From assembly GCA_938027685.1 (NCBI GenBank), contig CALJAM010000002.1, positions 124,001 to 188,000 on the forward strand: 64,000 nt of DNA. Direction: 5' to 3'. The notes under the pieces were generated by a model, which saw only the letters and a list, made by a program, of their open reading frames with translations, was not told where the DNA came from and did not search any database. The DNA comes from an uncultured Bryobacteraceae bacterium (lineage in GTDB: Bacteria > Acidobacteriota > Terriglobia > Bryobacterales > Bryobacteraceae). This document shows, piece after piece, positions 1 to 64,000 of this stretch; the stretch's first letter is position 1; the number at the start of each line of letters is the position of its first letter. The translations under genes and the position numbers were made by a program.

Positions 1-242
1 CCGCATTTGCCCGCTTTACAGGGAACCTTTTCCAGATCGATGCTGGCGAGGCGAAGCGGTGTGGCGTCCGGCGCCCAACTCCGCGCGTACACGTACATCT
101 GATGGAAAGCCCACTGAGCGGAGACCGGTTCGGGCGGCTTCTCAGGCTCTTTGGCTTTCTCGGCGGTGCGCGGCGCTTGTCCACAGCCAGCCGTCAGCAG
201 GAGGCAGCAAAGCGGGATCAACCAGCGATGACTTTTTCCCAT
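1..242 (-). CDS. Lipoprotein of unknown function, 3' part cut by window edge
   Basis: Only the first 80 codons are visible; the gene runs off the left edge. The start is the ATG at 242. The N-terminus is a lipoprotein signal peptide with a basic head, a Leu-rich core and lipobox LTAGC (Cys20). A Lys/Glu/Pro-rich linker (about 24-40) follows, then an aromatic stretch (QWAFHQMYVYARSW). It is the last visible gene of the minus-strand secretion-like run, 76 bases after the P1 peptidase. A TAGAAT box in that gap could give it its own promoter. No family is recognised from this fragment. Confidence 0.7.
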   Translation of the reverse strand, partial: MGKSHRWLIPLCCLLLTAGCGQAPRTAEKAKEPEKPPEPVSAQWAFHQMYVYARSWAPDATPLRLASIDLEKVPCKAGKC

Positions 243-266
243 GGCCGGACCCTTTCGCAACGGACT

Positions 267-272
267 ATTCTA
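267..272 (-). promoter_or_regulatory. Candidate -10 box (TAGAAT) for the edge lipoprotein
   Basis: TAGAAT on the minus strand lies 24 bases before the ATG at 242, with a weak purine-rich AAAGGG between. No convincing -35 element was seen. It suggests the lipoprotein may be transcribed separately from the genes upstream. Confidence 0.3.
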
Positions 273-318
273 TCCGAGTCCCTGTGCGGCGCACGCTCCC
301 GCCCGACGGCGCTCTTTT

Positions 319-1416
319 TCAAGGGATCACGCGGTATCGCCTCAGAATCTCCCTCACGGGCTCAATAGGCAGGGCTTCGACTGTTCGCCCTCGTGAGCTG
401 ACGGTGATCGCCTTGAACAGCGAGTTGTAGACGGCCTCCTCCGTCGCCTCGATCACCGCCAGAAAGAGCGGGGACATGGCGTCGTTGGGCAGTACGCGCG
501 CCCCCGTGGCAGCGCCGGCTCGGATGCGCAACTCAGGCGCCGTCGTGAAGGCGATGGCATAGTCGCCGCTCGAATTGGATCCCGCCGCACCGGTCCGCGC
601 CAACCCCAGCATGGAACGCGCCGCCATGCGACGAAGGTTGCGCGCATCTACGGGAGCATCGGTGGCGATGACGACGATCACCGACCCGTCCGCCCCGGCG
701 GTGCTGGTTCGCAACTCCCGCCCCACGGGCGCGCCGCAGATCCGCAGATCGCCGCCGAAATTGCTCTGCACCAGCACGCCGACGGTCCATCCGCCCTGTG
801 CTGCCGGCAGGCGCCGCGAAGCCGTGCCGATGCCGCCCTTGAAGCCGAAGGCGATCGTTCCCGCGCCGGCCCCAACCGCGCCCTCTTCCACCGGGCCTCC
901 GCGGGCGTTGCGGAGCGCCTGGAGCACCTCTTCGCGTCCCAACGGGCGGCTGCGGATGTCGTTGAGAACGCCGTCGTTGGTCTCCGCCACCACCGGATTG
1001 ATCGACCGCACGTCTTCGTTGCCGGGCAGCGAGAGCATGTAATCGACCAAGGCGTCGGCGACGCGCCAGACGTTCAGCGTGGAGGTCAGCAGGATTGGCG
1101 TCTCGATCTCGCCCAGCTCGTTCACCTGCGTAGCGCCGATCAGCTTGCCGAATCCGTTGCCCACGAAAACGGCGCCCGGCACCTTTTCGCGGTACAGGTT
1201 GCCCGCGTGCGGCAACACGGCGGTGACGCCGGTACGGACGTCGTCGCCCCGGACGAGGGTGGCATGCCCGACGGCCACGCCGGCAACGTCTGTGATGGCG
1301 TTGAGAGGACCCACGGGCAGACTGCCCACCGCGATGCCGAGATCGCGTGCGCGAGGGCGAGACTCGGCGGCCATCATGGCACCCGCAAGCGCCACCACCA
1401 GTGGACCTGCGCGCAC
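319..1416 (-). CDS. P1-family (DmpA/BapA-type) aminopeptidase, exported
   Basis: 365 aa in the GTG reading chosen here. GGAG sits 8 bases before that GTG, the start is 4 bases after the pseudopilin stop, and it gives a signal peptide (MRAGPLVVALAGA). The reading frame is open further upstream, but that would overlap the neighbour by 100 bases. P1 peptidases (DmpA, BapA) cut themselves between a Gly and a Ser, and the freed Ser becomes the nucleophile. Here that site is Gly244-Ser245 in DGSVIVVIATDAP. The following GSNSSGDYAIAF block (about 279-290) is also a family signature, as is the N-terminal DVAGVAVGHAT. The family removes N-terminal residues, often D-amino acids or beta-residues, from short peptides. 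Its place inside a pilus/secretion operon suggests an extracytoplasmic job; the substrate is unknown. Confidence 0.88.
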   Translation of the reverse strand: MRAGPLVVALAGAMMAAESRPRARDLGIAVGSLPVGPLNAITDVAGVAVGHATLVRGDDVRTGVTAVLPHAGNLYREKVPGAVFVGNGFGKLIGATQVNELGEIETPILLTSTLNVWRVADALVDYMLSLPGNEDVRSINPVVAETNDGVLNDIRSRPLGREEVLQALRNARGGPVEEGAVGAGAGTIAFGFKGGIGTASRRLPAAQGGWTVGVLVQSNFGGDLRICGAPVGRELRTSTAGADGSVIVVIATDAPVDARNLRRMAARSMLGLARTGAAGSNSSGDYAIAFTTAPELRIRAGAATGARVLPNDAMSPLFLAVIEATEEAVYNSLFKAITVSSRGRTVEALPIEPVREILRRYRVIP

Positions 1417-1420
1417 GAGC

Positions 1421-2812
1421 TCATCTCCGGCGGCCGCCGGGCGTGCCGGGCGAGAGGGTAGGCTGGGCCTGTTTCCCAGGCTGGGTTGCGCCCGGCGCCT
1501 GGACCGCCCCTCCTGCTGCAAGGCCGAGCTGCCTCATGCGCAGCGGATCCTTGCGAAAGTCGTAGATGAATTCCCACTCGTTGTACTTGGTCCGCTCGTT
1601 GTACACCATGATGGCTTCGGCCTCGAGCGTGCTGGCCACGCCCGCGATGCCTCCGCCCAGGATCTGCCCGGCCGGCGTCGCCGCCTGCTGCTGTTGTTGC
1701 GGCTGGACGGCGGCCAGACCACCCGGCCTGGGTCTCGTGAGCAGGTCGCGAATCAGTTGGAGGGCGGGATTCTGGGCGGGCTCGGCGGGAAGCGGTTGCA
1801 GGCCAGGTTGAGGAAACGGCGAATAACCCGGCCTGGGCGTCCCGACGCCCGGCTGCGCCGGAAACGCAGGTTCCGGCGCGGGCGTCGGCTGCTGGGGCGG
1901 CCCGCCGGTCGTGATCGTGATGGCCCCGATCGAAGGTGACCCGGGCTGGCCATAAGGGGCGGGCAGGCCCGGAACGTTCTGCGTGGGGTAGGGCGGTGTA
2001 GGCTGCGGACCGGTTTGGGCGGCGCCGGGCTGCGCAGGAAGCACGAAGATTTGTCCTGGGACGCCCTCCTGGACCGGCGCGGTCGGGACTGGTACGAAAC
2101 CGACGGCGGGCGGCGACCCCGGTGCCGTCGCCTGGCTTGGCGGACCCGGCGGCTGTTGCCCCGGCCCTGGGGGATAGACGGGACTCACGTGGCCGGGCGG
2201 AACCGGTTGCACTCCCACCGGCAAACCGCCGGGCTGCGGATACGGATACGGCTGGCCCGCCGCCGGCGGCTGAGGTTCCGCGGCGTCAGGCTGCTCGGCG
2301 CCTCCCACCAGCGCCACGCTGGTGCCCATGGACCCGCCCGGCAGGGGAATGCCGCCGGGCATTTCGCTCGGCCGGCGGCGCACGATGGGTTGCGTGACCT
2401 GGCCGGCCTCCCCCGTCGCACCCGCGCTTTCCTCGGTCTTCTGTTCGGCGCCCTGACCCGGCTTGCTCAGCACCGAATCGAGCAGCACTCCGCCCGGCCC
2501 GATGTGAATGAGGCGCCAGTTGTCTTGGCCCGTCATGGGATCCTTGTAACGGCGACGGAGGAATCGGATGTTATTGGTGTTTTCCAGGTCGCTCAACTGT
2601 GCGGGGTAACGATTGAACTTGCGCACGTAAAGCTGGATGGCCCGGCGATACTGCTCGCCGCGCTCGATCAGAAGCTGCTCCTTCTCCCTCTGCCGCTCGA
2701 AGGCCACGCGCGGCAGCTCGCGGTAGAAAAGGAAAGCCGCGGCGGCCGCCAAGGCGAACACGAAGAGCATGGCGAATCCGGACTCACGGGATCTGGCCGC
2801 GCGGCGACTCAT
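1421..2812 (-). CDS. Pseudopilin-like protein with long proline-rich domain
   Basis: 463 aa. The N-terminus has a prepilin-like arrangement: a basic leader, then Gly12-Phe13 in RESGFAMLF, then a hydrophobic helix (13-31). The Glu normally at position +5 of mature pilins is absent. Residues about 50-105 resemble the globular head of GspG-type pseudopilins (ERGEQYRRAIQLYVRKFNRYP, a motif common in acidobacterial GspG-like proteins). Residues about 115-400 are dominated by Pro, Gly and Gln, including a run of Gln. A structured-looking tail follows (YNERTKYNEWEFIYDF). Normal GspG is about 140 aa, so this is a large extension. The start overlaps the GspC/PilP-like gene by 4 bases (ATGA). It is probably the pilin or a tip subunit of the platform encoded upstream. 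Confidence 0.7.
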   Translation of the reverse strand: MSRRAARSRESGFAMLFVFALAAAAAFLFYRELPRVAFERQREKEQLLIERGEQYRRAIQLYVRKFNRYPAQLSDLENTNNIRFLRRRYKDPMTGQDNWRLIHIGPGGVLLDSVLSKPGQGAEQKTEESAGATGEAGQVTQPIVRRRPSEMPGGIPLPGGSMGTSVALVGGAEQPDAAEPQPPAAGQPYPYPQPGGLPVGVQPVPPGHVSPVYPPGPGQQPPGPPSQATAPGSPPAVGFVPVPTAPVQEGVPGQIFVLPAQPGAAQTGPQPTPPYPTQNVPGLPAPYGQPGSPSIGAITITTGGPPQQPTPAPEPAFPAQPGVGTPRPGYSPFPQPGLQPLPAEPAQNPALQLIRDLLTRPRPGGLAAVQPQQQQQAATPAGQILGGGIAGVASTLEAEAIMVYNERTKYNEWEFIYDFRKDPLRMRQLGLAAGGAVQAPGATQPGKQAQPTLSPGTPGGRRR

Positions 2813-3477
2813 GAAGGTTCCTCAAGGGTGAGCGTTTGTTGGTGATTGTGCTCGACGTCCTCCACTACCGCCGAGTTTACCCCGATGCGCACCACCTTGT
2901 ATCGTTTCTGGATGATCTCTCCCTCGCCTGCCACGATGATCTCGTCCCCGTTGAGGAAAAAGGCGCGTTTTTCCGCCCCTCGCGGCGGGCCGGCGTAGCC
3001 GTAGAACTTCAGCGGGATGGGCGGCGGTGGCGGCTTGAGAGACTCCGCGGGCTTCGGGTTCTCGGCGGGCTGGGGCTCCGGTTTGGGCACGATTTTCGGC
3101 TCCGGCTCCTTGGGCGCGGGTGGCGGGCCGAACTGGAAGAGGTTCCGCGCACCGCCGGCCAGCGTGACTGATTGAAGACGGGCCAGCAGGTCCAGGCGGA
3201 GCGTGGGATCGATCGTCGAAGGATCCGGCCGGCCCTCCCGCGAGTCCGCCTTGAGCGAAGGCCGGAACTCTCTCACCACGGGCTTGGATGCCGGCGAAGG
3301 CGCAGGCGTCTGCACGCGCTCGATCACGGACCTTCGAGCGGGACCGGCCTCGGGAAGACGCCGCGGCGCGGCAGTCGGTCCGTCGCTGCGGAGGAAGTTC
3401 GTGTAGGAAACGTAGCCCAGCACCGCCAGCAGCACGAGCAAGATCGCGACCTTGCGTGGTTCAGCGCCGAGCTTCAT
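2809..3477 (-). CDS. GspC/PilP-like inner-membrane periplasmic linker protein
   Basis: 222 aa. One transmembrane helix near the N-terminus (about 9-27), then a periplasmic part with a Pro/Lys/Glu-rich stretch (about 120-155) and a small C-terminal beta domain (PIPLKFYGYAG, then KRAFFLNGDEIIVAGEGEII). This layout (TM, Pro-rich linker, HR-like beta domain) matches GspC and PilP, which link the inner-membrane platform to the secretin. Sequence likeness is weak, so the name rests mainly on topology and on position directly after PilO. It overlaps both neighbours by 4 bases. Confidence 0.6.
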   Translation of the reverse strand: MKLGAEPRKVAILLVLLAVLGYVSYTNFLRSDGPTAAPRRLPEAGPARRSVIERVQTPAPSPASKPVVREFRPSLKADSREGRPDPSTIDPTLRLDLLARLQSVTLAGGARNLFQFGPPPAPKEPEPKIVPKPEPQPAENPKPAESLKPPPPPIPLKFYGYAGPPRGAEKRAFFLNGDEIIVAGEGEIIQKRYKVVRIGVNSAVVEDVEHNHQQTLTLEEPS

Positions 3478-4133
3478 GAGCCTGATGCCTCCGCCCGCGC
3501 CTGCAGACTTTCCCCGACGTCCTCCCGCACGAATGCGTTCAGTTTCATCGTCACGTTGAGCAGCGGCCCGGAGGCTTGCGGGGCGGCTTGCAGATCGCTG
3601 AGGATGATCAGCCGGCCCGAGCGATCGATCAGGTTCAGGAACTTGATCAGATCGGCGTAGCTGCCTTCGAAGCCGGCATGGATAGTCATCATGCTGAGGC
3701 CGCGGCTGCCTTCGATGGGTTCGAACAGGTAGGATCCCTCTTTCGCCTTCATGCCCGCCTTGCGCGCCAGCGCATCGAGCTCCCGTAACACGGTCGAGGA
3801 GACAGTGCGGCGCTCGAGGAAGTATTCGGCCACGAAACGTTCGGCCTGCTCCCGTGCGACCTGGACCTTCGCCGCGACGGCTCGCAGCCGGTCGACGGCC
3901 TGGCGGCGCGATGCGACTTCCCCGCGTAGGGCAGCCAGTCGGCGCTCCAGATCCTGCGCCGATCCGCTCCAGGGCTGGAAGACCGCCAGGGCGGTAGCGA
4001 GATCGGCGGCGAGCAGCGCCCCCAAGACCAGGCGCGCCCAGAAACGCACGTCCGCACGCCTGACGCGTGCCGGCGCGCGCAGCCGTGAGACAAGTCGGCC
4101 GAGCTTTCCGGATCCCCTAGAGTTCCTGTTCAT
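3474..4133 (-). CDS. pilO: PilO/GspM-like inner-membrane platform protein
   Basis: 219 aa from the ATG at 4133; the frame is open further upstream but only as a shadow of PilN. A basic cytoplasmic tail is followed by a TM helix (about 33-52), a coiled coil (about 58-110, QDLERRLAALRGEVASRRQ) and a C-terminal ferredoxin-like domain (about 115-205). That is the usual PilO/GspM plan. In type IV pilus and type II secretion systems PilO pairs with PilN to form a periplasmic frame. Its first 17 bases overlap the end of the PilN gene, and its stop overlaps the next start, so translation is probably coupled. Confidence 0.72.
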   Translation of the reverse strand: MNRNSRGSGKLGRLVSRLRAPARVRRADVRFWARLVLGALLAADLATALAVFQPWSGSAQDLERRLAALRGEVASRRQAVDRLRAVAAKVQVAREQAERFVAEYFLERRTVSSTVLRELDALARKAGMKAKEGSYLFEPIEGSRGLSMMTIHAGFEGSYADLIKFLNLIDRSGRLIILSDLQAAPQASGPLLNVTMKLNAFVREDVGESLQARAEASGS

Positions 4134-4683
4134 AGCGCACGCTAATGCGGTAACGCAGCAGCGGTTCGGACTGCGAAGGCGGAATGCGGTTGTGGACGTA
4201 CGTCTGCCCGAAGCGCGGCGAATTCTCCAAGCGGGCCAACAACGCGACGACGGGTTCGCTCGACTCGGCGCCCACGACCATGTCCAGCAGCACTTCGTTG
4301 TGCGCACCGAGCTGCGGCCGGATCGAGATCAGGCGCACGTCGTGCGGCATCACCTGCTCGAGGTCTTCGAACAACCGGGTCCAACTGATCCCCCTACGGT
4401 GAAGAAGGCTGTTATAGAAGATGCTGTGCTCGAGCACCTCCGCGTTTTCGGCTTGCCGCAGAATGGCTTCCAGGCGCGCCTGCTCGGCGGCCAGAGTCCG
4501 CGCTTCCTGTTCGAGGCGCGCTACCGCCTCGCGGGTAGCCCTGAGTCTGGCGCGCTCTTCCACGCCCATGTACAGCACGGCGCCGAGGACCGCGAGCAGC
4601 AGGGCGGCAAGCGCTGCTGTCGCCGCCACGACCGGACGGCGCGGTCGGAAGGGCTCGCTGGCCAGGTTGATGGCGATCCTCAT
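4117..4683 (-). CDS. pilN: PilN/GspL-like inner-membrane platform protein
   Basis: 188 aa. The start is MRIAINLASEPFRPRR, and NLAxEP at the N-terminus is the PilN motif that binds PilM. A TM helix (about 18-40), a coiled coil (about 42-80) and a ferredoxin-like periplasmic domain follow. The gene order PilM-PilN-PilO matches type IV pilus operons. The ATG overlaps the PilM stop by 4 bases (ATGA). Confidence 0.8.
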   Translation of the reverse strand: MRIAINLASEPFRPRRPVVAATAALAALLLAVLGAVLYMGVEERARLRATREAVARLEQEARTLAAEQARLEAILRQAENAEVLEHSIFYNSLLHRRGISWTRLFEDLEQVMPHDVRLISIRPQLGAHNEVLLDMVVGAESSEPVVALLARLENSPRFGQTYVHNRIPPSQSEPLLRYRISVRYEQEL

Positions 4684-5573
4684 GCGGCTTTGAGTTCCTC
4701 CACCGTTTCCAACCAGCCCAGCAGGCCCGCGTTGAAGGAGCGGACTTCGCCGAAACGAGAGCGCAACGGCTCGCATGGGATGCCGACCTCCCGTTCGAGC
4801 TCGCCGCAGACGGTCTCCGTCAACGCCTCGAACCCGCTGAGCAGGATCTTGCCGGGCCGCGCACCCAGCTCGTCCTCGGCGTAGGCCAGGGTAGGGAAGA
4901 GCGGTCCCAGAATCTCCTCGCGCGAGAGCTCGCCGAGTTCGATCCAGCGCAGCAGCCGCAGTCGGCCCGCTTCGGTAACCGAGATGGTCAGAAAGCGCCC
5001 GCTGAGTTTCATGAGCACCGCCGATCCGGGCTCGCCCACCAGTTCCAGCGCAGCCAGAGTGGAGGTGGTCACCAGCCCGGGCGCAAGCCCGCAAGCGCGG
5101 AAGGGCGCTTCGTAGCGGGATACGATTTCCAGCGGGGCCGCGGCCACCACCACCTCCACGCGCCTGCCGTCGGCCGGCTGCACCGCGTAGCTCAATGCGG
5201 CCGAGTCTAGATCGAAGGGCAGTCCCTTGCGAACACGGAAGCGCACCAGCGCCAGTTGCTCGGCGATGGATGACGGGAACGAATCGAAGTCCAGCACCAC
5301 CACGCGGACGCTTGCGTCAGGCAGGATCAGGACGGCGTCGTTGCGCCGTCGCGTCTCGCGCGGACCGACCAGCGCGCGGATCTGCGCCGCCAGCTCGTCG
5401 GCATCGAGCACGTTGTCGCGCAAGGGCGAGGGCGCAAGGACGCCGGAACGCAGGGGCTGGAACGTGACGCGCGGCGGCCGCCCGCGGCGCGCCATGGCGA
5501 TGCCTTCCCCGGAAAGTTCGAAGGCCAGCGCGGGGGGAGGGTCACGGAGCCAGCGCCGCAGACGCTCGATCAT
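4680..5573 (-). CDS. pilM: PilM-like cytoplasmic actin-fold platform protein
   Basis: 297 aa from the ATG at 5573. Ribonuclease-H/actin-fold features of PilM are visible: an N-terminal strand (PALAFELSGEGIAMARR), VVLDFDSFPSSIAEQLALVRFRV-type segments in the SHS2 region, and VLMKLSGRFLTISV as a second nucleotide-fold strand pair. It is shorter than typical PilM (about 350 aa). PilM forms a cytoplasmic ring with PilN and contacts the ATPase. Both ends overlap neighbours by 4 bases. Confidence 0.72.
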   Translation of the reverse strand: MIERLRRWLRDPPPALAFELSGEGIAMARRGRPPRVTFQPLRSGVLAPSPLRDNVLDADELAAQIRALVGPRETRRRNDAVLILPDASVRVVVLDFDSFPSSIAEQLALVRFRVRKGLPFDLDSAALSYAVQPADGRRVEVVVAAAPLEIVSRYEAPFRACGLAPGLVTTSTLAALELVGEPGSAVLMKLSGRFLTISVTEAGRLRLLRWIELGELSREEILGPLFPTLAYAEDELGARPGKILLSGFEALTETVCGELEREVGIPCEPLRSRFGEVRSFNAGLLGWLETVEELKAA

Positions 5574-7204
5574 ACGCCGGGGATCTCCTCGATAAAGGTC
5601 ACCTTGTTGATCTCGCGCAGGGTGGTGATCCCTTTGCGCACTTTCTCCAGACCCGACTCGCGGAGGAAGATCATGCCCTCCTCGCGCGCCGCCCGCTTGA
5701 TCTCGGCCGTCGGCCGGCGGTCCAGGATCATCTGCCGGATGCGGTCGCTGAGATCCAGCAGCTCGGTGATCGCGGTGCGACCGCGGAAGCCGGTGCCGCC
5801 GCACTCGAAGCAGCCCTCGCCCTCGTAGAACGGCACGTCGCGCCAGCGCGCCGGATCCAGTCCGCTTTCGATCAGGTAACTGTCCGGGTACCGCACCGGC
5901 TTCTTGCAATGCTCGCAGATGACGCGGACCAGCCGCTGCGCCAGGATGCAGTTCAACGCGGAGACGAAGTTGTACGGCTCCACGCCCATGTTGAGGAAGC
6001 GGCCGATCACGTCGAATACATTGTTGGCGTGGACGGTGGTGAAGACCAGGTGCCCGGTCAGAGCGGCGTTGATGGCGATCTGCGCCGTCTCCTGATCGCG
6101 GATCTCGCCCACCATGATCTTGTCCGGATCGTGCCGCAGGATGGAGCGCAGCCCGCGCGCGAAAGTCAGGCCTTTCTTTTCATTGACCGGGATCTGCGTG
6201 ATGCCCTTGATCTGGTACTCCACCGGATCCTCGATGGTGATGATCTTGTCTTCGTCGTTCTTGATCTCCATGAGAGCGGCGTAGAGCGTGGTGGTTTTGC
6301 CGGAACCGGTGGGCCCGGTCACCAGCACCATGCCGTAGGGCTCCTTGATGTAGCGGCGGAACTTGGCCAGATCGTGGTCGGAAAAACCCACCACGTCGAG
6401 GTTCAGGCGGGCAAACTTCTCGCTGAGCGACTCCTTGTCGAGCACGCGCAGTACGGCGTCCTCCCCGTGGATGGTCGGCATGATCGAGACGCGAAAGTCG
6501 ATCAGGCGGTTCTTGTAGCGCACCCGGAAACGACCGTCCTGGGGAATGCGCCGCTCGGCGATGTCCAGCTCGCTCATGACCTTGATGCGTGAAATGATCG
6601 TGGAGTGCCATTCCTTGGCGATGGGCGGCATGGCGTACTGGAGCACGCCGTCGATGCGGTACTTGATGGCGACTTCGTTGTCGCGCGTCTCGATGTGGAT
6701 GTCGCTGGCGCGCCGCTCGAGCGCGTTGAAGATCGTGGTGTCGACCAGGCGGATCACCGGGGCGATGTCGCTTTCGGCCGAGGTCAGCCGCTCGATGGAA
6801 AGCGTCTCGTCCTGACCCTCCTCTTCGGCCACCACGTCGAGAGTGAAGCCCTCGGTGACCTCCTCCAGCACGCGCTGCGACTGTTCGGTCTTCTTAAGAA
6901 GCTCCGAGATCTGGCTGAGTGTGGCCACCTTCACGCGCAGCTTCTTCTGCAGCAGCAGCGAGAGCTCGTCGATCAGATTGAGATTGCGCGGATCCGCCAG
7001 CGCGATCTCCAGCCAGCCGTTCGCGGCGCGCAGGGGCACGAAGTTGTAGCGGAACATCAGATCCACGGGGATCGACCGGAACAGCTCGTGGTCGATGTGC
7101 ACCAGCCTCAGGTCCACGAATTCGCAGCGGTAACGCGCCGCCAGAGCCTGGGCCTGGGCCATCTCCTCGGCCGGATCCGGTGGTTTCACGCGTTCGCTCG
7201 CCAT
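5570..7204 (-). CDS. gspE: GspE/PilB-type assembly ATPase
   Basis: 544 aa from the ATG at 7204, chosen because AAAGGAGG lies 5 bases before it; a longer upstream reading would only overlap GspF. An N-terminal MshEN-like domain (about 15-120) precedes the ATPase domain: Walker A GPTGSGKT (297-304), Asp box/Walker B region RHDPDKIMVGEIRD (357-370), His box GHLVFTTVHAN (384-394). Four cysteines in two CxxC pairs (430/433, 465/468) form the usual zinc site. GspE/PilB hydrolyses ATP in the cytoplasm to drive (pseudo)pilus growth. The stop overlaps the PilM ATG. Confidence 0.95.
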   Translation of the reverse strand: MASERVKPPDPAEEMAQAQALAARYRCEFVDLRLVHIDHELFRSIPVDLMFRYNFVPLRAANGWLEIALADPRNLNLIDELSLLLQKKLRVKVATLSQISELLKKTEQSQRVLEEVTEGFTLDVVAEEEGQDETLSIERLTSAESDIAPVIRLVDTTIFNALERRASDIHIETRDNEVAIKYRIDGVLQYAMPPIAKEWHSTIISRIKVMSELDIAERRIPQDGRFRVRYKNRLIDFRVSIMPTIHGEDAVLRVLDKESLSEKFARLNLDVVGFSDHDLAKFRRYIKEPYGMVLVTGPTGSGKTTTLYAALMEIKNDEDKIITIEDPVEYQIKGITQIPVNEKKGLTFARGLRSILRHDPDKIMVGEIRDQETAQIAINAALTGHLVFTTVHANNVFDVIGRFLNMGVEPYNFVSALNCILAQRLVRVICEHCKKPVRYPDSYLIESGLDPARWRDVPFYEGEGCFECGGTGFRGRTAITELLDLSDRIRQMILDRRPTAEIKRAAREEGMIFLRESGLEKVRKGITTLREINKVTFIEEIPGV

Positions 7205-7215
7205 GGCGCCTCCTT

Positions 7216-8424
7216 TCAGCGCAGGGTGTCCGCCAGCGAGAAGATCGGCAGATAGAGCGCCACCAGCACGAAGGCCACGAAGACGCCCATGCCGATCATG
7301 ATCGCCGGCTCGATCAACGAAAGCGCCGCCGTCAGGCGCGTGCTCACGTCGTCCTCGTAGAACTCGGCCACGCTGGAGAGCATCGAAGGCAAGGCTCCGG
7401 TGGACTCGCCCACCTCGATCATGTCCGTCGCCAGCTCGGGGAACAGCCCGGTCGAGCGCAGGGCCCCGGAAAGAGGCTGCCCTTCCCGCACCAGCTTCTG
7501 AGCGTGCGCGAGCGCCTTGCGCAGCAGGCCGGAGCCGAGCGATTCCCCTGCCGTCTCCAGCGCCTGCACCAGCGGGATGCCGCCCACCAGCAAGGTGCTC
7601 AGGATCCGCGCCAGTTGCGCCACTTGGTACTTGATCCAGATCTCGCCTGCCAAGGGGAGTTTCAGCTTGAGCCGGTCCAGCGTCTCCTGTGAGGACTCGC
7701 GCATCGCCCAAAGGCGAAAAGCCGCCAGCGCAGCGACCAGGACGAGGAAGCCGGCCACCACGTAGGCGCGTGCGGTAGTGCCCACCGCGATCAGGATCTG
7801 CGTGATCCGCGGCAGCTCAGCCTGCATGCTTTCGTAAAGCTGCGCGAAGTTGGGGACCACGTAGGTGACCAGGAAGACAATCAGGCAGCAGACCAGAAAG
7901 ACGAGGAACGAAGGGTAAATGAGCGAGACCAGCAGCTTCTTCCGCACCGCCAGCGCCAGCTTCTGATAGCTGATGTAGCGGTCGAGCACTTCCGTCAGGC
8001 TGCCGCTCTTCTCACCGGCAAGGATCGAGCTGATGTAGATGGGCGGGAACACGCCCTGTCGGCGGAAAGCTTCCGAAAGCAGCGCGCCGTTGCGCACCTC
8101 GTCGCGGACGGCTTGGATCCAGCGGGCCAGCCTGGGGTCGGTTGCGCGGCCCGAGAGCAGATCCAGCGCCTTCAGGATGGGCAGGCCCGCGCGGATCAGC
8201 GTCACGAACTGCTGGTTGAAGATCAGGAACTTTTCCAGGTTGATCCGCTTCGGCCGGCGCCAGCCGCGCGCCAGCGATTCGACGCTCGCCCGCGGTCGGA
8301 TCCAGTACACCAGGTAGCCTTGCCCGGTCAGGCGTTCGCGTAGCTCCTGCGCAGAAGCGGCCTCGGCCACCTGCTGGTGGATCTGCCCGCGGCTGTCGGC
8401 GTACTTGAGCAGGAATTCAGCCAT
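7216..8424 (-). CDS. gspF: GspF/PilC-type inner-membrane platform protein
   Basis: 402 aa, the normal family length. Two copies of the T2SSF domain are visible: about 68-190 and about 270-395. Three main hydrophobic spans lie at about 165-195 (LIYPSFLVFLVCCLIVFLV), 220-240 and 370-395. The C-terminal motif MIGMGVFVAFVLVALYLPIF is typical. The protein sits in the inner membrane and is turned by the GspE ATPase during subunit assembly. Eleven bases separate it from gspE; LolA lies 12 bases upstream. Confidence 0.93.
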   Translation of the reverse strand: MAEFLLKYADSRGQIHQQVAEAASAQELRERLTGQGYLVYWIRPRASVESLARGWRRPKRINLEKFLIFNQQFVTLIRAGLPILKALDLLSGRATDPRLARWIQAVRDEVRNGALLSEAFRRQGVFPPIYISSILAGEKSGSLTEVLDRYISYQKLALAVRKKLLVSLIYPSFLVFLVCCLIVFLVTYVVPNFAQLYESMQAELPRITQILIAVGTTARAYVVAGFLVLVAALAAFRLWAMRESSQETLDRLKLKLPLAGEIWIKYQVAQLARILSTLLVGGIPLVQALETAGESLGSGLLRKALAHAQKLVREGQPLSGALRSTGLFPELATDMIEVGESTGALPSMLSSVAEFYEDDVSTRLTAALSLIEPAIMIGMGVFVAFVLVALYLPIFSLADTLR

Positions 8425-8436
8425 GCACCTACCGCC

Positions 8437-9105
8437 TCATAGGTTCGACTCGATCACCCGCACGCCTGGCGGCGGGCGGAACTGGAAAAGCGCTTCCTCC
8501 AACGGGGGGTTCAGGCGCTCGTTCTCGAACCGGAATTCCATCACGGAGCGGTCCTGCCCCTCGATCCTGACCTGTCGAATCCGGTGCTGGCGATCCACGC
8601 AAAACTCGACGCGACTGTAAACAAGACGGTCGGAGCGCGGCTCGGCCACGACCCAGGCCTCCTCGCCCTCCTTGCGCCAGACGAAGCGCTTGAAGTCGCG
8701 CTGGAAGTCCAGCCTGCCCAGCAGGAAGGCCAATGGCGCGCGCAGGTCCTCGGTCTCTTTCAGCCGGGTGCGTTCGACTTCGCCAGAAGCGGGCGTATAC
8801 AGCCACGCGTAGCGCCCGTCGGTCACGAAGAGCTTGCCCGCGGGTTCGGAGTACTCCCAACGCATCTTGCCCGGCTTGCGCAACCAGAGCTTGCCCCGCT
8901 CGGGCCTCCAGGCGCGACCCTGCCCGCGATAGCTCTGTTCGAAACTGACCTCGAGCGTGCGGGCGCGGTTGTATCGTTCCTCGACGCCGCGCAGCACGGC
9001 CGACAGCTCCGCCGCCGGGGCTCCGGCGCCCAGGGCCAAGAGACACACCCACCCGCGCCAAGGGCTCACATAAGGGTTGACGGATTCGGCGGCTGGAACG
9101 TGCAA
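8437..9105 (-). CDS. lolA: LolA-like periplasmic lipoprotein carrier
   Basis: 222 aa as read from a TTG at 9105; a GTG at 9069 giving 210 aa is an alternative, and neither has a strong Shine-Dalgarno site. A signal peptide (about WVCLLALGAGAPAA) is followed by the LolA fold: ARTLEVSFEQSYRGQGR, GKLWLRKPGKMRWEYSEP, LFVTDGRYAWLYTP and the late RIRQVRIEGQD strand. LolA carries outer-membrane lipoproteins across the periplasm from LolCDE. Location between an amidohydrolase and gspF in the same run is unusual. It could serve lipoproteins of this system or be the general LolA. Confidence 0.85.
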   Translation of the reverse strand: MHVPAAESVNPYVSPWRGWVCLLALGAGAPAAELSAVLRGVEERYNRARTLEVSFEQSYRGQGRAWRPERGKLWLRKPGKMRWEYSEPAGKLFVTDGRYAWLYTPASGEVERTRLKETEDLRAPLAFLLGRLDFQRDFKRFVWRKEGEEAWVVAEPRSDRLVYSRVEFCVDRQHRIRQVRIEGQDRSVMEFRFENERLNPPLEEALFQFRPPPGVRVIESNL

Positions 9106-9112
9106 GCCCGGC

Positions 9113-10372
9113 TTAGCGCCGCCAGGCGCCCTTCTTGTAAGGGAATGTGGTCCAGTCCTGGGCGGCGCGCCCGTTCAGATCCCATTCCACGCGTCCCGCA
9201 CGGATGGTCATCTCGGCGACCAGCAACTGCGATCCGTTCATGCGTGCGCCGGCGGCATCCACGAAGCCGAAGTTGCCGCGGTCGAGCCGCAGGACCGTCA
9301 CGTCGGCCTCGGCGCCCGCCTCCAGCCGTCCCAGCTCAGGCCTGCGGATAGCGCGCGCAGGATTGACCGTGGTCATCCGAACGACGTCTTCGAGCGGCAC
9401 GCCCAGGTTCAGCACCTTGGACATCACGTTGCAGAGATCCTTCATGCCTGCGTTCATGCTGCCGGTGTGCAGATCCGTCGAGATGACGTCGGGGTAGAAC
9501 TTCTCGCGAAAGGCGGGCACGGCGACGTACCAGAAGAAGCTGCCGGCGCCGTGACCCAGATCGAAAACGATGCCGCGGCGCCGACCTGCCTGCATGGCCG
9601 GATTCAGCTTGCCGTCGGGCAGCAGCTCCTCGCGGTGACCCGAATAGGCGTGCGTGTAGATGTCACCCGGTCTCAGCTTTTCGGTGAGCAGAGCGGCCAG
9701 GTTGCGCACCTCGTCGAGGTAGCCGAAGTCCACCATGACGGGAATATCGGCTAACCGTCCGGCCTGGACCGCGCGCTCGATCGAAAGCCAACCCGGCCCT
9801 TTGTAATGCGCCGTCTTGATGCCCACGATCAGGTCGCGATGTTCCTTGGCCACGCGGGCGGCAGCCTCGGCATCGAGCAGGCTTGGATCATCCTCGCCCT
9901 CCGGTCCCATGCCGCCGGCCGCGATGTTCAGGAAGGCCAACACGCGGGTACGCGCGCGTTCGATCACCCGCTGTCGGAAGTCGGCAAAGTTGCGCCAACC
10001 CGCGCTGCCGGCATCCACCACGGTTGTGACCCCGCTGCGGAAGCTGAAACCGTCCGGGTAAACGCTCTGGTCGCCGGCGATGACGCCCTTTACGCCGGTG
10101 CCTGCATAAACATGCACGTGCATGTCGATCAGGCCCGGGACGACATACAGGCCGGAGACGTCGGCCACGCGGCGCGCCTCAGCCGGCGGGATGCCGGCCG
10201 CCACGCGCGCGATCTTTCCGCCGGCGATCGCCACGTCCATCGGCGCGCTGAGGTTGTTCTTCGGGTCGATGACGTGGCCGCCCCGCAAAAGCAGGTCGTA
10301 AATCGGTTCGGCGGCCGGTGCGCACGCAGCCGCCAGCAGCCATATACAAAGTAGCCCTTGCCCGCGCCGCAT
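9113..10372 (-). CDS. Exported amidohydrolase/dihydroorotase-like TIM-barrel enzyme (paralogue 1)
   Basis: 419 aa. The ATG at 10372 is chosen over the one at 10384: the upstream ATG is part of a TATGAT box exactly 7 bases before 10372, and the shorter reading begins with a clean signal peptide (MRRGQGLLCIWLLAAACAPA). Amidohydrolase features: the urease-like entry DLLLRGGHVIDP; metal ligands HVH in DMHVHVYAG; candidate carbamylated Lys in VGIKTAHY; THAYSGH; FDLGHGAG; and the Asp of STDLHTGS. Such enzymes hydrolyse cyclic amides or esters with one or two metal ions. Most relatives are cytoplasmic, so a signal peptide is notable. A close paralogue lies at 45762. The substrate cannot be told. Confidence 0.88.
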   Translation of the reverse strand: MRRGQGLLCIWLLAAACAPAAEPIYDLLLRGGHVIDPKNNLSAPMDVAIAGGKIARVAAGIPPAEARRVADVSGLYVVPGLIDMHVHVYAGTGVKGVIAGDQSVYPDGFSFRSGVTTVVDAGSAGWRNFADFRQRVIERARTRVLAFLNIAAGGMGPEGEDDPSLLDAEAAARVAKEHRDLIVGIKTAHYKGPGWLSIERAVQAGRLADIPVMVDFGYLDEVRNLAALLTEKLRPGDIYTHAYSGHREELLPDGKLNPAMQAGRRRGIVFDLGHGAGSFFWYVAVPAFREKFYPDVISTDLHTGSMNAGMKDLCNVMSKVLNLGVPLEDVVRMTTVNPARAIRRPELGRLEAGAEADVTVLRLDRGNFGFVDAAGARMNGSQLLVAEMTIRAGRVEWDLNGRAAQDWTTFPYKKGAWRR

Positions 10373-10379
10373 GTTGACG

Positions 10380-10385
10380 ATCATA
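10380..10385 (-). promoter_or_regulatory. -10 box (TATGAT) with leaderless spacing
   Basis: TATGAT on the minus strand lies 7 bases before the ATG at 10372, with no Shine-Dalgarno sequence between. This puts the expected transcript start at or next to the A of the start codon. Confidence 0.5.
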
Positions 10386-10453
10386 GCGCAGGGTCCGCTC
10401 GCCGGCGCCCCAAGGTCGTGCGCGGGCTCGGGGACGCAGCCCGACTCGCCCGA

Positions 10454-10459
10454 TATAAT
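10454..10459 (+). promoter_or_regulatory. -10 box (TATAAT) with leaderless spacing
   Basis: A perfect TATAAT ends 6 bases before the GTG at 10466. The intervening CAAAGGG-type stretch abuts the start codon and is too close to act as a ribosome binding site. No clear -35 was seen. Confidence 0.55.
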
Positions 10460-10465
10460 CAAAGG

Positions 10466-10852
10466 GTGCGCTGGGCGGGCCTGGTTCTCATTGCATTGGC
10501 GCTGCTGGCGGCAGCTTGCGGCGGCAGCGCGAACACTCCCGAAGCCGTGCGCCGCGCGATCCTCGATCACCTGGCTTCTCGTCCGGATCTGGACCTGAAG
10601 GGCATCCAGGTGGACGTGGCCTCGGTCTCTTTCCGGGCGGATGAAGCCGATGCGTTGGTCACTTTCCGTCCGCGTAGCGGCGAGGGTGACGCCTTCCAGA
10701 TGCGGTACACGCTGGAGCGTAAGGCCGGCCGTTGGGTGGTGAAAAGCAAGGCGCAGGCCGGAGGGATGCCGCACGGGGCGGGCGGCGGCCTGCCGCCGGG
10801 CCACCCGGACCTGGGAGGATCCTCCGCGAAACAGGGGGCGACGACGAAATAG
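10466..10852 (+). CDS. Small lipoprotein of unknown function
   Basis: 128 aa from a GTG at 10466. An open frame extends to 10358, but the TATAAT box sits inside it, and the lipoprotein signal starts cleanly at the GTG. Signal MRWAGLVLIALALLAAACGG has the lipobox LAAAC. The mature part (about 25-100) looks like a small alpha/beta domain with a helix (TPEAVRRAILDHLASR) and strands that alternate hydrophobic residues (VSFRADEADALVTFRP). The Gly/Pro-rich tail looks disordered. It is 4 bases upstream of the flavoprotein gene, so they are probably co-transcribed. Family not recognised. Confidence 0.72.
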   Translation: MRWAGLVLIALALLAAACGGSANTPEAVRRAILDHLASRPDLDLKGIQVDVASVSFRADEADALVTFRPRSGEGDAFQMRYTLERKAGRWVVKSKAQAGGMPHGAGGGLPPGHPDLGGSSAKQGATTK

Positions 10853-10856
10853 GGGT

Positions 10857-12038
10857 ATGCGGCGTGTCGTGGTAATCGGAGGCGGGCCCGCAGGAGCCTA
10901 CGCTGCCGAGCGTCTCGCGCAGGCGGGCCTGCGGACGGTCCTTCTGGACGACCGCCTCGCCTGGGAGAAACCCTGCGGCGGCGGTCTGACTTACAAGGCT
11001 TACAAGCGCTATCCCTTCCTGCTCGAGAACCAGATGCCGAAAAAGCTGGTCACCGAGACCAGGCTGGCGGCTCCGGGTGCCGGTTGGGCGCGTTTGACGC
11101 TCAAGAGCCCGCTACTTGTTTACTCGCGCTACGACCTGAACCGCATGCTGCTCGAGCGGGCGGTGCGCGCGGGAGCCGAGCTCGAGCAGGCCCGCGTGCT
11201 CGAAGCCCGACCCGCCGACGGCGGCTGGCGCCTGCTTACTCGCCGGGGCGTCATCGAAGCGGATTTCCTCATCCTGGCGACGGGGGCCCGCAACAACCTG
11301 CGTAACCTCGGCACCGAGTACAGCCCCGAGGACATGATGCTGGCTCTGGGCTATTACCTGCCCGAGGAGCAGCAACACATCGACGTGCAGTTTGTGCCGT
11401 TCCTGGAGGGCTACATTTGGATTTTCCCCCGCTGCGGCCACCTTTCGGCGGGCATCTGCGGGAAGCGACAGCCGGCTGCGGCCCTGCGCGCCAAGCTGGA
11501 GTCCTATCTGGAAAGGCGCGGGCTGGATTGGCGCCACGGCCAGTTTTACGCGCACCTGCTGCCTTCGCTCGAGCCGGGCGCCTGGATGCGGAACCGGGTC
11601 GCTGGGCCCGGTTGGCTGGCGGTTGGCGATGCCGGCGGCCTCGTCGACCCAGTGACCGGCGAAGGCCTTTATTACGCCATACGCTCGGCGGATCTGGCCG
11701 CGCAGGTGGTGCTTTCAGACGCCCATCCCCCGGATGAAAAACCGCGCGCCTACCGCAATCTTCTGCTCAGGGATTTCGTTTATGATCTGGCTTTCGGCGC
11801 CGGGCTGGCCAAGCGACTCTTTCTGGGCAAGTTCCTGTTCGGCACGGTGCCGCAGCGCATGGTGCAGTTCATGCGCCGGAGTCCGCGCTTCTACGCGCTG
11901 ATGCAGGATCTGTTTGCGGGCACACAGTCCTACCAGGACCTCAAGGAGCGCCTGCTCAAGAACCTCCACGGGACCCTGTTCGAGATGGTGATGAACTTCT
12001 TCTTCAGCCGCGTGCTGCCGCGCGAGAGCCCGGTATGA
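10857..12038 (+). CDS. Geranylgeranyl reductase-family FAD flavoprotein
   Basis: 393 aa. The N-terminal Rossmann motif [17 protein letters not shown] (8-24), the acidic LLDD, the [12 protein letters not shown] substrate-site region (about 38-49) and the second FAD motif [18 protein letters not shown] (about 260-277) mark the geranylgeranyl reductase/ChlP family. Relatives saturate isoprenoid chains of chlorophyll, archaeal lipids or menaquinone, or act on other lipids. The C-terminus adds about 60 residues with a hydrophobic end. Its stop overlaps the hemL ATG by 4 bases, so it is coupled to tetrapyrrole synthesis by position. That fits either porphyrin-side-chain or quinone chemistry; which one cannot be decided here. 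Confidence 0.85.
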
Positions 12039-13309
12039 AACAGCAGCGATCAGCCGCTTTGTTCGAACGCGCCGCTCGTGTGATTCCCGGAGGGGTGAAC
12101 TCGCCCGTGCGCGCCTTTCGTGCGGTGGGCGGCACGCCGCCGTTCATCGCGCGAGGCGAGGGCGCGCGCATTTGGGACGCGGACGGCAATTGCTACTTGG
12201 ACTATGTCGGATCTTGGGGCCCTCTGCTGCTCGGCCACGCCCATCCCGACGTGGTCGCAGCGATCGAGGACGCCGCCCGCGGCGGCACTAGTTTCGGTCT
12301 GCCCACCGAGCGCGAGGTCGAGCTGGCCGAGCTGATTTGCGGGGCGATGCCCTCGATCGAGATGGTCCGGCTGGTCAACTCCGGCACCGAGGCCACGATG
12401 AGCGCGCTGCGGCTGGCGCGCGCCTTCACCCGCCGCGAGCTGGTGGTCAAGTTTGAGGGCTGCTACCACGGCCACGTGGATTCGCTGCTGGTGAAGGCAG
12501 GCTCCGGCGTAGCGACGCTGGGCATCCCCGACACCACGGGCGTGCCTGCGGCTTTCGCCGAGACCACGATCGCTCTGCCCTACAATTCGGTCGCCGCCGT
12601 CGAGCAGGCTTTCGCCCGCTACGGCGACCGCATTGCGGCCGTGATCGTCGAGCCGGTGGCAGGCAACATGGGCTGCGTGCCGCCGGCGCCCGGTTTTCTC
12701 GAAGCGCTGCGCGATCTCACCATGCGGCACGGCGCACTGCTCGTCTTCGACGAGGTCATGACCGGCTTCCGGCTGGCCCTGGGTGGGGCGCAGCAGGTTT
12801 ACGGCATCCGACCCGATCTGACCACGTTGGGCAAGGTCATCGGCGGCGGTCTGCCGATCGGCGCCTACGGAGGCCGCGCCGACATCATGCGAATGGTGGC
12901 CCCCTCGGGGCCCGTTTACCAGGCAGGGACCCTGAGTGGCAATCCGGTGGCTGTGTCAGCGGGACTGGCGACTCTCAAGCGCTTGAAGCAGCATCCGGAA
13001 ATCTACACGCAACTGGAGCAGCGTACGGCGCGCCTGGCCGCGGCAGCCTCGGGCCGGATCACGGTCAACCGCGCCGGCTCCATGATCACCTTCTTCTTCA
13101 CCAGCGGACCGGTGACCGATTACGAGTCCGCCCGGCGTTGCGACACCGCGCGCTTCGCCCGCTTCCACCGCTGGCTGCTCGAGCGCGGCATCTGTCTGCC
13201 TCCCTCGCAATTCGAAGCGGCCTTCGTTTCGGCTGCCCACGGCGACGAGGAGATTGCGCAGACGGTCGAAGCCATCCGCGAGTTTTTTGCCGGCGAGCCT
13301 ACGGCCTGA
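12035..13309 (+). CDS. hemL: Glutamate-1-semialdehyde 2,1-aminomutase
   Basis: 424 aa, full length. This PLP enzyme makes 5-aminolevulinate from glutamate-1-semialdehyde in the C5 haem pathway, in the cytoplasm. Visible motifs: [10 protein letters not shown] near the N-terminus, [41 protein letters not shown] with the PLP-contacting Asp, and the Schiff-base Lys in [18 protein letters not shown]. The end ([21 protein letters not shown]) is also standard. The ATG overlaps the stop of the flavoprotein gene. It converges with the FG-GAP gene 10 bases further on. Confidence 0.97.
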
Positions 13310-13322
13310 CCATCAACGGTCA
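13307..13322. repeat. Short inverted repeat spanning two convergent stop codons
   Basis: TGACC, a 6-base loop, then GGTCA. The left arm begins with the TGA of hemL; the right arm ends with the reverse complement of the TGA of the FG-GAP gene. The stem is only 5 bp and has no U-run, so terminator activity is doubtful. Confidence 0.3.
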
Positions 13323-14459
13323 CCGCCTGCGCGGCTTCCGGGTAAGGTTTTCGAACAGGAACAAGCCGCTTTTGCCCGGTGTCACCACGTCGAGATCTCC
13401 GTCGCGGTCCAGATCGGCGATGCAGATCTGCATCCCGCCTCCGGCGCGTCCTCCATAATCGATGATGTGGCGGATGTACTCGACGCGTTTGCCGTCGGGC
13501 GCCGGCCTCCACCGGTACCAGTAAACGCCGAGCGGCTCGCGCTCGCCCGGATCCTTTCCGTTGTGGGCCATGTACCGTTTGCCGGTGACGAAATCCAGGC
13601 GGCCGTCGCCATCCAAGTCGGCCAAGCTTACGGCGTGGGCCTGCGACCAGCTTTCGTCGATGGTGTGCCGGAGCCAGCGTCCGTCGCCGGTGCGCTCCAT
13701 CCAGAAGATGCCGTAATCATGAGCAAGCGAGGTGAGCAGATCCTGGTGGCCGTCGCCGTTGACGTCCAGCACGTAGATAAAGCCGGTGGCGCCCAGGTCG
13801 AATTCAGGGTGGAACGCCCAGGGACCGGAGCGTGGATCGGGCGGCGCTTCCAGCCATCCTTTCGGGGTCACGATGTCATTGCGCCCGTCCCCGTTCACGT
13901 CGCCGACGCCGATGCCGTGTCCGTAGCTGCTCGGGCTGACCACGTGTTTAAGGAAGGCGCCGCCTCGCAGCTCGTACCAAGCCGTCGGGGCCTTCTGGCC
14001 CCCGAACTGCGGCAGCAGCTCCTGCGCCCTGCCATCGTTGTCCAGGTCCACGAGGAAGCAGAACTCGACCGGGAACCCGCTATCGATGGCGTGATCCTTC
14101 CAGGCGCCCCCGCCGCGGCCGGGATTTTCCCACCAGGCGATGCGGCGGGTGAACCAGGAGCAACTGACCACGTCCGGACGCCCGTCGCCATTGACGTCCA
14201 GAATCAGGTCGCTGAAGTTGTCCACGTAATTGTTGGTGAAAAGGATTTCCCGGAAGCGGTGAGCCTGCCAGCGGGGCGCCTCGTACCAGAATTCGCCGGA
14301 GACGATATCGGGCCGGCCGTCGCGGTTGATGTCGGCGACGGCGCAGGTCTCCGCGGCGCCCGCGTCCAGCATGTGCTTGGCGAAGGGAATCTCGGGGGGA
14401 CGGCTGCGGGGCGCCGGAGAGCTCAGTAGAAGCGGGACCAACAGCCAGCGCAGTTCCAT
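13320..14459 (-). CDS. Exported FG-GAP/VCBS repeat protein
   Basis: 379 aa from the ATG at 14459, which is preceded at 7 bases by TAGAAT. The longer open frame would run into htpX upstream sequence. Signal peptide MELRWLLVPLLLSSPAPRS. The rest is a beta-propeller of FG-GAP repeats, each with a calcium-type loop: VADINRDGRPDIVSG, LDVNGDGRPDVVS, VDLDNDGRAQELL, GDVNGDGRNDIVT, LDVNGDGHQDLLT, ADLDGDGRLDFVTG, ADLDRDGDLDVVT. Seven loops agree with a seven-bladed propeller. Proteins of this kind are abundant in Acidobacteria and Planctomycetes; the ligand or reaction is unknown. Confidence 0.88.
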   Translation of the reverse strand: MELRWLLVPLLLSSPAPRSRPPEIPFAKHMLDAGAAETCAVADINRDGRPDIVSGEFWYEAPRWQAHRFREILFTNNYVDNFSDLILDVNGDGRPDVVSCSWFTRRIAWWENPGRGGGAWKDHAIDSGFPVEFCFLVDLDNDGRAQELLPQFGGQKAPTAWYELRGGAFLKHVVSPSSYGHGIGVGDVNGDGRNDIVTPKGWLEAPPDPRSGPWAFHPEFDLGATGFIYVLDVNGDGHQDLLTSLAHDYGIFWMERTGDGRWLRHTIDESWSQAHAVSLADLDGDGRLDFVTGKRYMAHNGKDPGEREPLGVYWYRWRPAPDGKRVEYIRHIIDYGGRAGGGMQICIADLDRDGDLDVVTPGKSGLFLFENLTRKPRRR

Positions 14460-14466
14460 GCTGCCG

Positions 14467-14472
14467 ATTCTA
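14467..14472 (-). promoter_or_regulatory. -10 box (TAGAAT) with leaderless spacing
   Basis: TAGAAT on the minus strand ends 7 bases before the ATG at 14459. The nearest GGGAG lies 5' of the box itself, so it would not be in the transcript. Confidence 0.5.
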
Positions 14473-14538
14473 CTCCCGTCGTGGAAACCGGGAGCGGCCT
14501 TCGGGCATATGTGAAAATAGGGATTACGGGGGAGTGAA

Positions 14539-15396
14539 GTGAACAACGTCAAGACCGTCTTGCTGCTCGGGCTGCTGAGCGGTTTGCTGTTGGTGGGCGG
14601 CGAGGCCCTGGCCGGCCGTGACGGCTTGTACATGGGCCTCATGCTGGCCATCGTGATGAATTTCGTCAGCTACTTTTTCTCCGACCGCATCGCTTTGGCG
14701 ATGTACTCGGCGCAGCCGGTGACGGAGACGGAGAATCCGGCGGTTTATCGCCGCCTGGCGCCGCTGGTGATGGGCCTGTGTCAGCGCATGGGGCTTCCCA
14801 TGCCGAAGCTATGGGTGATTCCCGAGCCCTCGCCCAACGCCTTCGCCACCGGTCGCAACCCGAAGCACGCCTCCGTGGCGGTGACCGCGGGCCTGCTGGA
14901 GCTCATGGACGATCGCGAGCTCGAAGGTGTGCTGGCTCACGAGCTAGGGCACATTCGTAACCGCGACATCCTGATCAGCACCATCGCCGCCACGCTCGCG
15001 GCGGCCATCACCTTCATCGCCCGCATGGCCTTCTGGTTCGGCGGCGCACGCGACCGGGAGGAGCACTCCGGCAACGCGATAGCCGGGCTCCTGATGCTGA
15101 TTCTGGCGCCGATCGCGGCGTTGCTGATCCAGATGGCGATATCCCGCACGCGCGAATACGCCGCCGACGCCACGGCTGCGCAGGCGGCAGGCCAGCCCTT
15201 CGGCCTGATGTCGGCGTTGAAGAAGCTGGACGCTTATGCGCGGCGGATCCCGATGGATGCTTCCCCCGCGACCGCGCACATGTTCATCGTGATGCCCTTA
15301 GGCGGCGGGGGGCTGCTGAAACTGTTCTCCACGCATCCGCCCATTGAGGAGCGCGTGCGGCGGCTGGCTGCGATGGCGGTTCCGCGTCCCATTTGA
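14539..15396 (+). CDS. htpX: HtpX-like M48 membrane metalloprotease
   Basis: 285 aa from a GTG at 14539, with GGGGGAGTGA just upstream. TM helices at about 5-22, 29-50, 150-170 and 180-200. Zinc motif HELGH in VLAHELGHIRNRD (about 134-146), with a third ligand Glu in SRTREYAADA (about 205-214). The serine-protease-like names aside, HtpX is a zinc protease of the inner membrane that clears misfolded membrane proteins. Family length is normal. It is divergent from the FG-GAP gene with 79 bases between. The methyltransferase gene starts 8 bases after its stop. Confidence 0.94.
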   Translation: MNNVKTVLLLGLLSGLLLVGGEALAGRDGLYMGLMLAIVMNFVSYFFSDRIALAMYSAQPVTETENPAVYRRLAPLVMGLCQRMGLPMPKLWVIPEPSPNAFATGRNPKHASVAVTAGLLELMDDRELEGVLAHELGHIRNRDILISTIAATLAAAITFIARMAFWFGGARDREEHSGNAIAGLLMLILAPIAALLIQMAISRTREYAADATAAQAAGQPFGLMSALKKLDAYARRIPMDASPATAHMFIVMPLGGGGLLKLFSTHPPIEERVRRLAAMAVPRPI

Positions 15397-15404
15397 ACCT
15401 CGCG

Positions 15405-16565
15405 ATGAAAAGGGTCCGCGTCTCGCGCAAGGGAGCGGACCGCGTGCGCAGCGGGCATCCTTGGATCTTCGCTTCCGACATCGAGGATCCCGCTGACGCC
15501 GAGGGCGGCGAGGCCGTTCAAGTAGTAGACCCGCGCGGTCAGAATCTGGGCGTCGCGCACTATTCAGCCGCCTCGCAGATCGCGCTGCGCATGCTCTCGC
15601 GCGAGGCCCGCCAGCCCGACCGTGAATTCTTCCGCCGCCGTCTGGCCGGCGCCATCGAGCACCGTCGCCAGGTCGTGCGCGACAGCGACGCGTATCGGTT
15701 GGTGTTTTCCGAGGGAGACTTCCTGCCGGCCCTGATCGTCGATCGCTACGGCGATTGCCTGGTGCTCCAGACGCTGAATCAGGGCATGGAGCGCGCCAAG
15801 TGGCTAATCACCGAGCTGCTCGTCGAGCTGCTCGCCCCGCGCGGCATCCTCGAACGCAACGATGCCCAGGTGAGGCAAAAGGAGCAGCTCCCGCTCACCG
15901 TAGGCGTGCTGGCCGGCGAGGTCCCCGAGCGCGTCTGGTACACCATGCACGGGCTGCGTTTCCAGGCTGACCTGAGGCGCGGGCAGAAGACGGGTGCCTA
16001 TCTCGATCAGCGCGAGAACTACCTGGCGGTGGAAGCGTACGCGCGCGGCAAGGCGCTGGATTGCTTTACGGCCACGGGCGGCTTTGCGCTGCACCTGGCG
16101 AGGCGCTGCGAGTCGGTCGAGGCGGTCGACACCTCGGACTTAGCGCTCGAGCTGGCCGAGGCCGCGCGAAAGGAAAACGGCCTGAACAACGTGCACTTCC
16201 GCAAGGCGGACGTCTTCGACCTGCTGTCGAGCTACGTGCTTGGGGGGCGGCGATTCTCGGTGATTGTGCTCGATCCGCCTGCCTTCGCCCGCTCGCGGTC
16301 GGATCTGGCAGGAGCCGCGCGGGGTTATAAGGACATCAATTATCGGGCTTTCAGGTTACTGGAACCGGGAGGGATCCTGGTGACCTGTTCGTGCTCACAG
16401 CACGTGAGCGAAGCCATGCTGCTGGAGATCATCGCTGAGGCCGCGCTGGACGCGGGCCGCACCGTGCGGGTGCTCGAGCGCCGCACGCAGTCGCGCGACC
16501 ATCCCATCCTGCTTACCGTCCCAGAGACGCATTACTTGAAGTGCCTGATCCTGGAGGCACTCTAG
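15405..16565 (+). CDS. RlmI-like class I rRNA methyltransferase with PUA domain
   Basis: 386 aa from the ATG at 15405; a TTG at 15393 overlapping the htpX stop is possible. An N-terminal PUA domain (MKRVRVSRKGADRVRSGHPW to about 75) precedes an EEHEE-type segment and a Rossmann methyltransferase: QKTGAYLDQREN (about 195-206), SAM motif ALDCFTATGGFALHLAR (about 217-233), EAVDTSDLAL and catalytic-loop VIVLDPPAFARS (about 285-296). The closing TCSCSQHVSE is the RlmI motif. RlmI makes m5C in 23S rRNA. Close relatives act on other sites, so the exact base is not certain. The stop overlaps the convergent pterin dehydratase by 4 bases. Confidence 0.9.
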   Translation: MKRVRVSRKGADRVRSGHPWIFASDIEDPADAEGGEAVQVVDPRGQNLGVAHYSAASQIALRMLSREARQPDREFFRRRLAGAIEHRRQVVRDSDAYRLVFSEGDFLPALIVDRYGDCLVLQTLNQGMERAKWLITELLVELLAPRGILERNDAQVRQKEQLPLTVGVLAGEVPERVWYTMHGLRFQADLRRGQKTGAYLDQRENYLAVEAYARGKALDCFTATGGFALHLARRCESVEAVDTSDLALELAEAARKENGLNNVHFRKADVFDLLSSYVLGGRRFSVIVLDPPAFARSRSDLAGAARGYKDINYRAFRLLEPGGILVTCSCSQHVSEAMLLEIIAEAALDAGRTVRVLERRTQSRDHPILLTVPETHYLKCLILEAL

Positions 16566-16903
16566 GCCGTCGTATCAGCCGTCGCCAGCCGATCGATCTT
16601 GGCGGCGAGGATAAAGTCACTTTCGGAGAGTCCGTCGATCTTGTGAGTCCAGATGCGGACCTCCACGCGGCCCCAACTTAGCAGGAGATCGGGATGGTGT
16701 CCCTCCTCTTCGGCCAGCTCCCCGACGCGGTTGACAAAATCGAGCGCCGCGCGGAAGTCGGGGAAGACGAAGACCCGCTCCAGGTGATGTTCGTCGACAA
16801 CGCGCCAGCCTGGGATCTCTGCTGCGTAGGGCGCGATTTGTTCCCCCTTGAGCGGCGGCACTCCGCCCTGGCAAGGCACGCACTTACGATCTACGAGCGC
16901 CAT
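16562..16903 (-). CDS. Pterin-4a-carbinolamine dehydratase
   Basis: 113 aa from the ATG at 16903. Family signature visible: EEGHHPDLLLSWGRVEVRIW then TH and a final Asp in SESD. His-His-Pro is the active site. The enzyme dehydrates 4a-hydroxytetrahydropterin, supporting aromatic amino-acid hydroxylases or molybdopterin-related pterins. An N-terminal CxxC (KCVPCQGG) is common in bacterial members. No Shine-Dalgarno or clear -10 was seen next to the start. No aromatic hydroxylase is in the window. Confidence 0.92.
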   Translation of the reverse strand: MALVDRKCVPCQGGVPPLKGEQIAPYAAEIPGWRVVDEHHLERVFVFPDFRAALDFVNRVGELAEEEGHHPDLLLSWGRVEVRIWTHKIDGLSESDFILAAKIDRLATADTTA

Positions 16904-16946
16904 ATCTGCTTGTTTGGATGCACGAAGCCGCGGCCGGATGCGGAGC

Positions 16947-16964
16947 GGGGAGTGCACGCTCCCC
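16947..16964 (-). terminator. GC hairpin after the S9 peptidase, no U-run
   Basis: GGGGAG, a 6-base loop and CTCCCC make a 6-bp stem between the S9 peptidase stop and the pterin dehydratase start. No T-tract follows on the minus strand. It may slow or end transcription, but the call is weak. Confidence 0.3.
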
Positions 16965-16990
16965 GGAACCGAGCGGCAAACGATCCCGCC

Positions 16991-19093
16991 TCAGTTCCCG
17001 GGCGGCTCCTCAGGATCCAGGTACTTCTTCAACCAGGCGAAGAGTTCCTGGAACAGGAAGCGGTTGTTCTCGCCCTTCAGGATCCAGTGATTCTCGTCCG
17101 GAAAGACGACCAGCTTCGTAGGAACGCGGAGGCGCTGCAAAAGCTTGTAGATCTCAAGGCCCTGTGAGATGGGTACGCGAAAGTCCAGCTCGCCGTGCGA
17201 GATGAACATGGGCGTGCGGAAGTTGCGCGCGTAGCGGAACGGGTTCTGATCCTGCCAGGCCGGTCCGCCTTCCCAAACCGGTGCGCCGAAGCGTCGTTCC
17301 CAGAAGTAGCCCCCGTCGGTCGTGCCCCACATGGATTCGTTGTTGGTAAGCCCGGCGTGATTGAACAGGGTGCGGTAGCGCGTCGTGGTGGCCTGCATCC
17401 AGTTGGCCAGGTAGCCTCCGTAGCTGGCGCCGCCGGCCGCCTGCCTGCGGCCGTCGATGAAGGGGAAGCGCCGGATGGCTTCGTCGGCGGCCTCGTTGAT
17501 CTCGATCGCGGGCCCGCGCAGCGCATCCCGATTGATCGTTTCGGCAAACTCCTCTCCGAAGCCGCTCGAGCCGGAATAGTTCGTCATCAGAACCACGTAG
17601 CCCGGCGAGGCCAGGTAATGAAAGTTCCAGCGCAGGAAGAACTGGTCCTTCCACATGTTGTGCGGACCGCCGTGCATGAACACCACTAAGGGGTACTTCT
17701 TGTTTTCATCGAAAGCGGGCGGCAGCACGATCATGTTGTGGATCCGGCGGCCGGTCGAAGCTTTGAACCAGAAGTGGCGGGGCGGCTGCCAGTCAATCCG
17801 CGCTGCACGCTCGGTTGTGAAAGACGTCAGCAAGTGATGCGTGCCGGCGGCAGGATCGACGCGGACGACCTCCGACGGCTGGATCATGCTGGTGAAGTTG
17901 GCGATCAGCACCGGCGGCGATGCTTTTTCCGCGATCACGAGATTCTGGTAGCAGCCCGCCGTCACTTCGAAGGCCACCCGGGTCTCGCCCCCCGCGGCGG
18001 GCACCAGGAAGATCTTGTCGTGGCCGGCGTCTTCGGCCGTCAGGTAAACCGTGCGACCGTCCGGCGTAAAAGCGTAGCTGTCCACGGATCGATCGAACGC
18101 CGGACTGAGCAGACGCGGCTGGCCGGACGGCGGCCAGGGAAGCATGGCCAATCGGCGCAGGCTGTACAGCCGCCTGGGATCCCGCCGGGTGTGCAGCATG
18201 TACAGGGCGCGGCCGTCGGGTGAAAAAGCCGGTTGCGAGTAACTGTCGCGTCCCGAAGTGAGGGCCTCGGGCTCGCCCCCGGTGGCCGGGATCCGGTAAA
18301 CGTGCAGGCTCGAGAAATCGTAAGCCTCCACGTTGCGGTTGCGTGTGGCCACGAAGACGATGCTCTCGCCGTCCGGCGCCCACACGGCCTGCAGATTCTC
18401 GTCCCCGCTCATGCCGCCCGTGCTGCCGCCGAAACCCGGTTCTTCAGCCAGTTTGGTGCCGGCGAGCAGGTCGCGGGCTCGCGCGCCCGGCTCCGGCGTC
18501 TGAACGAAGAGGTGAGGACGGCGATCGTCCAGCCAGCGGTCCCAGCGCCGGATGGGGAAGCTTTCGTAAACCCGCGCGGTGTATTTGCGCTGCTTGCGTT
18601 CTTCGAGGATCCTCTTGTTGGCTTCGTCATCGGCCGCGCCCGGAAAGACCATGCTTTGAAACAGCAGAGCCTTGCCATCCGGGCGCCATTGAGGGCTGAA
18701 CGCGCCGGTCGCAAGCGATGTGACGCGGATGGCCTCACCGCCCTCCAGCGAAAGAACGTAGATTTGCGGCGCTTCGTCGCCCTCGCGCCGCGCGACGAAC
18801 GCGATGCGTTTGGAATCGGGCGACCAGGCCACGTCGCTTTCCGGTCCGCGCGTGTGGGTGAGCCGACGCGGCGTCGCGCTACCGTCGGCCGGAACGATCC
18901 AGAGGTCGGAAGCCTGCTTGCTTTCATCGTAGGAGGGCTCCAACACGGAGACGACGACCCACCTGCCGTCGGGACTGACGGCGGGCGCGCCCACGCGCGG
19001 CATGAGCCAAACGTCCTCATGGGTAATGGGCTGCTTGCCTGCCCACAACAGGCCCGCCATTAGAAAGAGGGCGGCCGAGGTCCTTCCTGTCAT
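16991..19093 (-). CDS. Exported S9 prolyl-oligopeptidase-family serine peptidase
   Basis: 700 aa. Signal peptide MTGRTSAALFLMAGLLWAG. Residues about 25-420 form a TolB/WD40-like propeller with repeats such as APAVSPDGRWVVVS, VAWSPDSKRIAFVA and SPQWRPDGKALLF. The C-terminal alpha/beta hydrolase has Ser557 in GGASYGGY, Asp637 in ELDFRV and His669 in ENHW, with the oxyanion HGGPHN upstream. Such enzymes cleave short peptides, often acyl- or dipeptides, in the periplasm. A TATACT box lies 7 bases before the ATG. It is divergent from the next gene. Confidence 0.93.
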   Translation of the reverse strand: MTGRTSAALFLMAGLLWAGKQPITHEDVWLMPRVGAPAVSPDGRWVVVSVLEPSYDESKQASDLWIVPADGSATPRRLTHTRGPESDVAWSPDSKRIAFVARREGDEAPQIYVLSLEGGEAIRVTSLATGAFSPQWRPDGKALLFQSMVFPGAADDEANKRILEERKQRKYTARVYESFPIRRWDRWLDDRRPHLFVQTPEPGARARDLLAGTKLAEEPGFGGSTGGMSGDENLQAVWAPDGESIVFVATRNRNVEAYDFSSLHVYRIPATGGEPEALTSGRDSYSQPAFSPDGRALYMLHTRRDPRRLYSLRRLAMLPWPPSGQPRLLSPAFDRSVDSYAFTPDGRTVYLTAEDAGHDKIFLVPAAGGETRVAFEVTAGCYQNLVIAEKASPPVLIANFTSMIQPSEVVRVDPAAGTHHLLTSFTTERAARIDWQPPRHFWFKASTGRRIHNMIVLPPAFDENKKYPLVVFMHGGPHNMWKDQFFLRWNFHYLASPGYVVLMTNYSGSSGFGEEFAETINRDALRGPAIEINEAADEAIRRFPFIDGRRQAAGGASYGGYLANWMQATTTRYRTLFNHAGLTNNESMWGTTDGGYFWERRFGAPVWEGGPAWQDQNPFRYARNFRTPMFISHGELDFRVPISQGLEIYKLLQRLRVPTKLVVFPDENHWILKGENNRFLFQELFAWLKKYLDPEEPPGN

Positions 19094-19100
19094 GGCAGGG

Positions 19101-19106
19101 AGTATA
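19101..19106 (-). promoter_or_regulatory. -10 box (TATACT) with leaderless spacing
   Basis: TATACT on the minus strand ends exactly 7 bases before the ATG at 19093; the bases between (CCCTGCC) cannot pair with 16S rRNA as a Shine-Dalgarno site. Confidence 0.55.
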
Positions 19107-19137
19107 GCAGAGGCGCGCCGGACCCCCGGAGCGCGGC

Positions 19138-19143
19138 TAGAAT
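19138..19143 (+). promoter_or_regulatory. Candidate -10 box (TAGAAT)
   Basis: TAGAAT 35 bases before the ATG at 19179. The leader it would make contains GGGAGGG 5 bases before the start, so this gene would have a normal leader, unlike its divergent neighbour. Confidence 0.4.
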
Positions 19144-19178
19144 AAAGGAAGGGGAACGGGTCGCTCAGGGAGGGCCGT

Positions 19179-19760
19179 ATGATGCAGATCCCGCCCGATC
19201 ATCCGTTGTGCCGGCTCTTCCGCGAACTGGTGGTCCGACGCTTCTACGGCGACGCTCAGGTGCGCGATCCGAACGTCGCGCGCTACGTCTCGGATCTGCT
19301 CGTCGAGTTCGCCCACGTCCGCAACCTATACAAGATCCGCGATGCGCGCGGCCGGCGGCTCGAGGACGTGGGGCTGATGCTCATCGAATCCAATCCCCTG
19401 TTGGAAGGGCGGTCCTTCGATCGCGAGCGCGAGGTGCGCAAGCACATCGGCGACTACACGCTCTTCTTCACAGGCCTGTTCCCCGAATATGTGGCCTCGC
19501 TGCCGCGCCGCAGCGGGCGCGTGGATGCCTTCATCGATTATGTGAAGGCGGGCAAGGAGTCCTACCACATCGTCTCCTGCTTCGACCAGTTCGAGTATCG
19601 CGACGAGGCGCCGCTGTTCCGCCGGCTCTCGGAAAACTTCGAGCTGTGTGTGTTCGGCCTGAATCTGGTTAAACAGGACCTGGAGCGAATGCGGCAGGAG
19701 CAGTATCGGCGCTGGCAGAGCGCGCTGGGAGGCGCCGGATCTCCCCCGCCTCTGCTGTGA
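19179..19760 (+). CDS. Conserved-looking protein of unknown function
   Basis: 193 aa with a good GGGAGGG ribosome site. Not recognised. It is soluble, with no signal peptide or TM segment. Mostly helical by pattern: charged amphipathic stretches PLCRLFRELVVRRFYGD, VARYVSDLLVEFAHVRNLY and the C-terminal LVKQDLERMRQEQYRRWQ. Tyr/Phe-rich middle (IGDYTLFFTGLFPEYV). Some likeness in pattern to metal-free ferritin-like helical bundles, but no paired Glu/His motif supports that. The next gene begins 13 bases on with its own -10 box. Confidence 0.75.
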   Translation: MMQIPPDHPLCRLFRELVVRRFYGDAQVRDPNVARYVSDLLVEFAHVRNLYKIRDARGRRLEDVGLMLIESNPLLEGRSFDREREVRKHIGDYTLFFTGLFPEYVASLPRRSGRVDAFIDYVKAGKESYHIVSCFDQFEYRDEAPLFRRLSENFELCVFGLNLVKQDLERMRQEQYRRWQSALGGAGSPPPLL

Positions 19761-19766
19761 TACATT
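19761..19766 (+). promoter_or_regulatory. -10 box (TACATT) with leaderless spacing
   Basis: TACATT begins one base after the stop of the previous gene and ends 7 bases before the ATG at 19774. No Shine-Dalgarno sequence lies between. Confidence 0.45.
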
Positions 19767-19773
19767 TCCCTGC

Positions 19774-20658
19774 ATGCGGCGCATTGTCGTCACCCTTGTT
19801 GTGTTCGCGCACGCGGCTGCGAGCCAGATCTTCACCTTCAGCCGCGAGCAAATGATCCGGTACACCGAAAAGAACCCTTACGAACGCTTTCCCGACGGGC
19901 GCCCCAAGGTTCCCGACCGCTTGCTCGAACGCTTCAAGGAGTTGACTTCCGAGGAAGTCTGGGCGGCGCTGCCGCGACCGGACTATGCCAACCAGTTCGA
20001 AGACGGCTGGCAGATCCTGCATCCGGGCAAGAAGCTGGTCGGGCGTGCGGTGACTGCCCAGTTCATGCCCTACCGCGCTGACGTGGCCCAGGTGGCCGAG
20101 GCCGAAGGCAAGGCTCGCTTGGGCGGGCGCAGTCCCAACCAGCGCGTCATCGACCAGCTCCAAGCCGGCGACGTGATCGTGGTCGATCTATTCGGCAAGA
20201 TCGAGGACGGGACCTTCGTAGGCGACAATCTGGCCACCTACATCCAGACGGTCACTGGTACGGGCATCGTCGTGGATGGCGGCATCCGTGATCTGGAGGG
20301 CATCTTCCCTCTCGGCATGCCGGTATACTACCGTGGCGCCCACCCCACTGCGATCCGGAACGTCATGTTGACCGGTTTTAACATCCCGGTCCGCATCGGC
20401 AAGGCGGTCGTGATGCCGGGTGATGTGGTCTTTGCCGATCGCGAGGGCGTGTGGTTCATTCCGCCCCATTTGGTCGAGAAAGTCTTGGAAACGGCCGAAC
20501 GCAGTCGCATCCATGACGAGTGGACGCAGCAGAAGCTGCGCACCGGCAAGTACAAGTCGAGCGAGATTTACTCGACGCCCGTGGATCCTGAGCTCAAGCG
20601 AGAGTATGAGGAGTATCTGAACAGGCGCCTCGAGGAGAGGAGGCAGCGCAGGCCATGA
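19774..20658 (+). CDS. Exported RraA/HMG-CHA aldolase-family protein
   Basis: 294 aa. It begins with an apparent signal peptide (MRRIVVTLVVFAHAAAS). The RraA-like fold follows: VGRAVTAQFMPYR, QLQAGDVIVVDLFGK, then the metal/substrate motif GDNLATYIQ and DGGIRDLEGI, then GMPVYYRGAHP. This motif (Gly-x20-Arg-Asp) is that of divalent-metal pyruvate aldolases and of RraA, an RNase E inhibitor. The aldolase role fits an exported protein better than RNase control. The C-terminus has a charged helical tail (about 255-294). The stop overlaps the aquaglyceroporin start (ATGA). Confidence 0.82.
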   Translation: MRRIVVTLVVFAHAAASQIFTFSREQMIRYTEKNPYERFPDGRPKVPDRLLERFKELTSEEVWAALPRPDYANQFEDGWQILHPGKKLVGRAVTAQFMPYRADVAQVAEAEGKARLGGRSPNQRVIDQLQAGDVIVVDLFGKIEDGTFVGDNLATYIQTVTGTGIVVDGGIRDLEGIFPLGMPVYYRGAHPTAIRNVMLTGFNIPVRIGKAVVMPGDVVFADREGVWFIPPHLVEKVLETAERSRIHDEWTQQKLRTGKYKSSEIYSTPVDPELKREYEEYLNRRLEERRQRRP

Positions 20659-21479
20659 ATCGGTCTTCGCTGGCTGCCGAGATGTTGGCCGAGTTGCTGG
20701 GGACGGGCATCCTGGTGGCTTTCGGCTGCGGCGCCTGCGCCATGGTCGTGCTGTTCAAGACGGGTGTTCCCGGCGAGGTGGTGCACGGAGGCTGGACCAA
20801 CATCACGATCGGCTGGGCGCTCGGTGTGACCATGGGAGTCTGGGTGGCTGGCAGAGTCAGCGGCGCACATTTGAATCCAGCCGTAACCTTGGCGCTCGTC
20901 CTGTTCCGGGGATTCCCGCGGAGAAAGATGCTACCGTACTGGGCGGCACAGACTGCGGGCGCCTTCCTGGCAGCGGCGGTAGTGTTCCTGAACTACCGAC
21001 CCGCGTTCGCAAAGGCCGACCCGCTGTTGGAGCACACCGCGGGAATCTTCACGACCTTTCCCGCCTTCCCGGGATCGCCCTCGGCGGGCTTCGTCGATCA
21101 GCTGCTGGGCACTGCGCTCCTGCTACTGCTGGTCTTTGCCGTGACGGATGAGCGCAACCAGCCGCCGGGCGCCAACCTGGCGCCGCTCGTCATCGGCCTG
21201 ATCGTCCTCGGGATCGGATGCTCGTTCGGCTCCCTGCACGGCTACGCGATCAACCCCGCGCGCGACTTCGGTCCGCGCCTGCTCACCGTTCTGGTCGGCT
21301 TCCGAAACAACGGGCTGACGGACGGGAGCGGGGTCTGGTGGGTCCCGGTGGCCGGACCCCTGCTCGGGGCCGTGCTGGGCGCGTGGATTTACGAAGCGGC
21401 TGTCGGGCGCCGGCTACCGGCTCCGACGGTGGCCCGCGGAGGGGCGGAAGAGCGCGTAACGAACCGGGTGCGGGACTAA
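20655..21479 (+). CDS. Aquaglyceroporin (MIP family, GlpF-like)
   Basis: 274 aa with six TM helices and two half-helices carrying NPA motifs: AHLNPAVTLAL (about 71-81) and YAINPARDFGPRL (about 196-208). Asp after the second NPAR is the usual mark of glycerol facilitators rather than water-only aquaporins. It lies in the inner membrane and lets glycerol or small polyols pass. The 4-base overlap with the RraA-like gene points to joint expression. Confidence 0.92.
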   Translation: MNRSSLAAEMLAELLGTGILVAFGCGACAMVVLFKTGVPGEVVHGGWTNITIGWALGVTMGVWVAGRVSGAHLNPAVTLALVLFRGFPRRKMLPYWAAQTAGAFLAAAVVFLNYRPAFAKADPLLEHTAGIFTTFPAFPGSPSAGFVDQLLGTALLLLLVFAVTDERNQPPGANLAPLVIGLIVLGIGCSFGSLHGYAINPARDFGPRLLTVLVGFRNNGLTDGSGVWWVPVAGPLLGAVLGAWIYEAAVGRRLPAPTVARGGAEERVTNRVRD

Positions 21480-21489
21480 GGCTTTCAGC

Positions 21490-21495
21490 TATAAT
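21490..21495 (+). promoter_or_regulatory. -10 box (TATAAT) before the DUF177-rpmF-plsX genes
   Basis: A perfect TATAAT lies 27 bases before the GTG at 21523. No matching -35 hexamer was found at 16-18 bases upstream. Confidence 0.5.
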
Positions 21496-21522
21496 AGAGG
21501 ATTCTGTAACTCCCGCCCCGGG

Positions 21523-22050
21523 GTGGCGGCCGTGTTCCTTAACGTACAGGATCTCTTGCTCCGCGATCTGCCGATCGCAGAGGTTTTCCCCCCCGGCGCG
21601 GTAGACTATTTCGACGCCCACCTGCGGCAGGTCAGCGATCTGGTGGTGCGGGGCACCGCGGTGCTTCGCCAGGCCACCATGGAAATTCTGGTCAAGGGAC
21701 ACCTGACCGTCCAGATGGAAGCGGACTGCGATCGCTGCCTGGAGGCGGCCAGTTTCCCCCTGTCGCTGGATTTCGACCTCGTCTACCGGCCGCTGCCGGC
21801 GGCCATGCCGGAGGAAGTCGTTCTTTCGCCGGAAGAGACGGAAATTGCTTTCTACCGAGGTCTCGGCGTCGAGCTGGCGGATGTTGTGCGCGAGCAGGTC
21901 CTGCTCGCCTTGCCGATGCGCCGGATCTGCCGCCCCGACTGTCGCGGCATTTGCCCGGTCTGCGGACAGAACCGCAATCTGGTAAACTGCGGTTGCCGGC
22001 AGGAGTGGGTGGACGATCGCTGGGCGGCGCTACGAAACTTCGTCCGCTGA
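21523..22050 (+). CDS. yceD: DUF177/YceD-family protein
   Basis: 175 aa from the GTG at 21523; a second GTG at 21532 (MFLNVQDLL) fits equally well. The DUF177 pattern is clear: CDRCLEAASFPL in the middle and a C-terminal cysteine cluster CRPDCRGICPVCGQ with NCGC, likely a zinc site. YceD homologues are linked to 23S rRNA processing or large-subunit assembly. The order DUF177-rpmF-plsX is widely conserved, which supports the call. Confidence 0.9.
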   Translation: MAAVFLNVQDLLLRDLPIAEVFPPGAVDYFDAHLRQVSDLVVRGTAVLRQATMEILVKGHLTVQMEADCDRCLEAASFPLSLDFDLVYRPLPAAMPEEVVLSPEETEIAFYRGLGVELADVVREQVLLALPMRRICRPDCRGICPVCGQNRNLVNCGCRQEWVDDRWAALRNFVR

Positions 22051-22094
22051 CGCTATCACGGTTCGATCAACTTTTTGCAAAGGACGGTTGAGTT

Positions 22095-22277
22095 ATGGCG
22101 AATCCGAAACGGAGACATTCGCAGGCTCGCACGGGCAAGCGTCGAGCGCACGACGCGTTGCGCCCGGCCAACTTAGCTGAATGTCCCAACTGCCACGAGC
22201 CGAAGCTCCCGCACCGGGTGTGCCCACACTGCGGTCAATACAAGGGCAGGGAAGTCATCGAGGTGACGTCGGAATAA
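22095..22277 (+). CDS. rpmF: Ribosomal protein bL32
   Basis: 60 aa. Starts [20 protein letters not shown], the bL32 N-terminus. Zinc ribbon CPNC at about 32-35 and CPHC at about 45-48 (the C+ form). It is part of the 50S subunit. GGACGG lies 9 bases before the ATG. It lies 44 bases after yceD and 13 before plsX. Confidence 0.98.
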
Positions 22278-22290
22278 TCCGTAGCGGGTC

Positions 22291-23316
22291 ATGATCAGGA
22301 TCGCGGTGGACGCGATGGGGGGCGATCACGCCCCCAAGGCTGAGGTCGAGGGCGCCATCCGGGCCGCGAAGACCCTGGGCGTCGAGGTGCTGCTGGTGGG
22401 ACCCGAAGAGCTGCTCTCACGGGAGCTGGCTGCGCAGGATGGCGCTCGCTCGCTGCCCATCCGCATAGTGCACGCCAGCGAGCGCGTGACCATGGAGGAC
22501 AGCGTTGCGCGCGCCGTCCGGGCCAAGCGGGACAGCTCGATCCGCGTCGCCTCGCGCCTGGTGCGCGACGGGCACGCGCAAGGGCTTGTGTCGGCGGGCA
22601 ACACCGGCGCCGTCATGGCCACCGCCAAGATGGTGCAGGGTGTGGTCCGCGGCGTGGACCGTCCCGCGCTGGCCTCGGCATTTCCCACGCTGACGGGTAC
22701 GCCCGCGGTCATGATTGACGTCGGCGCGAACGTGGACTGCAACCCGCGCATGCTCGCGCAGTTCGCTTTGATGGGCGACATTTATTCGCGGGTGGTCTTT
22801 CACATCGAGCGCCCGCGCGTGGGACTGCTTTCCATCGGCGAGGAAGAGCACAAGGGCAACGAGCTCACGCGCAACGCGGCGCCTCTTCTGCGCAGCCTTC
22901 CGTTGAACTTCATCGGCAACGTGGAGGGCCGGGACCTTTACACCGGGGCGGCCGACGTCGTCGTCTGCGACGGCTTCATCGGCAACGTGGCGCTCAAGGT
23001 GAGCGAGGGCATGGCCGACGTCATCATGCACCTGCTGGAGGTCTCGCTGAAGGCCACGCTGAAGCGCAAGGTCGGCTACGTGCTTTCGCGCAACGCCTAC
23101 CGCGACTTCCGCAAGCGCGTGGATTATTCCGAGTACGGCGGCGCGCCGCTGCTGGGCGTGCGCGGCGTGGTGATCATCTGCCACGGGCGTTCCAACGGGT
23201 ACGCCATTTACAATGCCATCCGCGTGGCCGCCGAACTGGCGCAGGCCGGCATCGACCGCAGGCTGGAGAACGAGCTACGCGCCATGCCCGATACGCTGTT
23301 ACCGGTGGCCAAGTGA
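22291..23316 (+). CDS. plsX: Phosphate acyltransferase PlsX
   Basis: 341 aa, normal length. N-terminus [20 protein letters not shown], then [27 protein letters not shown] and [19 protein letters not shown], all PlsX motifs. It makes acyl-phosphate from acyl-ACP for PlsY in phospholipid synthesis at the inner membrane face. In many bacteria fabH/fabD follow; here dsbD follows instead. Confidence 0.97.
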
Positions 23317-23332
23317 AGGCATCCACTAGATT

Positions 23333-25216
23333 GTGAGGCGCGCCCCGACAATGGTTTGGCTGTCGGTTCTTCTGGCTGTATCTCTGCCTTCGCAGCCGCT
23401 CGATCCCATCCACTGGTCCTTGACGCTGGAACCCGCCGGCGCTCCGCCCGGCGCCCGCGTGCTCGGCAAGCTTGTGGCGCGCATGGATCCGGGCTGGCAC
23501 CTCTACTCCATGACCACGCCCCGCCCGCCGATTGCCACCACGGTCGAAATCGAACCCAACCCGGCGATCGCGGCCGTGCGGATCTACCAGCCTGAACCGG
23601 AACGAAAGCCCGATCCCAATTTCGGCACCGAAACCGAGACCTTCGCGGGCGAAGTCACGCTGTTGATCGAACTCGAGCTGGCCCGCGATGCGGCGGCCGG
23701 AACCGTGGCGCTGACGGCGCGGCCGCGTTATCAGGCGTGCGATGATCGCCAATGCCTGCCGCCGCGCCGTGCCGCGGTTACGGCACGCCTGTCGGTGGAT
23801 CCCTCCGCCCCAGCTCCCACTGTGTCAATCCCGCCCGGCTATCGTCTGGTCGTCGGAGTGCCCCGGGAAGCCGCTGCCGCTGAAGCATTGCCCGCTGGGG
23901 AGCCGTCGGCTTCGCGGCAGGGGATCCCGCTGTTCCTGCTCGTGGCCTTCGGCTTCGGTCTGGCGGCCGTCCTGACGCCGTGCGTGTTTCCGATGGTCCC
24001 GATCACGGTTTCTTTCTTCCTCAACAAACCGGCAGCCACCCGCGCACGCGCGGTCTTCGAGGCCGCGGTGTTCTCCGTCGGGATCATCGCGCTGTTCACG
24101 ACGCTCGGCCTTGCGGTGACCGCGATGCTGGGTCCCTTCGGCATGGTGCAACTCGGCTCGAATCCCTGGGTGAACGCCTTCGTGGCAGCAGTTTTCATCG
24201 TGTTTGCGCTGAGCCTGCTGGGGGCATTCGAAATCCGTGTTCCTTCGAGCGTGCTCACGCGCCTGGACCAGGCTTCCCGCGGTGGCGGTATGGCGGGAAC
24301 GCTGCTGATGGGGCTTACTTTTTCGCTGACTGCGTTCGCGTGCGTGGGCCCGTTCGTGGGGACCCTGCTGGCGGCTTCGCTGGCGGAGGGCGGCTGGAAA
24401 CCTGCCCTCGGCATGCTCGGCTTCGCCGCGGGGCTGGCACTTCCCTTCTTTCTGCTGGCGCTGTTCCCTTCTTATCTGGCGCGCATGCCGCGCGCGGGCG
24501 GTTGGATGGAGCGCGTCAAGGTCGTGCTGGGGTTCCTCATTCTGGCGGCCGCGTTCAAGTATCTGAGTGCGGTGGACAAGGTTCTGGGCTGGGATCTGCT
24601 CACGCGCGAGCGTTTTCTGGCCGTGTGGATCGTGCTGTTCGGGTTGGCCGGCCTCTACCTGCTGGGACTGCTGCGTCTGCCCGGCATTGGCACAGAGGAA
24701 CCGTTGGGTCTGATCCGCTTGCTCGCAGGCGCTGCGTTTCTGGTGTTTGCGGTGAGTCTCATCCCGGGCATGTTCGGCGCGCGGCTGGGTGAACTCGATG
24801 CCTACGTGCCGCCGCCGTCCGAGCACGCCGTCGCCGGTTCCTCTGCGTCGCGCGGTGTGCGCTGGATGAAGAACCAGTACCAGGAGGCGCTCGAGTTGGC
24901 CCGGCGCGAAGGCAAGCCGCTGCTGGTGAGCTTCACCGGATACGCCTGCACGAATTGCCAGTGGATGAAAGCAAACATGTTCACGCGCCCTGAGGTGGCC
25001 GCCGAGCTGGAGCGCTTCGTGTTGCTCGAGCTTTACACGGACGGCCGCGACGCGGCCTCCGAAGAGAACCAGCGCATGCAGGAGACCCGTTTCCGCACGG
25101 TGGCGATCCCCTATTACGCCATCCTTTCCCCGCAGGAAGAGGTCGTCGCCACATTCGCGGGACTCACGCGCGATCCCGATGAGTTTCTGAGGTTCCTTCG
25201 CGCCGGCGGGAGCTGA
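23333..25216 (+). CDS. dsbD: Thiol:disulfide interchange protein DsbD
   Basis: 627 aa from a GTG at 23333; an ATG at 23351 is also possible. Signal peptide, then an N-terminal DsbD-alpha-like domain (about 25-170) with CDDRQCLPPRR. The membrane part has eight TM spans with LTPCVFPMVPI and AFACVGPFVG, the two cysteines that pass electrons. The C-terminal thioredoxin domain (about 505-627) has CTNC in GYACTNCQWMKA. It moves reducing power from cytoplasmic thioredoxin to periplasmic partners such as isomerases or cytochrome c maturation. Neighbouring CopA hints at a link to copper-related thiol repair. Confidence 0.93.
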   Translation: MRRAPTMVWLSVLLAVSLPSQPLDPIHWSLTLEPAGAPPGARVLGKLVARMDPGWHLYSMTTPRPPIATTVEIEPNPAIAAVRIYQPEPERKPDPNFGTETETFAGEVTLLIELELARDAAAGTVALTARPRYQACDDRQCLPPRRAAVTARLSVDPSAPAPTVSIPPGYRLVVGVPREAAAAEALPAGEPSASRQGIPLFLLVAFGFGLAAVLTPCVFPMVPITVSFFLNKPAATRARAVFEAAVFSVGIIALFTTLGLAVTAMLGPFGMVQLGSNPWVNAFVAAVFIVFALSLLGAFEIRVPSSVLTRLDQASRGGGMAGTLLMGLTFSLTAFACVGPFVGTLLAASLAEGGWKPALGMLGFAAGLALPFFLLALFPSYLARMPRAGGWMERVKVVLGFLILAAAFKYLSAVDKVLGWDLLTRERFLAVWIVLFGLAGLYLLGLLRLPGIGTEEPLGLIRLLAGAAFLVFAVSLIPGMFGARLGELDAYVPPPSEHAVAGSSASRGVRWMKNQYQEALELARREGKPLLVSFTGYACTNCQWMKANMFTRPEVAAELERFVLLELYTDGRDAASEENQRMQETRFRTVAIPYYAILSPQEEVVATFAGLTRDPDEFLRFLRAGGS

Positions 25217-25260
25217 AAGTGCGACCGCAGGCCGGCAGGGATTACCATGAGAGCAGACTC

Positions 25261-25656
25261 ATGTGTGGCTCGGATCCTCGGCGGGTGCGTGTTCTGGTGG
25301 TCGACGACGATGACGAGGCGCGGCTCGCGTTGCGCCGGATGCTCGAAGCGGCCGGCTACGAGGTGCGGGAGGCCGCGAACGGGCGCATCGCCATGAGCGT
25401 CTGCCGGAGCGACCCGCCCGATGTCGTGATCACCGACATCTTCATGCCCGAGCAGGAGGGCATCGAGACGATTCAGTCCTTGCGGCGCGAATTCCCCGGC
25501 ATCAAGCTGATCGCGATTTCCGGCCAACCGTCGGCTTCCGTCTATCTGAGGATGGCGAAGCTGCTCGGCGCCCAGGCCTCTTTGCAGAAGCCGGTGGACA
25601 TGGACACTTTAGTGGCCACGGTGCGGTCGGTGCTGGAAGGCCCGGAGCCGGCGTGA
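25261..25656 (+). CDS. Single-domain response regulator
   Basis: 131 aa from the ATG at 25261; a GTG at 25219, three bases past the dsbD stop, gives a longer form. It is a receiver domain only: acidic pair in VLVVDDDDEAR, phosphate-accepting Asp in VVITDIFMPEQEG, switch Ser in AISGQPS and conserved Lys in LQKPVD. There is no output domain and no histidine kinase in the window, so its partner is elsewhere. Position between dsbD and copA suggests, but does not prove, a role in redox or metal response. Confidence 0.9.
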   Translation: MCGSDPRRVRVLVVDDDDEARLALRRMLEAAGYEVREAANGRIAMSVCRSDPPDVVITDIFMPEQEGIETIQSLRREFPGIKLIAISGQPSASVYLRMAKLLGAQASLQKPVDMDTLVATVRSVLEGPEPA

Positions 25657-25707
25657 AACAGCGACCCGTCTGAGCCTGCCGAATCCATAATCGCTGAGGA
25701 GGATCGT

Positions 25708-28032
<2,325 letters not shown>

Positions 28033-28044
28033 GCGAGCTGCCTC

Positions 28045-28866
28045 TCAGGGGAGCCTGCCCAGCGGCCACCGCCTGCCCGGCATCGGGATCGAACGACGTT
28101 CCTGCTTCTGGACGGGACCGCCGCCGGAGGTTGCGCGTATCGGTCGCCACGCGGTCTGACTAAAATCCAGCTCCTCTTCGCTGAAGACGAGAGGACGGTC
28201 CAGCACCATCTCGATGGTCGACCCCTTGGCGAGCACCGCCTCGGGCCCGCGTGTGAGAAGCACGCCCATCACGCCTGCGGCCGCGCCCGCCGCGGCACCG
28301 ATGCCCGCGCCCATACCCGTACGTCCCGCCGCGTGGCCCGCGATGACGCCGACGGAAGCCCCGGCAGCGGCGGCCTCCCCCACGGTCCGGGCGTCGCCGC
28401 CTTTGTTGCCCTCGCTGATGACCTTGCCCTCGGTCCGGTCCAGTTCCTCGTTGCCCCGCCCGTCTAATCCTCCGATGCGTGCGCGGAATTCGCGCGTGAC
28501 GCCGTTGGGTAGCGTCAGCGAGTCGAACCGCAGGAACAACTCGCCCCGACCCTTCACCCGTCCGGGCCGCTTCACCTGCGTGATGGTCCCCGCGACATAG
28601 CTGCCCGGAGGGATCACCACGCGGCCGTTCACCAGGATCGGGAAAACGGTTTCCAGATAGACCCGGTCCCCTTCGGCCGAGTGCTTCGTGCTCACGCTGT
28701 TGATGAGGCTCAGGGGTACGCGCGTGCCCGGTTCGAGGACGTATTTACCGGGCTCGTTCTGCTCCGCGCTGCGCCATCCCTTCGGTGGCGGATTCTCAAC
28801 CGCCTGTTCTTGAGCCAGTATCGCCAGCCCAGCGAGCGCCGCCAACCACACCGCCTTGTGGCCCAT
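28045..28866 (-). CDS. Exported glycine-zipper protein of unknown function
   Basis: 273 aa. Signal peptide MGHKAVWLAALAGLAILAQ. Residues about 40-135 resemble the TrbI/VirB10-type beta fold (LEPGTRVPLSLINSVSTKHS, RVVIPPGSYVAGTITQV). Residues about 160-205 are Gly/Ala-rich (GAGIGAAAGAAAGVMGVLL), like glycine-zipper membrane segments. AAAGGAG lies 6 bases before the ATG and TACAAT 17 bases before it. No secretion ATPase of type IV is nearby, so it is not part of a visible conjugation system. It converges with copA. Confidence 0.78.
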   Translation of the reverse strand: MGHKAVWLAALAGLAILAQEQAVENPPPKGWRSAEQNEPGKYVLEPGTRVPLSLINSVSTKHSAEGDRVYLETVFPILVNGRVVIPPGSYVAGTITQVKRPGRVKGRGELFLRFDSLTLPNGVTREFRARIGGLDGRGNEELDRTEGKVISEGNKGGDARTVGEAAAAGASVGVIAGHAAGRTGMGAGIGAAAGAAAGVMGVLLTRGPEAVLAKGSTIEMVLDRPLVFSEEELDFSQTAWRPIRATSGGGPVQKQERRSIPMPGRRWPLGRLP

Positions 28867-28883
28867 CGTCGGCTCCTTTTGTG

Positions 28884-28889
28884 ATTGTA
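28884..28889 (-). promoter_or_regulatory. -10 box (TACAAT) for the glycine-zipper protein
   Basis: TACAAT on the minus strand, 17 bases before the ATG at 28866. The short leader it implies still contains the AAAGGAG ribosome site. Confidence 0.45.
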
Positions 28890-28944
28890 GCCTCCCTTTG
28901 CTTTAAACGCGTTCGCACGGGGCCGAGTTGCGTAGATGGCAGCG

Positions 28945-29775
28945 TTACTCCGGCTTTCGCACAGGCAATCTCAGACCCGAGGGACTGATCGCCTCGCCCA
29001 CGGCAATGCGGATTTCCGGTCGGCCCTCTAAGTCGGCGGGCAAGCGCAGATTGATTTGGTACAAGCCTCCAAACTGCGGCGCCACGCCCACGTACTGAAT
29101 TCGTTCCGCCCCAAGCGGCGCTTCGTCCAGTAGGACTTGGAACCGGCGCCAGTTGACGATGGGGAAGGCTTGGCCCGGCAGGTAGGGCCACGCCACGGGA
29201 GGCTCGGTTCGCCCCAATCCGGTCGCCCACAGGGTGATCCATTCGTCCGCGCGCGCGGGTTCGTCCTTGCTGATCACAATCCACCTTTTCTGGTCTCCCT
29301 CGGTGCGCACTGCGGTCGCGACGGGGGTTTCCGCATCGAGCAAAAACAGCGCGGGAGCCGTTTCTTCCAGGCGGATGCGGACTTCCGGCCCCCTAATGCC
29401 GTGCCGCGCGACGATAAGGCTGACTTCGGTGGGAAACTTCGCCCCGAGGTTGTAGGGAACCAGGAAGTTGATCTGTTGGGGCGAAACGTAATAGAGTTGC
29501 GCTGCCTGGCCCCCGACCAACACTCGCACCCCGTCGAGCTCGGTGGGAAGCTGATTCAGGCGAACGTCACCACCCGTCAAGGCCCGGGTGGAGAAGGAGA
29601 GCTCCGAGCCGTAAAGCGACGCGATCGTGTAAGGGGCGAGCGGCCCCGGTACGTTGCTTGCCGCGTTTACGATGCCGGCCCCGGAGTAGGATGGCGCTCC
29701 CCGGATCCCGCTGCCCTCGGCCCAGACCAAGGACCCGAAGGCTACTGCCGCCGGCCACCACCGAGCGGCGCCCAC
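28945..29775 (-). CDS. TIGR03437-type Solibacter-family exported protein
   Basis: 276 aa from GTG at 29775. After a signal peptide (about 1-20) the text is that of the TIGR03437 domain: IVNAASNVPGPLAPYTIASLYG-type opening, VLVGGQAAQLYYVSPQQINF, ITLWATGLG and the late GLYQINLRLPADLEG. The family was described from Solibacter usitatus, usually at the C-terminus of large secreted proteins; here it stands alone. It contains an Ig-like/TIG beta fold. Function unknown; it is the best taxonomic marker in the window. TACAAT lies 13 bases before the start. Confidence 0.9.
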   Translation of the reverse strand: MGAARWWPAAVAFGSLVWAEGSGIRGAPSYSGAGIVNAASNVPGPLAPYTIASLYGSELSFSTRALTGGDVRLNQLPTELDGVRVLVGGQAAQLYYVSPQQINFLVPYNLGAKFPTEVSLIVARHGIRGPEVRIRLEETAPALFLLDAETPVATAVRTEGDQKRWIVISKDEPARADEWITLWATGLGRTEPPVAWPYLPGQAFPIVNWRRFQVLLDEAPLGAERIQYVGVAPQFGGLYQINLRLPADLEGRPEIRIAVGEAISPSGLRLPVRKPE

Positions 29776-29788
29776 GGACCTCGCCTTG

Positions 29789-29794
29789 ATTGTA
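29789..29794 (-). promoter_or_regulatory. -10 box (TACAAT) for the TIGR03437 protein
   Basis: TACAAT on the minus strand, 13 bases before the GTG at 29775. The gap between this and the plus-strand phosphatase promoter is about 50 bases. Confidence 0.4.
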
Positions 29795-29844
29795 TCGCTT
29801 TCCTCGCGCCTTGCCTAGCCCGTGGTAAACCCGGTCCTTGACCC

Positions 29845-29873
29845 TTGACAAGCGATCCGGGGGTGTTAACAAT
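29845..29873 (+). promoter_or_regulatory. Sigma-70-like promoter of the alkaline phosphatase gene
   Basis: A perfect TTGACA (29845-29850), then TAACAA or AACAAT at 16-17 bases. The leader to the ATG at 29894 is short and carries GGGAGG. It is one of the few places in the window with a clear -35. No PHO-box-like repeat was recognised. Confidence 0.5.
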
Positions 29874-29893
29874 TGGCGCCGTGGGAGGCGATC

Positions 29894-31858
29894 ATGAGGA
29901 GCCTGCATCGGTTGGCAGTCGAGCACTCCTTGCTCCTGATTGCCGTGTCCGGCTTGTCCTACGCGCAACTGCTCAGCATAGCCTTGCCCGAGCGTACGCG
30001 GCTGCTCGAAGACCAACGACTGGACCTTGTCATCGAGGCCCGCAACGTGACCGGTGGCGCCTTGAGCGTCAGCGCCAACGGAGTTGACCTGACCCGATTG
30101 TTCTCTGGACCGCGTGCGGTCGACCTAGACTGCGACGCCACCCCGGATGCGGTCTGGCGCGCCGACCTGGTCAGCTTCAAGACGCCCGGATGGGTCCGTC
30201 TGGAGGCCACGCTGGCCACGGCGCGCGGTACCCTTCGCGACGTGCGCGACATCCTCGTGCAGCCCTTCCCGCGGCTGGCAGCCTCGCGCAACGTGATCCT
30301 TTACATCGGCGACGGGATGACCGAGGCGTGGCGAGACGCGGGACGCATCGTGAGCCGCAGCGTCGAGACGGCTCCTGGTGTGCCCGGCTTGCGTCAGGGT
30401 TTCTATGACCGGCTGCTGGAGATGGATCGCATGCCGGTGGCCGGCGCCGTCATGCACCACAGCCTGGATCGGCTGATCCCCGACTCGGCTCCTACCGCCA
30501 CTGCCCTGGCCACCGGCAACAAGACCTTCGACGGCGGCCTAAGCGTTTTCCCGGACGGCACCGACTGTGCGTTCGGCGCCGCCGCCACCGCCGAAACGCT
30601 GCCTTACGCCTTGGACAATCCGCGCATTGAAACCCTTGCCGAATACCTGAAGCGGCGTTTCGGCTACCGCATCGGCATCGTGACCACGGCTTCCGTGGCC
30701 GACGCCACTCCGGCCGCGTTCGCAGCGCACACCGGTGACCGCGACACCGCTTTTGAAATCGTCCGACAGTACCTGGAGAATCCTTTTCTCGACGGCCAGC
30801 CGGCCCCCGACGTGCTCATGGGCGGAGGCGGCGAAAGCTTCGAGCCCGCGGTGCGCGCCGACAAGCGCGACATGTGGGCCGAGTTCGCCGCCAGGGGCTA
30901 CAAGATCGTCAAGACCGCAACCGAGCTACGAGGCGTGCGGGCCGGCGACCGGCGCGTGTTGGGCATTTTCAAGACTGCGCAGACCACCGTCCACGCCAGC
31001 GGCGTGCGGCCCGCTTCCACGGCTCACATGAACGTGGCCTACGACAAGTTGCGCCTGCTGCGCCCGGGCAGCGAGCCTCTGCCTTCGTTCGGGGGGTGGG
31101 AGGATCAGCCGTTCCTCGATCTCATGACGCAGAAGGCCATCGAGGTGCTCGCCGGGCCGGACGGCAAACAGCCTTTCTTCCTGATGGTCGAGGCGGCCTC
31201 GATTGACAAGCAATCCCACTCCAATCACTTCGCCGGGGCCGCTTGGGACGTAATCGAATTTGACAAGGCCGTCGGTGTGGGACGCTCGTGGGCCGCCGCG
31301 CGCACGCCCCGCGATACGCTGCTGGTGGCTACGGCGGACCACGGGCAGCCGGTGGTCATTATCGGCGTGGCCGAAATTCCCGACTCCGACTATTTCGATC
31401 GCACCAGCAATCTTCGCATGAGCGTCACTTCGCCCATCGGCACGCACAGCACCACCATTTACAAGGACGTAGGGGCCAATGTGCGCGCCATGATCCCGTA
31501 CGGCTCGATGGGCGGCGGGCGCACCGGACCGCCGGGCGAGATCTACGTGAATCCTTACGCCGGCTTCGGTTTTCCCAACTACGTTGACGCCGACGGCGAT
31601 GGGTACCCGGAGAACCGGGACACCTACGGCAAAGGGCTCGTGCGGCTGGCTGTGGGTTTCCGCACGGGCAACCATACCTACGAGACCCTACCGCTTTCGG
31701 CCGAGGGTCCCGGCGCCTTACTGTTCACCGGCTACTTCGACCAGACTGAGGTGCCTCTGAAAATCGCTGCGGCCTTGGCGACCGATACTTCCGATCTGGA
31801 TGCGGCGGTGGACAAGCTGATCTACACGGGCTGGTTCCCGCGGACGCCGGGCAAATGA
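29894..31858 (+). CDS. Exported alkaline phosphatase family protein
   Basis: 654 aa from the ATG at 29894, 5 bases after GGGAGG. Signal peptide (about 1-26). An N-terminal beta domain (about 27-130) carries CDATPD, a calcium-loop-like segment. The phosphatase domain begins NVILYIGDGMTEAW (metal Asp), with the nucleophile Ser in IPDSAPTATALATGN, GGGGESFEP, the metal triad EAASIDKQSHSN and TADHGQP. These are PhoA-superfamily metal ligands. It should free phosphate from organic esters in the periplasm or outside. The second calcium-like loop VDADGDGYPENRD lies in the C-terminal part. Confidence 0.9.
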   Translation: MRSLHRLAVEHSLLLIAVSGLSYAQLLSIALPERTRLLEDQRLDLVIEARNVTGGALSVSANGVDLTRLFSGPRAVDLDCDATPDAVWRADLVSFKTPGWVRLEATLATARGTLRDVRDILVQPFPRLAASRNVILYIGDGMTEAWRDAGRIVSRSVETAPGVPGLRQGFYDRLLEMDRMPVAGAVMHHSLDRLIPDSAPTATALATGNKTFDGGLSVFPDGTDCAFGAAATAETLPYALDNPRIETLAEYLKRRFGYRIGIVTTASVADATPAAFAAHTGDRDTAFEIVRQYLENPFLDGQPAPDVLMGGGGESFEPAVRADKRDMWAEFAARGYKIVKTATELRGVRAGDRRVLGIFKTAQTTVHASGVRPASTAHMNVAYDKLRLLRPGSEPLPSFGGWEDQPFLDLMTQKAIEVLAGPDGKQPFFLMVEAASIDKQSHSNHFAGAAWDVIEFDKAVGVGRSWAAARTPRDTLLVATADHGQPVVIIGVAEIPDSDYFDRTSNLRMSVTSPIGTHSTTIYKDVGANVRAMIPYGSMGGGRTGPPGEIYVNPYAGFGFPNYVDADGDGYPENRDTYGKGLVRLAVGFRTGNHTYETLPLSAEGPGALLFTGYFDQTEVPLKIAAALATDTSDLDAAVDKLIYTGWFPRTPGK

Positions 31859-31885
31859 GCACTGGGACCCCGGCGCGAGGCGGCC

Positions 31886-33313
31886 TCAATCGTCGGGAAC
31901 TGCGAATTTGTCGCCCGTGTCGGCAATCCACTGCTTCAGCCGATCGATGAGCTTGCGCCGCTCCGCCCGAAAACGGTTATTGTGCGCCAGGTTCACCTGT
32001 TCATAAGGATCCTCATTCAGGTTGAACATCAGCCAGCTCGTGTTCTCGAAGCAGACGTATTTCCAGCCGTCACTCGTGACCACCCCGCGGTACGGTTTGT
32101 TGATGGAGTCGTTGTGTCCGGTGGGAATCACGCATTGTAAATAGGCGGAATCGGGCAGGCTGGGCTGAGCGCTTTTTTCGCGTCGGAGGCGCAGGCCGGA
32201 GTAGTCCCGGCCCTCCATCCATGCGGGCGGCTTGATGCCGCATAGCCCCAGCGTGGTGGGTGCGATGTCGGGAGCGTTCAGTAGCACGGGCAAGCGCCCG
32301 GTCATGTAGCCTTCATAGGACGGCTGGCCGCCACTGATGAAGAAGGGTATGCGGATGGATTCCTCGTAGGGATTGGTCTTGCGGAACAGGCCGTGTGAGC
32401 CGAGCATGTCGCCGTGATCGGAAAAGAACAGGATATGGGTGTCGAAGTAGAGGCCCTCCTCCTGCAGGGTGCGGATGACGCGCCCCAGGTTGAAGTCGAG
32501 GTTCTCCACCATCGCCGTGTAGCCGGCCAGCTCCCGCGCGGCGCGATCGCGCACCCAACCCACATCGGGCACGTTGGAACGGAAGCGGATGGAGGCAGGC
32601 GTGTGACGCCGCAGGTATTCCGGCGGCGCGACGTAGGGATCGTGCGGAGGCTGCACGGAGCAGACGGCGAAGAAGGGCTTGCCTTTACCCGCACGCTGCG
32701 CTGCCGCCTGGTCTTTGATGAATCGGATGAGCAGGTCGGTGAGGGCGTCGGTTTCGTAGCCGGGCAGGCGGTAGTGGAATGCGTCTTTGCCCTCGCCGCC
32801 GTGAACCCAGCAGTCGTACTGGGAATTGTTGTTTTCATAGCCCACCCAGGTGTCGAACCCACCGCGCCGACGCGGATCGGTAATGAAGTGCGCCGCTCGC
32901 CCGTTGCGTTCCTTCCAGCCGGCCAGATGCCACTTGCCGAAATAGGCCGTGTGGTAGCCTGCTTCGCGGAACGGTTGCGCGATGGTCGGCTGACCTTCCG
33001 GCAGCGGGTATTCATGGCCGGGCACGCAATGGTGCGGGTAACGTCCGGTCAGTAGCGACCCGCGGAAGGGACAGCATAGGGGGAAGCCGGAGACGGCCTG
33101 TGTGAACTGCACACCCATGGAGGCGAGGTTGTCGATGTTGGGTGTGCTGACGTTCGGATCACCGGAAATGCCCAGCGTTTGCGCCCGGTGTTGATCGCCG
33201 AAAAACCAGATCACGTTGGGGCGGCGCGCCACGGCAGGGTTGCGCGGCTGGGTCTGAGCGCCGGGCTGCGGCCCGGCGGCGAGGGGCAACTGCAAAAAAA
33301 GCCGACGCTTCAT
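31886..33313 (-). CDS. Exported formylglycine-type sulfatase (1)
   Basis: 475 aa from the ATG at 33313, with GGAGG 8 bases upstream. A twin-arginine-like signal (KRRLFLQLPLAAG) precedes the sulfatase fold: PNVIWFFGDQHRAQT (metal Asp), then the formylglycine motif CCPFR in the segment LCCPFRGSLLTGRYPHH, GKWHLAGW and FFSDHGDMLGSHG. The cysteine would be oxidised to formylglycine by a maturase not seen here. It removes sulfate groups, probably from carbohydrates. A second sulfatase is at 60314. It converges with the phosphatase gene, 27 bases apart. Confidence 0.92.
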   Translation of the reverse strand: MKRRLFLQLPLAAGPQPGAQTQPRNPAVARRPNVIWFFGDQHRAQTLGISGDPNVSTPNIDNLASMGVQFTQAVSGFPLCCPFRGSLLTGRYPHHCVPGHEYPLPEGQPTIAQPFREAGYHTAYFGKWHLAGWKERNGRAAHFITDPRRRGGFDTWVGYENNNSQYDCWVHGGEGKDAFHYRLPGYETDALTDLLIRFIKDQAAAQRAGKGKPFFAVCSVQPPHDPYVAPPEYLRRHTPASIRFRSNVPDVGWVRDRAARELAGYTAMVENLDFNLGRVIRTLQEEGLYFDTHILFFSDHGDMLGSHGLFRKTNPYEESIRIPFFISGGQPSYEGYMTGRLPVLLNAPDIAPTTLGLCGIKPPAWMEGRDYSGLRLRREKSAQPSLPDSAYLQCVIPTGHNDSINKPYRGVVTSDGWKYVCFENTSWLMFNLNEDPYEQVNLAHNNRFRAERRKLIDRLKQWIADTGDKFAVPDD

Positions 33314-33519
33314 GCTGCTTTCCTCCTTGCCCGTGAACAACCGTGTCCAAGATAGTCTTGGTTGGCGGCCTGCTGCAAGCCGGCCCTGCGCTCATGCACA
33401 AGTCTGGGGCTCCAACCGCGCTGACTTTCGGCCTAGATGAGTCCGTGGAGAGGCTGCTCCGCTAGGACCGGATGGCGGGCCTCCCAACGCCAATGACATG
33501 AGGTCGACGTGCTCTGAGT

Positions 33520-33525
33520 TATCCT
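33520..33525 (+). promoter_or_regulatory. Possible -10 box (TATCCT) with leaderless spacing
   Basis: TATCCT fits only TANNNT and ends 7 bases before the GTG at 33533. No Shine-Dalgarno sequence is present. The 33314-33532 gap holds no other feature that could be supported. Confidence 0.3.
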
Positions 33526-33532
33526 GTGCTGC

Positions 33533-34312
33533 GTGCGTATCCCGATCTACCAGGTTGACGCCTTCACGAACCGGTTGTTCGCGGGCAATCCGGCGGCAGT
33601 GTGCGTGCTCGAACGCTGGCTGCCCGACGAGCTGCTGGCGGCCGTCGCGGCTGAGAACAATCTCTCGGAAACGGCTTTTCTGGTTGGGGGCGGAGGACAG
33701 TACCGACTGCGGTGGTTCACGCCCGCCGTGGAGGTCGACCTCTGCGGCCACGCCACGCTCGCAGCCGCCTACGTGGTTTTCCGCTGCATCGAGCCGGGCC
33801 TGGACGCGGTTCGCTTCCAGACGCGCGCGGGCGAGCTTACGGTGCGCCGCAGGAACGATTGGCTGGAGATGGACTTCCCTTCGCGGCCTGCCGCTCCCGC
33901 CGAACCGCCGCCGGGTCTGATCGAGGCCTTGGGCCGTGCGCCGCGCGAGCTATGGAAGGCCCGAGACTACATGGCCGTTTACAATTCCGAAGACGACGTT
34001 CGCGGGCTGGCGCCCGACATGTCGGCCCTGAGCCGCGTGGACATGTTCGCCGTCATCGTCACGGCGCCGGGACGCGAAGCGGACTTCGTCTCGCGTTTCT
34101 TCGCCCCTGCGGTCGGGGTGCCGGAAGATCCCGTGACGGGATCCGCTCACTGCACGCTCGCTCCCTACTGGGCCTCGCGGCTGGGTAAGAGCGTTCTACG
34201 CGCACGCCAGCTTTCGCGAAGGGGCGGCGAGATCCTGTGCGAGCTGCGAGGCGATCGCGTGGCTTTGTCGGGGCAAGCCGTGTTGTACCTGGAAGGGTTT
34301 CTTTCCGTGTAG
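33533..34312 (+). CDS. PhzF-family isomerase-like protein
   Basis: 259 aa from GTG 33533. PhzF fold: IYQVDAFTNRLFAGNPAAV at the start, ENNLSETAFLV with the catalytic Glu, LRWFTPAVEVDLCGHATLAAA, then in the second half FFAPAVGVPEDPVTGSAHC. PhzF isomerises a dihydro-anthranilate in phenazine synthesis, but most relatives are epimerase-like enzymes of unknown substrate. No other phenazine genes are present, so phenazine synthesis is unlikely. Confidence 0.92.
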   Translation: MRIPIYQVDAFTNRLFAGNPAAVCVLERWLPDELLAAVAAENNLSETAFLVGGGGQYRLRWFTPAVEVDLCGHATLAAAYVVFRCIEPGLDAVRFQTRAGELTVRRRNDWLEMDFPSRPAAPAEPPPGLIEALGRAPRELWKARDYMAVYNSEDDVRGLAPDMSALSRVDMFAVIVTAPGREADFVSRFFAPAVGVPEDPVTGSAHCTLAPYWASRLGKSVLRARQLSRRGGEILCELRGDRVALSGQAVLYLEGFLSV

Positions 34313-34398
34313 TCGCGCATCGGCGGAAGGCGCGGTCAGGCAGCTTTCCGGGTGGCCGGCTCAGGCCTCTGCTTGAAGCAATCGAGTCGCCGGCCTCC

Positions 34399-35451
34399 CT
34401 ACGGCTCCGTCTCCCAGACCCTCAACCCGAAGCGGCTCAGAAAAATGGGAATGTGGCGATAACGGCGGTCCTCCTGCTCGATTTCGCGGATCATGGCGCG
34501 TTTGGCCGCGCGGTCTGGACCGCTGAGAATCGTCACGGAACCGCCTGTACCCCCTGCGCCGTTAACCTTCCAGCCGAGTGCCCCGTGGGCACGTGCGATT
34601 TCGATGATGCGGCGGTGATGCGGCCCCACGAGCGCCGGATGCAGATTTTCCTGCGCCTGCGTATTCTCGATCATGGCGCGACCCAGAGCCGCAAAGTCCC
34701 CGGCGTACAGCGCATCGCGCGACTTCTCGGCCGTCAGCCGCAGAGGTTTCAGCTGCGGCGCCTCCGGCCCCGCGTTTTCCAGGCTGCGGATCACCATCTG
34801 GTGCACCTCCGAGGAGGAGTGCGTCTCCCCGACGTAGATCAGCGAGAGTCGGCCTTCCAATTCCCACCAAATCGGATCCGGCACCCGGATCGGGCTGACG
34901 GCCGCGTGCGGGTAACGAAACATCTCGATGTAGTTGATGCCGCCGTAGGCGGATGCGATCTGATCCTGGATGCCGCACTGCTGCTTGAGCAGCTCGGTCT
35001 CGATCCTCTGTGCGGCCAGCGCGACCTCATGGGCCGTCAAGCGACCGGGCGTCAGACGGTCGAGCGCCCCGATCAACGCGACGCTCACCGCAGCGGAGGT
35101 GCCCGTCGAGCAGCCGCCGGGCGCTTCGCTGTAAATGGAGACTTCAATGGCGAGCTTCTCCGGCACGCCCATGTACTCGATGGCTGCCTCCAGCAGCGGG
35201 TGCTTGTCGTAGACGCCGCGCGGAGGTTCGATGGAATAGCGCTGCCCGTAGTTTTCGGCATGGATCGTGATGCGGGCCGCCTCGCCCCGATGCCGGCGCA
35301 CGCAAAGCTGAACTTCCGCGTAAGGGTAGACGGCGATGTTGAACACCTTGCCGTGTCCGGCGAACCAGGTGTCCGTCCAGCCGCCGTTATCACAGATGCG
35401 AATGGGCGCGGCGGCATTGATAATGCGAAGCGGTCGGTCTGGCGCCTTCAC
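34399..35451 (-). CDS. GHMP-family sugar kinase (HddA-like)
   Basis: 350 aa. GHMP motif 1 region INAAAPIRICDNGGWTD near the N-terminus, ATP loop PGGCSTGTSAAVSVAL (about 110-125) and the C-terminal KVNGAGGTGGSVTIL. Closest in pattern to D-glycero-D-manno-heptose 7-phosphate kinases and fucokinase-like enzymes. It phosphorylates a sugar in the cytoplasm. The start overlaps the oxidoreductase stop by 4 bases, so it is in one operon with the two oxidoreductases. The substrate is not clear. Confidence 0.85.
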   Translation of the reverse strand: MKAPDRPLRIINAAAPIRICDNGGWTDTWFAGHGKVFNIAVYPYAEVQLCVRRHRGEAARITIHAENYGQRYSIEPPRGVYDKHPLLEAAIEYMGVPEKLAIEVSIYSEAPGGCSTGTSAAVSVALIGALDRLTPGRLTAHEVALAAQRIETELLKQQCGIQDQIASAYGGINYIEMFRYPHAAVSPIRVPDPIWWELEGRLSLIYVGETHSSSEVHQMVIRSLENAGPEAPQLKPLRLTAEKSRDALYAGDFAALGRAMIENTQAQENLHPALVGPHHRRIIEIARAHGALGWKVNGAGGTGGSVTILSGPDRAAKRAMIREIEQEDRRYRHIPIFLSRFGLRVWETEP

Positions 35452-36689
35452 TGGAACTTGTACGTGCCGGGCTGGGGCAGCGGCGGCGCCTCCATCTTGA
35501 CCTCGTAGCCGAACTCCTTGGGCATCAGATCCTGCTGGGAGTTCATGATCATCTCCCAGGTGATCTCCTGCCCCGAGTAGGCCGACTCGCGCGCCATGAT
35601 GCAGGTCATCGTGCTTTCCGCCACCGCCATGCCGTGGTTGATGTAGGGACCCTCCCCCAGAATGCTCCTGACCATGTCGATGTGTTCCTGCACCTGGCCG
35701 TTGATCCCCTTAGTGCCCATGTCGCGGCCGTTCGACCGACCCTTCGTTCCGACGATCAGATCGTCTACGTTGCGGTAACAACCTTGCGGGTACTGCCGGC
35801 AGTGACTGGCGTAATGCACGCCGTTGGGATAGACGAAGTCCGAGAACATGTGATCGTAAATGTTCCCGTAAAGCTCTTCGCGCGGACGCCAGGCTGCGCC
35901 GCCCGAGGCTACCACGCGCACCGGGTGCGTTCCCATGACCCAGTTGATGAAGTCGATGTTGTGGAAGTGTTGCTCGACGATCTGATCTCCGCACAGCCAC
36001 AGGAACGAGTACCAGTTGCGGTGCTGCCATTCCATGTCGCCCCACTTGGGGTCGCGCGCCTTGGCGTGCATCACCGGACCGCTCAGGTAATTCGAATAGA
36101 GCGCCACGATTTCGCCGATCGCGCCGTCCTGGATCTTTTGCACGGTCTCGATGTACTCGCGCGTGGATCGCCGCTGCGCGCCGGACATCACGGTCAATTT
36201 CTTTTCCTCGGCCTTGCGCGCGGCGGCCATGAAGCGTCGGCAGCCGACCGGATCGGTGGCCACCGGTTTCTCAGTAAAAACGTGCTTGCCCGCTTCGACG
36301 GCCGCTTCGAAATGGATGGGTCGCCAGCCCGGCGGCGTGCAGAGCATGACGATGTCCACGTCCGTGGCGATCAGCTTCTTGTAAGCGTCGAAGCCGATGA
36401 AGCGGTACTCGGGATCGACCTTGACGCGATCGGCGATCTGCGGGTTGCTCTTCAGCTTGGCCAGGTTCTTTTCGAGATGGTCCTCGAAGATGTCCGCCAT
36501 GGCCACGACTTCGACGTTAGGGCATCCCGTCAGGATGTCGCGCACGGCGCCTGTGCCGCGGCCGCCCACGCCGATCAAGCCGGCGCGCAGCTTCGCCTGA
36601 CCCCAGCCGCGCACCAGCTCGGGACGCACGATCGTAAAAGTTGCGGCGCCGGCGCCGAGGAAGGACCTTCGGGTTTGTGTTCCTGACAC
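35448..36689 (-). CDS. Tat-exported Gfo/Idh/MocA oxidoreductase (copy 1)
   Basis: 413 aa from a GTG with GGAG 8 bases upstream. Twin-arginine signal TRRSFLGAGAATF. NAD(P)-binding GLIGVGGRGTGAVRDIL (about 38-54), then EKPVATDPVGCRRF with the catalytic-type Lys-Pro. The middle and C-terminal domains are the Gfo-type sheet. Family enzymes oxidise or reduce sugar hydroxyls, sometimes at C3. Folding with cofactor before Tat export is expected, as in glucose-fructose oxidoreductase. It is 12 bases downstream of copy 2 and very alike over its whole length. Confidence 0.93.
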   Translation of the reverse strand: MSGTQTRRSFLGAGAATFTIVRPELVRGWGQAKLRAGLIGVGGRGTGAVRDILTGCPNVEVVAMADIFEDHLEKNLAKLKSNPQIADRVKVDPEYRFIGFDAYKKLIATDVDIVMLCTPPGWRPIHFEAAVEAGKHVFTEKPVATDPVGCRRFMAAARKAEEKKLTVMSGAQRRSTREYIETVQKIQDGAIGEIVALYSNYLSGPVMHAKARDPKWGDMEWQHRNWYSFLWLCGDQIVEQHFHNIDFINWVMGTHPVRVVASGGAAWRPREELYGNIYDHMFSDFVYPNGVHYASHCRQYPQGCYRNVDDLIVGTKGRSNGRDMGTKGINGQVQEHIDMVRSILGEGPYINHGMAVAESTMTCIMARESAYSGQEITWEMIMNSQQDLMPKEFGYEVKMEAPPLPQPGTYKFQ

Positions 36690-36701
36690 GGTGTCTTCTC
36701 C

Positions 36702-38006
36702 TCAGATGAACTTGTACTGGCCCGGCACCGGCAGCGGCGGCACCTCCACCTTGGCGTCGTACTCGAAGGTCTTCGGGTAGAGATCGAGCTGGGAGTTCAT
36801 GATCATGTCCCAAGTGATCTCCTGGCCCGAGTAAGCGGCCTCGCGGCCCATGATGCAGGTCATGGTGCTTTCCGCCACCGCCATCGCCTCGTTGATGTAA
36901 GGCCCGTTGCCCAGGATGCTGTTCACCATGTCGATATGCTCCTGAACGTACGGGTCGATGCCCTTGCTGCCCATGTCGCGGCAGTTGGTGCGTCCTTTGG
37001 TGCCCACCAGCAATTCGCTCACGTTGCGGTAGATGTGCGGCAGGTTGGGATACTGCCGGCAATGGCTGGTCAAATGCACCCCGTTCGGGTAGACAAAGTC
37101 AGCGAACACGTGATCGTAGATATTGCCGTAAAGCTCCTCGCGCGGCCGCCAGGCCACGCCGCCCGAGGCCACCACGCGCACGGGGTGCGTCCCCATGAAC
37201 CAGTTGCACACGTCGATGTTATGCAGGTGCTGCTCCACGATCTGGTCTCCGCACAGCCACACGTAGGAGTACCAATTGCGGTTTTGATACTCCATGTCTC
37301 CCCACTTGGGGTTGCGTTTGCCTTTCTCGTATGGCCAGTTCGGGCCCTGGAACTGGAGCACCGGCGTTCCGATCCAGTACGCGTAGCAGGCCACGATTTC
37401 TCCGATGGCGCCGTCCCGCACCTTTTGCCAGGTCTCGACGTATTCGCGCTGCGAGCGGCGTTGCGCTCCCGACTTCACGGTCAACTTCAGTTCCTCGGAT
37501 TTCTTGGCCGCCGCCATGAAGCGTCGGCAGCCGACCGGATCGGTGGCGAAAGGCTTTTCCGCGAAGACGTGCTTCTTGGCGTTCACCGCCGCTTCGAAGT
37601 GCTCAGGCCGATAGCCGGGAGGGGTGCACAGCAGCACGATGTCGATGTCGGATGCGAGGACCTTTTTGTAGCCGTCGAAGCCGATGAAGCGATGCTCGGG
37701 GTCCACCTTGACGCGATCGGCGATCGTGGCGTTGCGCGGCGCTTCCTTGAGCTGGCGGTAGGATTTCTCCAGCCGGTCTTCGAAGATGTCGCACATCGCC
37801 ACCAGCTCTACGTTGGGGCAGCCGTTGAGGATGTTCTCGACGGCCTGCGTGCCGCGGCCGCCGCAGCCCACTAAGCCGGCGCGCAACCGCGCCGGCCCCA
37901 CGCCGCGAACCTGCTCGGGCTTGACGATCAAGAAGCTCGATGCCGCCGCAGTCTTGCCGGCGGAGGATTTCAAGAAGGATCTGCGCGTTACCGGTTCGGA
38001 ACTCAT
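36702..38006 (-). CDS. Tat-exported Gfo/Idh/MocA oxidoreductase (copy 2)
   Basis: 434 aa from the ATG at 38006 with GAGG 10 bases upstream; the longer reading overlaps pcm and is not needed. Twin-arginine signal VTRRSFLKSSAGKTAA, Rossmann motif GLVGCGGRGTQAVENIL and EKPFATDPVGCRRF match copy 1. Long identical stretches (for example NWY-Y/F-WLCGDQIVEQH and the SGQEITW-MIMNSQ region) show a tandem duplication. A small insertion relative to copy 1 (GPNWPYEKGKRN region) may alter the active-site rim. Both probably act on related sugars in the periplasm. Confidence 0.93.
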   Translation of the reverse strand: MSSEPVTRRSFLKSSAGKTAAASSFLIVKPEQVRGVGPARLRAGLVGCGGRGTQAVENILNGCPNVELVAMCDIFEDRLEKSYRQLKEAPRNATIADRVKVDPEHRFIGFDGYKKVLASDIDIVLLCTPPGYRPEHFEAAVNAKKHVFAEKPFATDPVGCRRFMAAAKKSEELKLTVKSGAQRRSQREYVETWQKVRDGAIGEIVACYAYWIGTPVLQFQGPNWPYEKGKRNPKWGDMEYQNRNWYSYVWLCGDQIVEQHLHNIDVCNWFMGTHPVRVVASGGVAWRPREELYGNIYDHVFADFVYPNGVHLTSHCRQYPNLPHIYRNVSELLVGTKGRTNCRDMGSKGIDPYVQEHIDMVNSILGNGPYINEAMAVAESTMTCIMGREAAYSGQEITWDMIMNSQLDLYPKTFEYDAKVEVPPLPVPGQYKFI

Positions 38007-38062
38007 AGCACGATTACCTCGGGTGCCTATTGTATCCCAAGGTCGCGGCAGGGGCGCACACC

Positions 38063-38713
38063 TCAGCCGCGCGGCGCTGTTTGCGTCTGCCGCAGGGGCA
38101 CGAACCGGCAGTAGGTCACCACGCGCTGGCTCAGACGTCCCTCGCGTTTCCAAATGAGGCGCAGTTCCTGATCCCACCCTCCCCCCACCGGGATCACCAT
38201 GCGCCCGGGGTCCGCCAGTTGTTCCAGCAGCGCCCAGGGAGGCTCCGGCGCCGCTGCCGCCACCGAAATGGCGTCGTAAGGCGCCTCCTCGGGATAGCCG
38301 CGCGAGCCGTCCGCGCAAATCACGCGCACGTTGTGAGCCCGCCCCGCCGCCTCCAGGTTCTGCTGCGCTCGTGCGGCCAGTTCCGGAATGACCTCGAGCG
38401 CAATCACCTCCCGCGCCAGCGCCCCCAGCACCGCCGCGTGGTAGCCCGAGCCCGCACCCACTTCCAGGACCTTCTCGTCCCCGCGCAGCTCCAGGCTCTG
38501 CGTCATCAGGGCCACCATGTACGGCTGTGAAATCGTCTGCCCGTAGCCGATCGCGACCGGCTCGTCATCGTAAGCGCGATGGCGCTGGTCTTCGGGGACG
38601 AAGAGCTCGCGCGGGATCTCCCCCATCGCCGCCAACACACGTGGGTCGCGGATGCCGCGAGCACGCAGTTGATGTTCGACCATCCGCCTGCGCAATTCAG
38701 CAAAATCGATCAC
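38063..38713 (-). CDS. pcm: Protein-L-isoaspartate O-methyltransferase
   Basis: 216 aa from the GTG at 38713, chosen because GGAG lies 7 bases upstream and the length fits the family (about 210). Motifs: MVEHQLRARGIRDPRVLAAM, AYDDEPVAIGYGQTISQPY, SAM site VLEVGAGSGYHAAVLG, IPVGGGWDQEL. It repairs isoaspartyl residues in aged proteins using SAM. Fifty-six bases separate it from the oxidoreductase pair. Confidence 0.96.
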   Translation of the reverse strand: MIDFAELRRRMVEHQLRARGIRDPRVLAAMGEIPRELFVPEDQRHRAYDDEPVAIGYGQTISQPYMVALMTQSLELRGDEKVLEVGAGSGYHAAVLGALAREVIALEVIPELAARAQQNLEAAGRAHNVRVICADGSRGYPEEAPYDAISVAAAAPEPPWALLEQLADPGRMVIPVGGGWDQELRLIWKREGRLSQRVVTYCRFVPLRQTQTAPRG

Positions 38714-38861
38714 CGGCACTCTCCAGCATAGTCCCGCCGGTGACCCGAAGGACGGCTCTCGCCATCGCCCGGCAGGCAAAGACAAGCCCACGGCCGTCGC
38801 GTGACTCCTGCAACCGCCCCGGCCGCGTTCAATATTGACCGGCGCCGGCTGCGCTGATTTG

Positions 38862-38870
38862 TGTTATTCT
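38862..38870 (+). promoter_or_regulatory. Extended -10 promoter and long leader of the cold-shock gene
   Basis: TGTTATTCT matches an extended -10 (TGnTANNNT). TTGACC at 38835-38840 is too far (24 bases) to be a regular -35. The predicted leader to the ATG at 38990 is about 113 bases, long as in cspA-type genes, where the leader folds as a temperature-sensitive RNA. The rest of 38714-38989 shows no gene. Confidence 0.45.
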
Positions 38871-38989
38871 GAAGACAGAGTTTTGAACGTCTCCGCCTGC
38901 CGCCCGTAAATCCCTCACCGAGCGATTTGCCCGCTGCGTGGGGAGCGTTTGATCCTCAGCAAGTTCAATTTCGAGGAAACAGCAACACC

Positions 38990-39196
38990 ATGAAAGAAAA
39001 AGGTACCGTGAAGTGGTTTAACGCAGCCAAAGGCTTCGGGTTCATCCAGCGGGATTCCGGCGAGGACGTCTTCGTCCACTATTCCGCGATCCAGATGGGC
39101 GGTTACCGCAGCCTGGAAGAGGGGGCGCGAGTGGAATTTTCGGTCCGCAGAGGCCCCAAGGGATTGCAGGCTGAAGACGTCAAGGTGCTCTCGTAG
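38990..39196 (+). CDS. Cold-shock-domain protein (CspA family)
   Basis: 68 aa from the ATG at 38990; the frame is open upstream but the family begins here ([19 protein letters not shown]). RNP1 KGFGFI and RNP2 DVFVHYSAI bind single-stranded RNA or DNA. It is a single OB-fold of normal length. GGA lies 12 bases before the start, somewhat far. Likely an RNA chaperone. Confidence 0.97.
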
Positions 39197-39211
39197 TTCA
39201 GCCGCCTGAAC
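39196..39211 (+). terminator. Hairpin at the end of the cold-shock gene
   Basis: GTTCAG, a 4-base loop, CTGAAC, beginning at the last base of the stop codon. A 6-bp stem with no U-run. It may act as a weak terminator. Confidence 0.3.
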
Positions 39212-39274
39212 GGGCCGCGGTCCGCAGGGAACAAAAGCGGGTCTTCTACGTATTCATCCCCAGGGAGGCTTCCC

Positions 39275-40210
39275 ATGCGCGTCCGCGGCCTGTTGGTTCC
39301 CGCTTTCCTGATCCTCCTGGCCGGCACGACCGGTTGCGACCTCGACGGGGTCCTGGACGCGGCGGCGACTTTCCGGGAGGAATTCTCTCGCAGCTATCCC
39401 CTGAAGCCGGGCGCGCATCTGGCGCTCGAAACCTACAACGGGTCGGTCCGGATTCTGGGATGGGAAAAGCACGAGATCCGCATCAGCGGTGTCAAGTACG
39501 CTCGCAGCAAGGTCGAGCTCGAAGAGCTGAAAATCGAAATCGAGGCCGGCGAGCAGTCGGTGCGCATCCGGGCCGTGCCCGCTCGCAATCGCGCTCGAGC
39601 TTCCGGCGTCCGCTTCTTCATCCGCGTCCCACACCGCGTAAGGCTCGATCCGATCGTGAGCAGTAACGGCCCGCTGCGGATCGAGGAAGTCAGGGGCTCG
39701 GCGCGCCTGGAAACCTCCAACGCGTCCGTCACTCTCCGGCAGCTGGAGGGATCCGTCGAAGCCCAAACTTCCAACGGCGCCATCAACGGCAGTGACCTCA
39801 CCGGCGATTTCCGTCTGCGCACTTCGAATGGCGGCGTTCGCCTGGAGCGCCTAAAGGGAACGTTCGACGTGCGGACGTCGAACTCCCCGATCACGGCACG
39901 CATTGCGGAGCCCGCCGCCGACCGTCCCATCCGGTTGACCACTTCCAACGGCAGCGTCGAACTGACGCTCGATCATTACAACGCCAATCCCGTCGCCGTG
40001 GCCACCAGCAACGGCGCCATCACGCTGCGCCTGCCCGCATCGACGGGGGCCAGGATCGAGGCCAGCGTTTCCAACGCCTCGGTGCACACGGACTTCGAGC
40101 TTCTCGGCCGCCTCGAGACCAAGAACCGCCTGGAAGGAATCATCGGTGCGGGCGGACCGCTCATCCGGCTGACCACTTCCAACGGGACCATCCGGGTGCT
40201 GCGCTCCTGA
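39275..40210 (+). CDS. DUF4097 repeat protein, probable lipoprotein
   Basis: 311 aa with AGGGAGG 6-7 bases before the ATG. Signal peptide with GTTGC; the residue at -3 is not the usual Leu, so lipidation is probable but not certain. From about 55 to the end, short strands recur with Ser-Asn-Gly turns: YNGSVRI, SSNGPLRI, TSNASVTL, TSNGAIN, TSNGGVRL, TSNSPITA, TSNGSVEL, TSNGAITL, VSNASVHT, TSNGTIRV. This is a DUF4097 beta-solenoid. Family members are surface or envelope proteins of unclear role. It is preceded by the cold-shock gene and converges with the hydratase gene. Confidence 0.88.
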   Translation: MRVRGLLVPAFLILLAGTTGCDLDGVLDAAATFREEFSRSYPLKPGAHLALETYNGSVRILGWEKHEIRISGVKYARSKVELEELKIEIEAGEQSVRIRAVPARNRARASGVRFFIRVPHRVRLDPIVSSNGPLRIEEVRGSARLETSNASVTLRQLEGSVEAQTSNGAINGSDLTGDFRLRTSNGGVRLERLKGTFDVRTSNSPITARIAEPAADRPIRLTTSNGSVELTLDHYNANPVAVATSNGAITLRLPASTGARIEASVSNASVHTDFELLGRLETKNRLEGIIGAGGPLIRLTTSNGTIRVLRS

Positions 40211-40247
40211 AGCGGGGCGTGCCCGACCGGACGCGCGGCGTCGGTCC

Positions 40248-41024
40248 CTAGCGGCCCCGCCATTCGGGTCGGCGCTTTTCGAGAAACGCCGCGATTCCCT
40301 CCTGTGCGTCTTCGGTGAGCGTGTTCAACGCCATGAGCTCGGCCGTGTAATCATAGGCTTCCGCCTCATCGAGCTCCAGTTGTCGGTAGAAGGCCTGCTT
40401 GCCGAGAGCCAGGACCAGCGGGCTGGCCTCGACGATGCGAGCGGCCAACCCGAGCGTCTCCGCCCGCAGCGCTCCCGCCGGCGCCACGCGATTGACGAGC
40501 CCCCAGGCGAGGGCCGTGTGGGCGTCGATCATTTCGCCCGTCACGAGCATCTCGAAGGCCCGACGCGGTGCGATCTTGCGCGTCAGCGCCACCATCGGCG
40601 TTGAACAGAAGAGCCCGATTTTTACGCCTGGCGTGGCGAAGCGGGCGTCCTCGGAAGCCACCGCGAGATCGCACGCCGCCACCAACTGACATCCCGCCGC
40701 CGTGGCCACGCCCTGCACTTCGGCGATCACCGGCTGCGGCGTCTGCCGCAAGGCCTGCATCAGGCGGACGCATTCCCGAAAAATCCGGCGGCACTGGTGC
40801 AAGTCCGCGTTGCGCAGCTCGTTGAGATCATGGCCGGAACAGAAAACAGGGCCGGCGGCGGCCAGGATCACGGCTCGCACGCCGTTGTCACCCGCAGCGC
40901 GCTCGAGCGCCGCAGTCAGCTCCCGCATCAGTTCGAGCGAGAGTGCGTTGCGCCGCTCGGGTCGGTTCAGTGTCAGGACGGCGATCGCCGCCTCCACCTC
41001 ATAGAGCAGATTCGCGTATTCCAT
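40248..41024 (-). CDS. Enoyl-CoA hydratase/isomerase family protein
   Basis: 258 aa. Crotonase fold: LNRPERRNALSLELMREL, oxyanion segments FCSGHDLNEL and VQGVATAAGCQLVAACD, then ATPGVKIGLFCSTP. The Glu of the classical double-Glu active site is partly replaced (ATAAGCQL instead of AxGGGxEL), as in the ECHDC3 branch. It acts on acyl-CoA in the cytoplasm, but hydration activity is uncertain. Divergent from the transporter with 62 bases between. Confidence 0.88.
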   Translation of the reverse strand: MEYANLLYEVEAAIAVLTLNRPERRNALSLELMRELTAALERAAGDNGVRAVILAAAGPVFCSGHDLNELRNADLHQCRRIFRECVRLMQALRQTPQPVIAEVQGVATAAGCQLVAACDLAVASEDARFATPGVKIGLFCSTPMVALTRKIAPRRAFEMLVTGEMIDAHTALAWGLVNRVAPAGALRAETLGLAARIVEASPLVLALGKQAFYRQLELDEAEAYDYTAELMALNTLTEDAQEGIAAFLEKRRPEWRGR

Positions 41025-41072
41025 GGGATGCCCTGCCGAATGCCTCCAGCATAACCGCGCGGGAGGGCGTGG

Positions 41073-41078
41073 TAGGAT
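41073..41078 (+). promoter_or_regulatory. Possible -10 box (TAGGAT) with near-leaderless spacing
   Basis: TAGGAT ends 8 bases before the GTG at 41087. GGAGGG lies before the box and so would not be transcribed. Confidence 0.35.
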
Positions 41079-41086
41079 AGCGCGGC

Positions 41087-42556
41087 GTGCCAGACGTCAC
41101 CCGATCACGATACTTTCCGCCGTGGGGACAGGGCGAGCTGCCGGAAGCCCCGGTTTTCGATTGGCGGAAGTGTACGCTACTGATCGGTCCGGGGCTGATG
41201 ATGGCGGGCGCGAACATCGGCGGCGGCGAGTGGCTTTTCGGTCCCGTGGTCACCGCGCAGTACGGCGGACGGATCATGTGGCTGGCCACGGTCTCCATCC
41301 TGCTCCAAGCTTTCTACAACCTGGCGGTCATGCGGTACGCGCTTTACTGCGGCGAGCCCATATTCGTGGGCTTTTTCCGCACCGCGCCGGGACCGCTCTT
41401 TTGGACCGTGTTCTACTTTCTGGCCGATGTGGGGTCGTTCTGGCCCTATCTAGCCTCCAACGCAGCCATACCGCTGGCCACGGTCGTGCTGGGACGGTTG
41501 CCCTCGGCCGCCGATGACGCACTGACGCGCGGTCTCAGCTACGCCGTCTTCCTGGCCTGTTTCGTGCCGCTCATCTTCGGGGGAAAGATTTACAACGCGC
41601 TGGAAAAGCTCATGGTGGCGAAGCTCGTGTTGGTGCTGAGCTATCTCGGCCTAGTCGCCCTGCTGCTCGTGAGCGCGGAAACGTGGCTCGAAATTCTTTG
41701 GGGCCTGTTCCGCTTCGGCGCGCTGCCGGAAGGTGAGTTCGATTGGGCGGTCCTGGCTGCGTTCGCAGCAGTGGCCGGAGCGGGCGGCCTCACCAACAGC
41801 AACTTTTCCAACTACGCGCGCGATAAGGGATGGGCGATGGGCGCGCTCGTGGGCGCCATCCCCAGCGCGGTGGGAGGTCGCACCGTGCAGCTTTCGCACA
41901 CCGGTCGGGTGTTCGAGCCCTCGGGCGACGCGCTGAGGCGGTGGCGCGGCTGGCTGCGCCACATCCGTCGCGATCAACTTGCGCTCTGGATCCCCGGTTG
42001 CGTGGCGGGCATGGCCCTGCCGGCCCTGTTTTCGCTCGAATTCATCCGGGGAGCCAGCGTGGAGGGTCACGCCGCCGCGGCCATGACGGCCGAAGCCGTC
42101 GCGGCCCGTCACGGCCGCATTTTCTGGTACCTGACGCTGCTCTGCGGATTTCTGGTGATGGCTCCCACGCAGGTCAGTCAGATCGACGGCCTCTGCCGTC
42201 GCTGGACGGACGTCATCTGGACCGGCGTACGCCGGCTGCACAGCTTGCCGGGCAACCAGGCCAAGTGGGTTTATTACGGAATCCTCGTCTTGTACTGTTT
42301 CTGGGGCCTGGCCGCCTTGCGGCTGACGCCCAACCCGCTGGTGCTGGCCGTCGCCAGCGGCGTGCTGATGAACTTTGGCCTGGCTTTCTCAGCGCTCCAC
42401 ACGCTTTACGTCAACCTGAAGCTGCTGCCGGCCCCGCTCCGTCCGGGCTGGGGCCTCCGCTGCGGGCTGGCGGCCTGCGCCGTGTTCTACTTCGCCATCT
42501 CGGCCGTCGCCTTCCGCCAGCAATGGCCGCGCGTGGCGGCCTGGCTGGGGTTGTAA
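41087..42556 (+). CDS. Nramp-related membrane transporter lacking metal motifs
   Basis: 489 aa with about 11 TM helices. The beginning of TM1 (LLIGPGLMMAGANIGGGEW) aligns with the Nramp GPGLLAAxAxxDPGN region. The metal-binding DPGN of TM1 and the MPH of TM6 are both missing; TM6 reads AGGLTNSNFSNYARDKG. Such divergent Nramp-like proteins may carry other cations or substrates. The 60-residue hydrophilic loop after TM6 contains several Arg/Trp. Not confidently named beyond the APC/Nramp fold. Confidence 0.65.
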   Translation: MPDVTRSRYFPPWGQGELPEAPVFDWRKCTLLIGPGLMMAGANIGGGEWLFGPVVTAQYGGRIMWLATVSILLQAFYNLAVMRYALYCGEPIFVGFFRTAPGPLFWTVFYFLADVGSFWPYLASNAAIPLATVVLGRLPSAADDALTRGLSYAVFLACFVPLIFGGKIYNALEKLMVAKLVLVLSYLGLVALLLVSAETWLEILWGLFRFGALPEGEFDWAVLAAFAAVAGAGGLTNSNFSNYARDKGWAMGALVGAIPSAVGGRTVQLSHTGRVFEPSGDALRRWRGWLRHIRRDQLALWIPGCVAGMALPALFSLEFIRGASVEGHAAAAMTAEAVAARHGRIFWYLTLLCGFLVMAPTQVSQIDGLCRRWTDVIWTGVRRLHSLPGNQAKWVYYGILVLYCFWGLAALRLTPNPLVLAVASGVLMNFGLAFSALHTLYVNLKLLPAPLRPGWGLRCGLAACAVFYFAISAVAFRQQWPRVAAWLGL

Positions 42557-42564
42557 GTTCCGGC

Positions 42565-44595
42565 TTAGCGCAACTCCTTCCAAGCCGGTAATGAGTAGTT
42601 GGCGCGGTAGTTCGATTCGTTGTGATGCGGGTTTCGGACGGGTGCGTAGATCCGCTTGTCGTTAAATGGCCGGTCCTGGGTGTAAATCCAGACGCGGTGG
42701 CTGTCCCACACCACGATCTCGTCGCGGGGATCGCCGGTGAGATCGAGGACGTTGAAAGCCAGGTCCGGATGGCCGTCGTCCGGGAACATGACGACCCGCC
42801 GCAGGTGGCCGTCGATCATGCCGCCCTCGCGCGGATTGGGCGAGAGCATGGCGTATTCGACGCCGTCGCCGCGCCAGTTCACCGGCAGGATCGGGCTACC
42901 CGTATGGATGGGTTCGCCCTGAGCCACGATGTTACCTTCGTAGTCGAACAGCGTGACGATGCCTGGATTGCGCCAGAAGTTGATGGTCATCAACTGCAGA
43001 CCGGGTACGTCCGCACGGTACTTCGCGATGCTGGGACTCTGGGCGTGACCGATGCGCACATGCCGCAAGATCCGGCCCTTCAGGTCCAACATCAGGAATC
43101 CCTCGTCGCTGGCGAACCAGTACAGCCGCGGCGGAGCCTTAGGATCCGGCCCGAAATTGCCTGCAATGACGCCGTCGGCGTGATCGTTAAGTTCGTCGTG
43201 GCTCCATAGCAGACGCCCGTCGGGCGAGTACATGGCGTATCCGATGAAAAGCTCTTCCCGCCCGTCGCCGTCCACGTCCAGCGTGAAGGGAAAGTGCCCG
43301 GTGTTGGTCCGGCCTTGCCAGAGCAGCTTCAGATCGCTATCGTAGACCCAAAAGTTGCGGTAGCGATCCTTCACCAGGATCTCCCGCTGCGCGCCGCGGC
43401 CTGAAAAATCCGCAAAGTAAATGCTGTCCCCCACTTCGAGCTCGTACGGCCGGACTTTGTTGTCTCGCGGCGCTTCCGGCATCCAGGCCCACTTCTTCAC
43501 CTTGCCGGTGGCGCCTTCCAGGATCTGGATCCTGAAGTCCCTGACCATGACGACCTCGTTGCGCCCGTCCCCGTCCACGTCGTGGATCTGGAAAGGGTTG
43601 TCGTGCGCAAGCACGTCGTTGTACGGCTCGGGACGCCCGATCTGCCAGAGCACCTTTCCCTCGAGGTTCACCGCCGTCAGGCAACTGATATGGGCGAAAG
43701 AGTTGTCCTGCACTTTCCGGATGTTTTGCGCGATGAGCATTTCCGGGCGGCCGTCGCCGTCCAAGTCGCCGAAACGGGCGTTGCGGCCGGCGCCGAAGCC
43801 GGGCGTTTCGAAGCGCTTCCAGAGCTTCGGCTGGGGATTGAGCGCCCGCAGGCGCGCAAGCTCTTCTTCGCGCCGGCGAATGCGCTCCTCGATGGCCCGC
43901 CGGGTTTCCTCGGTTGCCGTCACCACCACGTCGGTGAATCGCGCCGGGATGTTGGCCGTAATGCCGATGCGCCCGGCGGGGATCTCGTTATCGGCGGCTT
44001 CGATCAGAAGCTTCCCGTCCACATATGCGCGGATCCGGGCTCCCTGGTTCTCGACCTTCAGCGTGTAGTAGCGCAGCGTGTCGTAACGAAAAGGCGCCTG
44101 ACCCAACTCGCGCCACTCGGCGATGCGGAACTGCTTTTCGAGCGGCAGCCGCAGCCGCAGCACCGCGCGATCGCCGCCGGTGAGGCCGAAAAGGTAGTAA
44201 TGGCGGTTCGTTCGGTACCGAAACACGATGCCCGCCATCTCCTGGAGCGACAGCGGCCGCACTTTGACTTCCAGCGTGTAGTCGAACCAGTCCGGGTCTC
44301 CGGTGACCAGCGTGGGATTCATGATGCGGCGCCAGGCGTTGATTTCGTGCTGCTCGACGTAGGTCTTGCCGTCTTCGTCTCCGCCCGCCCACGAATCGGT
44401 GTGGCAGATGGCGTTCTCCCAGGGATCGAGGGGTACGCCCCTGTGCGGCAGATAGTGGTATTCCTGAACGGCGTTGGTCAGTTGCTTGATCGGTTCGGAA
44501 AGCACGCGCGGCGGCAGGCGCCGGAAATCGTCCCGGAACAGCTCCGCCGCATGAAGGGCAGGGACCGTGATTAGCGCGACAACAAGGGGGATCAT
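42565..44595 (-). CDS. Exported FG-GAP protein, possible polysaccharide lyase-like
   Basis: 676 aa. Signal peptide MIPLVVALITVPALHAA. Residues about 18-215 form a LamG/DUF1080-like jelly roll (TLEVKVRPLSLQEMAGIVFRY, RAYVDGKLLIEA). A short coiled segment (about 218-235) leads to a propeller with calcium-type loops FGDLDGDGRPEMLIA, HDVDGDGRNEVVMV, LDVDGDGREELFI and DLTGDPRDEIVVW. The C-terminus (ESNYRANYSLPAW) resembles the end of rhamnogalacturonan-lyase (PL11) proteins. A carbohydrate role is likely; lyase activity is not proven. Start lies 6 bases after TACAAC, a poor -10. Confidence 0.78.
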   Translation of the reverse strand: MIPLVVALITVPALHAAELFRDDFRRLPPRVLSEPIKQLTNAVQEYHYLPHRGVPLDPWENAICHTDSWAGGDEDGKTYVEQHEINAWRRIMNPTLVTGDPDWFDYTLEVKVRPLSLQEMAGIVFRYRTNRHYYLFGLTGGDRAVLRLRLPLEKQFRIAEWRELGQAPFRYDTLRYYTLKVENQGARIRAYVDGKLLIEAADNEIPAGRIGITANIPARFTDVVVTATEETRRAIEERIRRREEELARLRALNPQPKLWKRFETPGFGAGRNARFGDLDGDGRPEMLIAQNIRKVQDNSFAHISCLTAVNLEGKVLWQIGRPEPYNDVLAHDNPFQIHDVDGDGRNEVVMVRDFRIQILEGATGKVKKWAWMPEAPRDNKVRPYELEVGDSIYFADFSGRGAQREILVKDRYRNFWVYDSDLKLLWQGRTNTGHFPFTLDVDGDGREELFIGYAMYSPDGRLLWSHDELNDHADGVIAGNFGPDPKAPPRLYWFASDEGFLMLDLKGRILRHVRIGHAQSPSIAKYRADVPGLQLMTINFWRNPGIVTLFDYEGNIVAQGEPIHTGSPILPVNWRGDGVEYAMLSPNPREGGMIDGHLRRVVMFPDDGHPDLAFNVLDLTGDPRDEIVVWDSHRVWIYTQDRPFNDKRIYAPVRNPHHNESNYRANYSLPAWKELR

Positions 44596-44684
44596 GTTTA
44601 CGTTGTAGCCGAGACCGCGAGCAGCGCGCGAGCCTCTGCTTCACGCGGGTTGGCCCTGAACAGCGAGCGGGCGGGACGCGGGAC

Positions 44685-45686
44685 TCAGCGGTGTAATCCT
44701 CGTGCCCGCAACATGGGGAGCAAGAGATCGAGGCGGTCGGTCTGGATGTAATCCGGACCTGCGTCTATCATGCGCCCCAGACCGAACTCGGTCTCGTTAG
44801 GACCCATGGCGTTGAGGAAAACCTTGCGCCCGGCCAAGTGCGCCTCCACGATCAGCCGTTCCGTGAACTGCGGCCAGTCCACATTCACGATGGGCGGGTC
44901 GAGTTCGCGGATCAGGATCGGCAGACCCACCAGTCCCAACGGCACGGTGGGCCGGATGAGGAAGCGCGGCGACACGGCCAGGGTGCGTCGCAACAGGTCC
45001 CAGTCGCCGCAGTAAAGCGTCAGCTTGCCCAACAAGCCGTGCCGTGCGACGGCCTCCACCAGCTTCTCCGGAGTGCCGGCCTTGAAGTCGATGTCGGGTA
45101 GCGCTCCGCCTTTGATCGTTTCCAGCGCCTCGTCGAGCGTGGGGACGCGCTCGCCCTTGAACTGCGGGCCGAACCATGAGCCGGCGTCGAGCTTCCTGAT
45201 CTCTTCCAGCGTCATTTGCGATACGCGGCCCCGCCCGTCGGTCGTGCGATCCACCGTGTCGTCGTGCATGACGACCAGATGCCCGTCGCGTGTCTGGCGC
45301 ACGTCGAACTCGATCAGATCCGCTCCGAGCTCGATGGCCTTGCGGAAGGCAGCGAGCGTGTTTTCGGGGGCGTGCCGGGAGGCGCCGCGGTGGGCCACCA
45401 CCATCACCCCGGGCCACTCATAGATCGGCGCGCCGTTCTTGCGGACGCGCAACGTCCGCGCGACCCTGGCGTCCACCACGGCTTCGTAGCCGTCCTGGTT
45501 CACCCGGCCTTCGATGACGTAGACAGGGACTTCCCGTTCCGCGTGTAGGCGGATGCATGTGACGGTGAGGTTCTTGACGTGAGCTTCCGCCAGGTGAATG
45601 GCCTCGACGGGACTGATAAGCGTCGGTTGAGCCCAGAGAGCGGGCAGAAACGCGGCAAAGATGCGGAGGGTCAGCGCCATGACCAT
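44685..45686 (-). CDS. Exported PepSY-GDPD phosphodiesterase fusion
   Basis: 333 aa from the ATG at 45686 with GGGAG 6 bases upstream; the 542-aa open frame is a shadow of the divergent gene. Signal peptide (about 1-19), then a PepSY-like domain (about 24-90: SPVEAIHLAEAHVKN, VYVIEGRVNQDGYEAVVDA). The glycerophosphodiester phosphodiesterase domain follows: VAHRGASRHAPENTLAAF, ELGADLIEFDVRQTRDGHLVVMHD-type metal motif, DIDFKAG. It cuts glycerophosphodiesters to glycerol-3-phosphate. PepSY is usually a protease-inhibitor or heme/peptidoglycan-linked module, so the fusion is unusual. Divergent from amidohydrolase 2. Confidence 0.88.
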   Translation of the reverse strand: MVMALTLRIFAAFLPALWAQPTLISPVEAIHLAEAHVKNLTVTCIRLHAEREVPVYVIEGRVNQDGYEAVVDARVARTLRVRKNGAPIYEWPGVMVVAHRGASRHAPENTLAAFRKAIELGADLIEFDVRQTRDGHLVVMHDDTVDRTTDGRGRVSQMTLEEIRKLDAGSWFGPQFKGERVPTLDEALETIKGGALPDIDFKAGTPEKLVEAVARHGLLGKLTLYCGDWDLLRRTLAVSPRFLIRPTVPLGLVGLPILIRELDPPIVNVDWPQFTERLIVEAHLAGRKVFLNAMGPNETEFGLGRMIDAGPDYIQTDRLDLLLPMLRARGLHR

Positions 45687-45748
45687 AAGTTTCTCCCGAG
45701 TGGGACCGCTCGCGGGGCGGGCCGGTTGGCGCGGCCGCTCCGTGCTAC

Positions 45749-45754
45749 TACAAT
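45749..45754 (+). promoter_or_regulatory. -10 box (TACAAT) with leaderless spacing
   Basis: TACAAT ends exactly 7 bases before the ATG at 45762. No Shine-Dalgarno sequence lies between. The paralogous gene at 10372 has the same spacing. Confidence 0.5.
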
Positions 45755-45761
45755 CGCGGGT

Positions 45762-47051
45762 ATGAACGTGCTTGCGTTGGTGTTGTTGGCCCAGGCAGCC
45801 GCCCCGCAGCCGGAGTTCGATCTGCTGCTGAAAGGCGGTCACGTCATCGACCCCCGGAATCGGCTCAACGAGCGCCGCGACGTGGCCATCAGGAACGGGC
45901 GCATCGCGGCCGTCGAACGGGAAATCGCCGCTACGCGCGCGCTGAAGGCCGTGGATGTCACCGGTTTCTACGTCACGCCCGGCCTGGTGGACATTCACGT
46001 CCATGTCTACGCGGGGACCGGAATGCGTAACGCCTACTCGGGCGATCTCAGTGTCTACCCCGATGGGCACACCTTCCGCAGCGGCGTGACCACCGTCGTG
46101 GACGCAGGCAGCTCGGGATGGCGCAATTTTCCCGATTTCAAGGACCGCGTGATCGACCGCTCCCGCACGCGCGTGTTGGCCATGCTCAACATCGTGGGAC
46201 GCGGAATGGGGGGCGGCAAGATCGAACAGGATACCGCCGACATGGATCCCAAGGCGACGGCGGAAACGGCTCGCCGTTTCAAAGAAATCATCGTCGGCAT
46301 CAAGACCGCTCACTACGCGGCGCCCGACTGGACCGCGGTGGATCGCGCCCTGGAGGCGGGCCGCCTAGCCGGCCTGCCCATCATGGTGGACTTCGGCAGT
46401 TTTCTCCCCGAACGGCCCTTCCAGCAACTGGTCCTGGAAAAACTGCGGCCCGGCGATATTTACACGCACACCTATCTGGCCAGGGTGCCCATGCTTGACG
46501 AAGAAGGCCAGGTGCTGCCTTATCTTTTTGGCGCCCGCAAGCGCGGCGTCATCTTCGACCTCGGCCACGGCGCCGGCAGCTTCGTCTTCCGCCAGGCGGC
46601 GCCCGCCGTCCGCCAGGGTTTCACGCCGGACACCATCTCGACCGACCTGCACGTCAGCAGCATGAACGCGGGCATGAAAGACATGCTCAACGTGATGTCG
46701 AAGATGCTGAACCTCGGCATGTCGCTCGAGGACGTGATCCTGTGTTCCACCTGGCGGCCCGCGCAGGTCATCCGCCGCGAGGAACTGGGGCATCTTACTC
46801 CCGGCGCGGCCGCCGACGTCGCCGTCCTCAATCTGCGTTACGGCAGTTTCGGCTTCGTGGACGTCTACGGTGCGCGCCTTCGAGGAGACCGCAAGCTGGA
46901 AGCCGAGCTCACGCTGCGCGATGGACGCGTGGTCTGGGACCTCAATGGGCTCACCCGCTCGGACTGGAACCGGCTGCCGCGCGACTACGGTCCCCAAGGG
47001 GACCCGCGCTGGGATGCCACCATTGGGGCGGGCGCGCCGCAGCGCAAGTGA
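45762..47051 (+). CDS. Exported amidohydrolase/dihydroorotase-like enzyme (paralogue 2)
   Basis: 429 aa from the ATG at 45762. Signal peptide MNVLALVLLAQAAA. The same framework as the gene at 9113-10372: DLLLKGGHVIDPRNRLNE, VDIHVHVYAGTGMRN, RSGVTTVVDAGSSGWRNF, VGIKTAHYAAPD, FDLGHGAGSF, ISTDLHVSSMNAGMKD. All metal ligands of subtype I amidohydrolases are kept. The two proteins are clear paralogues with different C-terminal tails (this one ends in a Gly/Pro-rich stretch). Substrate unknown; cyclic amide, imide or lactone hydrolysis is likely. Confidence 0.88.
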   Translation: MNVLALVLLAQAAAPQPEFDLLLKGGHVIDPRNRLNERRDVAIRNGRIAAVEREIAATRALKAVDVTGFYVTPGLVDIHVHVYAGTGMRNAYSGDLSVYPDGHTFRSGVTTVVDAGSSGWRNFPDFKDRVIDRSRTRVLAMLNIVGRGMGGGKIEQDTADMDPKATAETARRFKEIIVGIKTAHYAAPDWTAVDRALEAGRLAGLPIMVDFGSFLPERPFQQLVLEKLRPGDIYTHTYLARVPMLDEEGQVLPYLFGARKRGVIFDLGHGAGSFVFRQAAPAVRQGFTPDTISTDLHVSSMNAGMKDMLNVMSKMLNLGMSLEDVILCSTWRPAQVIRREELGHLTPGAAADVAVLNLRYGSFGFVDVYGARLRGDRKLEAELTLRDGRVVWDLNGLTRSDWNRLPRDYGPQGDPRWDATIGAGAPQRK

Positions 47052-47058
47052 GCCTAGC

Positions 47059-47082
47059 GCTCGGGCACACTCGTGCGTGAGC
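47059..47082. terminator. Possible bidirectional hairpin between convergent genes
   Basis: GCTC, a 2x2 internal loop, GCAC, a 4-base loop, GTGC and GAGC: 8 paired positions between the amidohydrolase stop and the FKBP gene stop. No U-run on either strand. Confidence 0.3.
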
Positions 47083-47110
47083 CCTTGCAGTCGTGTGGGG
47101 TTTCAGTCGT

Positions 47111-47554
47111 TCAGGCTTCGCCTTCCTGCACGATCTCCAACAACTCGATGTCGAAGGTCAGATCCTTGCCGGCGAGGGGATGGTTCGCGTCCAGCGTGAT
47201 CGAGGTTTCCGTGACCGCCGTGACAAGCACCGGCGTCACGCGCCCGTCGGGATGCTGAAGCTGGAGCCGGTCTCCAACCTGGGGGTCCAGATCCGGAGGC
47301 ACCCGGCGGCGATCCACCTCGATGACTAGGAAGTCGGCGTGCGGACCGTAGGCCTCCTCGGCCGGGATCCTTTGGGTCTTGGTTTCGCCGGGGGTCATGC
47401 CGATGACGGCATTTTCGAAACCCGGGATGAGCTGGCCATCACCGATCGTGAATTCCAGCGGTCCGCTGCGTAGCGAGGAATCGAACACCGTGCCGTCGTC
47501 CAGTCTCCCGGTGTAATTAACTCTGACAGTGTCGCCTAACTTTGCTTGAGCCAT
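47111..47554 (-). CDS. SlyD-like FKBP-type peptidyl-prolyl isomerase
   Basis: 147 aa from the ATG at 47554; the upstream open frame lacks support. FKBP half-domains flank an IF (insert-in-flap) domain: VRVNYTGRLDDGTVFDSS, FTIGDGQLIPGFENAVIGM, the insert (about 70-120, FLVIEVDRRRVPPD) and the return VDANHPLAGKDLTFDIELLE (here LDANHPLAGKDL). This is the SlyD layout. SlyD in Proteobacteria has a His/Cys metal tail, which is absent here. It catalyses proline isomerisation and acts as a folding helper. Confidence 0.93.
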   Translation of the reverse strand: MAQAKLGDTVRVNYTGRLDDGTVFDSSLRSGPLEFTIGDGQLIPGFENAVIGMTPGETKTQRIPAEEAYGPHADFLVIEVDRRRVPPDLDPQVGDRLQLQHPDGRVTPVLVTAVTETSITLDANHPLAGKDLTFDIELLEIVQEGEA

Positions 47555-47649
47555 GTTCGTCTGATGCCCAGGATTGGAGGTCGGATCCAAGGCGGGGCAC
47601 CTTGAGTATAACATCCCGGCGTGGCCGCGGTCGTGGCCCTGAGCCGGAA

Positions 47650-47679
47650 TTGACCCGCCGGGCCGGTCTCCGATACACT
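47650..47679 (+). promoter_or_regulatory. Promoter of metK
   Basis: TTGACC (47650-47655), 18 bases, TACACT (47674-47679). The leader to GTG 47765 is about 80 bases. It was checked for SAM-I, SAM-II and SAH riboswitch consensus features and none fits. Confidence 0.45.
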
Positions 47680-47764
47680 TTGAAATGCTGCCCGTCGAGG
47701 GTCGACCCGCGGGGCGCTACAAGCGCAGTCGGGCATGTCAAGCAACCGAGATGGAGGTTTCGGA

Positions 47765-50246
<2,482 letters not shown>

Positions 50247-50247
<1 letters not shown>

Positions 50248-51542
50248 TGCCGACCGCCGCCGCCAACCCCCGGGGTGAAACAGTGGCTGAGCCCTCGCAA
50301 ATTCGCCGGACGCTGGAAATCGCGGTGCCCGCCGCCGAGGTGAGCGAGGCTACCGAGCGCGCCGTCGCCAGCCTCCAGAAAAAAGTCCACCTGCGCGGTT
50401 TCCGGCCTGGCAAGGCGCCCGCCAGCCTCCTCCACCGTCTCTATGCGGACGAAATACGGCGCGAAGTTCTCAACGAGCTGGTGCCCAAGTACCTCTTCAA
50501 ACGGGCCGAAGAGGAGGGGCTGGTCATCGTGGGAACGCCCGAGATCCGCAACGTCCACTTTCAGCCCGGCGATCCCCTGCGCTTTACCGCCGAATTCGAA
50601 ATTCAGCCCGAAATCGAGCTTGGCGAATACAAGGGCATCGCCATCCCCTACCAGGAGCCGGAGGTCAGCGACGAAGACGTAGCGGAGCGGCTGGAACAAC
50701 TGCGGCGCGAGAGGGCCGAGCTGGTCACGGTCGAGCCCCGGCCGCTCGTCGAAGGCGACTTCGCCCTGTTGGCGATCGAAAGCGTCGCCGGCGTCGATCC
50801 GCCCATACGGCAGGAGGACCTTTCGTTGGAAATCGGCGGCGAAGACACCTTGCCCGCATTCACCGAGAATCTCCTCGGCCTTTCGCCCGGCGAGGAGAAG
50901 GAATTCGACGTGCGCTATCCCGACGACTACGGCCGGCCCCGCCTGGCAGGCAAGACCGTGCGTTTTCGCGTGCGCGTCAAGGCCGTGCGACGAAAGGAAC
51001 TGCCCGAGCTGAACGACGAGTTTGCGAAGGATCTGGGTGACTACATGAATCTGGAGGAGCTGCGCGAGGCCGTGCGCCGGTCCATCCTCATGGAGCGGCA
51101 GGCTGAAGCGCGTCGCCAGGCTGAGGAGCGTCTGGTGGACAGGCTGGTCGAGATGCACGATTTCCCTGTCCCCGACGCTTACGTGGAGCGGCAACTGGAG
51201 CTGGAGGCCGAGCGCTCCATCCAGGCGCTGGAATCCCAGGGCCTGGATCCGGGCAGGGTCAACTGGGAGCAATTCAAGCAGTCGCGGCGCGACCGCGCTG
51301 TTCGCGATGTGAAGGCTTCACTCATACTGGAGAAAATCGCCGACCGCGAAGGCATCTATGCGACCCAGGACGAGGTGGAGCGCGAAGTGCAACGCATCGC
51401 CCGCCAGGAACGACAGCCCGTCGCCGCCGTGCGCATGAGGCTCGAGAAGGAGGACGGTCTGAGGCGTATCGCGCACCGCATCCGGACCCAGAAGACCCTC
51501 GACTTTCTTTTCGAGCACGCCACTAAGACGCCCGGCGAGTGA
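50247..51542 (+). CDS. tig: Trigger factor
   Basis: 431 aa from the ATG at 50247 (TGATG junction with ahcY, GAGGGG 5 bases upstream). N-terminal ribosome-binding domain with signature LRGFRPGKAPASLL (about 52-65). FKBP domain (about 160-250). C-terminal chaperone arms with long helices (EELREAVRRSILMERQ, then RQLELEAERS). It binds nascent chains at the ribosome exit. In many genomes clpP-clpX follow; here a hairpin and an exopolysaccharide cluster follow. Confidence 0.96.
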
Positions 51543-51545
51543 AAC

Positions 51546-51565
51546 GGCGGCTGCAGAGTGCCGCC
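51546..51565 (+). terminator. GC hairpin after tig
   Basis: GGCGGC, an 8-base loop, GCCGCC: a perfect 6-bp all-GC stem starting 4 bases after the tig stop. A T-poor tail follows. It plausibly ends the metK-ahcY-tig transcript. Confidence 0.4.
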
Positions 51566-51578
51566 GGCAGTCTTGCTG

Positions 51579-51584
51579 TAGAAT
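51579..51584 (+). promoter_or_regulatory. Candidate -10 box (TAGAAT) of the exopolysaccharide genes
   Basis: TAGAAT between the tig hairpin and the first export gene. No good -35. The expected leader is about 100 bases and contains the palindrome at 51598-51611. Confidence 0.4.
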
Positions 51585-51597
51585 AAACGAAAGCGGT

Positions 51598-51611
51598 GCA
51601 GCTCGAGCTGC
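51598..51611. promoter_or_regulatory. Perfect 14-base palindrome, possible operator
   Basis: GCAGCTCGAGCTGC reads the same on both strands and lies 13 bases after the TAGAAT box, just past the likely transcript start. This is the place for a repressor site, or a short RNA hairpin. Only one copy was noticed. Confidence 0.3.
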
Positions 51612-51692
51612 TCGCAAGCACAGGTGTTCCTAAACTTTTCGTCCCGCAGGCATAACGCGAGACCGAGGACCCCCACGTGCAGGAGGAGTGGG

Positions 51693-52322
51693 ATGCAAAG
51701 ATTCCTTGCGACAGCGCTGGTGATCCTTAGTGCAGCCACCCTGCTCGTCGCTCAGACCCAGCAGCCTACGCCGCGGGAAGCGGAACCGGCCCGGCCGGCC
51801 GAGCCCGCTCCGGCCACGCTGGCCGAGGCCCCGCCCGCCGCCGTGGATCCCCGCACTTACATCATCGGGCCCGAGGACATCCTGCTGATCCGCGTCTGGC
51901 GAGAGCCGGAACATTCCGGACTGGTCACGGTTAGGCCTGACGGTAAAATCACCCTGCCGCTTATCGGCGACATACAGGCCGCCGGCCTTACCCCCGACAA
52001 ACTCGACGCCGAGGTCACGGCGGCCCTTTCCAAGTACATCAACAACCCGGACGTCATCGTCTCCGTGCAGGCGGTGCGCAGCAAGCGCTACTACGTCACC
52101 GGGGAAGTCAACCGACCTGGAGCCTACCCGCTCGTCACCCCCGTCACCGTGCTGGAGGCGCTCACCCTGGCCGGCGGCTTCCGCGATTTCGCCAACAAGA
52201 AGAACATTACCATCCTGCGCGGCAACCAGCGCTTCAAGTTCAACTACAACGAGGTAATCAAGGGCAAAAAGCTTTCGCAGAATATCGTCCTTCAGCACGG
52301 CGATTACATCATCGTCCCGTGA
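51693..52322 (+). CDS. Polysaccharide export protein (Wza/GumB-like)
   Basis: 209 aa from the ATG at 51693, with GGAGG 7 bases upstream. A signal peptide without a lipobox Cys (ALVILSAATLLVAQT) and a Pro/Ala/Glu-rich linker (about 20-50) precede the poly_export domain (YIIGPEDILLIRVWREPEHSG-type) and an SLBB domain (RYYVTGEVNRPGAYPL, ILRGNQRFKFNYNEV). Shorter than Wza (about 380 aa). It should form the outer-membrane or periplasmic export conduit for exopolysaccharide. Confidence 0.9.
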   Translation: MQRFLATALVILSAATLLVAQTQQPTPREAEPARPAEPAPATLAEAPPAAVDPRTYIIGPEDILLIRVWREPEHSGLVTVRPDGKITLPLIGDIQAAGLTPDKLDAEVTAALSKYINNPDVIVSVQAVRSKRYYVTGEVNRPGAYPLVTPVTVLEALTLAGGFRDFANKKNITILRGNQRFKFNYNEVIKGKKLSQNIVLQHGDYIIVP

Positions 52323-52329
52323 AGTTCCC

Positions 52330-54021
52330 ATGGGCTCAATCACTCGCGATCCGATAAGAAATCCAGCGATGCAGCCGCCTGCGGAAACCGTCTCCATGCC
52401 CCGGCGCCCGTTGGATGTCGAGGATTATCTCGATATCGTCAGACGGAACAAGAGCTGGCTGGCCGGGCCGTCCTTCGCCGGTCTGGTGATCGCGGTGGTC
52501 GTCGCCTTCCTCTGGCCGGATACGTACGTCTCCGAGGCCACCGTCCAGGTCACGCCGCCTCAGGTGCCCCAGCACCTGGTTCCTTCCAACATCAACGTCG
52601 AGATCTCGCAGCGCGTCAGCGCCATGGCCTCCAACATCCTGAGCCGGCCCGTGCTCACCAACATCATTCAGACCTACAATCTGTACCCGCGCGAGCGGGC
52701 GCGCCTGCCCATGGAGGACATCATTGAGCGCATGCGCGGCCGGGACATTCGCATCTCTCCGGTCACGCGCCTTTCCACGGCATCGCGCGAACGCGCCTCG
52801 GTCTTCCGCATCTCCTTCGCCTACGAGAATCGCTTCCTGGCGCAAAAGGTGGCGGCCGACCTGGCCGGACGTTTCATCGAGGAGAACATCCGCGCCCGCT
52901 CCAGCCAGTCCGTGCAAACCACCGAGTTCCTCAAGGACCAGCTCCAGCAGGCCAAGCAGGAACTGGACGCCTGGGAGAACAAGCTGGCTGAATTTCGGGT
53001 GCGCAATAGCGGTCGCCTTCCAGACCAGCTCGATCGCAACCTGAACGCCATCCGCGCCTTCGAGACCCAGCTCGCCGGCATCAACGACGCCATCAACCGT
53101 CTCGCGCAGGAGAAGCTGCTGCTGGAGTCGCAGATCCGCATCGCTCGGGATCAAATGGCGGCCATCACGACCTCGCGTGAGGTGACCGAAGCGCCTGTGC
53201 GGCGGGAGCGGCTGGTCGAGGTCGAACGCCAGATCGTCGCGCTGGAAACGGCGCTGGCCGGTCTGCGCGAGCGTTACCGCGAAAGCCATCCCGACGTGCA
53301 GCGTCTCGAGCGTCAGCTGGCGGGGCTCCGCAAGCAGAGGGAATCGCTGTTGAGCGAAGAGACGGCGCTCCGCGCTGAAGAGTCGCGGTTGCGCATGCTC
53401 AGCCCCGATCAGTTGAAGGCTCTACGCACCGCCGAGGCTGCCATTGCGCGCCTGCAGAGCCAGATCGAAGCCAAGAATCTGGAAATGGAAGCCAAGATCA
53501 AGGAGCAGCAGAATTTCCAGCGGCTCATCAAACAATACCAGAGCTATATCGAGACCAGTCCTCTGGTCGAGCGCGAATACGCCGAGCTGACGCGCAACCG
53601 CGATCTGGCGCGGGCGCGTTACGAGGACCTCAGCAAGCGCGCCTCGGTTTCCGAGATGGCAACGGATCTGGTGGCGCGCGGCCAAGGGGACAAGCTGGAA
53701 TTGCTCGAACCGGCTTCGCTGCCCGAAAGGCCGGCGAAGCCCAACCGGTTGCTCATTATCGCCGCAGGGTTCGGCGCGGGGCTGGTATTGGGCGTCTTCG
53801 CCATCGGCGCGCGCGAGATGAAAGACACGTCGCTCAAAACGCTCAAGGACGTTCGCGCCTATACCAAACTGGCGATCCTGGGCACGATCCCTCTGCTGGA
53901 GCACGACCTGGTGGTGCGGCGCAAACGGCGCCTGGCGTGGCTTGCCTGGTCGGCTGCCTCGCTGCTGGGCATCGCCGCCATGGCGGGATCGGTCTTGTAT
54001 TACTACAGTACGCGCACGTAG
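52330..54021 (+). CDS. Chain-length/GumC-like polysaccharide co-polymerase
   Basis: 563 aa from the ATG at 52330; later ATGs at 52369 and 52396 would shorten the tail. Wzz domain: DVEDYLDIVRRNKSWL before TM1 (about 45-62). A long periplasmic coiled coil (about 190-430) contains ESHPDVQRLERQLAGL, then ETSPLVEREYAELTRN. TM2 (about 473-493) follows a Pro-rich SLPERPAKPN. A third hydrophobic stretch at the very C-terminus (about 538-555) is unusual. There is no fused kinase; the ATPase is the next gene. It sets chain length and couples export. Confidence 0.9.
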   Translation: MGSITRDPIRNPAMQPPAETVSMPRRPLDVEDYLDIVRRNKSWLAGPSFAGLVIAVVVAFLWPDTYVSEATVQVTPPQVPQHLVPSNINVEISQRVSAMASNILSRPVLTNIIQTYNLYPRERARLPMEDIIERMRGRDIRISPVTRLSTASRERASVFRISFAYENRFLAQKVAADLAGRFIEENIRARSSQSVQTTEFLKDQLQQAKQELDAWENKLAEFRVRNSGRLPDQLDRNLNAIRAFETQLAGINDAINRLAQEKLLLESQIRIARDQMAAITTSREVTEAPVRRERLVEVERQIVALETALAGLRERYRESHPDVQRLERQLAGLRKQRESLLSEETALRAEESRLRMLSPDQLKALRTAEAAIARLQSQIEAKNLEMEAKIKEQQNFQRLIKQYQSYIETSPLVEREYAELTRNRDLARARYEDLSKRASVSEMATDLVARGQGDKLELLEPASLPERPAKPNRLLIIAAGFGAGLVLGVFAIGAREMKDTSLKTLKDVRAYTKLAILGTIPLLEHDLVVRRKRRLAWLAWSAASLLGIAAMAGSVLYYYSTRT

Positions 54022-54050
54022 AAGCAAAACAGAGACGACGAGGAGATCTC

Positions 54051-54977
54051 ATGAGCCGAGTTCACGACGCACTGCGGCGGGCCGAGCAGATGATGAGCGC
54101 CGCGAGCGAGGCCGCCGGGGCCGCCGCCCAGCTGCCGCAGGCCGGGCCCGAGTCCGAATTGGCGCCTGCGGCCGGCTTTATCGAGCGGCTCGACGAAGTG
54201 CCGTTCCGGCCTGCGCCCGAGGCCCTCTTGATCGATCTTGCTCGTCCTCACGATCCTCCGAGCGAAGAGTTCCGCAGCCTGCGCACAAGACTCAACCACC
54301 TGCAAAATCTCCAACCGCTCCACTCCGTCGTCGTTACCAGTCCCTCGCCCGCCGAAGGCAAGTCCTTCGTGGCCGCCAATCTCGCCATCGCGCAGGGGCA
54401 ACTAAGCGGCAATTACACTCTGCTGGCGGACTTCGACCTGCGGCGTCCGGTGATCCACAGCCTCTTTCAGATTCCGCGCGCCCCGGGAATCACCGACTAC
54501 CTGCTGGGCAACGCCCCGCTCGAAGCCGTCATCAAGCGTGTGGCGGGCATGAACCTCTGTCTGATGCCGGCCGGCTCCCTGGTCAAGAACCCGCTGGAAC
54601 TGATCAACCTGCGGCAGGTGAGAGTGCTGCTGCGGGAGTTCCCGCGGATCTTCAATTGGGTCATCCTGGACAGCCCGCCGCTGCTGTTCTCGGCCGACGC
54701 CAATTTGCTCGGCACCATGGCCGACGGCACCATTCTCGTGGTTCGCATCGGGCAGACCACGATCGATACCGTGGTGCGAGCCATGCAGTCGTTGTGCGAG
54801 AACAACGTCATCGGCGTGGTGGTCAACGGAGCCCGAGCCGGCGAACTCTACAGCAAGTACACCTATTACTATTCCAGCTACGGCTACCGCGAACGCGAGG
54901 AAGAAGCGACGGAGGTCGCAACCGCGGAAGGCGCCGCCGACAGCGCGGGGCAGGGCGCTGCAAGCCCCGGCGCCTGA
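54051..54977 (+). CDS. BY-kinase-like exopolysaccharide ATPase with Tyr cluster
   Basis: 308 aa from the ATG at 54051 with GAGGAG 6 bases upstream. P-loop variant TSPSPAEGKSF (Lys104), Walker A' LLADFDLRRP (Asp127) and Walker B VILDSPP (204-210) define bacterial tyrosine kinases of the CpsD/Wzc type. Near the C-terminus, seven tyrosines fall within 13 residues (267-279), the usual site of autophosphorylation. The kinase is separate from its membrane activator, as in Firmicutes. It should control polymer length or export with the GumC-like protein. The gene ends 10 bases from a convergent gene. Confidence 0.92.
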   Translation: MSRVHDALRRAEQMMSAASEAAGAAAQLPQAGPESELAPAAGFIERLDEVPFRPAPEALLIDLARPHDPPSEEFRSLRTRLNHLQNLQPLHSVVVTSPSPAEGKSFVAANLAIAQGQLSGNYTLLADFDLRRPVIHSLFQIPRAPGITDYLLGNAPLEAVIKRVAGMNLCLMPAGSLVKNPLELINLRQVRVLLREFPRIFNWVILDSPPLLFSADANLLGTMADGTILVVRIGQTTIDTVVRAMQSLCENNVIGVVVNGARAGELYSKYTYYYSSYGYREREEEATEVATAEGAADSAGQGAASPGA

Positions 54978-54987
54978 GAGGCGCCGC

Positions 54988-55806
54988 TCAGCGCTTGACG
55001 ATCGGCCGCAGCGGCCTCACGTAGATGGAACGGAACGCCACCGGCCCGTGATCGCCTTGCAGCATGATGGGGTTCTCCGGCGCTTCGGCGATCGGCATGT
55101 GCGCGCGCGTCGGGCCGTCCACTTCCACGTTGACCTGCACGGGAAGCCCGTTGTGCAGCACGCGGATGAAACGCGCGTTCTCGATCTTGCGCCCCGAGGC
55201 GTCGAAACGCGGGGCACGGAACCAGATATGAAACGACTGCCACTCGCCCGGCCGCCGGCTCGCGTTGCGCAAAGGCGGCGAGCCGCCCACTCCTTTACCG
55301 TCGATCCACCGATGATAAATCGCGCCGCAATCGGACGTTCTTAGCGGTTCCGGTGAGCCCCAACTGTCGAAGATCTGCACCTCGTAAAGGCCGTGCAGAT
55401 ACACGCCCGAGTTCGAGCCCTTGGCCAGCATGAATTCGAGGTAAAGCTCGATGTCACCGAACTTCTCCTCGGTCACCAGGTTCACGGTCCGCCCGTTCGG
55501 ACCGTTGAGCAACCGGTCTCCCGGAATGGGCACCGCGAACAGGCGCGTCGGCGCCAGGTAGGGTTCCCAGCGCACCCCGCGCGTAGTCGTCCATTCGTTG
55601 GGCAGCTTGTCGTCCTGAGGGCGCCAGCCCGTCAGGTCGCGGCCGTTGAACAGAGACCGCCAACCTTCCTCCAGCAGGAAGGGCGGATCGCCGTGATGCT
55701 CGCCGTCGTTCAACTCGAGGAGTTTCTGGGCGGTCAGTGAGCAGCATGCAAGCAGAAGGACAAGAGCGACGCGGGACAGCTTGCGCATAGCTTTATTCTG
55801 AGCCAA
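54988..55806 (-). CDS. Exported DUF1080 (3-keto-disaccharide hydrolase-like) protein
   Basis: 272 aa from a TTG at 55806, preferred since GGAGG lies 6 bases upstream; the ATG at 55788 is too far from it. Signal peptide (about 8-27). DUF1080 concanavalin-like fold: GWRSLFNGRDLTGWRP, FGDIELYLEFML, NSGVYLHGLYEVQIFDSWG, PGEWQSFHIWFRAPRF, then VNVEVDGPTRAHMPI. Some family members cleave 3-keto-glycosides. Located downstream of carB but on the same strand with its own ribosome site. Confidence 0.88.
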   Translation of the reverse strand: MAQNKAMRKLSRVALVLLLACCSLTAQKLLELNDGEHHGDPPFLLEEGWRSLFNGRDLTGWRPQDDKLPNEWTTTRGVRWEPYLAPTRLFAVPIPGDRLLNGPNGRTVNLVTEEKFGDIELYLEFMLAKGSNSGVYLHGLYEVQIFDSWGSPEPLRTSDCGAIYHRWIDGKGVGGSPPLRNASRRPGEWQSFHIWFRAPRFDASGRKIENARFIRVLHNGLPVQVNVEVDGPTRAHMPIAEAPENPIMLQGDHGPVAFRSIYVRPLRPIVKR

Positions 55807-55838
55807 GGGGAGCCTCCTTGGTAAGGCCGGGCCGCTTC

Positions 55839-59069
<3,231 letters not shown>

Positions 59070-59076
59070 GCGGGCT

Positions 59077-60222
59077 TCATACCTCCCGCGGGTGAGCGGC
59101 GTATTCGCGCATCAGCCGCACGAATTCGTCGAACAGGTAGAGCGAGTCGTGGGGACCGGGCGCCGCCTCCGGATGGTATTGCACACAGAAGACCGGCTCG
59201 CGGCGGTGACGGAACCCCTCCAGCGTGCCGTCGTTCAGATTGAAGTGCGTCAGCTCGATGTCGGCCGCGGGCAGCGAGTCCGGATCCACGGCGAAGCCAT
59301 GGTTGTGCGAGGTGATCTCTACGCGGTTCGTGAGGCGGTTGATGACCGGATGATTCGCCCCGCGATGGCCGAATTTCAGCTTGTACGTTCTGCCGCCGAA
59401 GGCCAGCCCCAGAAGCTGGTGGCCGAGGCAGATGCCGAAGATCGGTTTGCGCCCGATCAGACGGCGGATGTTGGCTACCTGGCGTTCGAGCGGTTCGGGA
59501 TCGCCGGGGCCGTTCGAGAGGAATATGCCGTCCGGCTGCAGCGCCAGTGCGTCCTCGGCCGGCGTGAGCGAGGGCACAACCGTCACGCGACATCCCGCGT
59601 GAACCAGCCTGCGCAGGATGTTGCGCTTGATGCCGTAATCATATGCCACGACATGGAAGCGAGGCTCCGCCTGCCGCCCTACCCGTTCGGAGGGCGAGCA
59701 GGGCAGCACGCCGCGGTCCCAGGTGTAGATCGCGTCAGTCGAAACGCCCGTGGCCAGATCTAGGCCCGCCATCGGCGGAATGCTGCGCGCTTTCTCGACC
59801 AGCTCCTTGGGATCCGCCTCGATGCCCGACAGCACGCCTCGCATCACGCCATGGATGCGCAGGCGCCGCACCAGCGCTCGCGTGTCCACGCCCGTGATGA
59901 CCGGAATCCCGTGGCGACACAGGAACTGCCGCGCGTCCTCTTCCGCCCGCCAATTACTGGCCAGCGTCGAGAATTCGCGCACCACCAATCCTTCGATGTA
60001 GGGGCGGCCCGCTTCGCTGTCCTCGGCGTTGGCGCCGTAGTTGCCGATGTGCGGATAGGTCAACACCATGATCTGCCCGGCGTACGAGGGATCGGTGAAG
60101 ATCTCCTGATAGCCGGTGATCGCAGTGTTGAACACCACCTCGCCCGATCGCTGGACGGGCGCACCAATGCTCGTGCCCTCGAAGACCGTTCCGTCCTCCA
60201 GGGCGAGGATCGCTTTGTTCAA
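59077..60222 (-). CDS. carA: Carbamoyl-phosphate synthase small subunit
   Basis: 381 aa from a TTG at 60222 ([16 protein letters not shown] matches the family start; GGGAGGGA lies 8 bases upstream). An ATG at 60261 would add 13 residues without a ribosome site. N-terminal domain, then a class I glutaminase: SNGPGDPE, catalytic Cys in [16 protein letters not shown], and [14 protein letters not shown] with His and Glu. It supplies ammonia from glutamine to CarB. Confidence 0.96.
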
Positions 60223-60295
60223 GTCGGGGATCCCTCCCGCGGAGTGGGCTGTACCTACCATTTGAGCATTGACGGTCCGCCTGCTTCAACCGCGT

Positions 60296-60303
60296 AGTAT
60301 ACT
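60296..60303. promoter_or_regulatory. Shared palindromic -10 box of divergent genes
   Basis: AGTATACT is its own reverse complement, so each strand shows TATACT (plus 60298-60303; minus 60301-60296). It lies 10 bases before the sulfatase ATG and 73 bases before the carA start. RNA polymerase could probably occupy it in only one direction at a time. Confidence 0.4.
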
Positions 60304-60313
60304 CGCCTGTGCC

Positions 60314-61753
60314 ATGACGCGCCGCGACCTGCTTCGCTCCGCTTGGCTCATACCCTGGCTCGCGCCTGCGCATGATGGCGCTGTCCGGACCAACTTCGTT
60401 TTCATACTTGCCGACGACCTGGGCTGGAGCGACATTACGCCGTACGGAGCCGACCTGCACGAGACCCCGAACCTCGAACGGCTCGCACGCGAAGGCGTGC
60501 GCTTCACCCGGGCTTACGCCGCCTCCCCCGTGTGCTCTCCTACTCGCGCCTCGATTCAGACCGGCAAGTACCCCGCGCGCCTGCGGATGACCATCTGGCG
60601 GGAGGCCGCGCTGCGCGGACCGGAGCGGCGCAAGGTTACCACTCCGGCGGTCGCCGCTGACCTCCCCCACCCGGAGGTCACCATCGCCGAGGTCCTGCGC
60701 GAGGCGGGTTACTTCACGATCCACATCGGCAAATGGCACCTTGGCGGCGCCGAGCATTACCCCGAGACGCAGGGCTACGACGTCAACATCGGCGGCAGTC
60801 TCTGGGGCGCCCCGCCCACGTATTTCTGGCCGTGGCGCGGTCCCTTCGGGCAAGAAAAGGAGTTCCGCTACGTCCCCGGCCTCCACTTGGGCAAGGCCGG
60901 GGAGTACCTCACCGACCGCCTCACGGACGAAGCCCTCAAGATGCTCGACGCGGCCGCGGGCCGCCCGTTTTTCCTGCATCTCTGCTACCACACGGTCCAT
61001 ACGCCAATCCAGGGCAAGCCCGAGCTGGTCGAGCGCTACCGTCAACGCATCGCCCCCGGCATGCGCCACCGCAATCCGGCTTACGCCGCCATGGTGCGGA
61101 GCCTCGACGAGAACGTCGGCCGCGTGCTTCGCTACCTGGAGGAACGCGGCCTTGCGCGCAACACCGTCGTCATCTTTACCTCCGATAACGGCGGCTACGT
61201 CAACATGTGGGGCGGCCTACAGGTCACCGACAACCATCCCCTGCGTTCCGGCAAAGGTTCACTTTACGAGGGAGGCATCCGCGTCCCTTTGATCGTGCGC
61301 GCACCCGACTGCGCCGCGGGCACGAGCTCGGCGGAGCCCGTGTGCTCGATCGATTTTTACCCCACCCTACTCGAGCTGGCCGGCCTTACAGGCGACCCCG
61401 GACACAACGCACAGATGGACGGCATCAGTTTCGCGCGTCTGCTCCGCAATCCCGAGCAGCGGCTGAGTCGGGATGAACTCTTTTTCCATTACCCGCACTA
61501 TTACGCCACCACGACCCCGGTCAGCGCCATCCTGCGCCGCGAGGGAGAGCGGGAGTGGAAACTGCTCGAGTATTTGGAAGACGGAAAAGTCGAGCTTTAC
61601 GATCTCGCCACCGACCCGGGTGAGACACGCGACCTCGCGGGCGAGTTCTCGCAGGTCGTGGAGCGTCTGCGCGCCCGGCTTCACGCCTGGTGGAAGCAGG
61701 TGGCGGCGCCGCTGCCCACGCCGCATCCCGCATCGGCACAGTCCGCTAACTGA
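60314..61753 (+). CDS. Exported formylglycine-type sulfatase (2)
   Basis: 479 aa from the ATG at 60314. Tat-like signal MTRRDLLRSAWLIPWLA. Sulfatase motifs: NFVFILADDLGWSD (two metal Asp), formylglycine motif CSPTR in SPVCSPTRASIQTGKYP, IGKWHLGG and FTSDNGGYV. The C-terminal domain (about 385-470) is usual for arylsulfatase A-like enzymes. This motif has the Ser/Pro/Thr order of classic aryl- and glycosulfatases. It should remove sulfate from polysaccharide or aryl esters. Its stop is 2 bases from the convergent RACo-like gene. Confidence 0.93.
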   Translation: MTRRDLLRSAWLIPWLAPAHDGAVRTNFVFILADDLGWSDITPYGADLHETPNLERLAREGVRFTRAYAASPVCSPTRASIQTGKYPARLRMTIWREAALRGPERRKVTTPAVAADLPHPEVTIAEVLREAGYFTIHIGKWHLGGAEHYPETQGYDVNIGGSLWGAPPTYFWPWRGPFGQEKEFRYVPGLHLGKAGEYLTDRLTDEALKMLDAAAGRPFFLHLCYHTVHTPIQGKPELVERYRQRIAPGMRHRNPAYAAMVRSLDENVGRVLRYLEERGLARNTVVIFTSDNGGYVNMWGGLQVTDNHPLRSGKGSLYEGGIRVPLIVRAPDCAAGTSSAEPVCSIDFYPTLLELAGLTGDPGHNAQMDGISFARLLRNPEQRLSRDELFFHYPHYYATTTPVSAILRREGEREWKLLEYLEDGKVELYDLATDPGETRDLAGEFSQVVERLRARLHAWWKQVAAPLPTPHPASAQSAN

Positions 61754-61755
61754 AG

Positions 61756-63264
61756 CTACGGGTGCGGGAAGAGCATCTGCTGGGCGAAGATCTCTTCAAA
61801 GTCCGGTTCCGCGGCCAGCGAGATGTGGCGGATGCGGCCACGGAGCTGATCGAAGCTCCCGCCCTCGCCTTCCAGCATGAACAGCGCCATCTTGGCGCCC
61901 AGCAGCGCCGTGTTGCCCGCGGGCACGACTCGCTCGTCTTCGAAATCGAGCAATCCGATGCGCCGCGCGCTGGTCCGGTTGACGTAGTTGCCGAAAGCGC
62001 CCGCAAGGTAAATGCGGCGCACGTCGCTCAGCTCCGCACCCAGCTTTCGCAAGACGATCCGTATCCCCGCGGCGATCGCGGCCTTGGCCAGCTGCAGCTC
62101 GCGAACGTCCCGCTGGGTGAGCGCCACGGGCGGGCAGAGCTCCCAAACGCCGCCCTCGACTCTCAGGCGCCCCCTTTCATTCAGGAGGCCCAGATCGAGC
62201 GCCACAGCAGCCGCGTCCACCAGGCCGCTGCCGCAAATGCCGCGCGGCGTCCCGTCACCTATTACGCGACATTCCGGCCGGCCGTCGTGCAGAATCACCT
62301 CCGAGATGGCTCCGGTCGCCGCCCGCATCCCCCAGCGGATGCGCCCTCCCTCGAAGGCCGGACCGGCGGCCGCAGAGGCGCAGAGCGCTCCCTCCCGCGA
62401 GCCGAAAACGATTTCGCCGTTGGTCCCTAGGTCAATGAGGCCCGCGAGTTGATCGCCCTCGAGCAGTCGCGTGGCCAGCACCCCTGCCAGCACGTCGCTG
62501 CCCACGAAGCCTCCGACGCAGGGCAGAAAAAAGACCGGCGCGTCAGCCGGCAGGTTCCAGCCGAGCTCGCGGGAGCGAAACATTTGCAATCCGTCTTGTT
62601 CCGGTCGGAAGGGAACGTGCGACAGCGGCTCCACGTCCAGTCCCGCAAACAGGTGGTGCATGACGGTGTTACCCACGAGTACCGCCGCGGTCAGGGGACG
62701 GTCAAGGCCCGCAGCCAGCTCCTCTGCCATCCGCCCGATCTCGGCGCGGATCATATCGCGCAGACGCTGCAGCCCCTCCGCCGACAGCGCATATTGGATT
62801 CGGCTCATGACGTCGGCGCCGAAAGCCGCCTGCGGGTTCAGGGCGCTGCGCACGCCCAGCACGCGGCCGCTCTCGCGATCGACGAGTTGCGCCACCAGCG
62901 TGGTCGTCCCCACATCCACCGCTAGGCCGACGCCCTTCGCGGGCCGAAAGGCGAAAGGCGTGTCATCCGCCAGAATGGGCGTCTCCCACTGTCCGATCTC
63001 CAAGGTGAGGTCCGCTTCCGCGCGGGCGTGGCAGGCCAGTCGCCAACCGGCTTTGATTTCTGCGGAGGAGAAAGCGCGCCGATCCGCTTCGGTGACGGCA
63101 AGTGAGCCTTCGAGCACGCGCACGCGGCAGCGCCTGCACAAACCGCGCCCGCCGCAGGGAAACTCAACGCCCCATCGAAACAGCGTTTCCCTGAGCCCGC
63201 TACCGCGCTCGACGCTCAGGGCTTGGCCCAGTGGTTCCAAGCGGACAGTGACGGCGTTGTTCAC
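61756..63264 (-). CDS. RACo-like ferredoxin/ASKHA reductive activator
   Basis: 502 aa from a GTG at 63264. An N-terminal [2Fe-2S] ferredoxin domain has Cys37, Cys43, Cys46 and Cys78. The rest is an ASKHA ATPase (DUF4445): phosphate loops AVDVGTTTLVAQLVD (about 112-126) and IDLGTNGEIVFGSREG, plus GICGSGLVDAAA and LAGAFGNYVN. RACo/RamA proteins use ATP to reduce Co(II) in corrinoid methyltransferases. It is shorter than typical (about 600 aa), lacking much of the linker. No corrinoid protein or methyltransferase is in view. It lies 19 bases downstream of accA. Confidence 0.88.
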   Translation of the reverse strand: MNNAVTVRLEPLGQALSVERGSGLRETLFRWGVEFPCGGRGLCRRCRVRVLEGSLAVTEADRRAFSSAEIKAGWRLACHARAEADLTLEIGQWETPILADDTPFAFRPAKGVGLAVDVGTTTLVAQLVDRESGRVLGVRSALNPQAAFGADVMSRIQYALSAEGLQRLRDMIRAEIGRMAEELAAGLDRPLTAAVLVGNTVMHHLFAGLDVEPLSHVPFRPEQDGLQMFRSRELGWNLPADAPVFFLPCVGGFVGSDVLAGVLATRLLEGDQLAGLIDLGTNGEIVFGSREGALCASAAAGPAFEGGRIRWGMRAATGAISEVILHDGRPECRVIGDGTPRGICGSGLVDAAAVALDLGLLNERGRLRVEGGVWELCPPVALTQRDVRELQLAKAAIAAGIRIVLRKLGAELSDVRRIYLAGAFGNYVNRTSARRIGLLDFEDERVVPAGNTALLGAKMALFMLEGEGGSFDQLRGRIRHISLAAEPDFEEIFAQQMLFPHP

Positions 63265-63283
63265 GGACGTGCCGGCCGGCCGC

Positions 63284-64000
63284 TCATTCGGTGAAGAAAT
63301 TTCCCATGCGGCGGAATTTTTCGAAGCGCTGCTGGACGAGCTCCTCGGGACTCAGCGGCGTCAGCTCGTCCAGCGCTTTCCGCAGCGTTTCCCGAACCAT
63401 GGCGGCGGCTGCGTCCCAATCGGTATGAGCGCCCTCGCCTGGCTCGGGGATGATACCGTCGATCAGCCCCAGCCGATAGAGATCCTGAGCCGTAAGCTTG
63501 AGTGCCGCCGCCGCACGTTCGGCCAACTTGGCGTCGCGATAAATGATGGCCGCGCAACTCTCCGGGGAGATGACGCTGTAGATGGCGTTCTCGAGCATGT
63601 AGACACGATTGCCCACACCCAGAGCCAGCGCTCCCCCGCTGCCTCCCTCGCCGATGCAGATCACGATGACGGGCGAACGCAGCCGCGCCATCTCACGCAG
63701 GTTGGAGGCGATGGCTTCTGCCTGGCCGCGTTCCTCGGCGTCAATGCCCGGGTAAGCGCCCGGGGTGTCCAGCAAGGTGAGGATGGGTCGGCCGAACTTC
63801 GCCGCCAGCTGCATCACACGCAGCGCCTTGCGGTAGCCTTCCGGCTTGGGCATGCCGAAGTTGCGGTAGAGCTTCTGTTTGGTGTCGCGCCCCTTCTGCT
63901 GTGCGGCGATCATGATCGGCCGGCCCTCGAAGAAGGCCATCCCGCAGACGATCGCCGGATCGTCACCGAAACGCCGATCCCCGTGAATCTCGTGGAAATC
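63284..64000 (-). CDS. accA: Acetyl-CoA carboxylase alpha subunit, 5' part off the edge
   Basis: The C-terminal 238 residues are visible; the frame continues past base 64000. Motifs of Acc[69 protein letters not shown] and [10 protein letters not shown]. With AccD it transfers carboxyl from biotin to acetyl-CoA at the start of fatty acid synthesis. The RACo-like gene follows by 19 bases. Confidence 0.96.

Follow-up and report, generated by a model that had tools for sequence, protein, structure and literature searches.

What could join two sugar oxidoreductases with export-type signals to a sugar kinase that carries no visible export signal? The question is raised by three genes packed together in a 64,000-nucleotide stretch of DNA (the window) from an uncultured Bryobacteraceae bacterium (genome G000). 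All three open reading frames described in an initial annotation of this stretch were confirmed on the minus strand, with Gfo1 and Gfo2 12 bases apart and the kinase overlapping Gfo2 by 4 bases (spacings of +12 and -4; Table 1). Both Gfo proteins score above the Pfam cut-offs for PF01408 and PF22725, and the kinase does so for PF00288 and PF08544. By eye, Shine-Dalgarno-like GAGG or GAGGAG sequences precede the starts of Gfo1 and Gfo2, and none is evident at the kinase start, which fits coupled translation of the kinase with Gfo2. The three genes probably form a translationally coupled sugar-handling unit. Co-transcription with the upstream pcm gene is possible; a pcm look-alike (by eye) lies directly upstream of the unit in genome G130, and not in G068.

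Table 1. Features of the Gfo1-Gfo2-kinase locus, in positions of the window
Feature	Positions	Strand	Description
pcm	38063-38791	minus	Protein-L-isoaspartate methyltransferase; 56 bases upstream of Gfo1
Gfo1	36702-38006	minus	Gfo/Idh/MocA oxidoreductase, 434 aa; ATG start; paralogue clade A; EKP at residues 150-152; GDQIVEQHLHNID from residue 253
Gfo1 putative Tat signal	37896-38006	minus	Residues 1-37, end set by eye; TRRSFLK, h-region GKTAAASSFLIV, then KPEQVRGVG
Gfo2	35448-36689	minus	Gfo/Idh/MocA oxidoreductase, 413 aa; GTG start; paralogue clade B; EKP at residues 140-142; GDQIVEQHFHNID from residue 234
Gfo2 putative Tat signal	36600-36689	minus	Residues 1-30, end set by eye; TRRSFLG, h-region FLGAGAATFTIV, then RPELVRGWG
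Gfo2 stop/kinase start overlap	35448-35451	minus	4 bases, GTGA
Kinase	34399-35451	minus	GHMP sugar kinase, 350 aa; GTG start; no export signal visible by eye

Export of the pair was judged from the N-termini. In both proteins, twin arginines precede some 12 residues of moderate to weak hydrophobicity, in line with the features of Tat substrates given in a review (PMC7317946). The twin arginines recur in 47 of 48 distinct Gfo N-termini drawn from 102 entries, and the wider Tat motif in 42 of the 48; this count leaves aside Gfo1 of SKYB110 and L190 of G002, where the Rossmann pattern failed and the twin arginines are visible by eye. The core of the SKYB110 protein looks locally garbled. TatC is encoded in G000. 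The signals in the window are likely to be genuine. At the position of an AxA cleavage site, the sequences read by eye are RGVG in Gfo1 and RGWG in Gfo2; charged residues after the h-region and the lack of AxA count against the exported mode of action preferred below. The lone exception among the 48 N-termini is the kinase-linked Gfo2 of G068, which begins just before the Rossmann core, with GAGGAG ahead of its ATG; reading three frames further upstream revealed no signal. In this relative, one Gfo protein should therefore act outside and the other inside.

Both proteins belong to the Gfo/Idh/MocA superfamily (60.3 and 30.3 bits for Gfo1, 53.4 and 31.3 for Gfo2, with cut-offs of 24 and 27), and within the EKP lysine motif, E140 and K141 are invariant in 17 aligned proteins and P142 is present in at least 90%. 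They are as similar to each other as had been described, with 75% identity by HMMER and 72% over a separate alignment. The idea of a duplicate did not survive: in a tree restricted to proteins of at least 300 aa from genomes on its label list, Gfo1 and Gfo2 fall into two supported paralogue clades, each covering several genera, and G138 carries a clade A and a clade B copy on different contigs. A recent tandem duplication was rejected on the basis of this tree. The second copy may, as the initial annotation suggested, serve a second sugar epimer; the changes specific to each clade centre on one segment.

No close tested relative of the pair was named by profiles or solved structures. Gfo1 and Gfo2 reach 72.5 and 73.9 bits with the inositol 2-dehydrogenase model TIGR04380 (cut-off 355), and 37.5 and 44.5 bits with NF058561, the model of BT_2158-type glycoside 3-dehydrogenases (cut-off 750). 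The latter enzymes share the superfamily, and the match already starts within the signal region, at residue 7; the pair differs in scoring far below the cut-off and in the absence of a 3-keto lyase or hydrolase from the three-gene unit. A DUF1080 gene lies in the window, 17 kb from the unit. The second-best sequence match of Gfo1 is the Caulobacter oxidoreductase AAOR (5a02; 44.8 bits, residues 96-215), which, like GFOR of Zymomonas, is a superfamily member with a Tat signal; similarity to these enzymes is low and covers part of the chain. An aspartate closing the second strand (D73 in Gfo1, D66 in Gfo2) presumably indicates NAD as cofactor, in contrast to the NADP of GFOR. A fold search with the Gfo2 model gave tied matches over many superfamily members (Z 30.5-34.2) and was set aside as uninformative, as the 50 rows listed fall within 4 Z units. 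The NAD-dependent (oxidoreductive) sulfoquinovosidase 8qc5 heads this list (Z 34.2, 2.6 Å, 319 aligned residues, 22% identity) and, being tied with other structures of the superfamily, gives no sign of the Gfo2 reaction.

A more specific indication comes from the kinase. Its structure model (pLDDT 87.8) lies nearest to the heptokinase WcbL among solved chains (Z 38.0, 2.5 Å, 333 aligned residues), followed by the L-fucokinase domain of Bacteroides fragilis FKP (Z 34.9 and 33.8) and galactokinases (Z about 34). By profile score, too, the kinase is closer to heptokinases than to FKP, and it stays below every specific cut-off, with 81.6 bits for the HddA heptokinase model NF049969 (cut-off 600), 49 bits, confined to the kinase part, for the bifunctional FKP model PRK13412 (cut-off 721) and 33.1 bits for the galactokinase model TIGR00131 (cut-off 226.65). 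The residues described around fucose-1-phosphate in FKP (PMC11982464; R592, W599, D601, T602, E751, G759, Q761 and D762; structures 9iip and 9iit) map to R18, W25, D27, T28, E151, G160, Q162 and D163 of the kinase. R18, W25, D27 and T28 are kept in 90 of 91 close kinases, the remaining row having a gap there, and the other four in 91 of 91; wherever a close kinase spans these positions, all eight contacts are thus present. The two proteins also share the spacing of the first motif and the fold; the kinase differs in lacking a guanylyltransferase domain and is 21-23% identical to FKP in structural alignment.

The same positions set the kinase apart from the heptokinases WcbL and HddA (4usk, 3k85; NF049969), its best structural and profile matches. 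W25 and T28 are replaced by glycine and valine in WcbL and by glycine and leucine in a separate HddA-like kinase of G000, encoded, by eye, close to a GmhA-like gene. In two Fkp proteins of the order, these positions are tryptophan and threonine; beyond the contacts, the two carry arginine and alanine where the kinase has H211 and N297. A heptokinase was judged unlikely despite the nearest fold and profile, given the score below cut-off and the difference at W25 and T28, and a heptose substrate is disfavoured by these pocket residues. By modelled fold and pocket, the kinase resembles sugar kinases that act on the C1 hydroxyl. Members at least 63% identical to it occur in many phyla. Weaker GHMP matches (27-33% identity) were set aside; by eye, those that were mapped mostly look like the HddA-like family, and several adjoin GmhA- or nucleotidyltransferase-like genes. 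A search of the titles and abstract openings of open-licence papers, in which the slashed family name was unsearchable, found no description of the kinase family or of Gfo-kinase pairs.

The order Gfo1-Gfo2-kinase with a 4-base stop/start overlap was found in four genomes spanning at least two genera (G000, G130, SKYB110 at locus L032, and G068 at L034); the overlap reads GTGA in the first three and TTGA, with a candidate TTG start, in G068. Judged informally, this recurrence exceeds chance. The tightly packed unit of two Tat-type Gfo proteins and a kinase without visible signal is supported by these four genomes. The initial annotation took an unlinked kinase in relatives as a refutation of its model, and in relatives the kinase is indeed largely unlinked. 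Among 150 genomes of the order, a close kinase occurs in 12, a strong Gfo match in 77 and both in 5; strong Gfo matches are found in 5 of the 12 close-kinase genomes versus 72 of the other 138 (Fisher p 0.56), so that the two families do not co-occur across the order and are mostly apart. Of the 12 close-kinase genomes, 3 have the pair next to the kinase. A scan of species genomes, which retained the best 80 of 190 loci with the kinase, gave 2 such cases, one of them on a contig already counted among the order's three. At E 1e-20, G135, which has a tandem Gfo pair, gave no match to the kinase. Gene calling was by composition score, with 3 of 92 kinases missed, and G107 was covered with short flanks only. 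Each component is of a familiar kind, and only a few relatives were seen to combine them.

Elsewhere, the neighbours of the kinase vary widely among mapped loci. At L110, an L-fucose isomerase gene (over the NCBIfam cut-off) lies 111 bases upstream of the kinase; the sister locus L098 has a protein of the same cluster upstream, with a small opposite open reading frame called between. This neighbour is limited to one Chloroflexota lineage, 2 of the best 80 of 190 loci. Some genomes have a KDG-kinase-like gene adjoining the kinase. In G071, a different RR-bearing Gfo gene directly follows the kinase (297 bits to BT_2158_fam, cut-off 750), and Gfo queries match the gene directly after the kinase in G089 and a gene 3 kb downstream in G022. 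Outside Acidobacteriota, any Gfo gene lies near the kinase at 5 of 20 loci sampled from the 73 not labelled Acidobacteriota, a modest enrichment over the 1.9 expected (P 0.04, rough Poisson), where the expectation is a lower bound, as four of the sampled genomes reached a scoring cap, and the observed count, from a stricter search, may be low too. The underlying scan covered 90 loci, with the same contig present under two identifiers in three cases (L033/L199, L034/L173 and L097/L192). In the surroundings of the pair, whether in the window, G130, G068 or SKYB110, no sugar transporter that would fit import was recognised, with part of the genes there compared with a profile library.

Fucose-related genes were surveyed at the genome level. 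G000 has five matches to GH29 alpha-L-fucosidases, and GH29 is found in 124 of the 150 genomes of the order, which indicates no special link with the unit. Classical FucI was not seen in the order: Fucose_iso_N1 exceeds its cut-off in 4 of 150 genomes, in all cases partially and at 29-31 bits, and the match in G000 is a FucI-like protein (Fucose_iso_C, 30.6 bits with a cut-off of 29.3). The guanylyltransferase family PF07959 has no match in G000. G118 and G026 carry a close kinase together with Fkp-type genes, so the close kinase need not be their fucokinase.

Based on these data, the reading we tentatively prefer, without great confidence, is a coupled unit of exported bound-cofactor glycoside chemistry and a kinase acting at C1 of an L-fucose-type sugar. 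Gfo1 and Gfo2 would fold in the cytoplasm with tightly bound NAD and leave through the Tat pathway. Free NAD(P) is not expected outside the inner membrane, so the pair would perform transient redox chemistry at a ring carbon of a glycoside or sugar, such as cleavage of the 3-keto type, epimerisation or dismutation, with no net oxidation. Each paralogue would have its own substrate or step, related to that of the other. A released aldose would be imported by a transporter encoded elsewhere, and the kinase is predicted from its pocket to phosphorylate the C1 hydroxyl of L-fucose, D-arabinose or L-galactose.

Several other explanations have to be weighed against this one. The kinase may be a passenger, a widespread catabolic enzyme whose gene came to lie behind a Gfo pair of unrelated function in an ancestor of a few Bryobacteraceae, with no common pathway. 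The cross-phylum distribution of the family with its changing neighbours, the absence of genome-level co-occurrence and the kinase-free pair of G135 agree with such an accident; moreover, with 61 Gfo/Idh/MocA matches (60 over cut-off) in the 3.93 Mb of G000, finding a Gfo gene next to some other gene is in itself unremarkable. Against it stand the repeated order and overlap in four genomes from at least two genera, and the position directly after the kinase of a different Gfo gene in G071 and of a Gfo match in G089; on balance we regard a passenger as rather unlikely. The proposal of the initial annotation, net periplasmic oxidation of a hexose or heptose followed by import and phosphorylation, accounts for the Tat-type signals, the overlapping kinase gene and the proximity of the kinase to heptokinases. 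It conflicts with the C1 type of the kinase, since a sugar oxidised at C1, as by GFOR, has no C1 hydroxyl and the kinase should not accept a lactone or aldonate, as well as with the expected lack of free NAD(P) and with the absence of heptokinase residues at W25 and T28. Simple prior oxidation does not fit, and the proposal appears improbable.

Dismutation of the GFOR or AAOR kind, in which a bound cofactor serves to turn one sugar into an aldonolactone and to reduce a second, and the kinase draws an aldose from the same pool, appears equally improbable. The rank of AAOR among the Gfo1 matches speaks for it; however, that similarity is no better than to 3ec7 or DgpA and under every model cut-off, and the presumed preference for NAD departs from GFOR. 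Superfamily membership and Tat signals of both enzymes, as given in PMC4628093, also favour dismutation. Finally, Gfo1 and Gfo2 could form a hetero-oligomer in which the Tat signal of Gfo1 can serve to export Gfo2 as well. Such an arrangement would explain the signal-less Gfo2 of G068, and hitchhiker export is known for PaoABC (PMC4273604), but most of 20 mapped regions hold a single family member, and we consider a hetero-oligomer very improbable.

More generally, the kinase might found a cross-phylum family of free-standing C1 kinases for sugars of the L-fucose/D-arabinose type that serve breakdown instead of GDP-fucose salvage, coupled in a few Bryobacteraceae to a two-sided Gfo system with one paralogue outside and the other inside, as in G068. 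A role in breakdown is suggested by the L-fucose isomerase or KDG-kinase-like neighbour in some genomes and by the missing guanylyltransferase match in G000; this wider proposition is nonetheless doubtful. The readable pocket of the kinase, in the context of the Gfo pair, provides a concrete first candidate substrate for that pair, and the kinase family could bring to light a pathway for fucose-type sugars that has gone unrecognised.

The two Gfo/Idh/MocA oxidoreductases of the window with Tat-type signals, Gfo1 and Gfo2, and the adjoining GHMP sugar kinase lie head to tail in that order, with a gap of 12 bases and then a 4-base GTGA overlap. Pfam confirms both families, and the gene anatomy given in the initial annotation is right. 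A ribosome-site-like sequence precedes the Gfo1 and Gfo2 starts and is not evident upstream of the kinase start, a pattern that would fit coupled translation. On the strand of the row, a pcm gene (Pfam) ends 56 bases upstream of Gfo1; by eye, a look-alike occupies this place in G130, a genome of the same genus, and is absent there in the relative G068. The gene row is genuine and tightly packed; it recurs on a small scale and is built from known kinds of parts. Judged by the kinase, the nearest named relative in the genome collection is the Bryobacteraceae MAG SKYB110.

Elsewhere in the window, an alkaline phosphatase and a sulfatase adjoin a PhzF gene; no such genes were called at the PhzF-adjacent place in G130, which suggests local insertion or loss. 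A gene similar to that for the rhamnogalacturonan lyase-type protein is, by eye, also near the Gfo pair of G130.

Coordinates of the gene row, its surroundings and related loci
Feature	Genome or locus	Coordinates	Strand	Remark
Gfo1	window	36702-38006	minus	Gfo/Idh/MocA (Pfam)
Gfo2	window	35448-36689	minus	Gfo/Idh/MocA (Pfam)
GHMP kinase	window	34399-35451	minus	two-domain (Pfam)
Alkaline phosphatase and sulfatase	window	29873-33340		adjoin PhzF gene
Rhamnogalacturonan lyase-type protein	window	42565-44595	minus	676 aa, secreted-looking; family 11 C-terminal match, FG-GAP repeats
DUF1080 protein	window	54988-55806	minus	PF06439, 3-keto-disaccharide hydrolase; 17 kb from Gfo pair
Gfo2	G068, L173	9008-10162		no signal
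Gfo1	SKYB110, L032	3-1352		garbled N-terminus
Clade C Gfo	G020, L178	8276-9322		near VDLAGGTLDIWPLY-type kinase
Clade C Gfo	G145, L183	7041-8093		near VDLAGGTLDIWPLY-type kinase
Clade C Gfo	G102, L191	9000-10007		near VDLAGGTLDIWPLY-type kinase
Receptor, 590-aa protein, clade B Gfo	G049, L186	4833-10848	minus	receptor Pfam-confirmed
Receptor, 590-aa protein, clade B Gfo	G030, L188	5407-11500	minus	by eye
~370-390-aa family	L067	9058-10170		
~370-390-aa family	L073	9001-10173		
~370-390-aa family	L075	9115-9366		split
~370-390-aa family	L080	9148-10332		
~370-390-aa family	L082	9026-10183		
~370-390-aa family	L095	1110-2228		no Pfam match

The pair adjoins the kinase in the window's genome (G000, contig C2), G130, SKYB110 and G068 (one contig, listed as L034 and L173), each time with a 4-base overlap. 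This reads GTGA in three genomes; in G068 it is TTGA, where TTG is a candidate start codon. Among 150 Bryobacterales genomes, 12 encode a close kinase (identity ≥ 65%), and the pair stands beside it in 3 of these; in a species-genome scan it did so in 2 of the best 80 of 190 kinase loci, one being the G068 contig again. A further locus, L063, has a Gfo fragment (66–69% identity) at its edge, more than 7 kb from the kinase. Strong Gfo homologues (best E ≤ 1e-100) occur in 77 of the 150 genomes, 5/12 with a close kinase versus 72/138 without (Fisher p 0.56), so the two families are not tied across the order.

In some genomes, other Gfo genes lie near the kinase. In G071, a different RR-bearing Gfo directly downstream scores 297 bits to the BT_2158_fam glycoside 3-dehydrogenase profile (cut-off 750); G089 has a Gfo match in the same place, and G022 one 3 kb downstream. 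Some Gfo gene lies within 5 kb in 21 of 73 kinase loci not labelled Acidobacteriota. Given at least 1008 Gfo matches in the 97.8 Mb of 20 genomes sampled from these, at least 1.9 loci with a Gfo were expected and 5 seen (P 0.04), rough figures in that a scoring cap reached in four genomes makes the expectation a lower bound and the observed count comes from a stricter search. The excess points modestly to sugar-catabolic surroundings rather than to a fixed partnership.

The initial annotation spoke of a duplicate, a reading that is not supported. A tree of 52 homologues, 50 of them different, places Gfo1 in clade A (11 rows, support 100/99) and Gfo2 in clade B (15 rows, 99/97), while clade C (23 rows, 98/92) takes in most of the remainder; clade A is seen in family f1 only, and clade B in f1 and f2. 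The two are thus older paralogues, and their 72–75% identity is a product of slow evolution rather than of a recent event. In one genome, G135, a tandem pair combines a C-type and a B-type copy, with no kinase beside it and no kinase match at E 1e-20 in the genome, and G138 carries A and B copies on separate contigs. Clades A and B differ at 13 positions fixed differently (at least 80% in each clade). W211, G213 and T214 of Gfo1 (Y201, S203 and G204 of Gfo2) cluster just before an insertion common to all clade A rows, and N242, L261, V266 and F270 flank or lie within the EQHxHNID motif region; the EKP and EQHxHNID motifs themselves are common to both proteins.

Several Gfo neighbourhoods have other content. 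The pair of G068 (L173) has a sulfatase, a GH28-like gene and a DUF1080 gene within ~6 kb. The tabulated clade C homologues lie ~2–3 kb from a different GHMP kinase (Pfam-checked in L191), followed in L191 by an Rce1-like gene and in L178 and L183 by genes that look GAPDH-like by eye. Next to Gfo, L185 has a pyridoxal-dependent decarboxylase gene according to Pfam, and L177, L178 and L191 have one as judged by eye. Two clade B genes follow a TonB-dependent receptor gene and one for a 590-aa protein, which in L186 has no Pfam match.

Both N-termini consist of TRRSFL, a weakly hydrophobic stretch (12-residue mean hydropathy 1.18 in Gfo1 and 1.78 in Gfo2; family median 1.48) and, ahead of the Rossmann core, an (R/K)PExVRGxG segment. 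The twin arginine occurs in 47 of 48 distinct Gfo-family N-termini and the wider motif in 42, and G000 encodes TatC. The exception is Gfo2 of G068: a short lead preceded by GAGGAG before the ATG runs straight into its Rossmann core, and no signal was found upstream in the three frames read. It is the stop codon of this Gfo2 that overlaps the kinase start; the kinase-linked Gfo should therefore stay intracellular in at least one relative, unless exported with Gfo1. In SKYB110, the N-terminal Rossmann stretch of Gfo1 is a G/R-rich garble, perhaps an assembly frameshift, and the rest of the protein is 90% identical.

Both proteins score below every curated cut-off among the profiles listed. Partial sequence matches include 3ec7, AAOR, DgpA and inositol dehydrogenases, and the Gfo2 model (pLDDT 81.6) gives Z 30.5–34.2 among the 50 matches listed, NAD-dependent sulfoquinovosidases ranking top. 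These comparisons place the pair inside the superfamily and pick no reaction. Where free NAD is lacking, an exported enzyme would be expected to work with bound cofactor and without net oxidation, and a released reducing sugar fits a C1 kinase better than an aldonolactone; the proposed sequence of periplasmic oxidation and then phosphorylation is thus not supported. GFOR and AAOR carry Tat signals (PMC4628093).

The close kinase family (at least 63% identity) spans Chloroflexota, Verrucomicrobiota, Planctomycetota, Gemmatimonadota, Latescibacterota, Spirochaetota, Acidobacteriota and others. Within it, the window kinase clusters with its counterparts from G130, SKYB110, G068 and G118, a group that is weakly supported as a whole. 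Its AlphaFold2 model (pLDDT 87.8, 43 sequences) most closely matches the heptokinase WcbL (Z 38.0, 2.5 Å, 333 aligned), followed by the Bacteroides fragilis L-fucokinase FKP (Z 34.9 and 33.8) and galactokinases, and the best profile is a heptokinase model (81.6 bits against a cut-off of 600). In PMC11982464, FKP residues R592, W599, D601, T602, G759, Q761 and D762 surround fucose-1-phosphate, E751 and D762 are named essential, and W599A and D601A lower kcat/Km for fucose more than 3000-fold. The window kinase has R18, W25, D27, T28, E151, G160, Q162 and D163 at these contacts; the R18–T28 spacing is exactly that of FKP, which is consistent with where the structural alignment begins (model 6 on chain 580), and the E151-to-G160 stretch is longer by one residue. 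Of these contacts, the first four are kept in 90 of 91 close kinases (the remaining row is a gap) and the last four in all 91. At the W25 and T28 positions, WcbL has G and V and the HddA-like kinase of G000 has G and L; W and T stand there in two Fkp proteins from the order. A heptose substrate is thus not supported, though the nearest fold and profile are heptokinases; the activity predicted from the pocket is that of a C1 kinase acting on an L-fucose-type sugar. D-Arabinose is among the C5-substituted analogues that FKP also accepts (PMC12732313).

An L-fucose isomerase above its NCBIfam cut-off lies 111 bases upstream of the kinase in L110. In L098, a protein assigned to the same cluster is encoded upstream, separated from the kinase by a small ORF called on the opposite strand; as the two kinases are sisters, this neighbour represents one lineage. 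The kinase of genus g9 is preceded by an esterase-like gene and by a PfkB-type gene with KDG/KDGal-kinase-like scores below cut-off (scanned in G089). SKYB110 has, 3–5 kb downstream, a KDPG/KHG-type aldolase and an enolase-superfamily gene whose cluster member in L084 scores as galactonate dehydratase. In six Latescibacterota, Handelsmanbacteria and Gemmatimonadota loci, a ~370–390-aa protein family is encoded directly downstream. G000 encodes a FucI-like protein and has five GH29 matches (at least one in 124/150 genomes of the order); it has no match to the fucose-1-phosphate guanylyltransferase family, so GDP-fucose salvage via the usual domain is not visible. G118 and G026 each combine a close kinase with two PF07959 matches in frames of ~1000 codons, one of which in each genome also has the kinase motif, and this co-occurrence counts against a simple fucokinase reading.

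Since the L-fucose isomerase next door represents a single lineage and most genomes of the order have GH29, confidence in both broader readings is lowered slightly. That the row would join exported, bound-cofactor glycoside chemistry to a C1 kinase for an L-fucose-type sugar is a tentative proposal, somewhat more doubtful than probable. It is a good deal less likely that the kinase would belong to a cross-phylum, free-standing catabolic C1 kinase family that in a few Bryobacteraceae may have become coupled to a two-sided Gfo system.
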